Source of the DNA: Kangiella sp. TOML190
GTDB taxonomy: Bacteria; Pseudomonadota; Gammaproteobacteria; Enterobacterales; Kangiellaceae
DNA length: 64,000 bases
Reading direction: 5' to 3'
Assembly: GCF_023706045.1 (NCBI RefSeq)
Contig: NZ_BQYL01000001.1
Coordinates: forward strand, 310,001 to 374,000
In this document: positions 1 to 64,000 of the stretch, piece by piece
Numbering within the stretch: position 1 is the stretch's first letter
Layout: each line of letters begins with the position of its first letter
Translations under genes and position numbers: made by a program
Notes under the pieces: generated by a model
Told to the model about the DNA's origin: nothing
The model's input: the letters and a program-made list of their open reading frames with translations, nothing else
Database searches by the model: none

Positions 1-1
1 C

Positions 2-514
2 CAAGATTCTGACATTGACGCGGAAATAATTTCAAAATCAGAGCAGAAACGCGAAATTCAAGCGATCACAAAATTAGGCGAGCGCTTAATAGCGTTACCT
101 GCTTCGGTGGTGAGCGACTACCCTCTTTCCGAGCTCTGCTTAAAAGCGATTTTAGAAGCACAAAAAATCAAAAGTCATGTGGGTAAAAAGCGCCAGATAA
201 AATTTGTCGGTAAAGTTCTTCGCGACGAAGATTTAGAAGCAATCCAACAGAAACTGCTAGTACTTGATCAACAAAAGCAGCTGGAAAACCGAAAGCTCCA
301 CAATATTGAACAGTGGCGGGATAGAATCCTACGCGAAGGTGATAGCGCTTTAAATCAACTTATCATCGAAATCCCTGTGATTGATAGGCAGCATTTACGC
401 CAATTGATGCGCAATGCTCAAAACGAAATCAAAAGGGATAAACCGCCAAAATTTCAGCGTGAAATTTTTCAGTATCTCAAGACTTTTATGGACCAGCTTC
501 CTACTACCAATTAA
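2..514 (+). CDS. darP: Ribosome-associated protein DarP (YjgA, DUF615), 5' end cut by window
   Basis: The reading frame is open from the first bases of the window, so the start lies upstream; 170 residues are visible. The first visible part contains the S-E-Q-K-R-E and L-G-E-R-L-I-A-L-P patterns typical of DUF615/YjgA. A GTG at 107 is internal to this frame and is not the start. Family knowledge: DarP binds late 50S precursors and helps ribosome maturation. The tail is lysine- and glutamine-rich, as usual for the family. It converges on tldD with only a few bases between the stops, leaving no room for a separate terminator. The identity is firm; only the N-terminus is missing. Confidence 0.9.
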   Translation, partial: QDSDIDAEIISKSEQKREIQAITKLGERLIALPASVVSDYPLSELCLKAILEAQKIKSHVGKKRQIKFVGKVLRDEDLEAIQQKLLVLDQQKQLENRKLHNIEQWRDRILREGDSALNQLIIEIPVIDRQHLRQLMRNAQNEIKRDKPPKFQREIFQYLKTFMDQLPTTN

Positions 515-518
515 GCCT

Positions 519-1958
519 TTAGACTTGAGTGCCGCCAACGGTAATTTGATCAATTTTTAAAGTCGGCTGCCCCACACACACGGGAACACTTTGTCCGGCT
601 TTACCACAAACACCAATACCGGGATCTAAGCAGGAGTCATTAGCTACCATACTTACCTTTTTTAAAACTTCAGGGCCGTTACCAATAAGAGTAGCGCCTT
701 TAATCGGTGCTGTTATTTTACCATTTTCAATTAAATAGGCTTCGCTAGCACTAAACACGAAGTTGCCAGAGGTAATATCCACCTGGCCGCCAGCAAAGTT
801 TGGAGCATATACCCCGCGTTTGACGCTTTGGATAATTTCTTCTTTTTCCGACTGACCCGATAACATAAAAGTGTTGGTCATTCTTGGCATTGGCAGGTGG
901 GCGTAGGACTCGCGGCGGCCATTTCCGGTTGGCGTAACCCCCATCAATTTAGCGTTATGCTTATCCTGCATATAGCCTTTGAGTACCCCCTTTTCGATCA
1001 ACACATTAGTTTGACTTGGCGTACCTTCGTCATCCACGTTAAGCGAACCGCGCATATTCGGTATTGAGCCATCATCAACCACTGTACACAGATCCGAAGC
1101 TACTTTCTGGCCAATGCAGTTCGAATAAGCGGAAGAACCCTTGCGATTAAAATCACCTTCTAGTCCATGCCCTACGGCCTCATGTAATAAAACACCGGAC
1201 CAACCATTACCAAGCACTACGGGCATAGAGCCAGCGGGAGCCTCAATTGCGTCTAAATTTAGCAAGGCTTGATCTACTGCTTGCTGGGCGACCTGCTCTA
1301 AATCTTGTGCAATCAAATCTTGCCATAAGTAACGACCACCAATCCCTGCACTGCCACGCTCTCGTTTACCGTTAGACTCAAGAAGCACCGTCACATTTAA
1401 ACGTACCATGGGCCGAATATCAGCCGCTTGAATGCCATCAGAGGCTACGACTAAAACCGTTTCATCCGACGCCGATAAAGTAATAATAACCTGGGTGATT
1501 CTTTCATCCAGTTGCCGCGTTTTTTGATCGAGCGATTGTAGTAACGTAATTTTTTCGGATTGACTGGCGCCTAATAAGGCCGCTTCAGGTGAATACAGTT
1601 GCTGATGACTTAGTTGAGTAAAGTCAATTTTTCGCGCTTGACCTTGTCGGCTAACTGAAGTGGCGGCTCGAGTAGCATTTTCTAACTCATGTAAAGTAAA
1701 AGCATTGGCATAGGCAAAAGCAGTTTTATCGCCCACAATGGTTCTAACGCCTAAACCTTTGTTAAGATTGAAGCTCGCATCTTTAACCGCTCCATCTTCT
1801 AGCTGCCAATATTCTAACGATGCCTTTTGGAAAAAAATATCAGAAAAATCGATTTGATAAGCCGAGATATTATTGATAGTCGCTTCAAGCATTTTTAAAT
1901 TAAGATCCGACTCTTGAAACAAATTAGCTTCAGCTCTAGTTAGAATTGAACTACTCAT
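519..1958 (-). CDS. tldD: Metalloprotease TldD
   Basis: 479 residues, the usual TldD length. The metal-binding HExxxH helix is at H259, E260 and H264, followed by the conserved L-E-G-D-F-N-R-K-G-S run, which separates TldD from its partner TldE/PmbA (which lacks HExxxH). The C-terminal half carries G-N-G-R-R-E-S-Y and the cysteine-containing tail. Family knowledge: TldD/TldE form a heterodimeric protease in a closed chamber that trims unfolded peptides, for example microcin B17 precursor and CcdA. The partner gene is not in this window. It is last in the minus-strand run rng-yhdP-nitrilase-tldD, 3 bp after the nitrilase gene, so it is probably co-transcribed. Confidence 0.96.
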   Translation of the reverse strand: MSSSILTRAEANLFQESDLNLKMLEATINNISAYQIDFSDIFFQKASLEYWQLEDGAVKDASFNLNKGLGVRTIVGDKTAFAYANAFTLHELENATRAATSVSRQGQARKIDFTQLSHQQLYSPEAALLGASQSEKITLLQSLDQKTRQLDERITQVIITLSASDETVLVVASDGIQAADIRPMVRLNVTVLLESNGKRERGSAGIGGRYLWQDLIAQDLEQVAQQAVDQALLNLDAIEAPAGSMPVVLGNGWSGVLLHEAVGHGLEGDFNRKGSSAYSNCIGQKVASDLCTVVDDGSIPNMRGSLNVDDEGTPSQTNVLIEKGVLKGYMQDKHNAKLMGVTPTGNGRRESYAHLPMPRMTNTFMLSGQSEKEEIIQSVKRGVYAPNFAGGQVDITSGNFVFSASEAYLIENGKITAPIKGATLIGNGPEVLKKVSMVANDSCLDPGIGVCGKAGQSVPVCVGQPTLKIDQITVGGTQV

Positions 1959-1961
1959 AAA

Positions 1962-2765
1962 TTAAATTTTCCGGTGTAAATGCGCAGGGAAGCGACGTCT
2001 TATAGTAGCGAGCTTTGATTGCTCAATATTAACCACCAACAAGCCTTCCTCGGCTTCTAAACTAGCCAGCACCTTACCCCAAGGATCGATTGCGAGGCTA
2101 TGGCCGTAAGTTTGACGACCATTGGCATGGATACCAGTTTGATTAGCGGCAGCCACAAAAAAAAGGTTCTCTACCGCGCGAGTTTTTAATAGCAACTCCC
2201 AATGCGCTTGCCCAGTTTTGTAAGTAAAGGCTGAAGGCACTAGCGCCAACTCAACCCCTTGGGATTGGAAATAGCGGTAAAGTTCTGGAAAACGCAAATC
2301 ATAACAAATACTGATGCCAATTTTTAATCCTGCCACCTCGATAATTTGTGGCTGTTCACCCGCTTGGGTATCCGCCGACTCAAGGTATTGTTCCTGCTCA
2401 GAAACTGCCACATCAAACAGATGAATTTTATCATAGTAGCTATCAAGCTGCCCTTGCGAATTGTAGATTAAACAGCGAGCATAAGGTCGCTTTATGTCGT
2501 CTGATTGGATCGGAAATGAGCCAGCGACAATCCAGATATTAAGCTCTGCACTTACGCGACTGAGCCAAGCTTGCACCTTGCCTTGGCCTTGCCGCTCTTG
2601 ATTGGCAAGCTTCTCGGCAGAATGATTCGGCATCAATGCAAAATTCTCAGGCAGTAGCACCAATTGAGCACCTTGTTCTGCGGCCTGTCTTAACAGGGGC
2701 TCAATTTTGTTTAGGTTGTGCTCAACATTATTGGAGCCACAGATTTGAATTAATCCCAGCTTCAT
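1962..2765 (-). CDS. Nitrilase-superfamily amidohydrolase (Nit1/YbeM type)
   Basis: 267 residues covering a single carbon-nitrogen hydrolase domain. The Glu-Lys-Cys catalytic triad is visible as E40 (L-L-P-E-N), K113 (Y-D-K-I-H) and C154 (S-I-C-Y-D-L-R-F-P). The closest described activity for this subgroup is deaminated-glutathione amidase (metabolite repair); this is inferred from the family, as the sequence does not fix the substrate. The start ATG overlaps the yhdP stop in an ATGA, implying translational coupling. The gene sits between yhdP and tldD, a placement seen in many gammaproteobacteria. Confidence 0.88.
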   Translation of the reverse strand: MKLGLIQICGSNNVEHNLNKIEPLLRQAAEQGAQLVLLPENFALMPNHSAEKLANQERQGQGKVQAWLSRVSAELNIWIVAGSFPIQSDDIKRPYARCLIYNSQGQLDSYYDKIHLFDVAVSEQEQYLESADTQAGEQPQIIEVAGLKIGISICYDLRFPELYRYFQSQGVELALVPSAFTYKTGQAHWELLLKTRAVENLFFVAAANQTGIHANGRQTYGHSLAIDPWGKVLASLEAEEGLLVVNIEQSKLATIRRRFPAHLHRKI

Positions 2766-5700
2766 TGTTGTGGCTCCGGAGTTTCTTGACGTTGCTGCTT
2801 GAGCTTTTGCTCTTCAAGTTCTTCTTCGCTAACTTCAATGGTCTTAGACTCTTTTGAAATTTCTTCAACTTTTGGATCTTCTATATTACCCGTTATGCAG
2901 TATTTAATACTGGCGACAACATCAATCGCCGGTTCAAAAATTTTACTGACTAAAAACATCACTAAGCCAGTTGTCGGCTCTATCGCCCAGCCAGCTAATA
3001 TCGGCAAACTTGAACCTAACTTAGGAATAACCGTGACCGTTTGGTTAACCGTTTGCTGATTAAAATCAACGCTACCGCTGATTTCCACATCAGCAGCGGT
3101 ACCCGCAATCTTCGCTTCTTGCGCAACCATAACACCATTTTCAATTGAAAAACTGCCTTTGATGCTATTGTAGAAAAAGCCATCACTAAAAATATCACTA
3201 AAATCCAAAGACAAGCGTCGTGGAATACTTTGCAACGAAAACAGGCTGAATATTCTTGCTTTACGGTCACTCAAATTTCTTATTACCCCTTTGCCAGCAT
3301 TAATCACCAAACTACCGTTGGTTTTAGCCAATTCGAAATCCGTCAGCTCACCCGGCCACATAAGTTTAGCTTCACCTTTAGTGGCAGTATCGCCAACATC
3401 ACCAGTCATTTCCCAGTAGTCTAACAAGCCCTGTGGACTCGGAATGTCAAAGTTAATATTAAGGTTGCTTTGCTGCTTATCCATGCTGCCATTCAAAGCC
3501 AAAGAGACTTGATTGCTAATAACAGCATCGCCAGTAATTTTTAAATCATCACCTACAAGCTCACTCTTAGCCTTTAAAGGGCCAAACTTATAACCATTAA
3601 CACTACAATTTTCGCAGCTTAAGCGCCATTTATCATAGTCAGCTAAATTCATCTCAAACTTTTGATCGGATAGCGATTCAAAGGGCTCTAACTGCAAGTT
3701 TAAATATTCAAAATTTATTTCACGCTGCCCATTCGATAATTTACGATAATTAGCTCTGGCTTGCTCTGAAAAAAGGTTTAGCCGAAGATCTTCTCCAGAG
3801 CTGGCGATATCATTGATCCTAACGTTAGTAAAGGTTTGTCCAGCCACCTGCAGCTCTGGACTGGTTAGGGTAATATCATTTAGCCACGGCGGCCAAGCCT
3901 GCTCTCCAGTTTCCGAAGGTCCTAATTTAAAAAGTAGTACCCACTCTTTAAGAATAATTTTGTCAAAGTAACCGGCTATACTCACCCCGTTCTCGGGAGT
4001 ATTGACGGTCTGGGTAGCCATTCGTCCTAATTGCACCTTGCCATTAACCTGCTCACTGTTTTCTTCATCTAAGTCCAATTCAAGTTTGAACTGATCGCCT
4101 AAAACGCCCCTTAGATTAAGGTTAGTTCCACTTTTTAGCAAAGTAAACAATAGCGGTTTCTCTTCGGCTAACGCTTTGGAAATAATATCAGGGCCATAAA
4201 TTCGAGTTCCTTTTAAATCGGAACGTACGACCAAGGACTCATTCGGTTCATCTTCTTTATCCACCACGTAAAACAAATCCAAACTGCTAGTCCCTGCAAG
4301 CAGCTCAGGCGATTTTGGTAAAAAGTGATCAAGAAGATTTTGCCCATGAACATGGCCGCGCGCAGAAATTTCTAATAAATTATCGGCCTTAGTAAATTCG
4401 TCAATTTTCAAATCTACCGTAAAAGGTTGTTGAAAAACTTCTGCGGTAACATTTTTGGTATAGGCGCCATTTTCGGTAAATACCAGCTGCCCATTCACAT
4501 TATCGGCTTCGAGCTGATAGGGGATCCCAGAAATGATATTTCCGCTAAAATCTATCTGGCCTCTGACTTTAGGCTTAATGTCATCGACTAGTAGAATGTC
4601 TAAATCTAGATCGAGGCTAACTGTTTTATCGTATTTAATTTCCAGTAATTCTCGACCGAGTAAATCCAGCATTGGCGAGGTTTCATAAATTTGCCGGTAA
4701 CTTGAATAGCCTGACTGTCCTTTAACTTCAATTTGCAATCGCTGATCATCAGCCTTCAGGTTATCGATGATCGCCCTGCCTGATTGTAATTCTGCTCCAA
4801 AAAGGTTTCCCCGCAAGGCGTCAACCTCGAGCCTTTCATTATCAAAAATTGCGATAGCATCAATACCGTTTGCTTTTGGCCAGTCTTGCTCAAATTTAAA
4901 GGTCGCGTCATTGGCAAACGCCGTGATTTGAAACTGGCCATCAGAATTAATATAAGGAAAGCCCGCCGCATCTCCTCGGAAAAGCAACTTTGCTTTGTCA
5001 ACCGTTCCGCTTAATAGCGCTTGGTCTAAGTATTCTAACGTTTTCTTAGGAAACGAACCGTTGCGCGGCCAGTAACGATAGAGCTTCGCAATATCGATAT
5101 CTCTAGCTTCTGCTTGCAAGCTTAAATTAAGCGGTTCAAAATCAATTTTACCTCTTAAAATCGCCGTAACGTCAGCATTTTTGAGATGCAAACTCTCAAT
5201 ATCCACACGTTTGAAATTTGTTAGATCAAAACTACCCGCAACGTCCAAATTTTCAAGAGGAATAATTTCTTTAAACAACTTAGGCCAGCTCAAACTCGAA
5301 TTTTGAGCAGATACTTGATAATGCCAAAGCCCCTGTTCACCAAATAAAAGTAGTTTATCTAAGCTGATTGAAGGTATCTCTTGCCGCCCCTTAAAGACAA
5401 AGTCACGTACCTGCAGTTCACCACCAATTGGTTTTATTTCGTTATTTTCTGTTACCAATTTCAGCTCTGCTTTTTCTACAAACCCAGCTGCGTCAAATTG
5501 ATTCATCTGAGCATATAATTTTGGCTCAACAAAAGGTGCTACTACCTTACTGATAAAGCCTAGTGATAAATTACTAATGCTAATATCGTAACGATCGCCT
5601 TGAGCCAAGTTTTCGATTCTAGCTTCCAAATGAGTCTTGGGTTTATCCGCCTGGATTTGCTCCGGCGCTTCAATCAACAATGACTCACTCGAGAGGCTCA

Positions 5701-6583
5701 ATATATTCGAGTTTCGCGCTAGATTTAGGACTAAGTTGAGCTGTTCTGCTGCACCGTCTGCAGTTTGATTATCCATTTCAATACGGCCTTGCGATAATAG
5801 TCCATCATCTATCGTTAACCAATGACGATAATTTGCCGTTTTAAAGACTTCTAACTTATCATTGTCTATTAACAAGCCTAACTTCTGCAGATTAATATTG
5901 GTTAGATTAAGGTAGTTAGTTACTTGATAACTAGGATTTACAAATAGATTTTTGCTTTCAATAACCAGCCGACCATTACTGAATAGCTCGCCATTAGAAT
6001 CTAACAATAACTGTTTTAAATGATTGTGTTGCTTTATTGTTAACTGTGAAATGGTTTGACTAACCTGATTATCATCATTACTAAGATTCAGCCGAATATT
6101 AGCTAAACTGATAAATTCATGATCGAGAACTTCTGGATTCTTTTCTAAAAAGTTAATCACTTTATCAAAGTCAAAACTGCTAGTTTTTGTCGTTTCTAAA
6201 AATTGGTAATCAATAATTACATCATTGGCGATTACGTTTTTAGTAGCTGGATAACCCGTATACAAGGTTTTCCATAAGTCCAATTCGAGTTTATTGTTCT
6301 GACTAGTAATGGCGACATTGGCGGTTTGATTTTTCCATTCAAGCTGCTCCACCAACACTTGAGGATGGAAGCCACTCCAATCCACTTTTAATGATTGATA
6401 ATTCAGTTCGCCGCCAATGTAAGATTCGACAAAGCTTATAACCTGCTCTTTTTTACCCAAAAAATAGGGCAATGAAAATTTTAATAAGGATAGTAGTAAA
6501 ACTAAAATGATTATGACTAACGACAATAACCAAATGGTTTTGGTGATGAGCTTTGAAAGAAATTTACTCGCAGACGATGGCAT
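2762..6583 (-). CDS. yhdP: AsmA-like envelope protein YhdP (TIGR02099)
   Basis: 1273 residues, the normal giant size for YhdP. One hydrophobic helix lies near residues 13-35 and anchors the protein in the inner membrane; the rest is predicted periplasmic, dominated by the alternating beta pattern of AsmA/DUF3971 bridge proteins. The C-terminal AsmA-like segment includes W-A-I-E-P-T-T-G near residue 1195. The last 50 residues are charged and Glu/Gln-rich. Family knowledge: YhdP, TamB and YdbH are partly redundant bridges moving phospholipid to the outer membrane. It lies just after rng and overlaps the nitrilase start by 4 bp. Confidence 0.93.
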   Translation of the reverse strand: MPSSASKFLSKLITKTIWLLSLVIIILVLLLSLLKFSLPYFLGKKEQVISFVESYIGGELNYQSLKVDWSGFHPQVLVEQLEWKNQTANVAITSQNNKLELDLWKTLYTGYPATKNVIANDVIIDYQFLETTKTSSFDFDKVINFLEKNPEVLDHEFISLANIRLNLSNDDNQVSQTISQLTIKQHNHLKQLLLDSNGELFSNGRLVIESKNLFVNPSYQVTNYLNLTNINLQKLGLLIDNDKLEVFKTANYRHWLTIDDGLLSQGRIEMDNQTADGAAEQLNLVLNLARNSNILSLSSESLLIEAPEQIQADKPKTHLEARIENLAQGDRYDISISNLSLGFISKVVAPFVEPKLYAQMNQFDAAGFVEKAELKLVTENNEIKPIGGELQVRDFVFKGRQEIPSISLDKLLLFGEQGLWHYQVSAQNSSLSWPKLFKEIIPLENLDVAGSFDLTNFKRVDIESLHLKNADVTAILRGKIDFEPLNLSLQAEARDIDIAKLYRYWPRNGSFPKKTLEYLDQALLSGTVDKAKLLFRGDAAGFPYINSDGQFQITAFANDATFKFEQDWPKANGIDAIAIFDNERLEVDALRGNLFGAELQSGRAIIDNLKADDQRLQIEVKGQSGYSSYRQIYETSPMLDLLGRELLEIKYDKTVSLDLDLDILLVDDIKPKVRGQIDFSGNIISGIPYQLEADNVNGQLVFTENGAYTKNVTAEVFQQPFTVDLKIDEFTKADNLLEISARGHVHGQNLLDHFLPKSPELLAGTSSLDLFYVVDKEDEPNESLVVRSDLKGTRIYGPDIISKALAEEKPLLFTLLKSGTNLNLRGVLGDQFKLELDLDEENSEQVNGKVQLGRMATQTVNTPENGVSIAGYFDKIILKEWVLLFKLGPSETGEQAWPPWLNDITLTSPELQVAGQTFTNVRINDIASSGEDLRLNLFSEQARANYRKLSNGQREINFEYLNLQLEPFESLSDQKFEMNLADYDKWRLSCENCSVNGYKFGPLKAKSELVGDDLKITGDAVISNQVSLALNGSMDKQQSNLNINFDIPSPQGLLDYWEMTGDVGDTATKGEAKLMWPGELTDFELAKTNGSLVINAGKGVIRNLSDRKARIFSLFSLQSIPRRLSLDFSDIFSDGFFYNSIKGSFSIENGVMVAQEAKIAGTAADVEISGSVDFNQQTVNQTVTVIPKLGSSLPILAGWAIEPTTGLVMFLVSKIFEPAIDVVASIKYCITGNIEDPKVEEISKESKTIEVSEEELEEQKLKQQRQETPEPQQ

Positions 6584-6586
6584 GCG

Positions 6587-8074
6587 TTAGATCAAAACCA
6601 CATCAAATTGATCAGAGCTGTACAGTGCTTCGGCTTGGAGGCGTATTGGTTTTCCAATATCGCCCTCGAGCTCTGCTAAGCTATTAGCCTCTTCATCGAG
6701 TAAAGACTCGACCACTTCCTGACTGGCTAGAACTAAAAATTTCTGTACTTCGTAAGCCCTTGCTGCACGACTAATTTCGCGAAAGATTTCATAGCACACC
6801 GTTACCGAAGTTTTCACAAAACCACGACCATTACACTGCTGACAAGGCTCACACATCAAGTGCTCCAAGGATTCACGCGAACGCTTTCGGGTCATTTCAA
6901 CCAAGCCTAAAGAAGAAACCTCGGTAATCTGAGTTTTCACTTGATCTCTGTCTAGTGCTTTTTCTAGTGTCCTTAAAACTTGACGTTTATGTTCGGTATC
7001 TTGCATATCAATAAAATCAACAATGATGATGCCACCTAGATTTCGTAGTCGCAGTTGCCGCGCTAAAGCGTTCGCCGCTTCAAGGTTGGTTCTAAAAATG
7101 GTCTCCTCTAGCGTTTTATGACCGACAAAAGCTCCTGTGTTAACGTCGATGGTAGTCATCGCTTCGGTTTGATCGACAATCAAATAACCACCTGACTTTA
7201 ATTGGACTTTACGCTCCAACGCTTTTTTGATTTCATCTTCAATATTGTATAAGTCAAAAATGGGGCGCTCACCCTGATATAGTTCGACTCGACTCAATAG
7301 TTCTGGTGAAAACTTTTTTATAAAGCTGCTGATTCGATCTTTCGCTTGCGCATTATCAATTCTGATCCTTTCGATATCATCAGCGAGGGTGTCGCGCATA
7401 ATTCTCAATTCAAGTTTGAGATCTTCATGAATCAGGCCCGGAGCTTTAACTTTTTTCGAATTCGATTCGATTGCACTCCACAGCTTATTTAAAAAATCAC
7501 TATCCCTTTTTAGCTCCCTTTCTTCCACCTTTTCCGCTGCGGTACGAATAATGTAACCGTATTTTGCATTGTTTTTATCGCTAAGCAATTCCCGTAAGCG
7601 CGCCCTTTCTTCTTCATCAGCGATCCTTTGCGACACCCCAATATGTTTATAGTCGGGCATCAACACTAAGTAACGCGACGGAATAGTAATATGGGTAGTT
7701 AACCGTGCGCCTTTAGTGCCAAGCGGGTCTTTAATGACTTGTACCACAATTTTTTGACCCACGCGAAGCAAGGTTGCAATATCGGTATTGTGGGTATTTT
7801 GTAGCACCTCTTGTTGTAACTCTGGCGCTTCTTGGTTTAAGTCTTGAGCCGTAAAAATATCTGCCACATGCAAAAATGCTGCTTTTTCTTGACCGATATC
7901 CACAAACGCTGCTTGCATTCCGGGCATCACACGACTAACAATTCCTTTGTAGATATTTCCTACAATACCGCGATTGGCTGAGCGCTCTAGGTGCACCTCT
8001 TGCAACATACCATTTTCCACCACCGCCACGCGGTTTTCCTGCGGAGTGATGTTAATTAAAATTTCTTCGCGCAT
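6587..8074 (-). CDS. rng: Ribonuclease G
   Basis: 495 residues, close to E. coli RNase G. The N-terminal S1 domain (about residues 38-120) includes G-I-V-G-N-I-Y-K-G and M-Q-A-A-F-V-D-I-G. The catalytic DNase-I-like subdomain has the two metal aspartates at D310 (T-T-I-D-V-N-T-G) and D353 (I-V-D-F-I-D-M). The zinc-link cysteines are C408 and C411. There is no long RNase E-type scaffold tail. It matures 16S rRNA 5' ends and turns over some mRNAs. The ATG at 8074 aligns with known Rng starts, yet the bases before it are pyrimidine-rich (ACTCCT) with no clear Shine-Dalgarno. Confidence 0.96.
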   Translation of the reverse strand: MREEILINITPQENRVAVVENGMLQEVHLERSANRGIVGNIYKGIVSRVMPGMQAAFVDIGQEKAAFLHVADIFTAQDLNQEAPELQQEVLQNTHNTDIATLLRVGQKIVVQVIKDPLGTKGARLTTHITIPSRYLVLMPDYKHIGVSQRIADEEERARLRELLSDKNNAKYGYIIRTAAEKVEERELKRDSDFLNKLWSAIESNSKKVKAPGLIHEDLKLELRIMRDTLADDIERIRIDNAQAKDRISSFIKKFSPELLSRVELYQGERPIFDLYNIEDEIKKALERKVQLKSGGYLIVDQTEAMTTIDVNTGAFVGHKTLEETIFRTNLEAANALARQLRLRNLGGIIIVDFIDMQDTEHKRQVLRTLEKALDRDQVKTQITEVSSLGLVEMTRKRSRESLEHLMCEPCQQCNGRGFVKTSVTVCYEIFREISRAARAYEVQKFLVLASQEVVESLLDEEANSLAELEGDIGKPIRLQAEALYSSDQFDVVLI

Positions 8075-8129
8075 AGGAGTTAAGATATTTCTTGAAATTC
8101 AAAAGCTTGAACCTAGTTTAGCAACTATT

Positions 8130-8729
8130 TTATAAGCTCAATAGGTATTTTATTTGGAATCTATCCAAAAGTTCTCGCGTTTCTTTGAGTGGCAGTCCCA
8201 TCACGCCACTGTAACTTCCTTCGATTCGAGCAATTAGACTAGCAGCCACACCCTGAATCGCATATGAACCAGCCTTTCCAAGCGATTCTTGCGTTTGGCA
8301 ATAGGCTTTGATTTGTGATTCGGTTAGCGTCTCGAACGTCACTCTAGTGATCGAGGTAGCTTGTGCTCTTTGCTTTTGATCCAACATATAAATGCTGGTG
8401 AAGACCTGATGGGTTTTCCCTGATAATAACCTTAAGGTCGCTGCGGCGTCGGTCAAGTTTTTTGGTTTACCAAGGCATTTATCCTGCAACACCACAATGG
8501 TATCAGCGGCTAACAAGGGCTTATCTAAAGATCCGACTTTGGCGACTGCATTGTGCGCTTTACCTTCGGCTAGCCGTTGAACGTATTCCAGCGGTGTTTC
8601 TTGTGAATCTTGAGTCTCATCAAAATCGTTAATAACTTGAACAAAGTCTACACCTAGCTGAGTCAACAATTCTTGCCTTCTAGGCGAAGCTGAAGCGAGA
8701 TAGAGTTGCGAGTAAAGAGCGCCAGACAA
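8130..8729 (-). CDS. yhdE: Maf-family nucleotide pyrophosphatase (YhdE, dTTP/UTP type)
   Basis: 199 residues, the usual Maf size. The N-terminal L-A-S-A-S-P-R-R-Q-E-L-L loop binds the triphosphate, and D76 in L-A-A-D-T-I-V-V is the expected catalytic acid. Family knowledge: Maf proteins hydrolyse non-canonical or selected NTPs to the monophosphate plus PPi; the copy linked to mreD/rng is YhdE (dTTP, UTP and modified forms). The start is TTG at 8729, preceded by GAGGG about 12 bases upstream. It lies 3 bp after mreD and 55 bp before rng, consistent with one mre-maf-rng transcript. Confidence 0.93.
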   Translation of the reverse strand: MSGALYSQLYLASASPRRQELLTQLGVDFVQVINDFDETQDSQETPLEYVQRLAEGKAHNAVAKVGSLDKPLLAADTIVVLQDKCLGKPKNLTDAAATLRLLSGKTHQVFTSIYMLDQKQRAQATSITRVTFETLTESQIKAYCQTQESLGKAGSYAIQGVAASLIARIEGSYSGVMGLPLKETRELLDRFQIKYLLSL

Positions 8730-8732
8730 AGC

Positions 8733-9221
8733 TTAGTTGACCCTCAAAAAACCGCTAAAATTGCGCAGAAGCAAATATAGCCAAGGCCACAATAAGCCAT
8801 TGATAATCACCGAAGGCCAAGCCATGGTTTCTTCAGATTTTCCTGTCAGGCGAATCAACCAAAAGCTGATCATAATATAAATAAGACTTAAAAAAGCCAC
8901 CATTAACGCTTGTTTCCATAGCGGGAAAAGGCGGATCCGTTGCTGCAGTAATTTTATGATGAAAGTTGTTAAGGCTAGGGCAAAACTGTGGACGCCCAAG
9001 CTGGTGCCCAATAAAACATCCAACAGTAAACCGCATACAAAAGCCCAAAAAAGCCCAACCCTTTCTGGCGCTCTTATGCTCCAATAGCTAAGTACCAACA
9101 TGACCCAGGCTGGTCGCCATAACTGCCATGCATCCGGCAATGGAAACAAGGTCATGACCATCGCCAAAGCTAAGCTTAAACCAATAAACCAGCTACCTTT
9201 TCTATAGTTAGCTTGGCTCAT
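8733..9221 (-). CDS. mreD: Rod-shape determining protein MreD
   Basis: 162 residues, almost entirely hydrophobic with about five membrane spans, matching MreD. The conserved F-V-C-G-L-L-L-D-V-L-L-G-T-S-L-G-V-H-S motif is at about residues 61-79. MreD is an inner-membrane partner of MreC in the elongasome that guides lateral wall synthesis. Its start overlaps the mreC stop by 4 bp, and it has a usable GGAAG ribosome site 8 bases upstream. The identity rests on hydrophobic pattern, motif and context. Confidence 0.93.
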   Translation of the reverse strand: MSQANYRKGSWFIGLSLALAMVMTLFPLPDAWQLWRPAWVMLVLSYWSIRAPERVGLFWAFVCGLLLDVLLGTSLGVHSFALALTTFIIKLLQQRIRLFPLWKQALMVAFLSLIYIMISFWLIRLTGKSEETMAWPSVIINGLLWPWLYLLLRNFSGFLRVN

Positions 9222-10069
9222 TGCTGATCTTCCTTGGCAGGATCTGCAGCTTCAAGTGGCTTATTCCACAACAAGAGCACGTGATTAGCAGTGTTAATAT
9301 TGGCGGTTGGCTCCGCGATCACCTGAGCATAAGGCTGATCATTTTTCTTAGTCACAGAAACCACCTTTGCCACCGGAAACCCGTCTGGAAACTTTTCTCC
9401 CAGACCCGAACTTAGTAAAACGTCGCCCTGTTGAATATCGATGGTATTGGGTAAATGCATCAAATTAAGGTTTATGCCATTGCCTTGAGCTATCGCCCGA
9501 ATGCCGTTACGGTTATTTTTTATCGGGATCGCGTGCTTGGGATCGGTAATTAAAATGATTCGGCTGGTATTATTCGACACCTCAACAACCTGCCCCATGA
9601 CTCCATCAGCATCAACTACTGCTTGGCCTAAATACACATCATCAATCGAACCTTTATTGATCACAATTTCTTGCGAATAGTTATTACTATTTACGTCTAT
9701 CAGCTCGGCAATCAAACGTTTGCCGCGAAGCTTGCGCGACGAGCCTAGCAATGAACGCAGTCTAGCATTATCCGACTCAAGCCCAATCAAGCGTTGATTT
9801 TGCGCTCGCAAGATCAAAACTTCATCTTTAAGCTCTTGATTCTCTTCTAAAAGTTCACTGCGACTGACAATGTTACTATCCGCCCAACTGCTCAGCTCGC
9901 TGGGCAGATTTGCTACATAATAAATCGGTAAAGTCAGGGTGGAAAAGGTGCTGCGAATACTGTTGAGGTACTGGTAACGGTGATCCAAAATCATTAAACC
10001 ACTCGATAGCAGCAGCACAATCAACAGCTGTATAACTAACGAAGGCCCTTGCGTAAAAATGGTTTTAAT
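9218..10069 (-). CDS. mreC: Rod-shape determining protein MreC, apparent ATT start
   Basis: MreC is a bitopic membrane protein with a periplasmic coiled coil and two beta domains; it links MreB to PBP2/MreD. A TM helix is followed by a coiled coil (L-L-E-E-N-Q-E-L-K-D-E) and the beta region. The ATG/GTG/TTG rule would place the start at TTG 10024, inside the membrane helix. The frame runs 15 codons further up, where I-K-T-I-F-T-Q-G-P-S-L matches the usual MreC N-terminus (M-K-x-I-F-x-x-G-P-S). The only candidate start there is ATT at 10067-10069, with GAGGT 7 bases upstream. This gives 283 residues. Stop codon TAG closes the frame at 10085-10087. Confidence 0.9.
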   Translation of the reverse strand: MKTIFTQGPSLVIQLLIVLLLSSGLMILDHRYQYLNSIRSTFSTLTLPIYYVANLPSELSSWADSNIVSRSELLEENQELKDEVLILRAQNQRLIGLESDNARLRSLLGSSRKLRGKRLIAELIDVNSNNYSQEIVINKGSIDDVYLGQAVVDADGVMGQVVEVSNNTSRIILITDPKHAIPIKNNRNGIRAIAQGNGINLNLMHLPNTIDIQQGDVLLSSGLGEKFPDGFPVAKVVSVTKKNDQPYAQVIAEPTANINTANHVLLLWNKPLEAADPAKEDQQ

Positions 10070-10140
10070 TGGACTTACCTCAAACTAAATTTAAATTCAG
10101 GCTAAACGGCTTAAATATTCACAACTCTCAGATATAAAAA

Positions 10141-10159
10141 ATCGGGCAATAGGCCCGAT
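10141..10159 (-). terminator. Rho-independent terminator between mreB and mreC
   Basis: On the minus strand the mreB stop is followed by a 7-bp stem ATCGGGC/GCCCGAT with a 5-base loop and then a T6 run. It lies about 20 bp after mreB and 70 bp before the mreC start, so mreCD expression would depend on read-through or a second promoter. Confidence 0.8.
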
Positions 10160-10177
10160 TTGTATAGTAGCGCCTTA

Positions 10178-11546
<1,369 letters not shown>

Positions 11547-12395
11547 CTAGTTTTGGCTTGGCTGCAACCAACCAGCGGTTACCCGATCATTGCCACTCAA
11601 ATCTTGATAGGTTACCAGCTGCGAAAAGCCATGCTGCGCCATAATCGCTCGAACCTGCTCGCCCTGTTCAAACCCGTGTTCAAACATCAGGTAACCTTGT
11701 GGTTTTAGATAGCGACGAGCCTGCTGACAAATGGTTTTTATATCGGCCAAACCGGAATCTGCGGCTACTAAAGCTTGGTAAGGCTCAAAGCTCAAATCCG
11801 TTAAATGAGGATCGCCCGCTTCAACATAAGGCGGATTGGAGACAATCAGATCCAAATTGCCATAAGGCCAATTATCAAGCCACGAGTTATGGACCAGCTG
11901 CACATTTGTTAATTGATGGCGAACTCGATTTGTAAGCGCGACCTGCAAAGCTTTTTCACTAAAATCTACTGCAAAAACAGTAGCTTGAGACCGTTCAGCA
12001 GCAATCGCTAAAGCAATAGCGCCAGTTCCTGTGCCTAGATCGGCGATTCGAAAATGTTGGCTTTTGGGGATTTGTTTTAGTGCCAACTCAACCAGTAACT
12101 CGGTTTCGGGACGAGGGATAAGTGTATCCGGAGTAACCTGTAAATCCAGCGACCAAAACTCTTTATAACCAACTAAATAAGCAAAAGGTTCGCCACCAAT
12201 ACGTCGCTGAATTAAGTCCTGAAATAGCTGAAACTGCTCGCTGGAAAGCTTTTTATCGTTCCAAGTTAAAACCCAAGTTCGAGATTCACCTAACAGATGC
12301 GCTAATAAAGATTCAGCTTCGAACTTACTACGAATATCAGGCAAGCCGCTCAATGCCTCGCAAGCTTGCTCAATCGCCTTATCAATTCTTATCAA
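11547..12395 (-). CDS. prmC: Release factor glutamine methyltransferase PrmC (HemK)
   Basis: 282 residues. The SAM-binding loop G-T-G-T-G is at 121-125 and the catalytic N-P-P-Y at 187-190, with the N-terminal helical domain that recognises release factor. The enzyme N5-methylates the glutamine of the GGQ motif in RF1/RF2. The start is TTG at 12395 with AGGA 7 bases upstream, which I prefer because no in-frame ATG fits. It follows prfA, its substrate gene, by 52 bp in the order hemA-prfA-prmC, as in E. coli. Confidence 0.95.
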   Translation of the reverse strand: MIRIDKAIEQACEALSGLPDIRSKFEAESLLAHLLGESRTWVLTWNDKKLSSEQFQLFQDLIQRRIGGEPFAYLVGYKEFWSLDLQVTPDTLIPRPETELLVELALKQIPKSQHFRIADLGTGTGAIALAIAAERSQATVFAVDFSEKALQVALTNRVRHQLTNVQLVHNSWLDNWPYGNLDLIVSNPPYVEAGDPHLTDLSFEPYQALVAADSGLADIKTICQQARRYLKPQGYLMFEHGFEQGEQVRAIMAQHGFSQLVTYQDLSGNDRVTAGWLQPSQN

Positions 12396-12447
12396 GCACA
12401 GTTCCTGCTACATTCCTGCGAAAGCCAGATCAGCCAAATTTGTTCGA

Positions 12448-13542
12448 TTAGTGGGCATTATCCGCCAACGCTGCCAACTGATCCGCTTGGTTTTCCGCCA
12501 CCAAAGGCTCGATAATCTGGTCGATATCCCCTTCCATAATTTCATCAAGCTTATACAAAGTCAGATTGATGCGATGATCGGTCATACGTCCTTGCGGATA
12601 ATTATAAGTACGAATGCGATCGGAACGATCGCCCGTTCCCACCAAATTACGGCGCATTTCAGTCTGCTCACTCTGCGCTTTGGCATCTTCAGCAGCCTGG
12701 ATCCGCGCCTGTAACATCGCCATTGCTTTGGCTTTATTTTTGTGTTGCGAGCGCTCGTCCTGACATTCCACCACGACCCCTGTAGGCAAGTGAGTCAAAC
12801 GAATCGCTGAATCGGTTTTGTTGACGTGCTGACCACCAGCACCTGACGCGCGAAAAGTATCCACCCGTAAATCTGCCGGATTAATCTCCACTGCATCCAC
12901 CGCATCCGCTTCTGGCATAATGGCCACGGTACATGCGGACGTATGAATTCTGCCTTGGGATTCGGTTTCCGGAACTCGCTGTACTCGGTGCGCACCAGAC
13001 TCAAACTTCAAGCGCGAATAGACCATATCGCCGCTAATGCGCAAAATAATCTCTTTATAACCGCCCTGTTCACTGCGATTTTCATTCATCACTTCTACTT
13101 GCCAGCGCTTTTTCTCAGCATACTTAGAGTACATTCGAAACAAATCGCCCACAAAAATTGCCGCCTCATCACCGCCGGTACCCGCACGGATCTCAAGAAA
13201 GGTATTCTTTTCATCGTTCGGATCTTTAGGTAACAAGAGTTTTTGTAAGTCCACTTCCAGTTTTTCAAGCAAACTCTTATTGGCCTTTAATTCTTCCTGC
13301 GCCATGTCGCGCATATCCGGATCTTCATCCGCCAACATTTCTTCGGCGGTGTCTATCGCTTCTAATGCTTCTTGATACTTTTGAAAGCCCGCGACCACAT
13401 CTTCCAAGGTCGAATATTCCTTGGATAAATCGCGAAATTTATTTTGATCGGAGATAACATCAGGATCGCCCAACAGTGCCGCCAATTCCTCATGGCGATC
13501 AACTAAACCTTGTAACTTTTCTATCACCGATTCTTGTAACAT
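12448..13542 (-). CDS. prfA: Peptide chain release factor 1
   Basis: 364 residues, the usual RF1 length. The GGQ motif is at 236-238 (G-A-G-G-Q-H-V-N) and the stop-codon recognition tripeptide PET at 191-193 in the P-x-T position, which marks RF1 (UAA/UAG) and excludes RF2. The N-terminal coiled region has the common R-H-E-E-L start. It lies between hemA and prmC, 65 bp after hemA. An AAGGTG sequence 13 bases before the ATG is a loose ribosome site. Confidence 0.97.
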
Positions 13543-13607
13543 GGGCTATTATTCACCTTATCTATTTGATTTTATTGATATATTTTTAGCTTAAACAACC
13601 AAAGCGA

Positions 13608-14945
13608 TTAATCATTTTTATCCAACTGATCCTGATCCAAATTAAACATTTCGCGCGTAGTGGTATCTGCATCCAACGGTTGCTTTGGCTCCTGCGGGTT
13701 GCTCTGTTGTGAGGCGCGCAACCAAACCAAGGGTTGATGTAAAAATTTCTTCATTAAGCGATGACTCAACTCTTCCATCACCGCCTCAGGGCTTAATTCA
13801 CTTTCTTGATTTTGCATCTGAGCACGCGCTCTTTGCAACTCATTAGCGACAATCGACTGATATTTATTGTGTAAATCACGTACCGTATCATGCTGCTTTT
13901 GGTGTTCGCGCCATTGCATAAAGTCCGCAACTAAAGGCGTTAAAATCCCCTCGGCCTGCTTTGCAGCCTGTTGCCGCGCCTGCATATTTTCCTGGATCAC
14001 CCCTTCAAGATCGTCCACCGTATAGAGATAAACATCGTCCAGCTCAGCCACTGAAGCTTCAATATCCCGCGGTACGGCCAGATCCACCATAAAAATACTT
14101 TTACGACGACGCTTTTTCAAGGCAGCTTCGACCATTCCTTTGCCAATAATGGGTAACATACTACCCGTCGAGCTGATCACAATGTCCGCTTGATGAAAGT
14201 AATGTGGGATAGCTTCGAGACTTATCGCCTGCCCAGAAAACTCACGGGCCAATTTCTGCGCATTAGCCAAAGTTCGATTAGCCATAATCATCTGCGACAC
14301 TTGGTGTTGCGCTAAATGCCGCGCTGCCAATTCAATGGTCTCACCAGCTCCCACAAACAATACCGTCAACTTCGAAAAATCGCTAAAAATATGCTTAGCC
14401 AAATTCACCGCCGCATAAGCCACCGACACCGGATTGGTACCAATGTCAGTTTCATGACGCACTTTTTTCGCCGCTGAGAAAGCCTTTTGGAACAAACGCT
14501 CCAGATCTTTACCAACAGTTCCGGCACGCTTGGCCTTCTGATAGACCGCTTTGAGTTGCCCTAAAATTTGCGGCTCGCCCAACACCATCGAATCAAGGCC
14601 ACTGGCGACCCGCATAATATGTAGCACCGCATCACTTTCCAGATGACGATATAAATAAGGCTTTAAGTCACCATCAAAGTTAGCGTAATCGGCCAGCCAC
14701 TGGGCAATCGCTACTTCCAACGCCTGACCATCTAAACTCGATGCCTTAACGTAAAACTCCACCCGATTACAGGTAGATAAAATTGCCGTTTCCACTTCCA
14801 GTTGCTGCCCATTGGCCAACTGCTGTTGTAACCGCAGACGCAGATCTGCCATCGCTTGCGCTAGTTGGTGTTCGGCAAACGCAGCTTTTTCACGCACCGC
14901 CACAGGGGCAGTTTTATGATTAATTCCTAATGCAATCAATGACAT
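13608..14945 (-). CDS. hemA: Glutamyl-tRNA reductase
   Basis: 445 residues. Active-site cysteine C59 lies in L-S-T-C-N-R-V-E. The G-E-P-Q-I-L-G-Q signature follows, then an NADPH-binding G-A-G-E-T-I near residue 200 and a C-terminal dimerisation helix region. It reduces glutamyl-tRNA(Glu) to glutamate-1-semialdehyde, the first step of C5-pathway tetrapyrrole synthesis. It is divergent from the TPR-lolB operon across a 231-bp gap. The bases before the ATG are CT-rich (TTCTCCTTCTTTT) without a Shine-Dalgarno. The C-terminal tail is longer and more acidic than in E. coli. Confidence 0.97.
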   Translation of the reverse strand: MSLIALGINHKTAPVAVREKAAFAEHQLAQAMADLRLRLQQQLANGQQLEVETAILSTCNRVEFYVKASSLDGQALEVAIAQWLADYANFDGDLKPYLYRHLESDAVLHIMRVASGLDSMVLGEPQILGQLKAVYQKAKRAGTVGKDLERLFQKAFSAAKKVRHETDIGTNPVSVAYAAVNLAKHIFSDFSKLTVLFVGAGETIELAARHLAQHQVSQMIMANRTLANAQKLAREFSGQAISLEAIPHYFHQADIVISSTGSMLPIIGKGMVEAALKKRRRKSIFMVDLAVPRDIEASVAELDDVYLYTVDDLEGVIQENMQARQQAAKQAEGILTPLVADFMQWREHQKQHDTVRDLHNKYQSIVANELQRARAQMQNQESELSPEAVMEELSHRLMKKFLHQPLVWLRASQQSNPQEPKQPLDADTTTREMFNLDQDQLDKND

Positions 14946-15044
14946 AAAAGAAGGAGAATGGTTAGATTTTTCGGCTATTTCAGTTAAGTGGCGCGAATTA
15001 TATCATCGGCATCGACAGACTGCGACCTTAGCTCAAGATTAGCC

Positions 15045-15084
15045 TAATTGGCAATCGATAGGATTAGCCGCAAAGCGCCAATTA
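15045..15084. promoter_or_regulatory. Inverted and direct repeats between hemA and the TPR gene
   Basis: In the divergent promoter gap TAATTGGC (15045-15052) is mirrored by GCCAATTA (15077-15084), and GATTAGCC occurs twice in the same stretch. It may be an operator for either gene; no regulator can be named from the sequence. Confidence 0.3.
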
Positions 15085-15176
15085 TTTAACAAACTTTATA
15101 CCTAAGCAGATGCTCAAGCAGTGTAAAACTGCTAATCTACACCATATCTTTAAAAAACCTAATTGATGCTTTACCT

Positions 15177-17225
15177 TTGAAAACTATCGCCGCTCATATC
15201 ATGTTGCTAATTGGCAGCCTTTTGCTGTTGGGACTATCCGCTTGCGCTACTTCCCCTAAAATTCTACCGGATAACACCGCTCAAACCCCAAGGTCCAAGC
15301 AAGCACCCAAAGCGCAAATCCAACACTTGAGCGCAGATCAAAGAAGCCAACTATACTACTCAATACTATTGGCGAAAGTTGCCGAACAAAAAGGTTTTTT
15401 AGGTATCGCTCGCAGCAATATTGACGATGCTTTAAATAAAACTCAAAGCTCAGAGCTCGCTAGCCATAGCGCGCGCCTCGCCCTCTATCAAAAAGACTAC
15501 AAAGCCGCCCAACGGTCGCTTAAACTCTGGCAACAATCAAACCCCAACAGTAGCGGCCCTTTAAAAGTCGCCGTTTTAATCGCCATTCACCAAGCACGAG
15601 AAGAGCAAGCTTACGAACTCTTAAGCCAATTATTCGATCAGCATTTCGCTAATCAAGCCTCGCACAGCGAACAAAAAGAACTTATCCTTAGTGCCGATGA
15701 GCAGTTTAAACAGCTTATTCAAATGGCCTTTTATCAAGCGCCGGACAATTTTGAATTGGAACGCCAACTGCAGGTGTTTGCTCATTTATTAGAGCGTTAT
15801 AACCTCGCAAACCCTAATCACTTGCCTTCGGCCATGACTACCGAGGCTTTTTTAAAACTAAAGAGTCGCTCTCCTCTGTCCGAATTGGATCGCATTCATC
15901 AACTGCTCGATGCCAGCCTTGCATTAGCTCCTGATTTTGTCGGTGCCATCAATACTAAAAATCAAGCGCTAGGACTACTATCGCAAGAGAAAAGCTCGGA
16001 GTACCTAACCCAATTGGCGAAAAACCAAGCTTTCAGCAAGCAGCAGTTATCTCACCTTGCCAATATCGCTTATAAACAAAAAAATTATCAAAGCGCCATT
16101 ATCGCCTTTGAACGCATTTTAGAAGCCGAACCGGATAACCTAGAAGCACGTTTTTTATTGGCAGGCAGTCACTATGGCGCAGCCAATTACGAAGAAAGTT
16201 TAGCCCTCTTTTATCAGCTCTCGCTCGAGGACTACCGTAAGGAATCTTCCAGCTTTTATTGTGGCGATTCAGCCGAACGCGTTCATGACGAGATCAAAAG
16301 TTTAAGCTGTTATGACATGGTGCCGGTTGGTCGATTTTTTATCCAAGCGCGTCACCGCCTTGCGCAAATTTTTGCAGACAAAGGTATGTTCAAGCAAGGC
16401 GCTAAAAGTTTGGAAACCGCTCAATCTTTAGTCGATTTCAACCAACGTCAGTTATTGTTAAAGTATGAAATTAACTATTTGATTGAGCATCAGCAGTTTA
16501 GTTTAGCCAAAAACCGCCTTGATAATGCCATTCAATTAGAGCCGCACAATAATATTATTTATTACTTACAATTATTGTTAGCCGATAAAACTCTAAGCAC
16601 TCCAAACTTTCTTAAACTTTCCGCCAAACTGCGGGCGCAAAGTCCCGATCTCGAATTGCGTAAAGAAGTCATTTTCACCAGTATTGAACTACTGAATCAA
16701 AAGGGACAAGAGCCACTCATTCTTGATATTTTAAATCAGGAAGTAGCCCAATATCCTAAGGATACGGATATTCGGTATGCCCGTGCCATGAGTGCTAGCT
16801 TGTTAAAGGATTTTTCGCAAACCGAAAGGGACCTACGCTACCTGCTAACGCTTGATCCGGAGCATACCAACGCACAAAATGCCTTGGGTTATACGCTTGC
16901 AGATCAAAACCGCAACTTGATGGAAGCACAACAACTCATAGAAGCCGCCTATTACAAAGAACCCGATAACAGCGCCGTTTTAGACTCGATGGGCTGGATC
17001 CAATACCGGTTGGGTAACTTAGAAAAAGCCCTCTTTTACATCGAAAAGTCCTATGCCAAAGCCAAAGCAGCAGAAATTGCAGCTCATTATGGCGAAATCT
17101 TGTGGCAACTTGGACGGCAGCAAAAAGCCAAAAACATTTGGCAAAAAGCCTTGCAACAAGAACCCAATAATCATTATATTCTGGAAACCTTGGCGCGCTT
17201 TCCAGAAGCGCACGTCAGCCCCTAA
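15177..17225 (+). CDS. TPR-repeat lipoprotein upstream of lolB
   Basis: 682 residues. The TTG start gives a lipoprotein signal with basic residue K2, a hydrophobic core and lipobox L-S-A-C at about residue 23; an ATG at 15201 would give a shorter, uncharged signal and seems less likely. The rest is helical with tetratricopeptide units, clearest at about 295-330, 440-470 and 545-670 (for example A-L-F-Y-I-E-K-S-Y). A TPR protein immediately before lolB is a conserved arrangement in many gammaproteobacteria (compare PA4667 in Pseudomonas). Its role is unknown; an outer-membrane scaffold is inference. The gap to lolB is 17 bp. Confidence 0.85.
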   Translation: MKTIAAHIMLLIGSLLLLGLSACATSPKILPDNTAQTPRSKQAPKAQIQHLSADQRSQLYYSILLAKVAEQKGFLGIARSNIDDALNKTQSSELASHSARLALYQKDYKAAQRSLKLWQQSNPNSSGPLKVAVLIAIHQAREEQAYELLSQLFDQHFANQASHSEQKELILSADEQFKQLIQMAFYQAPDNFELERQLQVFAHLLERYNLANPNHLPSAMTTEAFLKLKSRSPLSELDRIHQLLDASLALAPDFVGAINTKNQALGLLSQEKSSEYLTQLAKNQAFSKQQLSHLANIAYKQKNYQSAIIAFERILEAEPDNLEARFLLAGSHYGAANYEESLALFYQLSLEDYRKESSSFYCGDSAERVHDEIKSLSCYDMVPVGRFFIQARHRLAQIFADKGMFKQGAKSLETAQSLVDFNQRQLLLKYEINYLIEHQQFSLAKNRLDNAIQLEPHNNIIYYLQLLLADKTLSTPNFLKLSAKLRAQSPDLELRKEVIFTSIELLNQKGQEPLILDILNQEVAQYPKDTDIRYARAMSASLLKDFSQTERDLRYLLTLDPEHTNAQNALGYTLADQNRNLMEAQQLIEAAYYKEPDNSAVLDSMGWIQYRLGNLEKALFYIEKSYAKAKAAEIAAHYGEILWQLGRQQKAKNIWQKALQQEPNNHYILETLARFPEAHVSP

Positions 17226-17242
17226 AACCAATAACAAGCGAT

Positions 17243-17869
17243 ATGCAAAAACTATTGAACTTAAAAGCGCTATTCATCTTCTGTTGCCTGCTCGCTATCA
17301 GCGCTTGTGATCAACAAAGAGTGTTGCAAGAGACTACTGAGTGGGACGACCCACTGTGGCAAGCACATTATCAAGCATTAAAACCCATCCAAAACTTTTC
17401 CCTAAAAGGTCGGATTGGGATCAGCAATCCTCGCGATAGTTTTTCCAGCAACTTTCGCTGGCAACAAAATGCTCACCAAGATTTTCAATTCAGAATGTAT
17501 GGTGCTTTGGGCAACACCTATTTATTAATGAACTCCAAAATCAACTGGAGCACCATTGAAACTGGTGATGATCAATTTTTTGAAGGCCCGAATGCCGAAC
17601 AGTTGGTAGCAAACAGCATGGGCTGGCAATTGCCTTTAAATTATTTATCTGACTGGATCAAAGGAGTGCCCACAGGTGTTGGTCGAGATAAAATCAAAAT
17701 CAATGCCGACGGTACCTTACAATCCTTAACTTATCCATCAGGCCAGCGCATTTTTCAGGTCAGTTTCGAGCGTTATGGCCAATTTTCGGGTAAAGCGATG
17801 CCGACTAAAATCCGTATTTTAGAAGCAGACAATAAATTATTATTGTCGATTCGTGATTGGACTTTCTAA
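17243..17869 (+). CDS. lolB: Outer-membrane lipoprotein receptor LolB
   Basis: 208 residues with signal peptide and lipobox I-S-A-C near residue 22. The mature part shows the LolB pattern: N-F-S-L-K-G-R-I-G-I after about 30 residues and alternating beta strands ending in I-R-D-W-T-F. LolB accepts lipoproteins from LolA and inserts them in the outer membrane. It lies in the conserved block TPR gene-lolB-ispE, 3 bp before ispE. Confidence 0.92.
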   Translation: MQKLLNLKALFIFCCLLAISACDQQRVLQETTEWDDPLWQAHYQALKPIQNFSLKGRIGISNPRDSFSSNFRWQQNAHQDFQFRMYGALGNTYLLMNSKINWSTIETGDDQFFEGPNAEQLVANSMGWQLPLNYLSDWIKGVPTGVGRDKIKINADGTLQSLTYPSGQRIFQVSFERYGQFSGKAMPTKIRILEADNKLLLSIRDWTF

Positions 17870-17872
17870 AAG

Positions 17873-18766
17873 ATGAGGTTTACTCATCCGGCGGGATTTA
17901 TCGACGCTGACGGTTTTAGCTACTGGCCTGCACCAATTAAGCTCAATTTAGAGCTGCGCATTTTGGGCCAGCGAGATGATGGCTACCATGAGTTACAAAC
18001 GCTCTTCCAATTGCTGGATATTGGTGATGAGCTGTGGATCAAGGCCAATAATACTGCCGACATTGGTTTATCGACCGACTACGCCGAGGTAGCAGCTGAA
18101 GATAACTTGGTGGTTAAGGCTGCCAAAGCCTTAAGAGCCACTGCTGGGCAAAACGTTAGCCTTGGCGCACATCTCAAGCTTAACAAGCGGATGCCTTCGG
18201 GCGCAGGGCTCGGCGGCGGCAGCTCAGACGCCGCAACCACCTTAATCGCGCTTAATCAACTTTGGAGTCTGAACCTATCCAACGCTGAACTGTGTGCAAT
18301 TGGCGCGACGCTCGGCGCTGACGTGCCGGTTTTTGTTAATGGTTACAGCGCTTGGGCAACGGGGATCGGCGAAGTTTTGACCAAGGCGCAGATCCCTGAA
18401 AAGCACTTTGTAATTGTCTATCCTGACTGCGCCATCAACACAGCCAAAATTTTTTCGCATCCAGCGTTGACAAGAGACAACAAACCGATTAAATTACGCG
18501 CCTCTCGCCCAGAGGTGGACTTGAAAAACTTAGGTTACAACGTTTTTCAAGCGCTGGTTTCTAAGCTTTATCCGGCGGTCAAAGAAGCAATCGAGTTTCT
18601 TAACCAATACGGCAAAGCAACCCTAACGGGAACTGGTAGCAGCGTCTTCTTATCCTTTGACAATGCGCGAGAAGCCAGTAAAATATCGGCACTGTGCAAG
18701 CAGCGCTGGTTAACTCTAGAAGCCAAGGGTATCAACAGCTCTCCGCTGACTCTAACTGGCCAATAG
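17873..18766 (+). CDS. ispE: 4-diphosphocytidyl-2-C-methyl-D-erythritol kinase
   Basis: 297 residues. GHMP-kinase motifs are clear: P-A-P-I-K-L-N-L at 19-26 and the ATP loop P-S-G-A-G-L-G-G-G-S-S-D-A from residue 108, plus G-T-G-S-S-V-F near the C-terminus. It phosphorylates CDP-ME in the MEP isoprenoid pathway. The ATG gives about 17 more N-terminal residues than the shortest homologues; no better start is visible. It is followed directly by tRNA-Gln, as in related genomes. Confidence 0.96.
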   Translation: MRFTHPAGFIDADGFSYWPAPIKLNLELRILGQRDDGYHELQTLFQLLDIGDELWIKANNTADIGLSTDYAEVAAEDNLVVKAAKALRATAGQNVSLGAHLKLNKRMPSGAGLGGGSSDAATTLIALNQLWSLNLSNAELCAIGATLGADVPVFVNGYSAWATGIGEVLTKAQIPEKHFVIVYPDCAINTAKIFSHPALTRDNKPIKLRASRPEVDLKNLGYNVFQALVSKLYPAVKEAIEFLNQYGKATLTGTGSSVFLSFDNAREASKISALCKQRWLTLEAKGINSSPLTLTGQ

Positions 18767-18779
18767 AGACGCTAAAAAT

Positions 18780-18854
18780 AGGGGTATCGCCAAGTGGTAA
18801 GGCAGCGGCTTTTGATGCCGCCATTCGTTGGTTCAAATCCAGCTACCCCTGCCA
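18780..18854 (+). tRNA. tRNA-Gln (anticodon TTG)
   Basis: 75 nt cloverleaf. The acceptor arm AGGGGTA pairs with TACCCCT, the anticodon stem GCGGC/GCCGC frames loop TTTTGAT, and the T-loop is GTTCAAATC. The 3' CCA is encoded. It sits between ispE and prs, a conserved position. Confidence 0.97.
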
Positions 18855-18956
18855 TTTTCTCTTCAAAAATCAGCTCAATTGCTTGTCCTGTTAGCTATAC
18901 AATAGCGTTTTATTTCAATCACTGATTGTTTTTTAGTATTTTTGGGGCCTTTATTC

Positions 18957-19904
18957 ATGTCTGACTTGATGCTGTTTAGTGGTAACGCCACACCAGATCT
19001 CGCCGCTCGTATCTCTAATTATTTAAACGTACCCTTGGGTAACATCACCACTAATCGCTTTAGCGATGGCGAATGTAGCGTCGAAGTCATGGAAAATGTC
19101 CGTGGTAAAGACGTTTTTATTATCCAATCCACCTGTGCCCCGACTAATGACAACTTAATGGAGTTGATCATTATGGCTGACGCCCTAAAGCGTGCCTCGG
19201 CCAAGCGAATTACCGCCGTTATCCCTTATTATGGCTATGCTCGCCAAGATCGCCGCGTACGCTCGGCGCGGGTGCCAATAAGCGCCAAAGTGGTCGCCGA
19301 CATGATCAGTGGCGTCGGCTTTGACCGCGTACTGACGGTGGATTTACACGCCGATCAGATCCAGGGCTTTTTCAATATTCCAGTAGATAACGTTTACGCC
19401 ACGCCAGTATTGCTCGAACACATCATGCAAGGTGCCAGCGAAAATCTCATGGTGGTATCTCCCGACGTTGGCGGTGTAGTGCGCGCCCGCGCTATCGCTA
19501 AATTGCTTGATGATGCCGATTTATCGATTATTGATAAACGTCGCCCGCGTGCTAATGAAGTTAGCGTTATGAACATTATCGGTGATGTGACTGGTCGCGA
19601 CTGTGTCATTGTGGACGATATGGTAGATACCGCTGGCACTCTATGCCAAGCAGCGCAAGCGCTAAAAGATCACGGCGCAAAGAGCGTTTCAGCCTACGCC
19701 ACCCACCCAGTATTATCCGGTAAAGCCATTGATAATATTAACAATTCTGGTCTTGATCGTTTGGTGATCACCAACACAATCCCGCTTTCAGAAGCTGCCC
19801 AAAACTGCGATCGTATCGAAATTTTAGACTTATCGCCGCTGCTGGGCGAGTCGATTCGGCGGGTCAATACGGAAGAGTCAATCTCCAAGATGTTTTTAGA
19901 TTAA
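18957..19904 (+). CDS. prs: Ribose-phosphate pyrophosphokinase
   Basis: 315 residues from ATG 18957, which matches E. coli Prs; an in-frame TTG at 18942 would add five residues and is rejected. Motifs are F-S-D-G-E near residue 35, the flexible loop Y-G-Y-A-R-Q-D-R-R, and the PRPP-binding [10 protein letters not shown] at about 216-225. It makes PRPP from ribose-5-phosphate and ATP for nucleotide, His, Trp and NAD synthesis. It belongs to the ispE-tRNA(Gln)-prs-rplY-pth-ychF block. Confidence 0.98.
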
Positions 19905-19913
19905 AGAATCCCT

Positions 19914-20012
19914 TGTCATTCACCACGGGCACTTCCTTTAGTCGCCCGTGAAAGCGCGAATCCACTATATTCCGCTAGATAGTTAGACCAACTCTCCGCT
20001 TTCGCGCAAGAG
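19914..20012. repeat. Diverged copy of a REP-like palindromic element
   Basis: It starts with GTCATTC and ends with CTTTCGCGCAAGAG, and aligns in order with the clean element at 44541-44619 (GAAAGCG, GAATC, TATTCC, TAGATAGTT, CCGCTTTCGCG, GAG). An inserted hairpin CACGGGC/GCCCGTG (19924-19930 and 19943-19949) may terminate prs transcription. Confidence 0.6.
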
Positions 20013-20147
20013 AACCTAATTTATTATTAGCTGTATTTGCCTCTAACTGAAAAAAATTCGCCACCATTTCGCTCTTAATCTTCAAAAATCGCCCCAAAAG
20101 CCTTATTTTCACCAGTCAAACACTAGCTTAACGACTCCAGATCGGTG

Positions 20148-20262
20148 TATAATCGCGCTCCCTTTTTATGGGGCTTTTTATTGGCTGATGACTGGTCGCA
20201 AGTCATCAACCTGTTTATTAACACTCATTACTCACCCAATATGGGTTAATTAGGAGATTACA
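20148..20262 (+). promoter_or_regulatory. rplY promoter and structured 5' leader
   Basis: A perfect TATAAT (20148-20153) is followed by the GC-rich CGCGC discriminator expected of stringently controlled genes; no clear -35 is seen. The leader of about 100 nt holds a 7-bp hairpin GATGACT/AGTCATC (20187-20207) and ACCC/GGGT (20234-20246) just before the AGGAG ribosome site (20252-20256). L25 represses its own translation in E. coli; these hairpins are candidate binding structures (inference). Confidence 0.6.
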
Positions 20263-20931
20263 ATGAGCGATTTTACGTTAAATGCTACCAAGCGTAGCGA
20301 TATAGGGAAAGGTGCGAGCCGCCGCCTACGTCGTGAAGCTAACATGATCCCTGCTGTTGTTTACGGCGGCAAGGAAGATGCCACTTCAATTACCTTAAGC
20401 CACAACCAAGTGATCCGTTTCTTGGAAGAAGAGTCTTTCTACTCTTCAATCATCAACTTGGATATCGAAGGCGAAGTTGAAGAAGTGTTATTAAAAGACC
20501 TACAACGTCACCCTTTCAAGCCAAAAGTATTGCACATGGACTTGAAGCGCATCGTTCGTGGTCAAGAAATGCACGCTAACGTTCCATTGCACTTCAACAA
20601 CGAAGAAGATGCACCTGGCGTTAAAGAAGGCGGCGTAGTATCGCACCAAATCACTTCGGTTGAAGTTATCTGTATGCCACGTCACTTGCCTGAGTACATC
20701 TCAGTTGACATGGGCGCTGTTGAAATGGGTGGCGTAGTTCACTTATCTGAAATCAGCTTGCCTGAAGGTGTTCGTTTAGCTGCATTTGAACAAGATGACG
20801 CACAAGATCTTACTGTTGCTAATATCGTTCCTCCTACTGTTTCTGCTTCTAGCGACGATGAAGAAGCTGAAGAAGCGGCAGCGGAAGAGCCAGCAGCAGA
20901 CGCTGAAGAAGAAGCAGGCGACGAAGAGTAA
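20263..20931 (+). CDS. rplY: 50S ribosomal protein L25 (TL5/Ctc type)
   Basis: 222 residues: an N-terminal L25 5S-rRNA-binding domain (about 1-95, with [14 protein letters not shown]), a C-terminal Ctc beta domain, and an acidic tail after about 190 made almost only of Glu, Ala and Asp. It is therefore the long TL5/Ctc form, not the 94-residue E. coli form. It has a strong AGGAG ribosome site. The next gene pth starts 46 bp downstream. Confidence 0.97.
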
Positions 20932-20977
20932 TTCTTCTGCGCCTGACGTTAGACTCGAATCAGAAGATTCAATCACT

Positions 20978-21574
20978 ATGTCTAGCATCAAGCTAATTGT
21001 GGGCCTGGCTAATCCAGGCTCACAATATCAAGATACCCGCCATAACGCTGGCGCCTGGTATGTCCAAGAGCTCGCCAGAGCCTATCATATCCAACTGAAA
21101 ACCGAATCGAAATTCCACGGCCTGTTTGGCAAGGGATTGATTGGCGATCATGAAGTAAAACTGCTAATTCCAAGCACCTTTATGAATTTAAGTGGCAAAT
21201 CGATCCAAGCAGTTGCTAACTTTTATAAAATCCAGTCCGAAGAAATTTTAGTTGCACATGATGAGCTGGATATTGAGCCGGGCACCTTGAAGCTTAAAAA
21301 AGGTGGCGGTCATGGCGGCCATAATGGATTAAGAGATACCATCAGCAAACTCGCGAACAATAAGAACTTTCTGCGTCTGCGCGTGGGCATTGGCCACCCA
21401 GGTCACAAATCGAAAGTCACGGGCTATGTGCTGAATAAACCGAGTGCTGATGAAAAAAATGCCATCAATATCGCGATTGATGAAGCAGTTCGAGAAACCC
21501 CAACCCTATTAAAAGGCGAATGGGATCTGGCGGTGCAGCGCTTGCATAGCCTAGAGTCACCATTGGCCCAATAA
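20978..21574 (+). CDS. pth: Peptidyl-tRNA hydrolase
   Basis: 198 residues from ATG 20978. The frame is open further upstream but there it overlaps rplY out of phase with a low-complexity K/Q-rich translation, so the long version is rejected. Motifs are V-G-L-A-N-P-G at 7-13, the catalytic histidine in T-R-H-N-A-G, and [10 protein letters not shown] near residue 110. It frees tRNA from dropped-off peptidyl-tRNA. Only weak AGAAG precedes the start, suggesting coupling with rplY. Confidence 0.96.
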
Positions 21575-21602
21575 CTAACCAGTTAATGACAAGAGAAGTA
21601 TC

Positions 21603-22694
21603 ATGCCACTAAATTGCGGAATCGTAGGCTTACCCAACGTGGGCAAATCCACCTTATTTAACGCTCTAACGGACGCGGGGATCGATGCCGCCAACTACCC
21701 ATTCTGTACCATCGAGCCTAATACTGGCGTGGTACCGATTCCAGATCCGCGACTCGATGCCCTTTCCGCCATTGTCGATCCTGAACGTGTTTTGCCAGCC
21801 ACCATGGAATTTGTGGACATCGCGGGGCTAGTCGCTGGCGCTTCCAAAGGCGAAGGCCTAGGCAATAAATTCCTTGCCAATATCCGTGAAACTCACGCCA
21901 TTGCGCACGTAGTACGCTGCTTTGACAATGATGACGTGGTACACGTGGCGGGCAAGGTCGATCCGCTTGCCGATATTGAAATTATCAATACCGAATTAGC
22001 CTTAGCCGATCTGGAAGCGGTAGAAAAACGCATACTAAAAACCACTAAAGTTGCTAAAAGTGGCGATAAAGAAGCCAAAGCTGAATTGATAATTTTGGAA
22101 AAAGCCAAAGCTTGTCTTGACGAAGGTGATGCTTTAAGAAGCCTTGATTGGGATAAAGATGAAAAGAAAATCTTATCCAGATTCCAACTCATCACCACCA
22201 AGCCGACCATGTATATCGCCAACGTCAGTGAAGACGGTTTTGAGAGTAATCCGCTTCTGGATCAAGTTAGAGACTTTGCCACCAAAGAAAATGCCGAAGT
22301 AGTGCCCATTTGCGCTTCTATTGAGTCAGAAATTGCCGCTTTGGACGACGAAGACAAAGCCGACTTCCTAGCCGATCTAGGCCAAGAAGAGCCAGGGCTT
22401 AATCGCGTGATTCGTGCTGGTTACAGCCTATTAAACCTGCAAACCTACTTCACCGCAGGTAAAAAAGAAGTACGCGCTTGGCAAGTCAAAATCGGCGCCA
22501 CGGCCCCGCAAGCGGCCGGCGTTATCCACACTGACTTTGAAAAAGGCTTTATCCGCGCCGAAGTCACCGCCTATGATGATTATATCGCTGGCAATGGCGA
22601 AGCAGGCGCCAAAGAAGCCGGCAAATGGCGCCTAGAAGGCAAAGACTATATCGTGCAAGATGGTGACGTGATGCACTTTAGATTTAACGTTTAA
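21603..22694 (+). CDS. ychF: Redox-regulated ATPase YchF (Obg family)
   Basis: 363 residues, exactly the family size. The P-loop G-L-P-N-V-G-K-S-T is at 9-17, [10 protein letters not shown] near 32, and switch [17 protein letters not shown] near 67. The coiled-coil insertion and C-terminal TGS domain follow. The hydrophobic replacement in the NKxD position marks YchF as an ATPase in known members. It binds ribosomes and affects stress responses. It is last in the prs-rplY-pth-ychF block. Confidence 0.97.
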
Positions 22695-22703
22695 AATTTG
22701 CTG

Positions 22704-22742
22704 GTCATTGCGCGCCATTGACAACAATGGCGCGGTAATCTC
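22704..22742. repeat. Half copy of a TCATTGCG-type palindromic repeat
   Basis: It contains a perfect 9-bp hairpin GCGCCATTG/CAATGGCGC with loop ACAA and ends in GGTAATCTC. It matches, base for base with few changes, the reverse complement of the right half of the element at 33295-33389. Confidence 0.6.
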
Positions 22743-22903
22743 TTGTAATAAAGCTAGCGTCATCCCCGTCTAGCCAAAGGAAATCCCTTTAGGGAAAAGT
22801 GAGAATCCGCTAATCCCAGCAGCTAACATCAAGAGGTTACTTGATCGCTAACGCGTCCCATTATAATGAGTAAAAAATAACTGATGGTTTTACCGCTTTA
22901 GGC

Positions 22904-22932
22904 TTGACAAAAAGCCCCAAAATCACCAAAAT
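22904..22932 (+). promoter_or_regulatory. Promoter of the tRNA-Met/tRNA-Ser unit
   Basis: Consensus -35 TTGACA (22904-22909), a 17-bp spacer and -10 CAAAAT (22927-22932), followed by GC-rich CGCGCC as in stable-RNA promoters. tRNA-Met starts about 12 bp after the predicted start site. Confidence 0.75.
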
Positions 22933-22950
22933 ACGCGCCACTGAATTTAT

Positions 22951-23027
22951 GGCTATGTAGCTCAGCTGGTTAGAGCACAGCATTCATAATGCTGGGGTCG
23001 GTGGTTCAAGTCCACCCATAGCTACCA
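22951..23027 (+). tRNA. tRNA-Met, elongator (anticodon CAT)
   Basis: 77 nt. The anticodon loop TTCATAA sits on stem CAGCA/TGCTG; the T-arm contains GGTTCAAGTCC; CCA is encoded. The acceptor GGCTATG pairs with CATAGCT, so the first pair is G-U, not G-C. A paired first position and similarity to metT mark it as elongator, not initiator. Confidence 0.95.
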
Positions 23028-23081
23028 TATTGTTTTAATGGTTTCCTAATGCTTCCAGTTAGGGTATCATTTCGCAAATTC

Positions 23082-23172
23082 GGAGAGGTGACAGAGCGGC
23101 CGAATGTACCGGTCTTGAAAACCGGCGTGGGTTAATAGCCCACCGTGGGTTCAAATCCCACCCTCTCCGCCA
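23082..23172 (+). tRNA. tRNA-Ser (anticodon TGA)
   Basis: 91 nt with the long variable arm of class II tRNAs (GTGGGTTAATAGCCCAC). The acceptor GGAGAGG pairs with CCTCTCC, the anticodon stem CCGGT/ACCGG holds TGA, and CCA is encoded. Confidence 0.96.
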
Positions 23173-23194
23173 TATAAAAAAGTCGAAAGACTAC

Positions 23195-23222
23195 AAAGCC
23201 CGCTAATTAGCGGGCTTTTTTG
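23195..23222 (+). terminator. Terminator of the tRNA-Met/tRNA-Ser unit
   Basis: Stem AAAGCCCGCT/AGCGGGCTTT with loop AATT and a T-run on the plus strand. On the other strand the T-run is shorter, so it mainly stops the tRNA transcript; it may also serve res, which ends 10 bp away. Confidence 0.85.
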
Positions 23223-23232
23223 TGAGTTTTGA

Positions 23233-25842
23233 TTATCCAACCTTCTTTTTTAATTGATCTTGCAGACTTAATCCGTTTTTGATCTTCTCAGCCATGAGAA
23301 ATATCCCACGCCCATTACTTTTCTCTTCCCAGAGCTTCCCAACCAATTCCTTTTGCTTAGTATCAGGATCATTGATCAAATGGGCACCTTTGTATTCAAC
23401 TACAAAAATACGACCATCGGTTAGTTTAACGACGAAGTCGGGGTAAAACCATCCAGTAGCTTTGGCAATCTTAAAAGAACTTTCCTTTCGGTTTTCTAAA
23501 TTGCGTACCCAAAACTCCACTTCAGGCAGGCGATCGATCAGCATGGCACACTCAGCTTCTTCGCCAGAGTCTTTAAGCTCACCAACTCGATGATTGCCAT
23601 AGTAATGCTTTTGAAACTGATAAGCCCCCCTGTACACCTTGGTGGCAGGATAAGCATTTACCGGAAAATCAAAGTCGAACTGGTTATCAGCACTTGAAAC
23701 CACAACTTCAGGATCATTAAACAAATACTGCTGGAAACACTGCTCTTTGGCAGATAAATAATGCTGTTTGATTTTTTCACGAATAGCTTTCGCCAAACGA
23801 TATTTCGCACGTACCAATTGCGCCAGTGAATAGTCTTTTCGCTGCAAATCCACAACTTGCCGAATAAATTCTATCCTAACCAATTGACTAATCGATTTAT
23901 CCCTTACCTCTTTATCCAGCCACAATACCAAAAGCTTTTCATCCCACTCGGTAGTTAGCCCAGCTAATTGATAAGTAGCCTCTTCTTGTTGAACTTGCCA
24001 TTTATACACTCCTTTATCGACATCGTGCTCAGTAGTAACCACAGTTTCTTCTGCATTAAATTCACTAATGGTTAGCTCTGCTGAAAAGTCCAACAAGCTC
24101 CAGCCGCCGATCTCCAAAGGTAAATCATGATCCAATAAATCCAGCTCGCCTTGATACTCTAAAGACAATCGCGGAACCTTAAATGCTTTTCCTTGCAAAG
24201 CAGGGCTATCAAGCCTTTGTTTTACTTGTTTTTGATAGTCGAGTTGTTTTTTGATGTCTTTTTGCTGTTTTTTGGCAATGGCCTGCATCAAAATTTCTTG
24301 CTCAATATCATTCAAGGCTTCTGAAACCGTAACCTTTGTATGTCCGGCACTAGTTTTTTCAATGGTAACTTTATCTTTGACTGACTCATCAAGTAGTCCT
24401 TGATCAAAGGCTTCTAGTTCAAACTCCACCGCTGGAACTTCGGTTTCCTCGAGACTATCGTTCAACTCCAGCTGTGGCGCTTGCAGGTTATCGTCAACTT
24501 CTTCCGCGGCGAAGCCTAACCCTTCAACCAGCGCATCTTTAAGCTCAGTTGCTGCTTTAATAAAATTGGGCTCGCAAATATGCGCATAAGCCTTGTTCAA
24601 GGCCTCGCTGGAACGCTTAGTTGCATAAGGCATCCGCAAAACCCGCCCTAACAATTGCTCTACATCCGTTGAGCTTTTGATATTGGCAACCGAGCAAAAA
24701 ACGTAAGCAAAAGAACAGTCCCATCCCTCTTTTAATGCTTTAACGGTAATCACATAATCAATCGGGCACTTAGGATCAAACAAATCAATCCCATCGAGTT
24801 CCTGCTGATTGCCCGTCACCACCGCAATTTTTTCTTCTGCAACTTGCTCATTCTCGATTAAATGCTGCTTTAAGATTTCAGCAGTAACTTCCTGATCTTT
24901 ATTTTGTGCCTGAAACAACACAATGGGCCGAATATACTGTTTATCATTCAGTGCTTCCTTTGCCAAAATTTCGCGCTCGCTAATGGCTCCTGACACGGAA
25001 GCCTGCCAACTTTTGTGGGTACTTAACTTAATCGGCAACTTAATCATATCTTCGTTTTTAAGCGCCGAAGCAGAAACGCTGAATAGCACATTCGAGCGTG
25101 GCTTGGGCGTTGCGGTATATTCGATAATGCAAGCCGGATTGATTCGCTCTTGCATATCGCGCGTAAGCCCCGTCACCGCATTATGCGCCTCATCCACAAT
25201 CATCAGGGGGTTATACAAATACAATAAATTGGCAAAAGAGAATTTCACCTTGCCGCTCTCGTCTTTTTCAAGTCCATCGATGGCCTGTACATTTGGGATC
25301 GCCGCGAAATGGGCTTCCAGATGCTCGTTGTGGGCATAAACCTTACGACCTTCGGTATTAGAAATACGTAAGGTCTGAATGGTGGAAATAATAATACAGG
25401 CAGAGCCTTTAAAATCGATTGGACGGACCTGTGCAAATTCGGAAATATCAAAAACCCGTACTCGCCCATCAAATTCATCGTCTAACACTTGTCGATAGGG
25501 GTGGGCAGGATTTTTTAAAGCCTTTAAGGTCTGCTCCCGAATAGCTTTTGAGGGTACAAACCAGATCGCCACGGGAAAATCCCTCTCCAAATAGCTATGG
25601 CTGGCCATTTTAATGGTGTGTGAAGCCAAAATGGTTTTACCGCCGCCCGTGGGGATGCGAATACAGGCATAAGGGACATCAGGTAGGTTTTTTAGTGGAA
25701 AATAAGCACTTTGGTATTTCCCCAGCTGAATATTTTTAGTTGCTACTTCAAAAGCGCTTTTGGCACTACTAGTTTCGCGGGTTTTCTCTAAAAAAGTTCT
25801 TAGCGTTTTTAGAGCTGCTTTTTGATATTTTTTTAATTGCAT
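23233..25842 (-). CDS. res: Type III restriction endonuclease subunit Res
   Basis: 869 residues. The superfamily 2 helicase core has Walker A P-T-G-G-G-K-T at 64-70, a DEAH box (I-V-D-E-A-H-N) near residue 217 and motif VI Q-L-L-G-R-V-L-R-M near 395. The C-terminus has a PD-ExK nuclease pattern, P-D-F-V-V then V-V-E-Y-K-G, around residues 795-818. In complex with Mod it cleaves DNA between inversely oriented unmethylated sites using ATP. It follows mod by 47 bp on the same strand. No truncation is visible, so the system looks functional. Confidence 0.95.
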   Translation of the reverse strand: MQLKKYQKAALKTLRTFLEKTRETSSAKSAFEVATKNIQLGKYQSAYFPLKNLPDVPYACIRIPTGGGKTILASHTIKMASHSYLERDFPVAIWFVPSKAIREQTLKALKNPAHPYRQVLDDEFDGRVRVFDISEFAQVRPIDFKGSACIIISTIQTLRISNTEGRKVYAHNEHLEAHFAAIPNVQAIDGLEKDESGKVKFSFANLLYLYNPLMIVDEAHNAVTGLTRDMQERINPACIIEYTATPKPRSNVLFSVSASALKNEDMIKLPIKLSTHKSWQASVSGAISEREILAKEALNDKQYIRPIVLFQAQNKDQEVTAEILKQHLIENEQVAEEKIAVVTGNQQELDGIDLFDPKCPIDYVITVKALKEGWDCSFAYVFCSVANIKSSTDVEQLLGRVLRMPYATKRSSEALNKAYAHICEPNFIKAATELKDALVEGLGFAAEEVDDNLQAPQLELNDSLEETEVPAVEFELEAFDQGLLDESVKDKVTIEKTSAGHTKVTVSEALNDIEQEILMQAIAKKQQKDIKKQLDYQKQVKQRLDSPALQGKAFKVPRLSLEYQGELDLLDHDLPLEIGGWSLLDFSAELTISEFNAEETVVTTEHDVDKGVYKWQVQQEEATYQLAGLTTEWDEKLLVLWLDKEVRDKSISQLVRIEFIRQVVDLQRKDYSLAQLVRAKYRLAKAIREKIKQHYLSAKEQCFQQYLFNDPEVVVSSADNQFDFDFPVNAYPATKVYRGAYQFQKHYYGNHRVGELKDSGEEAECAMLIDRLPEVEFWVRNLENRKESSFKIAKATGWFYPDFVVKLTDGRIFVVEYKGAHLINDPDTKQKELVGKLWEEKSNGRGIFLMAEKIKNGLSLQDQLKKKVG

Positions 25843-25889
25843 TGTTGTTCTAATTTCCTTTGTATTTTCCTTCTAACTTCAGCTATTTA

Positions 25890-27419
25890 TCACGCCTTAA
25901 TATCATAAGGCGTTTGTTTAAAGGTGATGTTATGTTGCTCTAATTTCGCTTGCCCAATGCGGCAGGACTCGCCATAAACAACCCATTCGCCATTAAAATC
26001 AGGCGCTTCATGTTTAAGAGTATCCAATAGTTGTTTTAAAATTGCGCGAGTTAATACATTACCATTTTGCGGCTTTTTATCGCCCAAAACGCCGTTATAG
26101 AGCAAAAAATAGGTCTTCTCACCTTCAAAGCCCAATAAAGGCGATTTCGGATTAGCGGGATTAGTCATGGGTTTGCCCGTTTCGGCGAACCAAATATGTG
26201 CCGCTAAAGGTGCAAATTTGATATTGGCGTTAATAAGGCCTTCTTCATCAAACACGGTTTCGCCAAGCTGGTAAAAACGAAAACCACCACCACCTTGCCA
26301 ATCCACTGCTTTGGAAATGCCGCCCTGCTCGCCATCCACCACTTTTTGTAAGCGCGGCTGACAATGGGTTTTAGCATGTTCGCCTAGCTCAATGCCGATA
26401 TATCTTCGATGCATTTTATGGGCGACTGCGGCTGTAGTGCCTGAGCCTAAGAAAGAGTCTAATATCAAATCATTCATATTAGTATGTAATGATAAAATAG
26501 TTCTAATTAAATTTTCTGGCTTTGGGTAGTCAAAATCATCTTCCTCAATTCCTAAAGCTATTTGCTCATCTTTAGCAGCCTTGTTTGTGCCAACATCATA
26601 AAGGAAAGATCTTAGGACTTTACCATCCTTTGGCTGATAAACCCTATGGTGTATTGTCCATTCGTTCTTTTTATTTTTGACTAATCTAACAGAGCCTTGC
26701 TTTAACATTTCCAAAACAACTTCTTTAGACTTTTGAGAGTAAACTTTCAAGGAACTTCCATCAGGACAATCAATTTCAAAAACTATTGGATTCTGGAGGG
26801 ATTTCCTAGATAAAGTATCCCAATAATACCTAAGGCCATTATCATCAATTTCCTTATATCTTTTAAGGTAATCATCATCATAAGGAACTCGCCACTTTAA
26901 CTTGTGAACATTCTTGTCTCTTTTTTTCGCATATCCTATAGCGTAATCATGATCTATTGCAAAGTATCTAGAATCATTACCCCCACCTTTTCTTTTTCTC
27001 CATACAAAGTCCCCTAGATAGTTACTTCGTCCAAACACTTCATCCATAATAACTTTGCAATAATGTGCTTCATTATCGTCCAGCGTCACCCAAATACTGC
27101 CATCCTCAGCCAATAGTTCCCTTAACAACTCCAAACGCGGATACATCATATTCAGCCATTGGCTGTGCTCTAGGTTGTCGTCGTAATGTTCAAAGGCACT
27201 TTTAGTGTTATAAGGTGGGTCGATAAAGATACATTTCACCTTGCCTGCGTAATAAGGCAATAAAGCCTTTAGCGCATCCAAGTTATCGCCTTGGATCAAC
27301 ATATTTTCAGTATATGGATCGCCGTAAGACAGCTTGGTTTGTTCTTCTAATAAACGATAGGGCACCTGACTAGCTTTAACTCGTGCCTTATCGTCATCTA
27401 ACCATTGCAGTAATGGCAT
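25890..27419 (-). CDS. mod: Type III DNA methyltransferase subunit Mod (adenine-specific, beta class)
   Basis: 509 residues. Catalytic D-P-P-Y is at 67-70 and the SAM-binding F-L-G-S-G-T-T at 323-329, the beta-class order. The region between (about 140-310) is the target-recognition domain. The bases coding it (about 26460-27000) are visibly more AT-rich than both flanks, which suggests domain exchange. Mod methylates one strand of an asymmetric site and gives Res its specificity. It lies directly upstream of res. No homopolymer or short tandem repeat suggesting phase variation was seen. Confidence 0.94.
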   Translation of the reverse strand: MPLLQWLDDDKARVKASQVPYRLLEEQTKLSYGDPYTENMLIQGDNLDALKALLPYYAGKVKCIFIDPPYNTKSAFEHYDDNLEHSQWLNMMYPRLELLRELLAEDGSIWVTLDDNEAHYCKVIMDEVFGRSNYLGDFVWRKRKGGGNDSRYFAIDHDYAIGYAKKRDKNVHKLKWRVPYDDDYLKRYKEIDDNGLRYYWDTLSRKSLQNPIVFEIDCPDGSSLKVYSQKSKEVVLEMLKQGSVRLVKNKKNEWTIHHRVYQPKDGKVLRSFLYDVGTNKAAKDEQIALGIEEDDFDYPKPENLIRTILSLHTNMNDLILDSFLGSGTTAAVAHKMHRRYIGIELGEHAKTHCQPRLQKVVDGEQGGISKAVDWQGGGGFRFYQLGETVFDEEGLINANIKFAPLAAHIWFAETGKPMTNPANPKSPLLGFEGEKTYFLLYNGVLGDKKPQNGNVLTRAILKQLLDTLKHEAPDFNGEWVVYGESCRIGQAKLEQHNITFKQTPYDIKA

Positions 27420-27460
27420 CTAGTTTCCTCTTTTTATTGGTCTTATCATCTTAAAAAATA

Positions 27461-27500
27461 ACCCCTCGCACGGTTAGATTCAAAAATCTACGCAGAGGGG
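27461..27500 (-). terminator. Terminator after the DUF3592 gene
   Basis: On the minus strand an imperfect long hairpin with outer stem CCCCTC/GAGGGG and inner TAGATT/AATCTA is followed by TTATTTTTT. It separates the DUF3592 gene from mod. Confidence 0.7.
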
Positions 27501-27577
27501 TCTTGTTGGTCTTACTATAAAAGAGTTGGCGGCTTGGTTTCAACTATTTACTGCTCCATAGTAATCACCCAGTAAAT

Positions 27578-29323
27578 TTATGCTTCGGTGTAATTTAATT
27601 CACTTTTTAGTTGTTCGATAAAGGCTTCGACATCACCTTTTACCTTGAGGTTTTTCGCAATGGTATGTTTATTGCCATCATTGGTGTGGACTAGGATGTT
27701 ATAAAACTTGGTATTGCCGCTACTGGCTTGAGAAATGGTATTGAATTTCTTTATCGCGGCTTTAGGGATAGTGATGGTTCTACCAAAAGCTAAATGGCCC
27801 GACTGATAATGAAGATTGGAGCCATCGACAAAGACTCGGCTTTTATAGAGCGCAGCGCGCAATCCGATAATCGCTAACAGACCGCCGATTAAACCAAAAA
27901 TGATCGGGAATAAAATAATGGCGCCATGCCAATACACGCCTAATCCTATCGCCACAAACACTAGTCCAAACACTGCCATCATCGACCAAGTCAGACTATT
28001 CAAGCGCGGGAAATAATACTCGATACCGCTATTATTGTAGGATTTTACCACACCTAGTTGAGTCCAATCGCCGCGTGCAGTGCTTTGGTAAAAGCTTGAC
28101 TGAGTTGAACTTGAGGAGCTAAACAAGTCGCTGTCAGCTGCTTCAAGACTGGCTTTTTCTTGCTCACTCAATGGGAAAGCCGGAATATCAAACTCCAGTT
28201 TCAGATCGGGGCCTTGTTGCTCGCTATCGACCGACAAGCGCCATAAATATTGCGATCGGCTGTTGCTATCATCGCTGGGTTTAAGGTTATCAGGAAGGTT
28301 AAATTGAAAGTTGATTGGATTGCTATTGAGATCCACTCTTTGCGTATCTTCCCACAGTATTTTCTCTCTAGTCGAACGATTTTTGCCGGAGCCTGATTGG
28401 TATTTATGAATCGAGGCGATCTTAATAATCGCTACCGACTGAGTAAACTGGGCTTGCGCTGTATTTTCCAATTGCAAATGACCTTGATTAAGCGCACCAA
28501 TTTTTAAGCGCCCAGCATCAAGATAAAGTTTACTTTGGCCGAATTTTTTGTGCCGCGAGTAAAGCACCAAAAACCAAGCGATCAAGCCCAAGCCGATCAA
28601 AGGAAACAGCAGAATTAGCAAGCCCCAATATTCTCCCTTATGCCAAATTTCAGGTATCGCGAAAATCGCTACGGGTATAGACACAAGATTCCAAAATAAG
28701 GCAAAAATCCCGATAGTAATAAAACTCGATTTACTATTGGGTTTAAAGTAATCGCCCTGCCATTCTTTTTTCCATAGCCAAGGCTGATCAACAAACTGCT
28801 GTTGATAGGCGGCTTCTTGCTTAAGTTTTTTGGCACCCCAAAAACCAGCAAAAATAATCCCGCCGCCAGCGCCGCCAAAGGCCAATAGAAATATAGAGCC
28901 GAAACCTAACATCGACCAACGAATATTTTTGTCGATCACCGCTTCGCTGGGGTTATCGGGATTGTAATAGGCGGTGACGGTTTGATTATTGCGCTTTATT
29001 CTGGCAAGTTTTTGATAAAAATCTTGTTGGTATGAACCAATGTTATCGCTGCCGGAATGAAAATTCAGTTGCTTAGAAGTGTAGACGCTACCATTAACTT
29101 GATATTGAAACTGGCCTTTAACGCCATAGGTAGTTGAGCCATCGCTGTGCGAAACGGTTTGTTCAAGGCTAATAAGTGTCGCTTGCGTTGGTTGCCAGCT
29201 GGATGCGCCCCATGCTTGGTAAACCGTTGTTAATTGCCATAAAAATATGCCAACACCTGCCAGAAGAAAGACGCTACCAAATAGAGTGAGGCACCCCAGT
29301 CCTTTTTTATGGTCGTTTGCCAT
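27578..29323 (-). CDS. DUF3592-domain multi-pass membrane protein
   Basis: 581 residues. The N-terminal helix (about 12-33) is followed by a soluble beta domain with the DUF3592 pattern (T-L-I-S-L-E-Q-T-V, Y-Y-N-P-D-N-P-S-E-A-V near 121-131), then further helices near 135-165, 200-255 and 445-490. The middle third is hydrophilic with a Ser-rich stretch near 400. Function unknown; DUF3592 proteins occur as membrane proteins of undefined role. It is divergent from fabV across 131 bp and separated from mod by a terminator, so probably monocistronic. Confidence 0.75.
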   Translation of the reverse strand: MANDHKKGLGCLTLFGSVFLLAGVGIFLWQLTTVYQAWGASSWQPTQATLISLEQTVSHSDGSTTYGVKGQFQYQVNGSVYTSKQLNFHSGSDNIGSYQQDFYQKLARIKRNNQTVTAYYNPDNPSEAVIDKNIRWSMLGFGSIFLLAFGGAGGGIIFAGFWGAKKLKQEAAYQQQFVDQPWLWKKEWQGDYFKPNSKSSFITIGIFALFWNLVSIPVAIFAIPEIWHKGEYWGLLILLFPLIGLGLIAWFLVLYSRHKKFGQSKLYLDAGRLKIGALNQGHLQLENTAQAQFTQSVAIIKIASIHKYQSGSGKNRSTREKILWEDTQRVDLNSNPINFQFNLPDNLKPSDDSNSRSQYLWRLSVDSEQQGPDLKLEFDIPAFPLSEQEKASLEAADSDLFSSSSSTQSSFYQSTARGDWTQLGVVKSYNNSGIEYYFPRLNSLTWSMMAVFGLVFVAIGLGVYWHGAIILFPIIFGLIGGLLAIIGLRAALYKSRVFVDGSNLHYQSGHLAFGRTITIPKAAIKKFNTISQASSGNTKFYNILVHTNDGNKHTIAKNLKVKGDVEAFIEQLKSELNYTEA

Positions 29324-29380
29324 CAGTTGATTTTAGGTTATAAAGACTAAGCTTATGATTTTTCACCATATTATCTTTGG

Positions 29381-29412
29381 TTGTACCTCTTTGCCAATAA
29401 AAAGGGGTACAA
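29381..29412 (+). promoter_or_regulatory. fabV promoter overlapped by a 12-bp inverted repeat
   Basis: TTGTACCTCTTT (29381-29392) and AAAGGGGTACAA (29401-29412) form a dyad with one mismatch and an 8-bp spacer. Its right edge covers a -10-like TACAAT (29408-29413). This looks like an operator upstream of fabV; the regulator is unknown. Confidence 0.5.
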
Positions 29413-29454
29413 TAGCGCCAATTTTATGTTATCGACGATAATTCGGAGACAATT

Positions 29455-30636
29455 ATGGTTATCAAGCCCAAGGTTAGAGGCTTTATCTGCACCGCATCAC
29501 ACCCCAAAGGCTGCGTCGCGCACGTGCAGGAACAAATCGATTATATTCAACAACAAATTACCGAAGTGCCTGCCAATGCGCCCAAAAATGTATTGGTGAT
29601 TGGCTCTTCTACCGGCTATGGTCTTGCCTCGCGCTTGGTAGCGGCTTTTGGTTATGGCGCCAAAACCTTAGGTTTATTTTTTGAAAAAGAAGCCAGCGAG
29701 CGTAAAACGGGCACTGCCGGTTGGTATAACAACCGTGGTTTTGAGATTGCTGCGGATAAAGCTGGGCTTTGGCATAAAAGCATCAATGGCGATGCTTTTT
29801 CGCATCAAGCTAAAATCGATGCCATCAACATTATTAAAGAACAGATGGGTAAAATCGATCTGGTAGTTTATTCGCTAGCTTCACCGCGCCGCCAAGATCC
29901 CGACTCTGCCGAAATCTACAAGTCAGTGTTAAAACCGATCGGCGAAGCAGTCACAGAAAAAACCTTAAACACCGATAAGGGCGAAGTTCACGAAGTTTCG
30001 ATTGATCCAGCAACCGAAGAAGATATCCAAAACACCATTAAAGTCATGGGTGGCCAAGACTGGGAGTTATGGATGAATGCTTTGGATGAAGCTGGTGTTC
30101 TAGCCGAGGGCGTAAAAACGGTAGCCTACACCTATATCGGTAAAAAGCTTACTTGGCCAATTTACGGTCATGCCACTATCGGTAAAGCCAAAGAAGATTT
30201 AGATCGCGCCTCGCATGCCATTCATGAGACATTGCAAACAAAATATAATGGCACTGCTAACGTTGCGGTACTAAAAGCGGTTGTGACTCAAGCCAGCTCG
30301 GCCATTCCAGTGATGCCACTCTACATCTCATTGCTGTATAAAGTGATGAAAGAAGCGGGCGTGCATGAAAATCCTGTTGAGCAAATCAAAGGACTCATTC
30401 ACGATCAAATGGTCAATGGCGAAGCAATTTATGACGATACTCGTCGCTTCCGTTTAGACTTAAAAGAGCTGGACGATGCGATCCAAGATAAGGTCGAAGC
30501 CCTTTGGGCGCAAGCATCGACCGAAAACATCACCGAGATCTCCGATTACGCTGGCTACAAGCATGAATTCTTTAAGTTATTTGGTTTTGAAGTCGATGGC
30601 GTTGATTACGAAGAAGACTTAGATCCTCGGATCTAG
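29455..30636 (+). CDS. fabV: Enoyl-[acyl-carrier-protein] reductase FabV
   Basis: 393 residues, close to the usual length of about 400. The NADH-binding G-S-S-T-G-Y-G-L-A-S-R is at about 50-60. The FabV-type Y-x8-K active site is Y237 and K246. The start M-V-I-K-P-K-V-R-G-F-I-C is characteristic. It performs the last reduction of each fatty-acid elongation cycle and in known members is resistant to triclosan. No FabI is seen in this window. GGAG lies 8 bases before the ATG, and a strong terminator follows. Confidence 0.97.
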   Translation: MVIKPKVRGFICTASHPKGCVAHVQEQIDYIQQQITEVPANAPKNVLVIGSSTGYGLASRLVAAFGYGAKTLGLFFEKEASERKTGTAGWYNNRGFEIAADKAGLWHKSINGDAFSHQAKIDAINIIKEQMGKIDLVVYSLASPRRQDPDSAEIYKSVLKPIGEAVTEKTLNTDKGEVHEVSIDPATEEDIQNTIKVMGGQDWELWMNALDEAGVLAEGVKTVAYTYIGKKLTWPIYGHATIGKAKEDLDRASHAIHETLQTKYNGTANVAVLKAVVTQASSAIPVMPLYISLLYKVMKEAGVHENPVEQIKGLIHDQMVNGEAIYDDTRRFRLDLKELDDAIQDKVEALWAQASTENITEISDYAGYKHEFFKLFGFEVDGVDYEEDLDPRI

Positions 30637-30653
30637 CAATTGGTCGATTAGCC

Positions 30654-30687
30654 AAGCGCCAAGAAGTCACTTCTTGGCGCTTTTTTG
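30654..30687 (+). terminator. fabV terminator
   Basis: A perfect 12-bp stem GCGCCAAGAAGT/ACTTCTTGGCGC with a minimal loop, followed by T6. Confidence 0.92.
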
Positions 30688-30778
30688 TGTTGGGATTATT
30701 TACAATCGACCATGATAGGCCTCGAATATGTCAGAGGCAATATATTCCACTTCAATTAAATCAAATAGTTAGCAGAGT

Positions 30779-30806
30779 TGGCACACTTTATGCTTCTTAC
30801 TAGACT
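30779..30806 (+). promoter_or_regulatory. Promoter of a candidate sRNA, sigma-54-like
   Basis: TGGCAC (30779-30784) and TGC (30791-30793) place GG and GC 12 bp apart, the sigma-54 -24/-12 pattern. The same bases can be read as sigma-70: TTGGCA, 17 bp, TAGACT. A dyad GCCTC/GAGGC at 30719-30738 lies where an activator site for sigma-54 would be. The choice cannot be made from sequence. Confidence 0.5.
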
Positions 30807-30920
30807 GTGAGCACAAGCAAGTGCTGACTATCCCCGGTTAATGGCGTACAACTACCCCGTACAACATTAACCAATCAATGCGCAAGCCATTGGCCCATCC
30901 AACTGGATGGGCATTTTTTT
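30804..30920 (+). ncRNA. Candidate trans-acting small RNA, about 117 nt
   Basis: A gene-free stretch between the fabV terminator and the LON gene carries its own promoter-like site and its own plus-strand terminator. Three stem-loops can be drawn: AGCAC/GTGCT (30810-30825); GGTTAATG/CATTAACC (30836-30872), continued by GTAC/GTAC with a C-rich loop; and GCCCATCC/GGATGGGC (30893-30912) followed by seven T. Two C-rich motifs (ACTATCCCCG, ACTACCCCG) are candidate pairing regions for G-rich ribosome sites. No open frame is evident. I do not recognise a known sRNA family. Confidence 0.55.
30893..30920 (+). terminator. Rho-independent terminator of the candidate sRNA
   Basis: 8-bp stem GCCCATCC/GGATGGGC, loop AACT, then A and T7. 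The T-run is only on the plus-strand side, so it does not serve the minus-strand LON gene. Confidence 0.88.
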
Positions 30921-30946
30921 GCGAGAAAGGATAAAAGAGCCGAAAA

Positions 30947-31537
30947 CTATTTTAGCCAGCTAAGCATTTGATACAAAATCGCTTGGCGCAAGGCTAAGTC
31001 GGGAGTTTCTAAAATGGCTTGCTTTTGCCGCTCACCAATGGGCATATATTCGGTTAAGCGCTCCATCACAAAGCCCAGTTCAGTCCATTTGTCTGGCTGG
31101 TCAATAATTTCCACTTCCGGATGCTGTGATAAATCGGCTAATAGACTACTCAGCTCCGAGGATTCGTTTCCTAGATTTTGCTGTGTCATGGGTTCGAGCC
31201 AAGAAACGTTGGCGGTTAGCAAACCAGACTCTAGGGATTGCATGCTATTAATTTGAAAACGCCTTTGGCCAAGACAAACAATTTTTAGCAAGCCAGATTC
31301 GGTTTGATCAAAGTCGATAATCTCTACATAAGTTCCAGTGGTAAACGGGCTTGCAGGGACTCCAACTTCGTTACCTTTTTTAATCAAACACACACCAAAG
31401 CCTTGTGCTTTGCTTAGTTGCTCAGAAATCATTTGCAGATAGCGTTGCTCGAAAATTTGCAGCCGCAACACGCTATCTGGAAACACCACCCGGCTGAGTG
31501 GGAAAATTGGAATAACGCTGTTTTTAGTAAAATCCAT
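30947..31537 (-). CDS. LON substrate-binding domain protein
   Basis: 196 residues matching only the N-terminal (substrate-binding) domain of Lon protease: I-P-I-F-P-L-S-R-V-V-F-P near the start and I-F-E-Q-R-Y-L-Q-M at 28-36. No ATPase or protease domain follows, so it cannot be a protease alone. Such stand-alone LON-domain proteins are widespread with no settled role; an adaptor function is inference. Its start abuts the stop of the ABC permease gene with no gap, so it is translationally linked to the exporter. Confidence 0.88.
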   Translation of the reverse strand: MDFTKNSVIPIFPLSRVVFPDSVLRLQIFEQRYLQMISEQLSKAQGFGVCLIKKGNEVGVPASPFTTGTYVEIIDFDQTESGLLKIVCLGQRRFQINSMQSLESGLLTANVSWLEPMTQQNLGNESSELSSLLADLSQHPEVEIIDQPDKWTELGFVMERLTEYMPIGERQKQAILETPDLALRQAILYQMLSWLK

Positions 31538-32335
31538 TTAAGAGCGCAGGCCTTTTCCTTTTTCCAAAAGGTACAAACAGATGCTGCTAAGGACGATAAT
31601 AAAAACAAAAATCAAACCAAAAGCAACGCCAATGGAAATATCCGATTTACCTAAAAAACCGTAACGAAAAGCGTTAACCATATAAATGATAGGGTTAGCT
31701 TTGGACACCGCCTGCCAAAAATCTGGTAGCAGTTGGATCGAATAGAAAACACCGCCGAGGTAAGTTAGGGGTGTTAAGACGAAGGTTGGAATAATTGAAA
31801 TATCGTCAAAAGATTTTGCAAACAAGGCATTAAGAAAGCCTGCAAGCGCAAACAAAATCGAAGTCAGGATCACCACACTGAAAACCACAAAAAGGTTATG
31901 AATCATGACTTTATCGATGAAAAACAGCGACACACCGGTTACGATAATGCCCGTCAATAAACCGCGCAACACACCGCCGCCAACAAAACCAGCAAGAATC
32001 ACCCAGTTAGGCACAGGCGAAATCATCATCTCTTCAATTGAGCGTTGGTATTTTGCGCTAAAAAATGAGGACACTACGTTGGAATAGGAGTTAGTGATAA
32101 CCGACATCATAATGAGCCCTGGCACAATAAACTCCATATAAGGCAAGCCATCCATAGTCCCAACTCGCGAGCCAATCAGATTGCCAAAAATCACAAAATA
32201 CAGACTCATGGTGATCGCTGGCGGCAAAATGGTTTGTACCCAAATGCGCATAAAGCGGGTGATTTCTTTTTGGATAATGGTCTGAAAAGCAACCCAGTTA
32301 GAGCCTTCGATTGGCGTGGTATTAATATTTTGCAT
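31538..32335 (-). CDS. yadH: ABC-2 type transporter permease (YadH-like)
   Basis: 265 residues with six membrane spans, roughly at 25-50, 65-85, 105-135, 140-165, 175-195 and 232-255. The ABC-2 pattern L-T-P-L-T-Y-L-G-G-V-F-Y-S-I is at about 183-196. It pairs with the ATPase gene 2 bp upstream and resembles E. coli YadGH. The substrate is unknown. A GGAG ribosome site lies 9 bases before the ATG. Confidence 0.9.
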   Translation of the reverse strand: MQNINTTPIEGSNWVAFQTIIQKEITRFMRIWVQTILPPAITMSLYFVIFGNLIGSRVGTMDGLPYMEFIVPGLIMMSVITNSYSNVVSSFFSAKYQRSIEEMMISPVPNWVILAGFVGGGVLRGLLTGIIVTGVSLFFIDKVMIHNLFVVFSVVILTSILFALAGFLNALFAKSFDDISIIPTFVLTPLTYLGGVFYSIQLLPDFWQAVSKANPIIYMVNAFRYGFLGKSDISIGVAFGLIFVFIIVLSSICLYLLEKGKGLRS

Positions 32336-32337
32336 AA

Positions 32338-33273
32338 CTATTGCTCCACCTTATTAGCTGCGCCATTTTCCACCATGCGCACAAACAACTCTTCCAACCG
32401 ATTGGCCTTGTTGCGCATACTTAAAACGGTAATATCTTGCTCACTCAAAGCTGCGAAAACGCCATTCACACCAACTCCTTTTTTGACATCCACTTCCAAA
32501 GTACTATCATCGCGCCGACGAATATCATAACCGGCAAAAGTGGGCAATTGCTCCGGCAATTGCTGTGTATCCAAGACGAAAGTTTCCATATCGAGCTGCG
32601 CCAGTAGCGCTTTCATACTGGTGTTTTGAACGATTTCGCCATGATTAATAATGGCAATATTACGGCATAAACTTTCCGCTTCTTCTAAATAGTGAGTGGT
32701 CAATACAATAGTGGTTCCTTGTTCATTCAAACGTTGCATAAAGTCCCACATAGAGCGTCTTAGCTCGATATCAACACCCGCAGTTGGCTCATCCAAAATT
32801 AACAGCTTTGGACTATGGATCAAGCCACGGGCAATCATTAAGCGCCGTTTCATGCCGCCGGATAATTCGCGTGCGGCATTATTGCGCTTATCCCATAAAC
32901 CCAGCTCTTCAAGCAAAGGTTGCGAGCGCAACTTAGCCTCTTTGCGCGAAATGCCGTAGTAACCCGCCTGCTGCAACACAATCTGCTCAACGCCCTCAAA
33001 CATATTGAAGTTAAATTCTTGCGGCACCAAACCAAGATTTTGTTTCGCCTGCGCTAAGTCAGTGTCGATATCATGACCAAACACTTGTACCTTGCCGGAG
33101 CTTTTATTGACTAAGGAGCTAATAATGCCAATGGCGGTGGATTTACCGGCGCCATTAGGTCCTAGCAAAGCGAAAAAGTCACCTTGCTCGACCTCTAAAT
33201 CAATTCCTTTTAAGGCTTGAGTACCGCCGGCATAGGTTTTGTGTAAATTTGTAATGGATAATGCTTTTGTCAT
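32338..33273 (-). CDS. yadG: ABC transporter ATP-binding protein (YadG-like)
   Basis: 311 residues. Walker A G-P-N-G-A-G-K-S-T is at 38-46, signature L-S-G-G-M-K-R-R near 138, Walker B L-L-I-L-D-E-P-T-A-G-V-D near 160, and the switch histidine in L-T-T-H-Y. The C-terminal 90 residues form the extra domain found in exporters of this class. It energises the YadH-like permease. A palindromic repeat (33295-33389) lies directly upstream and may have displaced the original promoter. Confidence 0.92.
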   Translation of the reverse strand: MTKALSITNLHKTYAGGTQALKGIDLEVEQGDFFALLGPNGAGKSTAIGIISSLVNKSSGKVQVFGHDIDTDLAQAKQNLGLVPQEFNFNMFEGVEQIVLQQAGYYGISRKEAKLRSQPLLEELGLWDKRNNAARELSGGMKRRLMIARGLIHSPKLLILDEPTAGVDIELRRSMWDFMQRLNEQGTTIVLTTHYLEEAESLCRNIAIINHGEIVQNTSMKALLAQLDMETFVLDTQQLPEQLPTFAGYDIRRRDDSTLEVDVKKGVGVNGVFAALSEQDITVLSMRNKANRLEELFVRMVENGAANKVEQ

Positions 33274-33294
33274 TTTTTAAAACTCATATATCTT

Positions 33295-33389
33295 GTCATT
33301 GCGGAGGAGAAGCGACTGAAGCAATCTCATAGTTTAAGTTTCTAATCTCTCGAGATTGCCACGCCATTGTTATCGATGGCTCGCAATGA
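33295..33389. repeat. TCATTGCG...CGCAATGA palindromic repeat
   Basis: 95 bp with outer arms TCATTGCG and CGCAATGA and inner arms GCAATCTC and GAGATTGC. It belongs to the common dispersed repeats of this form in bacterial genomes. A half copy is at 22704-22742. Confidence 0.75.
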
Positions 33390-33401
33390 TCATATTAAAT
33401 A

Positions 33402-34019
33402 TTAATTACCGCTATAACCCCAACGATGCCCTAATTTGTGATCCAGATCCAAATGATCCAGTATTCGCGCCACCACAAAATCAATCAAGTCATCAATCGA
33501 GTTAGGCTGATTATAAAAGCCTGGAGAAGCGGGCAATATGGTTGCACCAACTTCCGATAATCGGGTCATATTTTGCAAATGAATGGTGTTGTATGGCGTT
33601 TCTCTGGGCACTAACAACAACTGACCGCGCTCTTTTAACACTACATCCGCCGCCCGCTCGATTAAATTATCCGAAGCACCATTGGCAATCGCGCTTAAGG
33701 TTCCAGTTGAGCAAGGACAGATAATCATTTGCTTGGGCGCAGACGAACCACTGGCTACAGGCGACATCCAGTTATCGTTAGAAAACGCCTGAATATAACC
33801 TTCTTTTAGGCCAAGCTGTTCAGTTAATTCTTTTTCCACCACGCTCGGCGCTTTCTTGACCTGAATATCACACTCGGTCGCCAAGACCACCCGCGCCGCA
33901 CTGGATAGCATCAAATAGCAATGCTCATAATAATTGGCTAATTGTTCAATTAAGCGTAAGGCATAGGGCGCGCCGGAAGCGCCAGTAATCGCTAGGGTGA
34001 TCGCTTTTTGTTTATTCAT
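33402..34019 (-). CDS. ubiX: Flavin prenyltransferase UbiX
   Basis: 205 residues. N-terminal flavin-binding T-G-A-S-G-A-P-Y-A is at 13-21, then S-S-A and the conserved [13 protein letters not shown] near 103, and [13 protein letters not shown] near 130. It prenylates FMN to make the cofactor of the decarboxylase UbiD in ubiquinone synthesis. UbiD is not in the window. Its start overlaps the mpl stop by 4 bp. Confidence 0.95.
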
Positions 34020-35374
34020 GCTTGATCCGCAATATTATCCAACAACTTTTGATGAATCCCACCAAAACCGCCATTAGACATCACTAGAATTTTATCGGTT
34101 GATTTTACCACGTTTTGCACAGCATTTAAGATAGCATCCACCTCTGGCAAAATTTGCAAATCAGTAAATTGTGCTATTTGCTCGGCTGGGAATTGCCAAT
34201 CAAATTCAGCGGGCTTATGGATGATGACCTGATCGGCGAGTTTTAAAGACTCCAGCAAAGTGTCTTTATGAATGCCTGAGCGCATGGTGGCGGAGCGCAA
34301 ATCAACAATGGCAATGATCTTGTCGTCACCAACTTTAGCTCTAAAACCTGCAAGAGTGGTTTCAATCGCCGTGGGATGATGAGCAAAATCATCATAAACC
34401 TCAATTCCTTTTACCGAACCTTTAAGCTCCATACGGCGTTTGACGTTTTCAAACTGGGCTAAAGCGTCGCAACCATGACTCGCCGGTACGCCGGCATGAC
34501 GCGCCGCGGCAATCGCTGCTAAAGCGTTGTTGGCATTGTGCAACCCTATCAGCGACCAATTGACCTCGCCCTGCTTTTGGCCTTGAAAATAGACTTCAAA
34601 AGCACTGGCATCCTCTTTTAGTAAATTATAAGACCAGCCCTGTTCGGACAAGGTCAGCTCCGAATGGGACCATAAACCTTGCTCGATAACGTCTTGCAAT
34701 TGACGTTCCGTTTCGGGGTAAATCACCAAACCATTGCTCGGCACAATACGGATCACATGATGAAATTGCTTTTGAATCGCTTTTAAATCGTCGAAAATAT
34801 CCGCATGATCAAATTCCAAATTGTTCATGATCAAAGTGCGGGGGCGATAATGCACAAACTTGGAACGCTTATCAAAAAAGGCGGTGTCGTACTCATCTGC
34901 TTCCACCACAAAAAAAGGCGAATCGGTTAAACGCGCCGACAAGCCAAAATTTTCTGGAATGCCACCGATTAAAAATCCGGGCTGCAAATTAGCATATTGC
35001 AAAATCCAAGCCAGCATACTGGCGGTCGTGGTTTTGCCATGAGTTCCTGCAGCAGCCAACACCCACTTATCGTGAATGATATTTTCCGCCAGCCACTGCG
35101 GGCCTGAGCGGTAATTTAATCCTTGCTCCAGCACATATTCCACCGACGGGTTGCCACGCGACATGGCATTTCCGATAACCACGCAATCGGTTTGCTCAGG
35201 TATCAATTGAGGATCAAAGCCTTGAATCAGCTCAATGCCCTGCTCTTCGAGCTGAGTGCTCATCGGCGGATAGACGTTGGCATCACTACCGCTAACGCTG
35301 ATCCCTTGCTGCTTGGCGAGCAAAGCGATTCCGCCCATAAAAGTTCCGCAGATCCCTAGAATATGAATGTGCAT
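34016..35374 (-). CDS. mpl: UDP-MurNAc:L-Ala-gamma-D-Glu-meso-DAP ligase
   Basis: 452 residues. The Mur-ligase P-loop A-G-T-H-G-K-T-T-T is at about 110, with the N-terminal [12 protein letters not shown] characteristic of Mpl as opposed to MurC, and D-D-F-A-H-H-P-T-A near residue 325. It ligates the recovered murein tripeptide to UDP-MurNAc in wall recycling. It overlaps ubiX by 4 bp. No Shine-Dalgarno is evident before its ATG. Confidence 0.96.
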
Positions 35375-35671
35375 TAATTAATTTGATAAGATTTGGATGA
35401 ATTATTGGCCTAATCATAAGCCAAGCGGCTTTTTGCGTCATCTTTTCGAGCGAGAAAAGGCGAAATAATGTAGAATCGCCGTAATTTGAATAGATTGCCC
35501 ATGGAATGATTGAGTTCCGTCTTGAGCATTGAAAATGGCAAGACAAAACTTTTGCAAAGTGACGACTTTAGTCCACTAAATGAGGAGCTTTTAATAAAAT
35601 TTTAACGCCGCCATTTCATGCGGAATAGGAAATCAAGCATTTCGATAGCACAATATTATAGGAAACTTCCC

Positions 35672-36937
35672 ATGGCTAAGAAAAAATACAACGCCTTTTA
35701 TGCCCAATCCGGCGGCGTAACGGCTGTAATTAATGCTACCGCTTGCGGCGTTATTGAAACCGCCCGCAAATCAAAAAATATCGGCAAGGTTTACGCTGGC
35801 CGTAATGGGATTATCGGCGCGCTACGCGAAGAGCTTATCGACACTAGCAAAGAGTCAAAAAAAGACATTGCAGCACTAAAGCATACGCCATCGGGTGCTT
35901 TCGGTTCTTGCCGCTATAAGTTAAAAAGCATCGAACAAAATCAAGCTGAGTATGAGCGTCTAATCGAGGTTTTTAAGGCTCACGATATTCGTTATTTTTT
36001 CTACAATGGCGGTGGCGACTCGCAAGACACTGCGCACAAGGTTTCACAACTCAGCGAAACCATGGGCTATCCGATCACCTGTATTGGCGTGCCAAAAACC
36101 GTGGATAACGATTTACCCATCACTGACAACTGTCCAGGTTTTGGTTCGGTGGCGAAGTATGTGGCGGTTTCGATCCGCGAAGCCGCTTTTGACGTTAAAT
36201 CCATGGCGGAAAGCTCGACGAAAGTGTTTGTGATGGAAGTGATGGGACGTCATGCCGGCTGGATCGCCGCCGCAGGTGGTTTGGCATGTGAAAAAGAAGG
36301 CGATGCACCGCACATTATTTTGTTCCCCGAAATTGCCTTTAATAAAGAAAAATTCCTTAAGAAAGTCAATCGCACCGTTAAAAAGTTCGGCTATTGTGCG
36401 ATTGTGGTATCCGAAGGTGCGGCATATAAAGACGGTACTTTCCTAGCGGATGCTGGCTCGGTGGATGCTTTTGGTCATAAGCAATTAGGCGGTGTTGCGC
36501 CGGTAGTTGCGCAAATGATCAAAGATGAGCTGGGCTATAAATACCACTGGGCGGTTTCCGATTACTTGCAACGTGCGGCGCGCCATATCGCATCGGCTAC
36601 CGACGTCGAGCAAGCTTACGCTATGGGTCAAGCAGCAGTAGAGTTTGCCGATGCAGGAAAAAATGCAGTGATGCCGACCATTGTGCGCAAAAAGACTAAA
36701 AAATACTCCTGGACCATTGGCGAGGCACAGTTAGCGGACGTTGCCAACGTTGAAAAAATGATGCCGCGCAAATACATTTCGCGGGATGGCTATGGCATTA
36801 CTGAAGAGTGTCGCGCCTATTTGCAACCACTGATCCAAGGTGAGTCTTACCCACCTTATAAAAATGGTTTGCCACAATATGTGGAACTAAAAAACGAGTT
36901 GGTGAAAAAGAAATTAAAGAAAAAGTTTAATGTCTGA
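35672..36937 (+). CDS. pfp: Pyrophosphate-dependent 6-phosphofructokinase
   Basis: 421 residues from ATG 35672 (AGGAAA 6 bases upstream); an in-frame ATG at 35618 would add 18 unconserved residues. PFK motifs are G-G-G-D-S at 113-117, P-K-T-V-D-N-D at 141-147 and G-R-H-A-G-W near 205. The lysine in PKTVDND and the acid after GGG mark PPi, not ATP, as phosphoryl donor (family knowledge). The reaction is reversible, interconverting Fru-6-P and Fru-1,6-P2. hppA and ppa lie 5-8 kb away. The downstream hydrolase overlaps it by 8 bp. Confidence 0.92.
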   Translation: MAKKKYNAFYAQSGGVTAVINATACGVIETARKSKNIGKVYAGRNGIIGALREELIDTSKESKKDIAALKHTPSGAFGSCRYKLKSIEQNQAEYERLIEVFKAHDIRYFFYNGGGDSQDTAHKVSQLSETMGYPITCIGVPKTVDNDLPITDNCPGFGSVAKYVAVSIREAAFDVKSMAESSTKVFVMEVMGRHAGWIAAAGGLACEKEGDAPHIILFPEIAFNKEKFLKKVNRTVKKFGYCAIVVSEGAAYKDGTFLADAGSVDAFGHKQLGGVAPVVAQMIKDELGYKYHWAVSDYLQRAARHIASATDVEQAYAMGQAAVEFADAGKNAVMPTIVRKKTKKYSWTIGEAQLADVANVEKMMPRKYISRDGYGITEECRAYLQPLIQGESYPPYKNGLPQYVELKNELVKKKLKKKFNV

Positions 36938-37622
36938 GCCAGTATTTCCACTTTTGATATTGATGCCCGGCATGGACGGCTCCGGGCTTTTATATCAACC
37001 GCTAGGCGAAAAACTACAACAACTTGAGCTTCCGTTTGTAATAGAGCCACTCAATCCGCATCAAGACAAGTGGGCTTATATCGAATATTTAGAACAAAAG
37101 TACCCTGCGCAACCCTTAGTGTTAGTCGCAGAGTCCTATGCTGGCCATATCGCAACCCTAATGGCCATCAGGGGTAATTTAGATATCCAAAAAATCGTAT
37201 TGATGGCGACATTTTTAGAAACGCCAACCAAACTGACCCAATTGGAAAAATTATTACCTACAAGCTTGATTCAAAAGCCGCCTTTACCTAACTTATTGCT
37301 TGGTAAAGCGTTGTTTGGCAAAAACAGCAGTCAAGAATTGTTAGATTTATTTTTCCAAGCTATGGATGACGTTAGCAGTGAACAACTGTCCGAGCGGATC
37401 CGCGATATGCGTCATTTGACCGCGCCAACGGAACAATTATCGATCCCTGCTTTGTATATCCAAGCCAGTGACGATTGGTTAGTTCCAGCGCGAAATTATC
37501 AGCCCTTCAAAAAAGTTTTTACCCATTTAGGTTTTAGCCAACTTAACGGCAGTCACCTTATTGCCCAAACTCAGCCCCGGCAGTGTGCTTTTTTAATCGA
37601 AAGTTTTGTTAAGAAGGCTTAG
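36930..37622 (+). CDS. Small alpha/beta hydrolase
   Basis: 230 residues with an alpha/beta-hydrolase layout: oxyanion strand L-M-P-G-M-D-G-S-G at 11-19, nucleophile S69 in A-E-S-Y-A-G, acid D in A-S-D-D-W-L-V-P-A near 187, and histidine in N-G-S-H-L-I-A near 210. The nucleophile elbow has alanine in place of the first glycine. No signal peptide is evident, so it is cytoplasmic. The substrate is unknown. It overlaps pfp by 8 bp and is probably co-expressed. Confidence 0.78.
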   Translation: MSEPVFPLLILMPGMDGSGLLYQPLGEKLQQLELPFVIEPLNPHQDKWAYIEYLEQKYPAQPLVLVAESYAGHIATLMAIRGNLDIQKIVLMATFLETPTKLTQLEKLLPTSLIQKPPLPNLLLGKALFGKNSSQELLDLFFQAMDDVSSEQLSERIRDMRHLTAPTEQLSIPALYIQASDDWLVPARNYQPFKKVFTHLGFSQLNGSHLIAQTQPRQCAFLIESFVKKA

Positions 37623-37637
37623 TAGCACAACTGCTGC

Positions 37638-38310
37638 TCATTTGTCCGCGACGTCTTGCTCTAAGTTGAACTGCATTTCAACGTACTGATTCTTGACCGC
37701 CACAGGCAAACCATTATGTTTTGCTGCTTTAAACTTCCACCGTTTTAGTGCTCTTTTTTGCCGCCAAATCAAAAACCTTGCGAGGCTTTGCCGCAATGAC
37801 TTTAATATTTACCGCTCTGCCTGTCTTATCGACGTCATAGGCCAACTTAACCCACCCCTCTAACCCCTTGGATAAAGCATCGACGGGATATTGCGGCTGC
37901 GCTTGAAAAATGGCAACTAATCCAGAATCTACCGAATGAGCCGCTTGCTGAAAAGTCAAAGGCGCCAACGACATAAACTCATCGCCATTGGTTAGATCAA
38001 CAGGAACCGAGTTGAGATTACTCATTTGATACGACTCTGTAACTGGCACTCCAAGCCCTTCAATCGCCGGTTCAATAACTAGCGCTGCCGGCTTTAGAGA
38101 GTTAGTGACTTTCTCAGGTTTCTGCGTTGGTTCGACACTATCGTCCGTTGGCGTTACCTCTAGCGGTTGAGCGATTTTAGGCTGCGGTGTGTGAATTAAG
38201 CTGGTCATGAAAACCAATAAACTGATGGTGATAAGCAAACCGATAAGCGATACAACAAACCCTTTGCCACCTTTTATGATGTTCATTTTTAACGCCTTTA
38301 TCATATTCAA
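37638..38310 (-). pseudogene. TonB-like protein, broken by a single-base frameshift near the 3' end
   Basis: As read, the frame gives 193 residues: an N-terminal membrane helix (about 15-40), a Pro/Thr-rich linker, and a TonB C-terminal domain (Y-P-V-D-A-L-S-K-G-L-E-G-W-V) that stops at 37729. Just before, an A6 run on the coding strand (37754-37759) shifts the frame. With one A fewer, the reading continues as A-L-K-R-W-K-F and through V-A-V-K-N-Q-Y-V-E to a TGA at 37638, restoring a complete TonB domain. It is either a real recent mutation or an assembly error. Partners ExbB/ExbD are not in the window. Confidence 0.8.
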
Positions 38311-38425
38311 CCCCTCTCAATAGTTTGTAATTTTGCTATTTATAACAACGCAGGGCTTAACAAAAAGGGTTAAAAAGTAACGAACATTAGGTTACAGTAA
38401 GCAAAAAAGAAGAGACAAGCCTCCC

Positions 38426-39922
38426 ATGCTACTGATCCCTGCCGAAAATGGCTTTAACAAGCAACAATTGCCTTGGGTAACCTTTACTCTGATGGCGCTG
38501 TGTATTGTTGCTTACATTAGCTTCCAAGGTAATGATGCGAAAGTCATTCAAAAAGCACTAAACCATTACCAACAACAAAACCTCTTGGCACTGGAAAAAG
38601 AAACTTTTGTGCGCTACGCAGAGCGGTACCGTCCGCAATTTTTTTATGCCATAGAAGATCAAGCAATATCCGAGCAGGAGTTAATTCAGCTAATAGTATT
38701 TGATAAACACTTTACCGAAAGGCTAAAGCAACAAAGCAACCTATCGCAGTCATGGCAAAAAAAGCGGGAACACCTAAACCAATTGTTAGAGGAGTCTTCT
38801 ACTCATAAGTATGCTTTTTACCCTTCCGAGCCCAGTTGGTTTATAGCATTCAGCCATATGTTCATGCATGGCAGTATCGATCACCTCATCGGTAATCTGA
38901 TCGTTTTATTTTTATTTGGCTATAACCTTGAGCTGTTATTGGGTAAGAAAAAACTATTAGCTACTTACTTTATATCGGGTCTAGTAGCAGTGGCATTTTT
39001 TGCCATGACTACTGATGATAAGTTTATCCCCTTAGTTGGTGCTTCGGGAGCAATTTCAGGTCTGATGGGCGGCTTCGCTGGTTATTATGGACTGAAAAAA
39101 ATACGCTACTTTTTCTGGATATTTGTGTTTTTCAGCTATATTCGCTTACCCGCATTATTGGTATTAGGTTATTGGCTGCTCAAAGAATTGTTGCAATCTG
39201 GTAATAATGATGGCGTAGCCTATATGGCACACTTTGGTGGCTTAGTTGCCGGATTTTTATGTGTTCTGCTGTTAAAACGTCAAATGGCGGCAAAGCAAGA
39301 GAGCATTGATACGAGCAAGGTAAAGAGCGTAGTTTCAACTAGTGATTCCTTTGCTCATTCGGTCGCTAACACCCAAACTAGCCCACAAATCGCCTTAAAA
39401 CAAAAAGCCAAAGCAGCCGTTAAGGATCTGAACTTCGACTTGGCCAAAGATTATTATTACCAACTGTTAAACCAAGAACCGCATAATGCTGGGTATTTTC
39501 GTGAGCTGTTTAATCTTGAAAAGGATCAACCTAAGTCAAGAGCTTTCAAAGCCTTGGTCGAAAATATCGTAAGTAAATCCCAAACCAATTCCAGCCTTGA
39601 GCGACTTGCCGATACGGCGATGGCGGAAGTTAAGGCGCAGCTTATGGATTATCGATTATTGGATGTGGATATTTTGATGGGCTATTGCCAGCAAAGCCTG
39701 AAGCGCAAAAACCCACTAGCTATTCGCTCGGTGGTCAACTTTCTAATTAAAGTCTATCCCGAGCACCCTGCTTTACCCGATATTTTGCTGCATTTTGCTT
39801 TTGCTATGGAGCAAGCTGGCGACTGGAATACCAAACATAAGGTGCTAAGCTTCTTAAGCAGCCATTACGCCTCTACCTTTGCTGGGCGCGAAGCGCAAAA
39901 AGAATTAGCAGCCAATCACTAA
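38426..39922 (+). CDS. Rhomboid intramembrane serine protease with C-terminal TPR-like region
   Basis: 498 residues. The first helix (16-33) is followed by a soluble insertion, about 35-135, unusual in length for rhomboids. The core has H153 and N157 in H-G-S-I-D-H-L-I-G-N, the nucleophile S207 in G-A-S-G, and the base H269 in A-H-F-G-G. After residue 290 comes a soluble helical region resembling TPR repeats. It cleaves substrates within the membrane; the substrates are unknown. It is convergent with another membrane/TPR-type protein. Confidence 0.88.
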   Translation: MLLIPAENGFNKQQLPWVTFTLMALCIVAYISFQGNDAKVIQKALNHYQQQNLLALEKETFVRYAERYRPQFFYAIEDQAISEQELIQLIVFDKHFTERLKQQSNLSQSWQKKREHLNQLLEESSTHKYAFYPSEPSWFIAFSHMFMHGSIDHLIGNLIVLFLFGYNLELLLGKKKLLATYFISGLVAVAFFAMTTDDKFIPLVGASGAISGLMGGFAGYYGLKKIRYFFWIFVFFSYIRLPALLVLGYWLLKELLQSGNNDGVAYMAHFGGLVAGFLCVLLLKRQMAAKQESIDTSKVKSVVSTSDSFAHSVANTQTSPQIALKQKAKAAVKDLNFDLAKDYYYQLLNQEPHNAGYFRELFNLEKDQPKSRAFKALVENIVSKSQTNSSLERLADTAMAEVKAQLMDYRLLDVDILMGYCQQSLKRKNPLAIRSVVNFLIKVYPEHPALPDILLHFAFAMEQAGDWNTKHKVLSFLSSHYASTFAGREAQKELAANH

Positions 39923-39977
39923 TAATCAACTGCTAAAGCTTTATCTAAGCAAGACGAACTAATCACTACACCAATGG

Positions 39978-41405
39978 CTAGGCCATCATGGCTTGGCAGG
40001 CTTTGAGCAATTGTTCAGCTTCGAATCGGTGTGCACCTTGGGGGTGGTTTTCGATAAGCTGCTTTAGAATCGTGGCAGCTTTGGTATCTTCATGCTCTAT
40101 TTCGGCGAAGTATTTAGCTTGAGCCAATAAAGCTTGCGGCAAATTCGGATCCTGAGCGAATTTTTCTTCTAAATCCTGAGCTAACCAAGCTACTTCCTCT
40201 GCTTGGTTTTTATGCCGAACCTGCTCTATAAGGATCGCTCGAGCATTGGCATTCATGGGCCTAAAGCGCGGCTCTAACCTTCTGATCTGCTGATACAATG
40301 AAAAGGCATTATAAGCATGGCTCTTAAGCTCTGGATTATCAAAATATAATTTTGCAGCCTTAATGGTCCCAGCCATATCTTGCTTAACCAAGTTTAATTT
40401 AACCAACTTGTGATACGCCGCTTCTTGAAACTTTAAATTTTGCCCTGCTTCTAACAACTTGTCTTTTGCATCTTGATAGCGACCTTCTTGAATATAAATA
40501 TCCGCGTGAGCCATGGCTCGTTGCTCTACTGTCAAATCAGCATTTTCATTAGTTGCTAATACCTCAATATCGACTCCATAGCCAAGTTCTGCATGATACT
40601 GATAAACCACATAACCCAAAATGTGGAACATCATTATGTAGAAAAACCCTGTTGCCGTTTGTGACATCAGGAAAACCACCGGATCGGGCAACCAATAATT
40701 AATAAAAAAGGTAGCCCAAGACAAGCTGTAGGTTATGACCGTCACCAGACCAAACAAAATTAAATACGGAAAGCCGATACCAGCAATAGTTTCCAGTATA
40801 TTCAAAGGGTTTATCGAACTCGAAAGGTGTTTACTCATCCCCAAGGTTACTAATACTGCCGGAATAATAAAAGCGACAAACAACAGGTAGAGATAAAGAC
40901 CCGTGTAAGAGAATTTACCGGTGATGGCGACACCGCCCAAAAATAACAGGATAAACAGACCTATAACTTTTACCGTCATTCCATCAGAATCATAAGTCAC
41001 CGTTTGATCATAGGTTGGCGCGATAAAATCACCTTTAGCGGTTTTGCTCAATACTGAAAATACGTAACTGACAAGCATTGCCATTAAAGCCAGCCGTAAA
41101 ATCAATCCAACAAAGCCAATAGGAATAATATCGATTAAAAAGCCTATCACTAAGCTGGCAATCGCATAAAATAACAAAAAAGACTTAGCCGGTTTTTGTA
41201 GCGGATATTGATAAAAGGTATTCAGACGATTCCAAAAAGGCTCTACGTGTTGGCTCACGCCGTAGGATGCTAGGTAACGACGGCATAAGACACAGCGCGG
41301 CGCACTCATCTGCGCTTCAACTTCAACGCAATCCATACAAAAAGGAATATCGCACTCCTCACAGTGCCATAAGGCTTGTTTATTATCGTGGTATTTGCAG
41401 TCCAT
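39978..41405 (-). CDS. Zinc-ribbon/B-box-like membrane protein with C-terminal TPR-like repeats
   Basis: 475 residues, family not recognised. The N-terminus holds eight Cys/His ligands in B-box spacing (C3, H6, C15, C18, C23, C26, C38, C41), likely binding two zinc ions. About five hydrophobic segments follow between residues 75 and 275. The last 190 residues are soluble helical repeats (A-D-I-Y-I-Q-E-G-R-Y-Q-D-A-K-D-K-L) like TPR. It is convergent with the rhomboid gene (55 bp apart). The layout suggests a membrane scaffold, which is inference. A terminator hairpin lies 35 bp upstream of its start. Confidence 0.75.
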   Translation of the reverse strand: MDCKYHDNKQALWHCEECDIPFCMDCVEVEAQMSAPRCVLCRRYLASYGVSQHVEPFWNRLNTFYQYPLQKPAKSFLLFYAIASLVIGFLIDIIPIGFVGLILRLALMAMLVSYVFSVLSKTAKGDFIAPTYDQTVTYDSDGMTVKVIGLFILLFLGGVAITGKFSYTGLYLYLLFVAFIIPAVLVTLGMSKHLSSSINPLNILETIAGIGFPYLILFGLVTVITYSLSWATFFINYWLPDPVVFLMSQTATGFFYIMMFHILGYVVYQYHAELGYGVDIEVLATNENADLTVEQRAMAHADIYIQEGRYQDAKDKLLEAGQNLKFQEAAYHKLVKLNLVKQDMAGTIKAAKLYFDNPELKSHAYNAFSLYQQIRRLEPRFRPMNANARAILIEQVRHKNQAEEVAWLAQDLEEKFAQDPNLPQALLAQAKYFAEIEHEDTKAATILKQLIENHPQGAHRFEAEQLLKACQAMMA

Positions 41406-41438
41406 AAGTTTCTCTTTTTATTGTTTTAAATTGGGCAT

Positions 41439-41463
41439 AAAAAATGCGACCCTAAGGCCGCAC
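41439..41463 (-). terminator. Terminator downstream of hppA
   Basis: On the minus strand TGCGGCC/GGTCGCA forms a 7-bp stem with one G-U pair and a TTAG loop, then T6. It lies 200 bp after hppA and just before the zinc-ribbon gene. Confidence 0.75.
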
Positions 41464-41547
41464 TTTAGCAAGTAATTTTACTATTTTAAATATCTCTTTT
41501 AACTAGCCATTTCAGAAGGCACACAAGATAAAAATGAGGAAATTCAA

Positions 41548-41632
41548 CTCTAACGAGGTAAATTGAGAATTTTAGTTAGGGAATTTACGTTTGTAAATGA
41601 CCGCTTGGATTCTCAATTTAACAAAGTTAGAG
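41548..41632. repeat. Nested palindromic element in the hppA 3' region
   Basis: Three nested pairs of arms share one centre: CTCTAAC/GTTAGAG (outer), AAATTGAGAAT/ATTCTCAATTT (11 bp) and ATTTAC/GTAAAT (inner). In total 85 bp, cruciform-like, with no coding capacity. Confidence 0.7.
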
Positions 41633-41662
41633 CTTAATTTAACCATTTTTGACTCACCTCTC

Positions 41663-43657
41663 TTATCGCAATAGCGGCGCAATCACCAGCGACACAATCG
41701 CCATCACATTAATTAAGATATTCATGGATGGACCTGAGGTATCTTTGAAAGGATCGCCCACCGTGTCACCGACCACTGCGGCGCCATGAGTATCCGAACC
41801 TTTGCCACCAAAGTTGCCCTTCTCCACGTATTTTTTCGCGTTATCCCAAGCACCACCAGCATTGGCCATCATAAGCGCCATTAAAACACAGCCTAACAAA
41901 GCGCCAGCCAGCATCCCACCTAAACCAATCGCGCCAAGTGGCGAAAAGCCGATAATAACGGGGGCAGAAACCGCGATAACACCAGGCAGTAACATCCGTT
42001 TTAGCGCTGCAGTAGTAGCAATATCCACACACTTAGCGGTATCCGGTTCGGCTTTGCCTTCAAGCAAACCTGGGATTTCCTTAAACTGACGACGGATCTC
42101 GTTGATCATATCAAAAGCCGCATCGCCAACCGCAGTCATGGTGATCGAAGCGATTAAAAACGGAATGGTGCCGCCAATTAACATACCGATAAGCACGACT
42201 GGATTGCCTAAGTTTATCTCCGCCAGATTGATTCCTGCAGACTTAATAAAGGCTGCGATAATCGCCAAGGCAGCCAGTGCTGCTGCGCCAATCGCAAAAC
42301 CTTTACCAATCGCCGCAGTGGTATTACCCAACTCATCTAGCGAGTCGGTAATTTCGCGCACTTCTTTGCCCATACCGCCCATTTCCGCGATACCGCCAGC
42401 GTTATCAGCAACTGGGCCATAAGCATCAATTGCCATGGTAATGCCGACCGTTGAGAGCATCCCCACCGCAGCAATTCCAACACCATATAAACCCGCCAAC
42501 TCAGTCGAAGTATAGATAATGCCGCACAACACAAAAATTGGCAGTACTACCGATTGCATACCTACCGACAAGCCCGTGATCATCACCGTTGCAGGGCCAG
42601 TTTCACCCGACTTAGCAATTTTCTTCACTGGCGTTGAGCCGGTGTAGTATTCGGTGATTAAACCAATGGCGACACCACCTACCGCGCCAGCCACTACCGC
42701 CCACCAGTAGTTAGTCGGAATATTCATCTGCCCCGCCAAGAGATAAGCCGCGCCAATAAACAGCAGCGGCGCACCCATGGTGCCAATTCTTAAGGCTGTA
42801 GCTGGTGCTGAACTTGAGAAAAAGCGTACCACCACGATCATAATCATGGATGCAACCATGCCCACAGTTGCCAGCAGCAAGGGGAAAGTCATTAGCGAAG
42901 AACGCAAATCTGGCTGGGTTAAAGTCGCCGCAATGGCAATTGAAGCAATCATGGAGCCGCAATAGGACTCAAAAATATCCGAACCCATGCCCGCAACATC
43001 GCCAACATTATCGCCTACGTTATCAGCAATTACTCCTGGATTTCGTGGATCATCTTCAGGGATACCGGCTTCAACCTTGCCCACTAGATCAGCCCCAACA
43101 TCAGCGGATTTGGTATAGATCCCGCCGCCGACACGTGAAAACAGCGCGACACAGGAAGCGCCCATACCAAAACCTTCTAAGGCATGTACCGCGTGCAAAT
43201 CCGCGGCTGGATTAAAATACCAAAAAAGCCCGCCAAGTCCGATTAAACCGAGTGCCGCCACGCACAAGCCCATAATTGAGCCGCCAAAAAAGGCTACCGA
43301 TAAGGCTGCTGGTGCGCCATCTTTTTGTGCCGCAGTAGCGGTTCGAACGTTAGCTTTAGTCGCAGCATACATTCCCAGCCAACCAGCGATGGATGACGAT
43401 AAAGCACCGGCAATGACCGCGATGGCGGTTTGAGCGCCCAATTTCCACCAAACCAACACTACCAATACCGCCACAAAAGCGGCCAACATGGTGTATTCAC
43501 GCTTCATAAACACCATAGCGCCGAGGTGGATCTGATCGGCGATTTTTTTGATATTGGATTCCCCTTCGGGATATTTTTTGACGAGCAAATAAATTACGAA
43601 TGCAAAGATAAGTCCTACCAAACCCAGCACGGGTGGTAGCGCAAGATTTTCTAACAT
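41663..43657 (-). CDS. hppA: Membrane-bound ion-translocating pyrophosphatase
   Basis: 664 residues from ATG 43657, chosen because GGGGGAT lies directly before it; an upstream in-frame start at 43714 adds a non-conserved, polar 19 residues. About 15-16 membrane helices. The PPi-binding region [11 protein letters not shown] and D-N-V-G-D-N-V-G-D lies at about 190-225. G-N-T-T-A-A-I-G-K has alanine where K+-independent enzymes have lysine, pointing to the K+-dependent class. It couples PPi hydrolysis to H+ or Na+ export; the ion cannot be fixed from motifs. It is divergent from ppa. Confidence 0.96.
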
Positions 43658-43748
43658 AGATCCCCCATTGGTCACTATCTCTTTGATTATTAAATGGTTT
43701 TTAGATAAAGCCAAACCAGTCTAACCAACTTACGACAAATGTACAATT

Positions 43749-43760
43749 TTTATGCATAAA
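43749..43760. promoter_or_regulatory. 12-bp perfect palindrome between hppA and ppa
   Basis: TTTATGCATAAA lies about midway in the 190-bp divergent gap, a possible shared operator. Confidence 0.35.
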
Positions 43761-43800
43761 GTTTAGAAGTTGAGCAGTGTTCTTTCCATTTAAACAGTTG

Positions 43801-43806
43801 TATAAT
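43801..43806 (+). promoter_or_regulatory. ppa promoter -10 box
   Basis: A perfect TATAAT followed by GCGCGCC, the same -10/discriminator combination as at rplY. No good -35 is visible at 17 bp. The start site would be near 43813, leaving a 35-nt leader with AAGG before the ATG. Confidence 0.6.
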
Positions 43807-43847
43807 GCGCGCCATTTTCCAATACTAACTGAATTTAAAGGTATCCC

Positions 43848-44381
43848 ATGAGTTTGGACAACGTATCTGCGGGCAAAGAAGCTCCAGAAGAAATCAACGT
43901 CATTATTGAAATTCCAGCGCACAGCGACCCAATCAAATATGAAGTAGATAAAGAAACTGGTGCTTTATTTGTAGATCGTTTTATGGCCACCTGCATGCAC
44001 TACCCTGCAAACTACGGCTACGTGAACCAAACTTTATCTGCTGATGGTGATCCCGTCGACGTATTGGTACCAACCCCCTTTCCTTTGCTAGCAGGATGCG
44101 TGATCCCGTGTCGCCCTGTTGGTGTTTTGAAAATGTCTGATGAATCCGGACAAGATGCTAAAGTAATCGCTATTCCAACAGGAAAACTCAGCACCATGTA
44201 TCAAGGTATTCATGACATTTCTGAAATCCCAGAACTGCTAAGAAACCAAATCGAGCACTTCTTCGAACACTACAAAGACTTAGAGCCTGGTAAATGGGTT
44301 AAAATTGATGGCTGGGAAGGTGCAGAAGCCGCCAAGCAAGAAATTGTTGATAGCATCAAAGCTTACCAAGATCAGCTGTAA
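43848..44381 (+). CDS. ppa: Soluble inorganic pyrophosphatase (family I)
   Basis: 177 residues, like E. coli Ppa. Metal-binding acids are in A-D-G-D-P-V-D (D66, D68, D71), and M-H-Y-P-A-N-Y-G-Y precedes them. It hydrolyses PPi in the cytoplasm and drives biosynthesis. It is divergent from the membrane PPase hppA, and pfp is 7 kb upstream, so three PPi-using enzymes are close together. Followed by its own terminator. Confidence 0.97.
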
Positions 44382-44466
44382 ATTCTGATCCCAAGGTGGT
44401 TTTAAAAAGGCAGCTAAATGGCAAGAGGTTCACCAGCTCTGGACTTCTTGAACTTATAGAAAGACA

Positions 44467-44494
44467 AAAGCCCTTAATTCTAAGGGCTTTTTTA
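44467..44494 (+). terminator. ppa terminator
   Basis: Stem AAAGCCCTTA/TAAGGGCTTT with loop ATTC and a following T-run, about 85 bp after the ppa stop. Confidence 0.88.
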
Positions 44495-44540
44495 ATTTTC
44501 AATCAGCAACATTCTAAATGAATATTTACTTACTCAGTAC

Positions 44541-44619
44541 GTCATTCCCGCGAAAGCGGGAATCTATTCCAATGCTTGTATGATAGTTTAAGGTGGATTC
44601 CCGCTTTCGCGGGAATGAG
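44541..44619. repeat. REP-like inverted pair (clean copy)
   Basis: Two 22-bp arms (44543-44564 and 44596-44617) are perfect reverse complements. Each arm is itself a hairpin: ATTCCCGC, GAAA loop, GCGGGAAT. This BIME-like element fills the gap between ppa and the anti-sigma gene; the rest of 44495-44768 shows nothing else. Confidence 0.85.
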
Positions 44620-44768
44620 AGAAAAGTCTAGTTTGGGTTAGTGCCTTGGCTAAATGGCTGCTTTTTTATTGTCACCAATTTTGGTATTACTTTTTGCGCT
44701 TGAGACCAAAATAATACCTTAGAAGCTTCGCAAAAGCCTTGCCCATCTCTAGTGCTAATTAACAAAAC

Positions 44769-45311
44769 TTAACCAAGAAGATCTTGTAATAGATGACGCT
44801 CGGTTTCATAGCTACGAATCAAACGTTTAAACAACTGCTGATCGTGCGGGTTTTGCGATAACTCTTGGCGGTAGGATTTTTGCGCCATACGCAGATCTTC
44901 CAAAGTACTGCTTAAACTCTCAGGCAGCGCATTTTGCTGCGACTCCATTTTGCTACCCAAAGCTGAATAATAAAGGTTATTGGCTTGCTGCAAGCTTTGA
45001 ATAGTTTTCACTTGCGCTAGATCCAGTTCAGGCATTTGCGGCGCTTTGAGCAAGTTAATGCTTAACAAAGCCACCAACATCACCGAAGCGGCGAGCGCCA
45101 TCGGAAACACAAAACGGCGCGACTTCGGCTTTATCTGCGTGGTAGCCATCGAGCTCTGTTCCGAACTCTGTCCAGAACTTTCTAACGACTCGTCTAGCTC
45201 GCCTGGTCGCTCCAAGCCTTCAATCGCCGTTTTAATACTTGACCATTGATTTTTGCTCTCTACCTCTTTGGGTAAAGCCGCTAGCTGTTTGATTAAGTCT
45301 TGCTCATTCAT
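44769..45311 (-). CDS. Probable anti-sigma factor, single-pass membrane protein
   Basis: 180 residues with a soluble acidic, Ser-rich N-terminal part (1-65), one membrane helix at about 69-87, and a C-terminal helical periplasmic part. It starts 48 bp after the ECF sigma gene. Size, topology and pairing fit an anti-sigma factor that holds the sigma at the membrane; no zinc anti-sigma HxxxCxxC motif is present. Function is inferred from context only. Confidence 0.65.
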   Translation of the reverse strand: MNEQDLIKQLAALPKEVESKNQWSSIKTAIEGLERPGELDESLESSGQSSEQSSMATTQIKPKSRRFVFPMALAASVMLVALLSINLLKAPQMPELDLAQVKTIQSLQQANNLYYSALGSKMESQQNALPESLSSTLEDLRMAQKSYRQELSQNPHDQQLFKRLIRSYETERHLLQDLLG

Positions 45312-45339
45312 ACTTACTCTACCAATCGTATTTTTCTTG

Positions 45340-45369
45340 CTACCGACTGCTACCGACTGCTACCGATTG
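45340..45369. repeat. Three tandem 10-bp units at the sigma gene stop
   Basis: CTACCGACTG occurs twice in tandem and once more as CTACCGATTG, spanning the ECF sigma stop codon. It looks like slippage duplication. Confidence 0.7.
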
Positions 45370-45920
45370 TCGCCGGTAAGCTGCTGCCGCACCAACAAGC
45401 GCGCCCGGTTAAGGTGGGCTTTGCAAGTTCCCACCGCTATTTTTAAGGACTCGCCGATCTCTTTGTGGGTCATACCCATCAAATCGTGCAAAATCAAAAC
45501 ATTTTTAGCCTGCATCGGCAAAGCCGCAATGGCCTTTTCCAGATCCAACTGCTGCGGATTATGGCTGGCAGCAAACTCGTCCTCAAAAGCCTGTTGCCAA
45601 TCTTGATCCGCCAATACCTCGTATTGATATTTGCGCTGATGACCAAGCACCACATTCACCGCAATTCGATATAACCAGCTGCTAAATTTGCTCTTCCCTT
45701 GAAACTTTGGCAGCGCCTGCCAAGCTTTGATAAAAGCATCTTGGCAATGATCTTCAGCCAAATCCTTACGCCCTGTCATCCGCAAACAAAGCAAATAAAT
45801 CTGCTTATGATTTTGCAGATACAAACGCTCAAAAGCCGATAAATCGCCGCCTGCCGCGGCTTGAACCAGTGGCAATTCGTCAGTAACCCTATCGTCTATT
45901 TCAATTGACTGGCTCAACAC
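45360..45920 (-). CDS. ECF-type RNA polymerase sigma factor
   Basis: 186 residues. Region 2 contains F-E-R-L-Y-L-Q-N-H and D-H-C-Q-D-A-F-I-K-A-W near 58-68; region 4 is the helix-turn-helix H-K-E-I-G-E-S-L-K-I-A-V-G-T-C-K near 150. There is no region 1.1 or 3, as in ECF sigmas. The start is GTG at 45920. The membrane protein gene next to it is the likely anti-sigma. The regulon is unknown; no self-promoter motif was recognised. Confidence 0.88.
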   Translation of the reverse strand: MLSQSIEIDDRVTDELPLVQAAAGGDLSAFERLYLQNHKQIYLLCLRMTGRKDLAEDHCQDAFIKAWQALPKFQGKSKFSSWLYRIAVNVVLGHQRKYQYEVLADQDWQQAFEDEFAASHNPQQLDLEKAIAALPMQAKNVLILHDLMGMTHKEIGESLKIAVGTCKAHLNRARLLVRQQLTGDNR

Positions 45921-46149
45921 ATTCGCTATCTATCTATATCCTTCTAACTATAGGATACCAAAAGTTGCTAAAAGGTTTAGTCTTACTTCAAAAATGGCTC
46001 ATAAACTTCAATTAAAAGGTTCATAAAAGGTGCATCGCCAAGATAACGCACTAGGTGACTAGTATTACCTTTAATAAAAACACCAAATATTTTCTATTTT
46101 TGCCGAAAAAGCTGAAACTGTAAGCACCAGCCACATTTGACCATCAAAC
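45921..46149. other. Gene-free stretch upstream of the sigma gene
   Basis: AT-rich, no supportable gene or hairpin. It should contain the promoter of the sigma/anti-sigma operon on the minus strand. It runs into the repeat array at about 46150. Confidence 0.4.
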
Positions 46150-46435
46150 CAGAACAACCTGACTAACGAATCCAAAATACTCTGACCAGTCCGCTGGGAT
46201 AAACTGACGATTTTATGGGCGAAATACTCGGAGATTTAACAGCAGCGTTCGGATACCTAAATGGAAACTACTCGGAGGACAAACTGGAAATGCTTCGGAG
46301 AATTGCTGGTTTGAAAATTTACTGGCACCGCCCCAACTTCCGAGCCAAAACACTCAGACTTCCGAGCCAAAACACTCAGACTTCCGAACCCAAACCAGAA
46401 AGCTCTCCGAAGGCTGCTGGCAAATATCCGAACAA
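46150..46435. repeat. Decayed array of about 13 units of 21-25 bp
   Basis: A core C-[CGT]-G-A recurs with its GA at 46161, 46184, 46206, 46231, 46252, 46275, 46298, then 46342, 46364, 46386, 46409 and 46430; the missing site near 46320 reads CTGG. Two units (46336-46357, 46358-46379) are identical 22-mers and a third is partial. Units blur outward. The period is not a multiple of three, so this is not a protein repeat. Confidence 0.6.
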
Positions 46436-46477
46436 TAGACAACGAAAGCCGTCAATATGACGGCATAAAAAGTTTTG

Positions 46478-46897
46478 CTACCAAATTGATATTTGTACTA
46501 TTTTACTTTCAAGGTCTAAGAACGGATTTGAGCCATGATCATTACAGGTAAAACCTATTCCTTCGATACTTTCTATTAAAACCATTTCTTCGACGTCATC
46601 CCAGTATATATCAGGAAACTTGTCTTGAAGTTCTTTTAAAGTATCACCAAGAGAAATTCCTTGATAACTTCCTTGGTAATCATCTCGACATGAAATACTT
46701 ATGATTTTCTTCTGGTTTTCATCATATATAAAACTCAAGTTCTCAACGAAATATTTAGAAAATTTAGTCCCAGTAAATGCAATATCATTGTTAGATTTCT
46801 TAATAGAGCTAAATGCCTTCTCAATATCTGAAATTGTATTTCCTAACTGTATGCCTGATATTTGTTTTCCTGGAACTATTTCATAGCAATCATTCAT
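46478..46897 (-). CDS. Putative immunity protein
   Basis: 139 residues from ATG 46897 (GAGAGAT upstream); an earlier in-frame start at 46930 lies inside the toxin gene. The start overlaps the toxin stop in an ATGA, the usual toxin-immunity coupling. The protein has two copies of a G-I-x-L-G-x-T-x(3)-[IL]-x(3)-F pattern (near residues 11-26 and 80-95), often seen in small immunity-type proteins opening with V-P-G-K-x-I-x-G. It is acidic with no signal peptide. AT-rich compared with its neighbours. Function is inferred from position. Confidence 0.55.
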   Translation of the reverse strand: MNDCYEIVPGKQISGIQLGNTISDIEKAFSSIKKSNNDIAFTGTKFSKYFVENLSFIYDENQKKIISISCRDDYQGSYQGISLGDTLKELQDKFPDIYWDDVEEMVLIESIEGIGFTCNDHGSNPFLDLESKIVQISIW

Positions 46898-47430
46898 TGT
46901 TGATCTCTCATAAATATAAAGTCGGCCCACTCTTCATTAGGATTTCCCCTGTATGAACTTCTATTACCGCCAACAACTTTAACATTAATATTATTCCCAG
47001 ACATTTGATATCTTTGAGAGTGATGCCTACCACCGCCGCCATGAACTTTGATTAAATTTATTTGATGCCCTTCAATCATTACTTTAGAGCCTCGACCAGA
47101 ATTTAAAGGCACAACTTTTGCTTTATACCCAGCTTTTGTAAAAAGCTGGGCTATTTCATCAGCTGATTTACCCCAAATTTTAGCAGGGTTTGAAGTCATT
47201 TTGCTTATAGCTGCCTGCGCTCCACCAGCACCGAAGCCTACTTTTCTTTGAATCCAGTTCCAAACGCCGCTAGACTTGGTGGCATTTCTAATATTTTCAG
47301 CTTTTTTCTTAGCTCCGAAAACACCTCCAAACGTCCACATATATGTAGTTTCTACACCACTACTTACGTCTTCAGAAATAAAATCATCGACTTTTTTGAA
47401 CGAATTAGCCATTCTCTGTCTATCTTGCAT
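46894..47430 (-). CDS. Putative polymorphic toxin C-terminal module
   Basis: 178 residues. A Gly/Ala linker near 65-75 is followed by a C-terminal domain of about 90 residues with W-G-K-S-A-D-E-I-A, S-G-R-G-S-K and V-H-G-G-G-G-R-H-H-S, which resembles C-terminal tips of Rhs/CDI-type toxins of presumed nuclease function. There is no signal peptide or secretion domain. It lies after an Rhs core fragment in the same frame but separated by a stretch in another frame, so it may be cut off from its carrier. The exact toxin family is not recognised. Confidence 0.5.
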   Translation of the reverse strand: MQDRQRMANSFKKVDDFISEDVSSGVETTYMWTFGGVFGAKKKAENIRNATKSSGVWNWIQRKVGFGAGGAQAAISKMTSNPAKIWGKSADEIAQLFTKAGYKAKVVPLNSGRGSKVMIEGHQINLIKVHGGGGRHHSQRYQMSGNNINVKVVGGNRSSYRGNPNEEWADFIFMRDQQ

Positions 47431-47735
47431 AATTCGATATATTCATCCATAACCTGATCATCATTTGTCGAAGCAAATAATAGGCTATCAGGTATATTTC
47501 TTGTAGCTGCTCCATAATCAAGCTCCAGAGCTCTTCGACCCTGCGATTCGAGCGCCCCGATGATACTCTTATCTTTTTCCTGCTGGGCAGCAGAAATTTT
47601 TTGTGACAACGATTTGCCATTGCTACCGACACCTTGACCTGCAAAAGTGAACCCAGCCAATAGCTGCTTTTGTATACACTTAATAGTAGCACTTTCCGTC
47701 ATCAAGCATCCCAGAATAAACAGCCATATACCCAC
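47364..47735 (-). pseudogene. Frame-shifted linker segment between Rhs tip and toxin
   Basis: This open frame of 123 codons overlaps the Rhs tip by 56 bp and the toxin gene by 67 bp. It is in a different phase from both, while those two share one phase. Its translation after about residue 40 is protein-like (helical, charged), the alternatives are not. Two compensating shifts would join all three into one Rhs protein. It could instead be a small independent gene. Confidence 0.35.
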
Positions 47736-48153
47736 TCGGATCAGTACCTGCCAATGGATTATTCATAATGTATGAATACGGATTCATACTTTGACTGTTG
47801 CCAGGCGCCTGTATGAATGGATCTACACTCAAGAATCTACCTAAGTTGTAATCATACGCGCGTCCATTCATATGAATGAGCTCATGATCATCTAGGTGCT
47901 CATGATTTGTAAAACCGCGCTCGGTAGTACGATTCGCTTGCGTTAAGCCAGTAATACTACTAAAAGTGCTTTGACTTGAATTTGTAAAATCACCCTTACG
48001 TGGTTTTCCAAAAGGGTCAAAGCTTCGGTGTTCCTTGATGTTGCCATTGTAATCCGTGACAGTAACTACCGAACCCAGACGATCGCGGTGGGCGTCTACA
48101 ATTATACTCCCTTCACAAGGGCTCTGCTGGTAGGAAGCAAAGTTAGTCATCAT
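47680..48153 (-). pseudogene. Orphan Rhs core C-terminal fragment
   Basis: 157 residues carrying only the end of an Rhs/YD-repeat shell: D-R-L-G-S-V-V-T-V-T-D-Y-N-G-N near 24-38, F-D-P-F-G-K-P-R, and the boundary signature G-R-F-L-S-V-D-P and N-P-Y-S-Y near 105-130, D-P-S-G-Y near 138. The N-terminal 1000 or more residues of a normal Rhs protein are absent. Its ATG overlaps the stop of the DUF2333 gene. Likely a displaced 3' rhs tip, as left by recombination at rhs loci. Confidence 0.75.
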
Positions 48154-49148
48154 CCTCTTTTCAGTAAATCAATCAGATCGATTATGGCGGCGTTAGCACG
48201 GGAAACGTAGGAGGACATGACTAGCGAGTGGTTGGCTACAAAACCAAATTCACGACCATTAACAATCATCGGACTCCAAATCGCTTCTTGGGTCGCTTCC
48301 AGTTCTAGAATAATTTGTCTAAAGCTGGCTTGCGCATTTTTATCTTTGATCACCACATCAAAGTCCTGCTCCACCGCTTTCATAAACTGAACGATAGCCC
48401 AAGTCGAGCCACGAGCTTCCCAGAAAATATCGTCAATTTCTAGCCATGGGGTTTTGACTTCGACTAATTGTCCCGAGTTGGTCGACTGCTGCGCAGATTT
48501 GTCGCCCGCTAAATCGGTATTAATTCGAACGCGGCCAACGCTAGCACTCAAGCGCTGCGATAAGGATCCTAGTCGTTTGCTAACTAAATATAACCAAGAG
48601 CGTAAATTATCAGCCCGTGCATAAAATTGAGTATGAGTAATCTCAGGATCGGTTAAGCGATCTCGATAATCACGCAAATATTTAATACCTTTACGGTATT
48701 CGCCTTCAGCTCTTGGCAATAACCATTTGGTATGATTAATGTTAAAAGCGGGTTCGGCTTTGTGTAGGGATTCGTCTTCGGTAGATTGCGATTGAGAGCG
48801 GCTAATATCATTACGCAAAATTTGCGTGATGTCGCGAATTTGCACCAAGGCGCCAAACTCAAATGATGGCATGTTATCCATAAAAATACTGGGTGGCGTT
48901 ATATCATTACTCAAGAAGCCACCACTTTTATCAAGCAAGGCTTCCATGGTTTGCGCTACCGTTTCAACCGTGATGTAACCTACCGGCGGCTCTCCAGCAG
49001 GATAAGATTGACGCACCTTAATCGGATCGATGGGTTCAGGCTCGCTACTCCAGACAAAGATAAAAATGATCATGACAATCACCAACAGTAGCAATGTCAC
49101 CAGAATGGCCCTAAGCTTTTTACGTTTTTTTGGAGTTTCAGTTTCCAT
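48150..49148 (-). CDS. DUF2333 family inner-membrane protein
   Basis: 332 residues with one N-terminal membrane helix (about 11-32) after a basic K-K-R-K-K-L start, then a long helical periplasmic part. It has the DUF2333 features G-G-F-L-S-N-D near 75-81 and a conserved C-terminal W-S-P-M-I-V-N-G-R-E-F-G-F-V-A-N-H-S. Function unknown in the family. The gene is complete, but its stop is directly joined to the Rhs fragment, so the insertion took place just at its 3' end. Confidence 0.85.
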   Translation of the reverse strand: METETPKKRKKLRAILVTLLLLVIVMIIFIFVWSSEPEPIDPIKVRQSYPAGEPPVGYITVETVAQTMEALLDKSGGFLSNDITPPSIFMDNMPSFEFGALVQIRDITQILRNDISRSQSQSTEDESLHKAEPAFNINHTKWLLPRAEGEYRKGIKYLRDYRDRLTDPEITHTQFYARADNLRSWLYLVSKRLGSLSQRLSASVGRVRINTDLAGDKSAQQSTNSGQLVEVKTPWLEIDDIFWEARGSTWAIVQFMKAVEQDFDVVIKDKNAQASFRQIILELEATQEAIWSPMIVNGREFGFVANHSLVMSSYVSRANAAIIDLIDLLKRG

Positions 49149-49173
49149 AAATTAACCCAGTTAAATTTTTTAG

Positions 49174-49647
49174 TTATTGATTAGCTTGACCCAGTTTAAA
49201 TTTAACTGCAAGCGGCTCGCGATCGGCAAAGTGTAAAAAAATATTATAGTCTTGCCCATCCACAAGAGGCTGATCGATCCCCATTACCATGATATGCAAG
49301 CCACCTGGCTTAAATTCAAGGCTATCATCAATTATGAGTTGATCTTGATGCTCCATTTTTGCCATACCATCGACTATCTTGGATTCATGGATCATCCCCA
49401 TTCGCGCCCAGTCCAAGCTAACATCCTCAAGAGTTAGCGGTTTTCCCGTATGGTTTTTAATGGTCATAAAGGCTGCGGTATTGTCCATCCCCGGAGGCAT
49501 CTTACGCAGCCAAGGATTGATCACTTCAATTGAGCTGGATGCTTTTATAGCACCTTTTTCTGGCTCTGGATTCGACGGTTCGCAGGCCGTGAGCGAGACA
49601 ACAATTGTTACAGTTAGGAGCAGTTTTAAGCAATTTAACATGGGCAC
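49174..49647 (-). CDS. PCu(A)C-type periplasmic copper chaperone lipoprotein
   Basis: 157 residues with signal peptide and lipobox L-T-A-C near residue 22. The copper-binding set follows the PCuAC layout: a Met/His in M-I-H-E-S, Met in G-M-A-K-M, and the pair in G-G-L-H-I-M-V-M-G. In known members it delivers Cu(I) to cytochrome oxidase CuA assembly. No oxidase or Sco gene is nearby here. It lies 25 bp upstream of the DUF2333 gene on the same strand. Confidence 0.88.
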   Translation of the reverse strand: MPMLNCLKLLLTVTIVVSLTACEPSNPEPEKGAIKASSSIEVINPWLRKMPPGMDNTAAFMTIKNHTGKPLTLEDVSLDWARMGMIHESKIVDGMAKMEHQDQLIIDDSLEFKPGGLHIMVMGIDQPLVDGQDYNIFLHFADREPLAVKFKLGQANQ

Positions 49648-49718
49648 TTATGTCCAAATCTTGAGTAAAATGGATAAAGCCGCTATTGTACTGACAATTG
49701 CCATACAGCACTAGCATC

Positions 49719-50399
49719 ATGAAATTTCGCTTTCCGCCTAGCCCAATCACGGCTTTACCCATTCTCGATTCTACAGATGCCTTTCCCGTCAGGAGAGTCT
49801 ATTGCGTTGGCCGAAACTATGCCGAACATGCGCTTGAGATGGGGCACTCGAAGCGAGAAGCGCCCTTTTTCTTCTCCAAACCTGCGGATGCTTTAGTAAT
49901 CAATCCTGAAACGATTAATTATCCTGCCATGACAAGCGAGCTGCACCATGAAGTCGAATTGGTGATTGCTGTTGGACAATCGGGATTTAACATTCAACTA
50001 GAAAATGCTTGGAGTCACCTGTTCGGTTATGCTCTTGGCATTGATTTAACCAAGCGCGACTTACAGTCTGAGTTTAAAAAAAAATCACGCCCTTGGGATT
50101 TGGCTAAAGGCTTTGATCAATCAGCCCCTATCAGCTCTATTGTACCTTTTGCAACAGCAGGCAAATTAGAAGAAGGCGACATTGAACTTTCAGTTAACGG
50201 AAAAATGCGGCAACAAGGCAATATCAACCAAATGATTTGGTCGATTCCTGAAATTATGGTCGAGCTATCAAAGCATATTGAATTACAAGCTGGCGATTTA
50301 ATTTTTACAGGAACACCAAGCGGCGTTGGTGAAATTGAAAAAGGCCAAACTGTTAACGCAAAACTGCTTGGCCTTGGTCTGGATTTTAAGCTTATCTAA
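49719..50399 (+). CDS. Fumarylacetoacetate hydrolase family protein
   Basis: 226 residues from ATG 49719; a TTG at 49698 would add seven residues without support. The FAH fold shows V-G-R-N-Y-A-E-H-A near 31, F-S-K-P-A-D-A near 51, metal-binding E in L-H-H-E-V-E-L-V, and F-T-G-T-P-S-G-V-G near the C-terminus. Single-domain members act as acylpyruvases or oxaloacetate decarboxylases; which applies here is not determined. Divergent from the copper chaperone gene. Confidence 0.9.
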   Translation: MKFRFPPSPITALPILDSTDAFPVRRVYCVGRNYAEHALEMGHSKREAPFFFSKPADALVINPETINYPAMTSELHHEVELVIAVGQSGFNIQLENAWSHLFGYALGIDLTKRDLQSEFKKKSRPWDLAKGFDQSAPISSIVPFATAGKLEEGDIELSVNGKMRQQGNINQMIWSIPEIMVELSKHIELQAGDLIFTGTPSGVGEIEKGQTVNAKLLGLGLDFKLI

Positions 50400-50413
50400 A
50401 ATAACAAAATTGC

Positions 50414-51319
50414 TTATAAACTTTTGTAAATGGCGGTTACGATTTGTGCTGGTTTGATAAAAGCTTTACCATTTTTTTCATCGTATTTAGCGCTAGGTTT
50501 TGCCGCCACCACCTCTTCTAAAGACTTACCTTCAGCTTTAAGCTCAGCAACTTGATTACGAATATCTTTTAGCATGGCAACGTAAGCACTCATTTGTTGT
50601 TTAGTCGCCATAGGACCATGCCCCGGAATAATTTGCGTCTCTTCATTGGCAAGCATCAAGCCTTTTTCTAAAGCGCTGATATAGCCGCTAATTGAGCCAC
50701 CAGAGCCAATATCAATAAAGGGATAGCCAATATTGAAGTAGCAATCCCCCATGTGTAACACATTGTCTTGCTCAAAGAACACTAGGGAATCGCCATCAGT
50801 ATGCGCATTGGCCACGTGAATAATACGCATCTTGTCGTTGTTTAACTTCAAGCTCATTTCTTTTTGATAAGTCACTTGCGGCTGGGCCATTTTAGGCGCA
50901 GCTTCCACTATCCGATTAAAGGCTTTCATTTCTTGTCGCGTACTCATACGCTTATAGACATTATCATGCGCAACAATAGTTGAGCCTTGTTTACCAAAAT
51001 TTTCATTACCGCCAGTGTGATCACCGTGCCAGTGGGTATTGATCACATACTTTACTGGCTCTTTGGTAATAGCATCAATTGCAGCATCAATTTTCTCGGT
51101 TAAGGGCGCAAACTGATCGTCAATAATGTAGGCACCATCTTCGCCCACCGATAAACCGATATTGCCACCTTGTCCAAACAATACGTAAATACCCTCGGTC
51201 AGTTGTTGCGTTTTGATTTGAACTTCCTTTTTCTGCCCAGCGTGAGCGAACACTTGAGTGCCGGTAATGGCCCAGACTAATAAAGAGCTTGCTAAAGCTG
51301 TAGTGGTGATTTTCTTCAT
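50414..51319 (-). CDS. Periplasmic metallo-beta-lactamase-fold hydrolase
   Basis: 301 residues from ATG 51319, which has GGAGT 7 bases upstream and gives a proper signal peptide (cleavage after A-H-A or V-F-A-H-A near 25-27). The zinc motif is H96, H98, D100, H101, with further ligands in H-T-D-G-D and P-G-H-G-P. It resembles periplasmic MBL proteins near quinoprotein relay systems, but none is adjacent. Substrate unknown; a true beta-lactamase role should not be assumed. Confidence 0.88.
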   Translation of the reverse strand: MKKITTTALASSLLVWAITGTQVFAHAGQKKEVQIKTQQLTEGIYVLFGQGGNIGLSVGEDGAYIIDDQFAPLTEKIDAAIDAITKEPVKYVINTHWHGDHTGGNENFGKQGSTIVAHDNVYKRMSTRQEMKAFNRIVEAAPKMAQPQVTYQKEMSLKLNNDKMRIIHVANAHTDGDSLVFFEQDNVLHMGDCYFNIGYPFIDIGSGGSISGYISALEKGLMLANEETQIIPGHGPMATKQQMSAYVAMLKDIRNQVAELKAEGKSLEEVVAAKPSAKYDEKNGKAFIKPAQIVTAIYKSL

Positions 51320-51435
51320 CTTTTTACTCCAGTGAATGGATGCCACAAGGCAAGCCAATTGGCGAAGGATAGATTACAGTTTACTAAAATTTTGGTTAGA
51401 ATGAAGTGTTTGCACCAATCAAAGGAGTCACGGAT

Positions 51436-52869
51436 ATGTTGGATTTTGCTAAAGCCCAAGCCTATATTGACCAAAAGTGGGATGAAGAAATTGTTCCTGA
51501 GTTAGTCGAATACATAAAAATCCCCAATAAATCGCCGCATTTTGACCCAGATTGGGAGCAACACGGCTATATGGAGCAAGCGGTTCAACAAATTGCCGCT
51601 TGGTGCGAGGCGCAGGATATTCGCGGTAAAACTCTGGATATTGTCCGGATACAAGGTCGCACCCCAGTGATTTTTATGGAAGTCCCTGCCAGCGACGGTA
51701 GCAATAATCCGCAAGACGATACTATTTTAATGTATGGTCATTTGGATAAACAACCCGAAATGGAGGGCTGGGACGAGGGGTTAGGACCTTGGCTCCCCGT
51801 TATCAAAGATGACAAACTCTATGGGCGCGGCGGTGCTGATGACGGTTATGCCGCCTACGCCTCTTTAACCGCTTTGATCGCATTGAAACAACAACAGCTA
51901 CCGCACGCCAGAGTGGTGGTTTTGATTGAAGCTTGCGAAGAGTCTGGTAGCTATGATTTACCCTATTATATTGACCAATTGCGCGATCGAATTGGCGAGC
52001 CTTCTTTAGTCATCTGTCTGGATTCTGGTGCGGGCAATTACGAACAGCTTTGGTCAACCATGAGCCTGCGCGGCATGGCAAGCGGTACTTTAAAGGTCGA
52101 TGTGCTCAAAGAAGGGATCCATTCAGGTTACGGCAGTGGTGTAGTTCCTTCTTCATTTCGCGTCATTAGGCAGCTTCTTAGCCGACTCGAAGATGAACAT
52201 ACTGGCCGCATGATCCCGAAAGCGTTTTACGCTGACATTCCCGAGCAGCGCTTAGAACAAACCTTACAGGTAGCCAAAGTGTTAGGTGATGATATTGTTA
52301 ACCCTTACCCATGGGCCGACGATACCGAACCAATGGCAGAAAATAATTTTGAACGGCTGTTGAACCGTAATTGGCGTCCGGCTCTATCTTATACTGGAAT
52401 CGCAGGGATGCCGGGAATTGAGAATGCCGGCAATGTGCTTAGGCCCACCACTTCCATAAAATTATCGCTGCGACTACCACCAACTGCCGACAGCGAAGCT
52501 GCCAACAAGCAACTTGAAGATTTGTTATTACAAGATCCGCCATCCAATGCCACCGTCACTTTTCAGGCAGATCAAGCATCCGACGGCTGGAACGCACCGG
52601 ACGTTGAGCAGTGGCTAGCAGACTCGCTTGAAGAGGCCTCACAAGCCGTTTACAAAAAACCGGCGATGTATATGGGCGAAGGTGGCACCATTCCTTTCAT
52701 GGCGATGCTTGGTGAGAAATTTCCCGAAGCGCAGTTTATGATAACAGGTGTGTTAGGGCCCAACTCTAATGCACATGGTCCGAATGAGTTTTTGCACATT
52801 CCTTTTGCCAAAAAGCTTACCACCTGTGTAACCAAGGTGATTGTTGATCATTACCAAAGAGAGCGCTAA
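51436..52869 (+). CDS. M20-family metallopeptidase
   Basis: 477 residues from ATG 51436, preceded by AGGAGT. Metal ligands sit in Y-G-H-L-D-K-Q (His), G-R-G-G-A-D-D-G (Asp) and A-C-E-E-S-G-S (Glu-Glu), with a final His in N-A-H-G-P-N-E. The set matches M20A/CNDP-like dipeptidases with a lid domain in the middle. Likely cytoplasmic peptide hydrolysis; the exact substrate is open. A 12-bp gap leads to the next small gene. Confidence 0.92.
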   Translation: MLDFAKAQAYIDQKWDEEIVPELVEYIKIPNKSPHFDPDWEQHGYMEQAVQQIAAWCEAQDIRGKTLDIVRIQGRTPVIFMEVPASDGSNNPQDDTILMYGHLDKQPEMEGWDEGLGPWLPVIKDDKLYGRGGADDGYAAYASLTALIALKQQQLPHARVVVLIEACEESGSYDLPYYIDQLRDRIGEPSLVICLDSGAGNYEQLWSTMSLRGMASGTLKVDVLKEGIHSGYGSGVVPSSFRVIRQLLSRLEDEHTGRMIPKAFYADIPEQRLEQTLQVAKVLGDDIVNPYPWADDTEPMAENNFERLLNRNWRPALSYTGIAGMPGIENAGNVLRPTTSIKLSLRLPPTADSEAANKQLEDLLLQDPPSNATVTFQADQASDGWNAPDVEQWLADSLEEASQAVYKKPAMYMGEGGTIPFMAMLGEKFPEAQFMITGVLGPNSNAHGPNEFLHIPFAKKLTTCVTKVIVDHYQRER

Positions 52870-52881
52870 CAAGAGGTCAAA

Positions 52882-53196
52882 ATGTCATCGATTTTATTGG
52901 TTTTTGCCATTCCGGTACTGGCGATTTTTGCACTTTTTAGTTCGCTGAAATACCGTAAGCAAATCGGTCTTGGCTATTTTTGGCAGCTAGTTATCAGCAG
53001 CTTATTGTCGATTCTTGGAGTGCTGCTGAGTTTTATCGCTCTAGATACCATGACTTCTGGCAGAGCGAGTCTGGTGTCAGGGATCAATCCTTACCTATTT
53101 GTTGGGCTTATGTGCATCGCTGGATTGTATTGTTTTATTATCTCAATTATAACATTGGCCAAAGCGCATCAAGCCAAACTAGCACTTCAATATTAG
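52882..53196 (+). CDS. Small three-span membrane protein
   Basis: 104 residues, mostly hydrophobic, with spans at about 3-20, 32-53 and 70-93. AGAGGT lies just before the ATG. It follows the M20 peptidase by 12 bp and is probably co-transcribed. No family recognised. Confidence 0.65.
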   Translation: MSSILLVFAIPVLAIFALFSSLKYRKQIGLGYFWQLVISSLLSILGVLLSFIALDTMTSGRASLVSGINPYLFVGLMCIAGLYCFIISIITLAKAHQAKLALQY

Positions 53197-53267
53197 CACC
53201 TTAAATAATAGCTCGGCAGATTGCGACTTTTACCCTTAACCCTTACTACTAGCTCTTAACTGCGACT

Positions 53268-54338
53268 TTACAACCAATCGGTTAGCAAGATCCCTACACC
53301 AATACGACTGGTATTACGGTTGTAGTCTATGAGACTTTCTCCGTAACCATTGAATAACTGAATATAACCTCTAAGCTTACCCTTATCATCCAGCGGGAAG
53401 GTCCAATCGAACTGAGTAGCACCACGGTTATCGCTGCGTAAATTGTTTCTCAGCATGATTCCAAAGTTATGCTCGTTCCACTGATAGCGAGTCTGGAGTT
53501 CAAAATAACCCATATAATCATCAATATCGGGATTATCGTCACCTTCTGCGTCAAACGGATCATCTTTTTCGTCTTCAGGAATTCGCCACCAAGGCTTGAA
53601 CGAAATCACCCAACGATCCTTTTCAAAAACCCATTGAGTATAGATTCTATTCCAGCTTCTAGACAGTAAACCGCTGCGGCCATTTGATTGATGTTCTATA
53701 CCCGCCCAAAAAGTCGGGATTTGCCAATCACCAATTTTCCAATCGGTTACCCACTGGGCAAAAAATTCCGGTTGATGGTTAGTTTCTCTAAATGGGCTCG
53801 AGTATTCGGAGTTATAAGCCTGCCAATAGGATTGGCCGGTGTAAGCAAAAAATAAGGCGGTATTGTCACCAAAAATACCATCCCATATCGGGGTTTTAAA
53901 ACTGACTTGGAACTTAACCTCTATTTCATCCAGCTCGCGCCCATCATCTGGTAAGTTAAGCACATCCTCATTAGGACTATCGTTATAGCTAACTGGTAAA
54001 ATATAATTTGGTTTATGCGGTAAAATAGCAAATCGATTATTACGTGCTCGATATTCTTGGCGCATCCTTGATTTAACTAAATGGGATTCTTCTTTGGCCG
54101 CCTCTTGCGTCTCACTTGCAGGCTTCTCGTCAGGAACTTTAACTACTAACTCCGGTATTTCAGGAGCTTCTTCTTTCTTACAAGCCGCCTTTAACTCACT
54201 GACTTTGGTATCATCCGAAGCTTCCGATAGCTTCTTTAATAAACATGCTTGTAAAGATTCGTCCGCCTGCAGTGGCGTTGAAAAAAGGGTTAACGTAGCT
54301 ACTAGAGAAAGTGCTACTGAGGCCTGAAAATGGTTCAT
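53268..54338 (-). CDS. pldA: Outer-membrane phospholipase A1
   Basis: 356 residues from ATG 54338 with signal peptide ending in L-Q-A-D near residue 25; an upstream in-frame start adds 14 residues. After a charged linker (30-95) comes the OMPLA barrel. The catalytic motif is H216-x-S218-N-G with N230 fourteen residues after the His, exactly the E. coli spacing (142/144/156). It is a 12-strand outer-membrane lipase active on mislocalised phospholipid. The gene is convergent with the M20/small membrane protein pair. Confidence 0.92.
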   Translation of the reverse strand: MNHFQASVALSLVATLTLFSTPLQADESLQACLLKKLSEASDDTKVSELKAACKKEEAPEIPELVVKVPDEKPASETQEAAKEESHLVKSRMRQEYRARNNRFAILPHKPNYILPVSYNDSPNEDVLNLPDDGRELDEIEVKFQVSFKTPIWDGIFGDNTALFFAYTGQSYWQAYNSEYSSPFRETNHQPEFFAQWVTDWKIGDWQIPTFWAGIEHQSNGRSGLLSRSWNRIYTQWVFEKDRWVISFKPWWRIPEDEKDDPFDAEGDDNPDIDDYMGYFELQTRYQWNEHNFGIMLRNNLRSDNRGATQFDWTFPLDDKGKLRGYIQLFNGYGESLIDYNRNTSRIGVGILLTDWL

Positions 54339-54452
54339 AATCGATAGTCCCTTTCCACTAATTATTGAAAAAATAATCACTAATAGAATATACCATACAC
54401 AAAATTAGCATAACTTGGAATGACTAACATCATGCTTAATAAGACGGACATA

Positions 54453-54479
54453 AAAAAGGAGTCTTTACGACTCCTTTTT
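54453..54479. terminator. Bidirectional terminator, mainly for the M16 peptidase gene
   Basis: Stem AAAAAGGAGTC/GACTCCTTTTT with loop TTTAC. On the minus strand it lies 20 bp after the M16 stop and is followed by a T-run. Confidence 0.85.
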
Positions 54480-54499
54480 CTATCAACGACCAACAAAGT

Positions 54500-57370
54500 T
54501 TAACGCATCAACTCTCCAGTGATGGTCAATTCAACAATGTCATAACCCAATTGCTGCAATCCAGGCAAAATTGATTTTTTATCTCCTACTACCACAACGA
54601 TCATTTCGTCACGAACCAAGTGCTTGCTAGCCAGTTCGTTTAGATCTTCCAGCTCAATATCTTCTAAGATATCGTTTTGCTCTTCAATATAATCATCGTC
54701 TAAGTCATAGGTCAGGATTCTTGATAATAAGCCCAGTTTTTGCGAAGGAGTTTCATATTTTCGCGCATCACTTTGACCCAATGAATTTTTCATAAACTCA
54801 AGCTCCTGCTCCGTCATACCTGCGGCTTGATAATTATCAATTTCTTTGAAAAATTCGATAAGTGATTTATCAGTCACGTCGGAGCGAACCCCTGCGCTGG
54901 CAGTATAGGTTCCATGATCACTCGATCCACGGAAACTTGAACGAGCGCCATAGGTATAACCTTTATCTTCGCGTAAATTGATATTAATTCGCGAATTAAA
55001 AGCACCGCCTAAATTGTAATTCATTAAGCTAGCGAGATAATACTCGCCATCAGCATCATAAGGTAAAGCACGCTTTCCTATGCGAATTTCCGACTGAGCA
55101 GCGCCAGGTTTATCCACCAAATAAATTGCCTTTTTCAGTTTAGGCATTGGGTTTAGCGGTGCTTTAGTGACTTCAGCTCCTTGCCAGTTGCTAAAACGCT
55201 TAAGTTTATCAACAATCGCTTGCTCACTTAAATCTGAAACCACTACTATATTGGATGCTTGCGGCGAGTATTGAGTTTTATAAAAGTTTTTAACGTCATC
55301 CAAACTAATATTTGCCACAGAAGCCAAGGTGCCGCCTGACGGTAAACCAATCGAGTTGTCGCCATAAATCAGCTTGTTATAAACATTCCAAGCAACCGTT
55401 GAAGGTTGTTTTTGCGAAAACTTGATACCTTCAACCGTCTGATCTTTGATTCTCTTAAAATCTTTGTCATCAAATCTTGGACTGAATAATTTTTCCGAAG
55501 CGATCCACAAAGTTCTATCCAGGTTTTCGGTCAAAGACGAAATGGTCATGGTGGTATAGTTTTCACCCGCCGCAAAGCTAATCGAACTACCTAACTTTTG
55601 TAGCATATTGCTTAAATCTTCGCTTGAATAACTTTCCGAAGCCTCATTCATCATCGAAGCGGTCATCGACGCTAAACCCGCCTTGGCTAAAGGATCATTA
55701 CGATGACCATTTTCAATTCTAAAGCTAATAGCGGTAGTCGGGGTTTCATTATTATTAGCACCTAACACTTCGATACCATTGGCCAATTTCGAGCGCCAAA
55801 TTTCTGGAAGCGTAATTGACGGATTTTCGCCAGAGGCTGGTTTGACACTGCGATCAAAGTTATCTTTGGCAATGCGTAATTCCAGCGTGGAATCATCACT
55901 TGTTTGCGGAATCGTTCGCTTTTTCACTTGGTAAGTATCTTGCTGCGCTACTAATTGCGGCTTGCCGTTAGGCACGATACTCATAATCACCGCCGATTTA
56001 TTCTTTATATAGCGGTTATAAACGCGCATCACGTCTTGCTTAGTCACATTTTGATAACGAGCTAAATCAATTCCAATACGGTTCGGGTTACCCTCAAAAG
56101 TTTGGTTAGCGGCTAATTGTGAAACCTTACCCGATACGCTCTGCAAACCATAAATCAAGCTTGACTTCATACCCGCCTTTACCCGCTCGAGATCATCGTC
56201 TTGCACTCCGCGTTGCTCAAACTCCTTGAAAGTATCACGCATGATTTTCTCTAAATCCGCCAATGATTTGCCTTTTGCCGGATTGGGTAAAGCATACAAG
56301 GTAAACTGGCAGGCTAGTTCCGAACACGGATGGCTGACTCCCGATTGCACGGTTAAACCTTGCTTATCTAAGTTTTTATAGAATAAAGAGGTTTTTCCCT
56401 GACCTAAAATTGACGATAAAACGTCTAATGCGGCCTCATCTTGACTGCGCCCATAGGTAGTAGGGAAAGACATATAAATCAAAGGTAACGAAACGTTATC
56501 TTCCATCGAGATATAACGGTCTTGGTCTAAAACAACCGGCTGTGGCGTTGGGTCAGCCACTTCTGGACCCGCTGGAATCGAGCCAAAATATTTTTTCACC
56601 CAAGCAAGGGTTTGTTCTTCATCAAAGCGACCGCCAATGGTTAAGGTTGCGTTATTTGGGCCATACCAGCGCAAAAAGAATTTCTTCAAATCGTTAACAT
56701 CGGCACGATTAAGATCTTCCATCCAACCAATAGTTGGCCAAGAGTAGGGATGTCCTTCTGGATATAATGCTTGTGATACACGCTCACTCAGGCGACCATA
56801 AGGACGATTGTCGACTCGTTGGCCGCGCTCATTCTTAACCGTCTCACGCTGCACTTCAAACTTCTCTTGTGTTACCGCATCTAACAAGAAGCCCATTCGA
56901 TCGGCCTCAAGCCACAACATCTTTTCCAACTGATTCGAAGGCACAGTTTCAAAATAATTAGTGCGATCACTATTAGTAGTACCGTTTAGAGTACCACCGG
57001 CTTCGGTAATGATCTTGAAGTGCTCTTCATCGGCGACATTTTCCGAACCTTGGAACATCATATGCTCAAAAAAGTGTGCAAAACCTGACTTGCCAATATC
57101 TTCTCGTCCTGAACCTACATGATAAGTCACATCCACATGCACTAAAGGATCACTATTATCTTCATGTAAAATAACTGTGAGTCCATTAGCCAGTTGGTAC
57201 TTTTTATAGGGTATTACCAGCTCACCAGCCGATTTCTTAACTTCTTCAACCAGAGTAATACCAGCCGTCGCTTGCTCCAAATCAACCGTTGGGGTCGAAG
57301 AACAAGCCACTAAACCTGCAATCCCCACCGTGACCGCAGCAGCGATAAGGTTAGATTTTATTAATTTCAT
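54500..57370 (-). CDS. M16-family zinc peptidase, lipoprotein
   Basis: 956 residues: two M16 halves in one chain. The signal peptide carries lipobox L-V-A-C near residue 23. The inverted zinc motif HxxEH is at H99-F-F-E-H103, with a third glutamate about 76 residues on in the N-E-R-G-Q-R region. The C-terminal half has the R/Y pair in Y-T-Y-G-A-R used for substrate binding. Family knowledge: pitrilysin-type periplasmic peptidases act on small proteins and peptides. Monocistronic, with its own terminator. Confidence 0.93.
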   Translation of the reverse strand: MKLIKSNLIAAAVTVGIAGLVACSSTPTVDLEQATAGITLVEEVKKSAGELVIPYKKYQLANGLTVILHEDNSDPLVHVDVTYHVGSGREDIGKSGFAHFFEHMMFQGSENVADEEHFKIITEAGGTLNGTTNSDRTNYFETVPSNQLEKMLWLEADRMGFLLDAVTQEKFEVQRETVKNERGQRVDNRPYGRLSERVSQALYPEGHPYSWPTIGWMEDLNRADVNDLKKFFLRWYGPNNATLTIGGRFDEEQTLAWVKKYFGSIPAGPEVADPTPQPVVLDQDRYISMEDNVSLPLIYMSFPTTYGRSQDEAALDVLSSILGQGKTSLFYKNLDKQGLTVQSGVSHPCSELACQFTLYALPNPAKGKSLADLEKIMRDTFKEFEQRGVQDDDLERVKAGMKSSLIYGLQSVSGKVSQLAANQTFEGNPNRIGIDLARYQNVTKQDVMRVYNRYIKNKSAVIMSIVPNGKPQLVAQQDTYQVKKRTIPQTSDDSTLELRIAKDNFDRSVKPASGENPSITLPEIWRSKLANGIEVLGANNNETPTTAISFRIENGHRNDPLAKAGLASMTASMMNEASESYSSEDLSNMLQKLGSSISFAAGENYTTMTISSLTENLDRTLWIASEKLFSPRFDDKDFKRIKDQTVEGIKFSQKQPSTVAWNVYNKLIYGDNSIGLPSGGTLASVANISLDDVKNFYKTQYSPQASNIVVVSDLSEQAIVDKLKRFSNWQGAEVTKAPLNPMPKLKKAIYLVDKPGAAQSEIRIGKRALPYDADGEYYLASLMNYNLGGAFNSRININLREDKGYTYGARSSFRGSSDHGTYTASAGVRSDVTDKSLIEFFKEIDNYQAAGMTEQELEFMKNSLGQSDARKYETPSQKLGLLSRILTYDLDDDYIEEQNDILEDIELEDLNELASKHLVRDEMIVVVVGDKKSILPGLQQLGYDIVELTITGELMR

Positions 57371-57512
57371 AGATTTTTCCCGTTTGGTATTAACGTAACT
57401 AAAAACTGTGCTTATTATACGAATTTTAAAATAGAAAACCGTGCAAGCTCACACTTTGAACGAATTTACGACAAAAAGCCATAATCAAGTAGCGTTTACA
57501 AACTGATTTCGC

Positions 57513-58049
57513 TTAATTTTCGAGCAGTTGCCTAAGGCGGCTCAAACCTTTTTCGTAATCTGGCCCTAGCATTGAATCCATCATCAGGCCAAAATAGCGA
57601 CCAACCAGCGACTCGGAGAAATCCGCATCAAAACTCCAGGTCAATCTCGTCTGATCAAAACTAATTTCCTCAATACTAAAGGTCGCAAAACCCGGATTGG
57701 GGTCATCACCAAATAATAATTTAGTTTTTACCTTTTTCGGATACTGACTTTCAATAATTTCCTGCGAGCCTTGGCCCACTTCTGGTTTATCGCTCGACCA
57801 GCTCATTTTATTACCGACCCCCGCCTCAGGGCCTGAGTAGCTGTAAGTGGCGTTCGGATCTTTGTCGGCCCAAGGTGACCACTGATTAAAGTTTTTAAAA
57901 CTGTTGACTTGATTAAATACCGCATCTTGAGTGGCGTTGATAGTGATGCTGCGTTCAACGTGTGACGTTTTAGGTAAGAAGAAAGCGATTACCGCCAGAG
58001 AAACCACTAATAAAGCAATGATGATCAGTAGCCATTTTAAGAATTTCAT
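57513..58049 (-). CDS. Membrane-anchored SRPBCC (START-like) protein
   Basis: 178 residues from ATG 58049 with AGGGGG just upstream. A single helix (about 5-25) anchors a C-terminal SRPBCC domain of the polyketide-cyclase type (S-I-T-I-N-A-T-Q-D-A-V-F near 35, W-S-P-W-A-D-K-D-P near 58). Such domains bind hydrophobic ligands; no specific role is known. Apparently a single gene. Confidence 0.8.
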   Translation of the reverse strand: MKFLKWLLIIIALLVVSLAVIAFFLPKTSHVERSITINATQDAVFNQVNSFKNFNQWSPWADKDPNATYSYSGPEAGVGNKMSWSSDKPEVGQGSQEIIESQYPKKVKTKLLFGDDPNPGFATFSIEEISFDQTRLTWSFDADFSESLVGRYFGLMMDSMLGPDYEKGLSRLRQLLEN

Positions 58050-58174
58050 ACAACCCCCTACAGTTGTGATTAGCAAGATTATTCTAGGCTAATTTTTAAG
58101 CAATGATCAATAGCTTCAATATTTACTTGCGAAATGTAACCGCTAATAAAGCTCTATTTATAGCTTACTACTGA

Positions 58175-59164
58175 TCAGCTTTGGGTATTCCAACAAAGCT
58201 TTTGGGCTTGCAAACTGTAATCCTCAAGCTTTCTTTGCATCAATTTAGGAAATGCATCTTCGCCAAGATACTCACGATCTTTAACCCAAGCTTGCTTTAG
58301 TTCAAGGAACAGCTTTTGCGAACGTGATTCTAAATCACTCAATAGTGACTCAATTTCTGACTCGGTTTTGTCAGCATGAAGTGTCGCCAAAGTCTCTCTA
58401 TCACGCCGATTAAGACTTGTGTAGTCAATTGATTGCCATAAAAATTGATCGTTTTGATGGACTGCTTTGAACAACTTTTGGTGAGCCCATTTATTCACTA
58501 AGACCGCCTCAATAGTCTCCGCATCGTATGCTTTTTTTACTAATTGACGTTGCAGCAAGCCATGAATTTGTACTAGCTCCATCAAGGCTCCAAATCGACC
58601 TAAAGCTGCCGCTTGGTATAACAACCTTTCGCCTTTTTCAAATTGCTCAAAATCTATTTTATGTTGTTTAACAATATCCCTAACTTGCGCATCAGTATAC
58701 TGCTTAGAGCGATTCATCATGCGAACGCCCAAAACCGCATCCCATAAAAGATCGGTTCCTTGCACTAACATAGCAGAAGTATCTTTTGAATCAGCTAAAC
58801 TGGCCAGACTCTCGATCGGCATGGTGGAATAAGAACCGGTTGCCGCCAAGTCTTCCACATTAATAAATATATCCTCCATCAAAATGTTAAATTCAGACTC
58901 ACACTCAGGGCACTGCTGATTAAGCTGCTCACAGGTTTTTGCTTCAGCATATTGAACTGGGCTAGAACTGTCATCACTCACGACTCGCTTACTAAGCTTC
59001 TGTTGTTTTTCAGCGATAACCGTTTTACTTTTTTCGTTCTTTTGCGACTTATCGGTAAGTTCGTTAGACTCAAGGGGCGATTCTTTTTCTGCTAAAAACC
59101 AATAAACACAGGCTAGTACCAACAACCCCAAGACCACTACTATTAAAGCCTTTTTTCCTGTCAT
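58175..59164 (-). CDS. Hypothetical protein with N-terminal membrane anchor
   Basis: 329 residues, not recognised. A hydrophobic helix at 5-24 with C19 could be a membrane anchor. A Lys/Ser-rich linker (30-75) and a C-E-Q-L-N-Q-Q-C-P-E-C cysteine cluster near 78 follow; the rest is helical, without a clear catalytic motif. A lone Cys is near the C-terminus. It is 32 bp after dusA on the same strand. Confidence 0.65.
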   Translation of the reverse strand: MTGKKALIVVVLGLLVLACVYWFLAEKESPLESNELTDKSQKNEKSKTVIAEKQQKLSKRVVSDDSSSPVQYAEAKTCEQLNQQCPECESEFNILMEDIFINVEDLAATGSYSTMPIESLASLADSKDTSAMLVQGTDLLWDAVLGVRMMNRSKQYTDAQVRDIVKQHKIDFEQFEKGERLLYQAAALGRFGALMELVQIHGLLQRQLVKKAYDAETIEAVLVNKWAHQKLFKAVHQNDQFLWQSIDYTSLNRRDRETLATLHADKTESEIESLLSDLESRSQKLFLELKQAWVKDREYLGEDAFPKLMQRKLEDYSLQAQKLCWNTQS

Positions 59165-59196
59165 CTTCTTTTTACTCCTTTTTTATTGCTTTTTTT

Positions 59197-60171
59197 CTAA
59201 TCGAAAACCTGCAAAGCTTGTTTTATCACCTCTACTCCTGCGCCTTTTTTATAGGCATTTTCGCTTAAATAACGGCGCCATAGTTTGCCTTTGGGTTGGG
59301 CATGGAACAAGCCTAAGATGTGCCGCGTCATATGACCCAAATAAATATCCTGCTCGATTTGAGATTGCGCATAGTCGATAAATTCTTCAGCAACTTCCTG
59401 CCGTGATTTGTTGCTCGATGATTCTTTATAATAGCGACTATCCGCTTCGGCTAAAAAGTAGGGGTTATGATATGCCTCTCGCCCAATCATGACTCCATCC
59501 AGCTGCTGCAAGTGCTCATCAATTTGTTCAAAATTAGTAATGCCGCCATTGACGATAATTTCCAGCTCAGGAAAGTCTTGTTTAACTTGATAAGCGACAT
59601 CATATTTAAGCGGCGGAATTTCTCGATTTTGTTTAGGACTTAACCCTGACAGCCAAGCTTTACGCGCATGAATAATAAAGGTTTTTACCCCAGCATCAGC
59701 AACGGTAGCGATAAACCGATGCAGATGCTCGTAAGAATCTAGATCATCGATACCAATCCGACTTTTAACCGTCACAGGAACCGACACCGCCTTATCCATC
59801 GCCGTCATACATTCGGCAACCAGCTCTGGCTCGGCCATCAAACAAGCGCCAAAACGACCATTTTGCACACGATCGCTGGGGCAGCCCACGTTCAAATTGA
59901 TTTCATCATAACCATAGTCTTCACAAATTTTAGCGCACAACGCCAAGTCTTTCGGATCGCTGCCACCCAATTGCACCGCAACCGGATGCTCTTCTGCATT
60001 AAACTGCAAATGGCGCTTGGCATCACCATGCAAAATAGCGCCAGTTGTGATCATTTCGGTATAAAGCAGCGCTCGCTTGGTAATGATCCGCATAAAACGC
60101 CGTTGATGGCGATCCGTCCAATCGAGCATTGGAGCAATAGAGATGGTTCGATCGATAGCGGTCTTTGTCAC
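59197..60171 (-). CDS. dusA: tRNA-dihydrouridine(20/20a) synthase
   Basis: 324 residues. FMN/TIM-barrel motifs are S-I-A-P-M-L-D-W-T-D at 11-20, Q-L-G-G-S-D near 67, and the catalytic C97 in N-V-G-C-P-S-D. The R-V-Q-N-G-R-F-G-A run is characteristic of DusA as against DusB/DusC. It reduces U20 and U20a of tRNA. Located after the MORN-repeat gene, 26 bp apart. Confidence 0.95.
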   Translation of the reverse strand: MTKTAIDRTISIAPMLDWTDRHQRRFMRIITKRALLYTEMITTGAILHGDAKRHLQFNAEEHPVAVQLGGSDPKDLALCAKICEDYGYDEINLNVGCPSDRVQNGRFGACLMAEPELVAECMTAMDKAVSVPVTVKSRIGIDDLDSYEHLHRFIATVADAGVKTFIIHARKAWLSGLSPKQNREIPPLKYDVAYQVKQDFPELEIIVNGGITNFEQIDEHLQQLDGVMIGREAYHNPYFLAEADSRYYKESSSNKSRQEVAEEFIDYAQSQIEQDIYLGHMTRHILGLFHAQPKGKLWRRYLSENAYKKGAGVEVIKQALQVFD

Positions 60172-60197
60172 AGCTTTGCCTTAATTTTCAACTTTGC

Positions 60198-61094
60198 CTA
60201 TCCGTTGGTTTTTGACCAACCTTGTTGGGCGATTTCCTGATCGTTTTCAAAGTATTTAATTTGTTTGGTTACGCCCTTTTTTTCCAGATCATACTCAATC
60301 CACTTTCCATGCAGTTTGCCATTTTGGTAATGCTTTAAGATCCAAACTTCACCCTCTAAATACATCCAAACGCTACCATGCAATTGGTTATCTTTGTAAT
60401 TTGCTTCAAACGATTTTTTACCATCGGCAGCAAATTTAATATGCCGACCATCCAATTCACCGTTTTGATAAAGCTGACGAAGCTCCACTCCGCCTTCCTG
60501 ATAGTAGTAGGTTTCTTGACCGTGCTTTTGATCGTTTAAAAACTCGCTACGGCTTTTCACCCCTTCCAGACCTTGCTCAAAATAGAGCACTTCAAAGCCG
60601 TTTTTTTTACCTTGGCGATAGCGAGTTTTTCTGACAATACGCCCATCGTCTTTGCTGTAAACCTTAAAATCGCCTTCTAGCTGGTTCCATTTATTATATT
60701 GCTTATGTTTGGCCAGCTTACCGTCCGCATAATACTGCTTATAATCACCGCATGGCCTGCCATCACAATACTCAATTAAAAAGGCCGTTTTGCCTTTCTT
60801 GACCTGCTTAAAAACGCCATTGATAAATCCTTGTCGATAAGTGGCTTCAATATAGCCATTGTCTTGAATAATTTTTACCGCTCCGCTCAATGCCTTGTTA
60901 TCACCATCAGCTACTTTTTCGCTAAAAAATAGACGACCGTTTTTCTTCTCCATCGCTAGCTGGGCGGCTGCCAGCTCTCGATAACTAGTCTCGCCCTCGC
61001 TTGAAGCGGCGGCCAAAGGAGCACAAACAAGGCTAGAAACGCTTAAAGTGATTACTACAATAAGGTATCGCCAACGATTAAAAAATGGATTCAT
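60198..61094 (-). CDS. Secreted MORN-repeat protein
   Basis: 298 residues from ATG 61094, giving a signal peptide that ends near A-P-L-A-A-A (about residue 31). The mature part is a row of MORN-like hairpin units with the recurring pattern Y-x-x-G-x-x-x-G-x-x-x-x-Y (for example R-Q-G-K-K-N-G-F, Y-Q-N-G-E-L-D-G-R, Y-Q-N-G-K-L-H-G-K-W). Similar proteins are known as YwqK-like; function is unclear. Upstream of dusA on the same strand. Confidence 0.78.
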   Translation of the reverse strand: MNPFFNRWRYLIVVITLSVSSLVCAPLAAASSEGETSYRELAAAQLAMEKKNGRLFFSEKVADGDNKALSGAVKIIQDNGYIEATYRQGFINGVFKQVKKGKTAFLIEYCDGRPCGDYKQYYADGKLAKHKQYNKWNQLEGDFKVYSKDDGRIVRKTRYRQGKKNGFEVLYFEQGLEGVKSRSEFLNDQKHGQETYYYQEGGVELRQLYQNGELDGRHIKFAADGKKSFEANYKDNQLHGSVWMYLEGEVWILKHYQNGKLHGKWIEYDLEKKGVTKQIKYFENDQEIAQQGWSKTNG

Positions 61095-61142
61095 GGCTTC
61101 ACTAAAACAAAAACATGCCCGCATTTTACCGAAGCTGCGAAT

Positions 61143-61168
61143 AAAAAAAAGCGGGCAATGCCCGCTTT
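61143..61168 (-). terminator. htpX terminator
   Basis: On the minus strand AAAGCGGGC/GCCCGCTTT with a short loop is followed by a long T-run; it lies 20 bp after the htpX stop. Confidence 0.88.
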
Positions 61169-61188
61169 ATTCTTACCCTAACCAATGC

Positions 61189-62091
61189 TTAGATATTTCT
61201 TAGCGCGTTTATCCGGTCGTCAAGCGGCGGATGCGACATAAATAAGTGACCAAATTTTTCTTGGAAAGAGCCGGTTTTACCATTTTTTAGGCCAAACGCA
61301 GTAAAGGTTTCGCCCATATCCGACGGCATATCATACTCAGCTTTGAGTTTTTCCAAGGCAGAAATCATAGCGCCAGTTCCGGCTAATTGAGCGCCCGCTT
61401 CATCAGCACGGTATTCACGCTTGCGCGAGAACCACATAACCACAATGCTAGCCAGAATGGAAAAAACAATCTGCGCTATCATTACCGAGACGAAATAACC
61501 AATACCGTAGCCACGCTCATTTTTCAGGATAACTTTATCCACCACATGGCCAACCACCCGCGCAAAGAACATCACAAAAGTATTCACAATTCCTTGAATT
61601 AGAGTCAGCGTCACCATATCGCCATTGGCGACGTGACCAATTTCATGCGCCAACACTGCACGCACTTCATTGCGATCCATTCTTTGCATCAAGCCTTCGC
61701 TAACGGCCACTAAAGAGTTGTTTTTATTCCAACCCGTGGCAAAAGCATTCGATTGTGGCGAAGGAAAAATACCCAATTCTGGCATACCAATCTTGGCATC
61801 ATGGGCCAAACTGGTAACGGTATCCAGCAACCATTGTTCACGCTCAGATTTAGGATTATTAGGGTCAATCATCTGCACACCCATGCTGCGCTTGGCCATC
61901 CATTTGGAGATAAAGAGTGAGATAAAAGAACCAATCATGCCGAACAAGGCACAGAACACCAATAAGCTCATGATATTTAGATCTGAGCCATTTTGGGACA
62001 AGGTCTGCTCTAATCCCAGCGCGTTCATAATCACGCCCGCTAGAATTAAGACTAAAAAGTTGGTCAGTAAAAATAAACCAATGCGTAACAT
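61189..62091 (-). CDS. htpX: Membrane zinc protease HtpX
   Basis: 300 residues. Two N-terminal helices (4-26, 40-62), the zinc motif H149-E150-x-x-H153 in L-A-H-E-I-G-H-V-A-N-G-D, two further helices near 160-215, and the downstream E in Y-R-A-D-E-A-G-A. It cleaves misfolded inner-membrane proteins with FtsH in stress. Close to standard length. Its own terminator follows. Confidence 0.97.
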   Translation of the reverse strand: MLRIGLFLLTNFLVLILAGVIMNALGLEQTLSQNGSDLNIMSLLVFCALFGMIGSFISLFISKWMAKRSMGVQMIDPNNPKSEREQWLLDTVTSLAHDAKIGMPELGIFPSPQSNAFATGWNKNNSLVAVSEGLMQRMDRNEVRAVLAHEIGHVANGDMVTLTLIQGIVNTFVMFFARVVGHVVDKVILKNERGYGIGYFVSVMIAQIVFSILASIVVMWFSRKREYRADEAGAQLAGTGAMISALEKLKAEYDMPSDMGETFTAFGLKNGKTGSFQEKFGHLFMSHPPLDDRINALRNI

Positions 62092-62222
62092 AAAGTCTCC
62101 ACGCGTTTTCCACGCTAATCAAAATATACCCCAATATTATGGGGGCAAATGCCATAGTGGCAAGTGAGCAAAGCTCAAGAACTGTAATATTTTATGTCAA
62201 ATGTTCATTTATCTTATCAAAA

Positions 62223-62360
62223 TTAGATTAAATATTTAAATATCAATAGCTTAAATAGCCAATAGGAGCAAAAACCAATCACGAACCACCAAAGGATTTT
62301 ACGCTTATTGGAGCTTGTTTTAGGATTTTGTTGAGCTTTGTTTTCAGGAATATCAGACAT
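62223..62360 (-). CDS. Small single-span membrane protein (45 aa)
   Basis: A 45-residue frame starts at ATG 62360, overlapping the stop of the PepSY gene by 8 bp, and ends with TAA at 62223-62225. The hydrophilic N-terminus (M-S-D-I-P-E-N-K) is followed by N-K-R-K and one hydrophobic segment from about residue 22 to the end (I-L-W-W-F-V-I-G-F). GGAAA lies about 5 bases before the ATG, which supports translation. Probably a partner of the PepSY protein; no family recognised. Confidence 0.6.
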   Translation of the reverse strand: MSDIPENKAQQNPKTSSNKRKILWWFVIGFCSYWLFKLLIFKYLI

Positions 62361-63054
62361 TCAGTTTCCTTTTTAGAAAAACAGTTTTCACCACCAAATA
62401 CACGCCCGTTAAGCTAAAGAGCAAACCTAACAAGGCAGCAATTATCAGCAAAGGATGGTTAAAATCATCCCGCTCTTGGTAATCCATAATGTGCAGCATC
62501 CAGAAAAAATCAAATAACCGCCAAGTATCGTTACGCCTTGCGACTACCTCGCCAGTAGCCGGCGAAACATAAATACGGGTATTATCCGCATCATCGAACT
62601 GCATTTGCCACAGCGGCAGCTCGCGCCCTCGGATCTCGTAACTGGATTGCTCGATTAATTGGCTAGCAACCAACTGACCATTGCCGGAAAAGTCTCGGTT
62701 AGCCACTAGCTCAGCGCTGACTTGATTAAAAGGTGATAAAACGTCACCGCTTTGCGCATCAACAATTTGCACCTGCTGCTTATTCGAGGCGCGCCAAACC
62801 AAACGATCTTGCCAATGGGTCAGCTCAATTTTAGTAGCCGTAAATGGTAAAGACGCTATTAACTTAGAACTGTCGAAGCTAACCTTTTGCTCAATAGCAA
62901 CAGGTTGCACTTTAACGCTATTATGGGAACCACGAACCTGATCGATATCAAAAAAGCTCATCACCAAACCGCCCGCTAGCCATAAAACCACTTGTACACC
63001 AATCAAGAGCCCTAACCAACGATGGAATTTGCGGATAACAATATGCGGTTTCAT
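62353..63054 (-). CDS. PepSY-domain membrane protein
   Basis: 233 residues. Helix near 13-35 (R-W-L-G-L-L-I-G-V-Q), a periplasmic part of about 165 residues with a PepSY unit (I-Y-V-S-P-A-T-G-E-V-V-A-R near 160), and helix 205-227. The R-K-F-H-R-W-L-G start is typical of PepSY-TM proteins linked to iron-uptake reductases. Role unknown. It starts 1 bp after yjbQ and overlaps the 45-residue gene downstream. Confidence 0.82.
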   Translation of the reverse strand: MKPHIVIRKFHRWLGLLIGVQVVLWLAGGLVMSFFDIDQVRGSHNSVKVQPVAIEQKVSFDSSKLIASLPFTATKIELTHWQDRLVWRASNKQQVQIVDAQSGDVLSPFNQVSAELVANRDFSGNGQLVASQLIEQSSYEIRGRELPLWQMQFDDADNTRIYVSPATGEVVARRNDTWRLFDFFWMLHIMDYQERDDFNHPLLIIAALLGLLFSLTGVYLVVKTVFLKRKLNV

Positions 63055-63055
63055 A

Positions 63056-63469
63056 CTAATCGCTCAGAGTCATAATAATCTTACGATGGTGTGCAGCATG
63101 CCGATGCTCCCATAAATAAACCCCCTGCCAAGTACCCAGCGCCAATTGACCCTCGATAACCGGAATACTTAAATGGGTTGCCGTTACAATTGATTTAATG
63201 TGCGCAGGCATATCACCAGCCCCTTCAAAAGTATGGGTATATAAAGGATCATTTTCCGGCACCAAGCGATTCATCCAAGCTTCTAGATCGGCCTTAGCGC
63301 TGGGATCGGCATTTTCCTGAATGATCAAACTGCAGGAAGTATGCTGAATAAAAAGATGGCAAAGGCCGTTTTTTACCGTTTCTTGACCAACCAACGACTG
63401 TATTTTTGCAGTAAATTCGTAGAGTCCTTGACCTGCGGTTGACAGTGAAATTTTATGGTGCTTTGTCAT
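63056..63469 (-). CDS. yjbQ: YjbQ/UPF0047 family protein
   Basis: 137 residues with the UPF0047 signature H-T-S-C-S-L-I-I-Q-E-N-A-D near 43-55 and the C-terminal L-G-T-W-Q-G-V-Y-L-W-E-H-R. Some members show weak thiamine-phosphate synthase activity; the physiological role is not settled. Sits 5 bp after alr on the same strand. Confidence 0.92.
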   Translation of the reverse strand: MTKHHKISLSTAGQGLYEFTAKIQSLVGQETVKNGLCHLFIQHTSCSLIIQENADPSAKADLEAWMNRLVPENDPLYTHTFEGAGDMPAHIKSIVTATHLSIPVIEGQLALGTWQGVYLWEHRHAAHHRKIIMTLSD

Positions 63470-63474
63470 AATCT

Positions 63475-64000
63475 TTAGTCATGATGGCTGTCATCGGCAT
63501 TAATATACTCAAAGGGCACTCGACTAGTCACACCACAGCATAAGGTATAGGGGATCGTATCGGCAAAAGTAGCAACCGTTTCCATCGACAACTCTTTGCC
63601 CCAAAGCACCACCCTGTCGCCAATGTTATCCGCCGAATCTGCCCCTAAGTCCACCGCCAATATATCCATCGAAACCCGTCCCACCAGCGGTACTTGCCGG
63701 CCATTTACCCAAACGGGAGTGCCGTTTTTAGCATGCCGCGGATATCCATCGCCATAACCAATCGCTACCAAGCCAATGTTACCATTTGTTTTAGCAAACC
63801 AATTACGGCCATAACCTACTGACTGACCTTGCCGAATCGGCTTAATTGCCATCAATTGCGACTCTAACGACATCACCGGCTGCAAGCCAAAATCACTAGC
63901 CATTGAGTCCAGCATGGGGGAGGCACCATAAATCAACAGGCCCGGTCTAACCCAATCCCAATGAGCATTTGGCTGGGTTAAAATTCCCGCCGAATTGGCC
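63475..64000 (-). CDS. alr: Alanine racemase, 5' end cut by window
   Basis: The frame runs to the last base of the window without a start; about 174 C-terminal residues are visible. The edge reads A-N-S-A-G-I-L, W-V-R-P-G and Y-G-A-S-P, all Alr-specific. The catalytic tyrosine is in V-G-Y-G-R-N-W, and V-G-R-V-S-M-D-I and the D-R-V-V-L-W-G tail follow. PLP enzyme making D-alanine for peptidoglycan. The PLP lysine lies outside the window. Confidence 0.95.
   Translation of the reverse strand, partial: ANSAGILTQPNAHWDWVRPGLLIYGASPMLDSMASDFGLQPVMSLESQLMAIKPIRQGQSVGYGRNWFAKTNGNIGLVAIGYGDGYPRHAKNGTPVWVNGRQVPLVGRVSMDILAVDLGADSADNIGDRVVLWGKELSMETVATFADTIPYTLCCGVTSRVPFEYINADDSHHD

Follow-up and report, generated by a model that had tools for sequence, protein, structure and literature searches.

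A Kangiella-specific small RNA gene with a predicted sigma-54 promoter and a candidate PrsR box

Downstream of fabV, which has a terminator of its own, the genome of Kangiella sp. TOML190 carries a second strong terminator on the same strand, and an initial annotation proposed that the gap before the convergent LON gene holds a separate small RNA (sRNA) gene. Is there such a gene, which sigma factor and which regulator would drive it, and on what would its product act? We analysed a stretch of 64,000 nucleotides, hereafter the window (G000:C1:310001-374000), from a source genome of 2.45 Mb in a single contig, and compared it with other genomes of the genus and the order.

Structure and conservation of the sRNA locus

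The elements read from the window were all recovered where they had been placed: the fabV terminator (stem 30654-30682, T-run ending at 30687), the second terminator (stem 30893-30912, T7 at 30914-30920) and, between them, the promoter-like site TGGCAC-N6-TGC at 30779-30793. Promoter, body and terminator together occupy 30778-30920 of the fabV/LON gap, and the features of the locus are as follows.

29455..30636, + strand: fabV, upstream neighbour, outside the sRNA unit (Pfam PF12241, PF12242, PF07055)
30654-30682 (stem) with T-run to 30687, + strand: fabV terminator
30688..30704, + strand: 17-nt PrsR-type box TGTTGGGATTATTTACA, best match before the core to an 8-site PEP-CTERM matrix
30759..30771, + strand: IHF-like site AATCAAATAGTTA, between the box and the -24 element
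30778..30795, + strand: predicted sigma-54 -24/-12 promoter TTGGCACACTTTATGCTT, conserved in 12/12 genomes of clades A and B
30804..30920, + strand: sRNA of about 117 nt, start placed from the -12 element
30807..30828, + strand: hairpin 1 (fold and covariation)
30829..30835, + strand: exposed C-rich linker UAUCCCC, unpaired in the fold
30836..30872, + strand: hairpin 2, with loop AACUACCCC (fold and covariation)
30875..30891, + strand: conserved core UCAAUGCGCAAGCCAUU, likely the seed, once per genome in 20/20
30893..30920, + strand: intrinsic terminator with T7 (terminator scan; pairing over clades A and B)
30947..31537, - strand: LON substrate-binding-domain gene, convergent downstream neighbour, outside the unit (Pfam PF02190)

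The fold bore out the three hairpins and two C-rich stretches that the initial annotation had described. The folding energy of positions 30806-30920 is -44.2 kcal/mol, whereas shuffles average -26.0 (z -4.98); with the terminator included this is better than 200/200 dinucleotide shuffles, and the z-score is -3.25 when the terminator is left out; terminator-like sites as such numbered 11 in the 4 kb scanned, against 5.0 expected from shuffles. The core is largely unpaired, a hairpin of two pairs that is predicted within it being invariant across the alignment. The UAUCCCC linker is found throughout clades A and B but for two loci (altered in L003, one C fewer in L004), and its counterpart in clade C is UCUUCCC.

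Our Kangiella sample comprised 20 genomes, falling into clade A (n = 6, including the window's), group B (n = 6) and clade C (n = 8). In the LON protein tree A and C each form one branch (support 100/99), the support for B being 63/79, and the FabV tree (17 rows) agrees with it on the clades. A DNA comparison with the region gave matches in 20/20 genomes (all E <= 5.4e-5), and the 17-mer TCAATGCGCAAGCCAYT occurs in exactly one copy in every one of them, identical in 19 and with a C for T in the remaining one. The exact pattern of core plus terminator start was found in 14 contigs of a genome collection that may leave out records of the window's own genome; 13 are titled Kangiella (4 as 'uncultured Kangiella sp.') and one 'Kangiellaceae bacterium'. 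Using a covariance model built from 12 sequences, we recovered the sRNA in all 20 Kangiella genomes, with E-values of 1e-9 to 1e-8 for the 8 sequences outside model building, and detected no sRNA in 20 Kangiellaceae genomes of other genera, where no match was better than E 0.014. Core, terminator and C-rich stretch are common to the three clades, while the middle of the RNA differs.

The stems were conserved in these relatives with fabV beside the LON gene, the check on which the candidate had been made to depend, and it survived. Among the six clade A sequences 96.9% of the paired cells are retained, and the covariation score is 0.291 where shuffles average 0.166, none of 500 scoring as high and slid versions of the structure reaching at most 0.054. 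Eight pairs have changed on both sides, a number attained by 3/500 shuffles, six sequences being a small sample; seven of the eight belong to hairpin 2 (7/12 of its pairs, one of which forms in only 2/6 sequences) and one to hairpin 1 (1/7 pairs). The count of pair types in clade A, at 12 vs 13.4, is not above that of shuffles. Over 12 sequences, one pair of hairpin 1 is G-C in 6 and A-U in 6; terminator pairs are invariant within clade A, and one changes on both sides over A and B together. Compensatory changes thus back hairpin 2 well and hairpin 1 weakly. With one copy of the core in 20/20 genomes and compensatory changes in the stems of the RNA, the proposal of a stand-alone gene between fabV and LON is upheld, and on comparative grounds we hold 30804-30920 to be a genus-specific sRNA gene of Kangiella.

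The initial annotation had also pointed to a GCCTC/GAGGC dyad upstream of the promoter. The dyad is present in the window and, in an alignment read by eye, not shared by the other five clade A genomes; not being common to the clade, it was rejected as a regulator site.

Promoter and upstream box

The promoter-like site had been offered as readable in two ways, by sigma-54 or by sigma-70. The block TTGGCAC..TTTATGCTT is kept in 12/12 genomes of clades A and B (CTGGCAC in L003); its information content is 1.86 bits per position, compared with 0.70 upstream of it and 0.80 in the would-be -10 region; within it GG-N10-GC, with GG at -24 and GC at -12, is invariant (12/12). The genome encodes RpoN (Sigma54_DBD, 203 bits); rpoN lies just before the window at G000:C1:304786-305262, some 36 kb from the sRNA. 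A count over the complete genome gives 29 places with TGGCAC-N6-TGC, against 8 for the reversed control; 27 of them fall within open frames of 90 codons or more and two are intergenic, namely the sRNA promoter and a site just after the gene of a response regulator that we call EBP#2. This second sigma-54-like site, TTGGCACACTTCTTGC (L101, G000:C1:1957074-1957088, minus strand), has the EBP#2 gene on one side and, on the other, a 216-aa ORF without an NCBIfam match. The claim of a sigma-54-dependent sRNA is well supported, at the level of sequence conservation, in the window's clade and a sister group. The stretch ACACTTTATGCTT inside 30783-30795 is also found in the Escherichia coli lac promoter, which we take to be probably a coincidence.

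According to Haft 2006 (PMC1569441), PEP-CTERM promoters of proteobacteria consist of a 17-nt motif ending in TTTACA, a spacer (mean 62.8 nt, range 32-92) and a -24/-12 motif, the 17-nt motif being assigned to the regulator PrsR. A 17-mer ending in TTTACA stands 73-74 nt before TGGCAC in 12/12 genomes of clades A and B, within the published range, and there is no such spacer in clade C, which lacks the -24/-12 motif; our comparison with the published motif follows its description in words. For an independent view, TTTACA-N50-80-TGGCAC-N5-TTGC was scanned over 247 genomes of the order, giving 44 matches in 42 genomes vs 7 for the reversed control. Among the thirty of these loci that were inspected, 16 sites fall within reading frames and 14 between genes; eight of the intergenic sites precede PEP-CTERM-type genes (type judged by eye from the C-terminus, for L165 by likeness to relatives) and six stand before other genes. 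The boxes of the 8 PEP-CTERM-type genes read TGTCAGnnnnnTTTACA or near it, e.g. TGTCAGTAATTTTTACA, with gaps of 62-64 nt, so that the sRNA box, at 73-74 nt, stands about one helical turn further from its promoter.

With a matrix made from these 8 sites, several of which are orthologous, the best match upstream of the core, over at most 330 nt, was the same aligned box in 20/20 Kangiella genomes, at 17.1-23.7 bits in clade C, 14.9-17.1 in B and 9.1-13.4 in A, against 18.6-26.7 for the PEP-CTERM boxes themselves. The clade A scores are equalled by 3 to 12 of the 127,968 17-mers of the window, and the window's own box, at 10.9 bits, is one of 9 that reach its score; the likeness of the boxes of the window's clade to PEP-CTERM boxes is no more than moderate. 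Within the 64 kb, the sRNA promoter is the sole place where a box of at least 9.1 bits and a sigma-54-like element occur at 32-92 nt. Over the genus, TTTACA-N60-90-TGGCA-N7-TGC was found at 32 places vs 4 for the reversed control: the sRNA accounts for 12 of them, 19 fall within reading frames, and the one other intergenic place has a poor box; the best box among these 20 non-sRNA places (11.6 bits) is a chance match inside a coding frame. Under the pattern used, the sRNA is thus the sole convincing promoter of box plus sigma-54 type, and further PrsR targets may exist whose elements are looser or differently spaced. Between box and promoter, the IHF-like site stands at one offset in 12/12 genomes of A and B by a relaxed pattern, which has 41 occurrences on both strands of the window; the strict consensus is matched in 5/12.

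Clade C is the exception. Its genomes retain the RNA and near-consensus PrsR boxes (L008-L015, within 300 nt before the core), with an exact fit to TGTCAGnnnnnTTTACA in 6/8, and none of the 8 has a GG-N10-GC within 330 nt upstream of the core, so that 8/20 genomes have the box without a recognisable sigma-54 promoter to go with it. A single loss of the sigma-54 element in C would be the simplest history on a midpoint-rooted tree, the root being placed without an outgroup. The upstream region of clade C contains the long conserved blocks GTTAACATT and GTTAATCTA, and GTTAATCTA may be a -10 element.

Regulator and rival explanations

Sigma-54-activator-like domains gave 8 Pfam matches in the window's genome, three of them strong: (i) PrsR, at 691 bits against a TIGR02915 cut-off of 503, whose gene adjoins that of the kinase PrsK, (ii) EBP#2 (G000:C1:1957165-1958520), which is below every curated cut-off among the 25 families listed, and (iii) an activator whose neighbours are a PilS-like kinase and a pilin-like gene, the Pil labels being given by inspection. 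None of these three passes the NtrC cut-off, so that the 'nitrogen-type' reading of the sRNA finds no support; the upstream box points to PrsR instead. PrsR is over the TIGR02915 cut-off in 19/20 Kangiella genomes, the one miss (G002) being a genome 55% complete, and its clade C versions score lower (608-621 vs 685-709 bits). An exosortase over the cut-off was found in 0/20 Kangiella genomes, with sub-threshold partial matches in 12. Around prsKR 17 ORFs were listed, and models were run on prsK, prsR and three neighbours.

Our preferred reading, to which we give a probability of about 65%, is that the sRNA is a genus-specific, trans-acting, Hfq-assisted antisense RNA activated by PrsK/PrsR and RpoN. 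The kinase PrsK would activate PrsR, which would bind the TTTACA-type box some 100 nt upstream and, with IHF bending the DNA between box and promoter, would then activate sigma-54 RNA polymerase at the -24/-12 promoter. Transcription from there would yield a product of about 117 nt made up of a 5' hairpin, the C-rich linker, a second hairpin, the 17-nt core and a U-tailed terminator. Core and C-rich stretch would most likely be the parts by which this RNA, assisted by Hfq, acts in trans on its targets as an antisense RNA. PrsK/PrsR without an exosortase, the partner served elsewhere, would have the sRNA as its most evident remaining output in Kangiella. It is about an even bet that the system, the presumed switch for surface proteins sorted by exosortase, has been rewired in the genus, its main or only sigma-54 output now being a regulatory RNA, so that the regulators outlived the sorting machinery and one clade later lost the sigma-54 element and kept box and RNA; the sorting machinery was looked for with the exosortase model.

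Three other explanations have to be weighed against PrsR-driven transcription of a trans-acting RNA. Were the sRNA driven by sigma-54 under another activator, EBP#2 would most likely be the one and would bind at the TTTACA box. The protein is a complete sigma-54 response regulator, the second of the two intergenic TGGCAC-N6-TGC sites stands directly after its gene and has TTGGCACACTT in common with the sRNA promoter, and the TGTC half of the box resembles the GlrR sites TGTC-N10-GACA (PMC4987338). However, the 400 nt upstream of the EBP#2-adjacent promoter contain no PrsR-type box (the best score under a matrix built on the sRNA boxes is 3.8), PEP-CTERM genes have boxes of the sRNA kind, the sRNA box is 17 nt long and ends in TTTACA rather than reading TGTC-N10-GACA, and EBP#2 is far under the GlrR cut-off (349 vs 763 bits); we regard this alternative as unlikely. 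A sigma-70-type sRNA, in which the sigma-54-like block would be a -35 element plus spacer and the box a relic or the site of another factor, seems decidedly unlikely to us. TTGGCA-17-TAGACT (30778-30806) does match the consensus at 9/12 positions, and clade C has kept the RNA after losing the sigma-54 element, with the conserved GTTAATCTA as its possible -10 box. Yet such sites number 7 in the 4 kb scanned vs 8.2 expected in shuffles, so that the match alone is no better than chance; the would-be -10 is poorly conserved in A and B (3 to 5 of 6 at best, with shifting spacing) where GG-N10-GC is invariant; and the start would fall near 30813, inside hairpin 1, cutting its 5' arm.

The remaining explanation, which we consider very improbable, is that the RNA does not act in trans, being either a cis-acting part of the fabV/LON locus or a short RNA that is translated. 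The fabV-LON neighbourhood of the sRNA is indeed kept in 20/20 Kangiella genomes, and a frame of 9 codons, seen by eye, runs across hairpin 2 in L001-L003. This frame is gone by eye in L004-L006, and a small peptide was rejected as the product; the most conserved part of the RNA is the core, outside any conserved frame, and fabV has its own terminator. Moreover, the unit is inverted relative to fabV in L016-L020 and extra sequence lies between the neighbours in several genomes, so that the position of the locus is probably not the function of the sRNA.

If PrsK/PrsR does drive the sRNA, an sRNA joins its regulon and a two-component system has outlived the pathway that it serves elsewhere. Kangiella, with small genomes, no exosortase over the cut-off and one evident output, would then be a clean setting in which to look for the RNA's targets and for the signal sensed by PrsK, called obscure by the authors of the naming paper (PMC1569441). 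PrsK itself (L135:10733-12196, with relatives in L136-L140 and L198-L210) varies in length: with script-chosen start codons it has about 469-497 aa in clade A vs about 650-670 aa in B and C, and the TIGR02916 match begins at position 265 in the PrsK of the window's genome; the window's clade seems to have lost an N-terminal part of the sensor.

Related systems, mode of action and targets

At the gathering score, Rfam models found tRNAs alone in the window and no sRNA family; at E <= 10, six sub-threshold matches appeared around the locus, none of them to GlmY/GlmZ, and no match was obtained in L212, L214, L017 and L012. The Qrr and CrcZ RNAs are sigma-54-dependent sRNAs under NtrC-type activators; the Kangiella sRNA, without an Rfam match, differs from them in its activator and its structure. 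GlmY and GlmZ of enterobacteria are sigma-54 sRNAs under GlrR (PMC4987338), and the predicted Kangiella case is like them in having an NtrC-type response regulator and sigma-54 drive an sRNA. It is unlike them in its 17-nt box ending in TTTACA where GlrR sites read TGTC-N10-GACA, in the lack of an Rfam match, and in that none of the three activators is over the GlrR cut-off.

PEP-CTERM promoters (PMC1569441) share with the sRNA the motif ending in TTTACA, a spacer of 32-92 nt, the -24/-12 motif and a PrsR in the genome; in Kangiella, however, the promoter stands before a non-coding RNA, its spacer measures 73-74 nt vs a mean of 62.8, no exosortase is over the cut-off, and clade C is without the -24/-12 motif. 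In Aquincola tertiaricarbonis, an organism with PrsK/PrsR, the PEP-CTERM gene pepA is RpoN-dependent (PMC9850573), with a -24/-12 promoter and a reported upstream enhancer-like sequence; pepA is protein-coding and its RpoN dependence was measured, whereas in Kangiella that dependence is predicted from sequence. A response regulator with an sRNA as target has a likeness in Desulfovibrio vulgaris, where the mapped target of DVU0679 is Dv_sRNA2 (PMC3333781). There, unlike in our proposal, the PEP-CTERM regulator is a separate protein, DVUA0057, which enriched its five predicted PEP-CTERM targets, the targets named for it being PEP-CTERM genes and other hits. A literature search, with most subscription journals outside its scope, turned up no description of an sRNA under PrsR control or of any sRNA from Kangiella.

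Hfq is over its cut-off in 20/20 Kangiella genomes, and the window's genome combines it with a U-tailed terminator (T7 in the window), the pair of features looked for in an Hfq-dependent sRNA. Exposed seeds together with such a terminator would fit the layout of a trans-acting antisense RNA. Possible targets were sought in 83 start regions in about 94 kb and at 20 complement sites, and no conserved target was found among them. The initial annotation had suggested action on G-rich ribosome sites, and the one strong match of this kind is at the start of prsK: in the window's genome the linker is predicted to pair there at -19.2 kcal/mol, the best of the 83 start regions for this segment. By eye, the pairing stretch is lost at the prsK starts of L138, L198, L199 and L200, with L201 retaining ATGGGG only, and prsK was rejected as a conserved target. 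Allowing up to 3 mismatches, the core complement AATGGCTTGCGCATTGA gave 335 matches in the 20 genomes, 20 of which are the sRNA itself, vs 64 for the reversed sequence, a control that differs in dinucleotides, so that the excess is not taken as a signal. The 20 complement sites examined were drawn from the matches listed, which covered 10/20 genomes, the window's own not among them.

Among the matches listed there also recurs an intergenic leader terminator, GGCTTGCACnTTGCAAGCC followed by T8 (near position 750-815 of L211-L214 and L216), which has a divergent gene before it and an amidinotransferase-like ORF (labelled by inspection) about 60-90 nt after it. Three clade B and two clade C genomes have this site, at which much of the 5' arm could pair with the sRNA core; the match, a weak lead, may reflect mere terminator self-complementarity. 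The terminator itself may be an attenuator.
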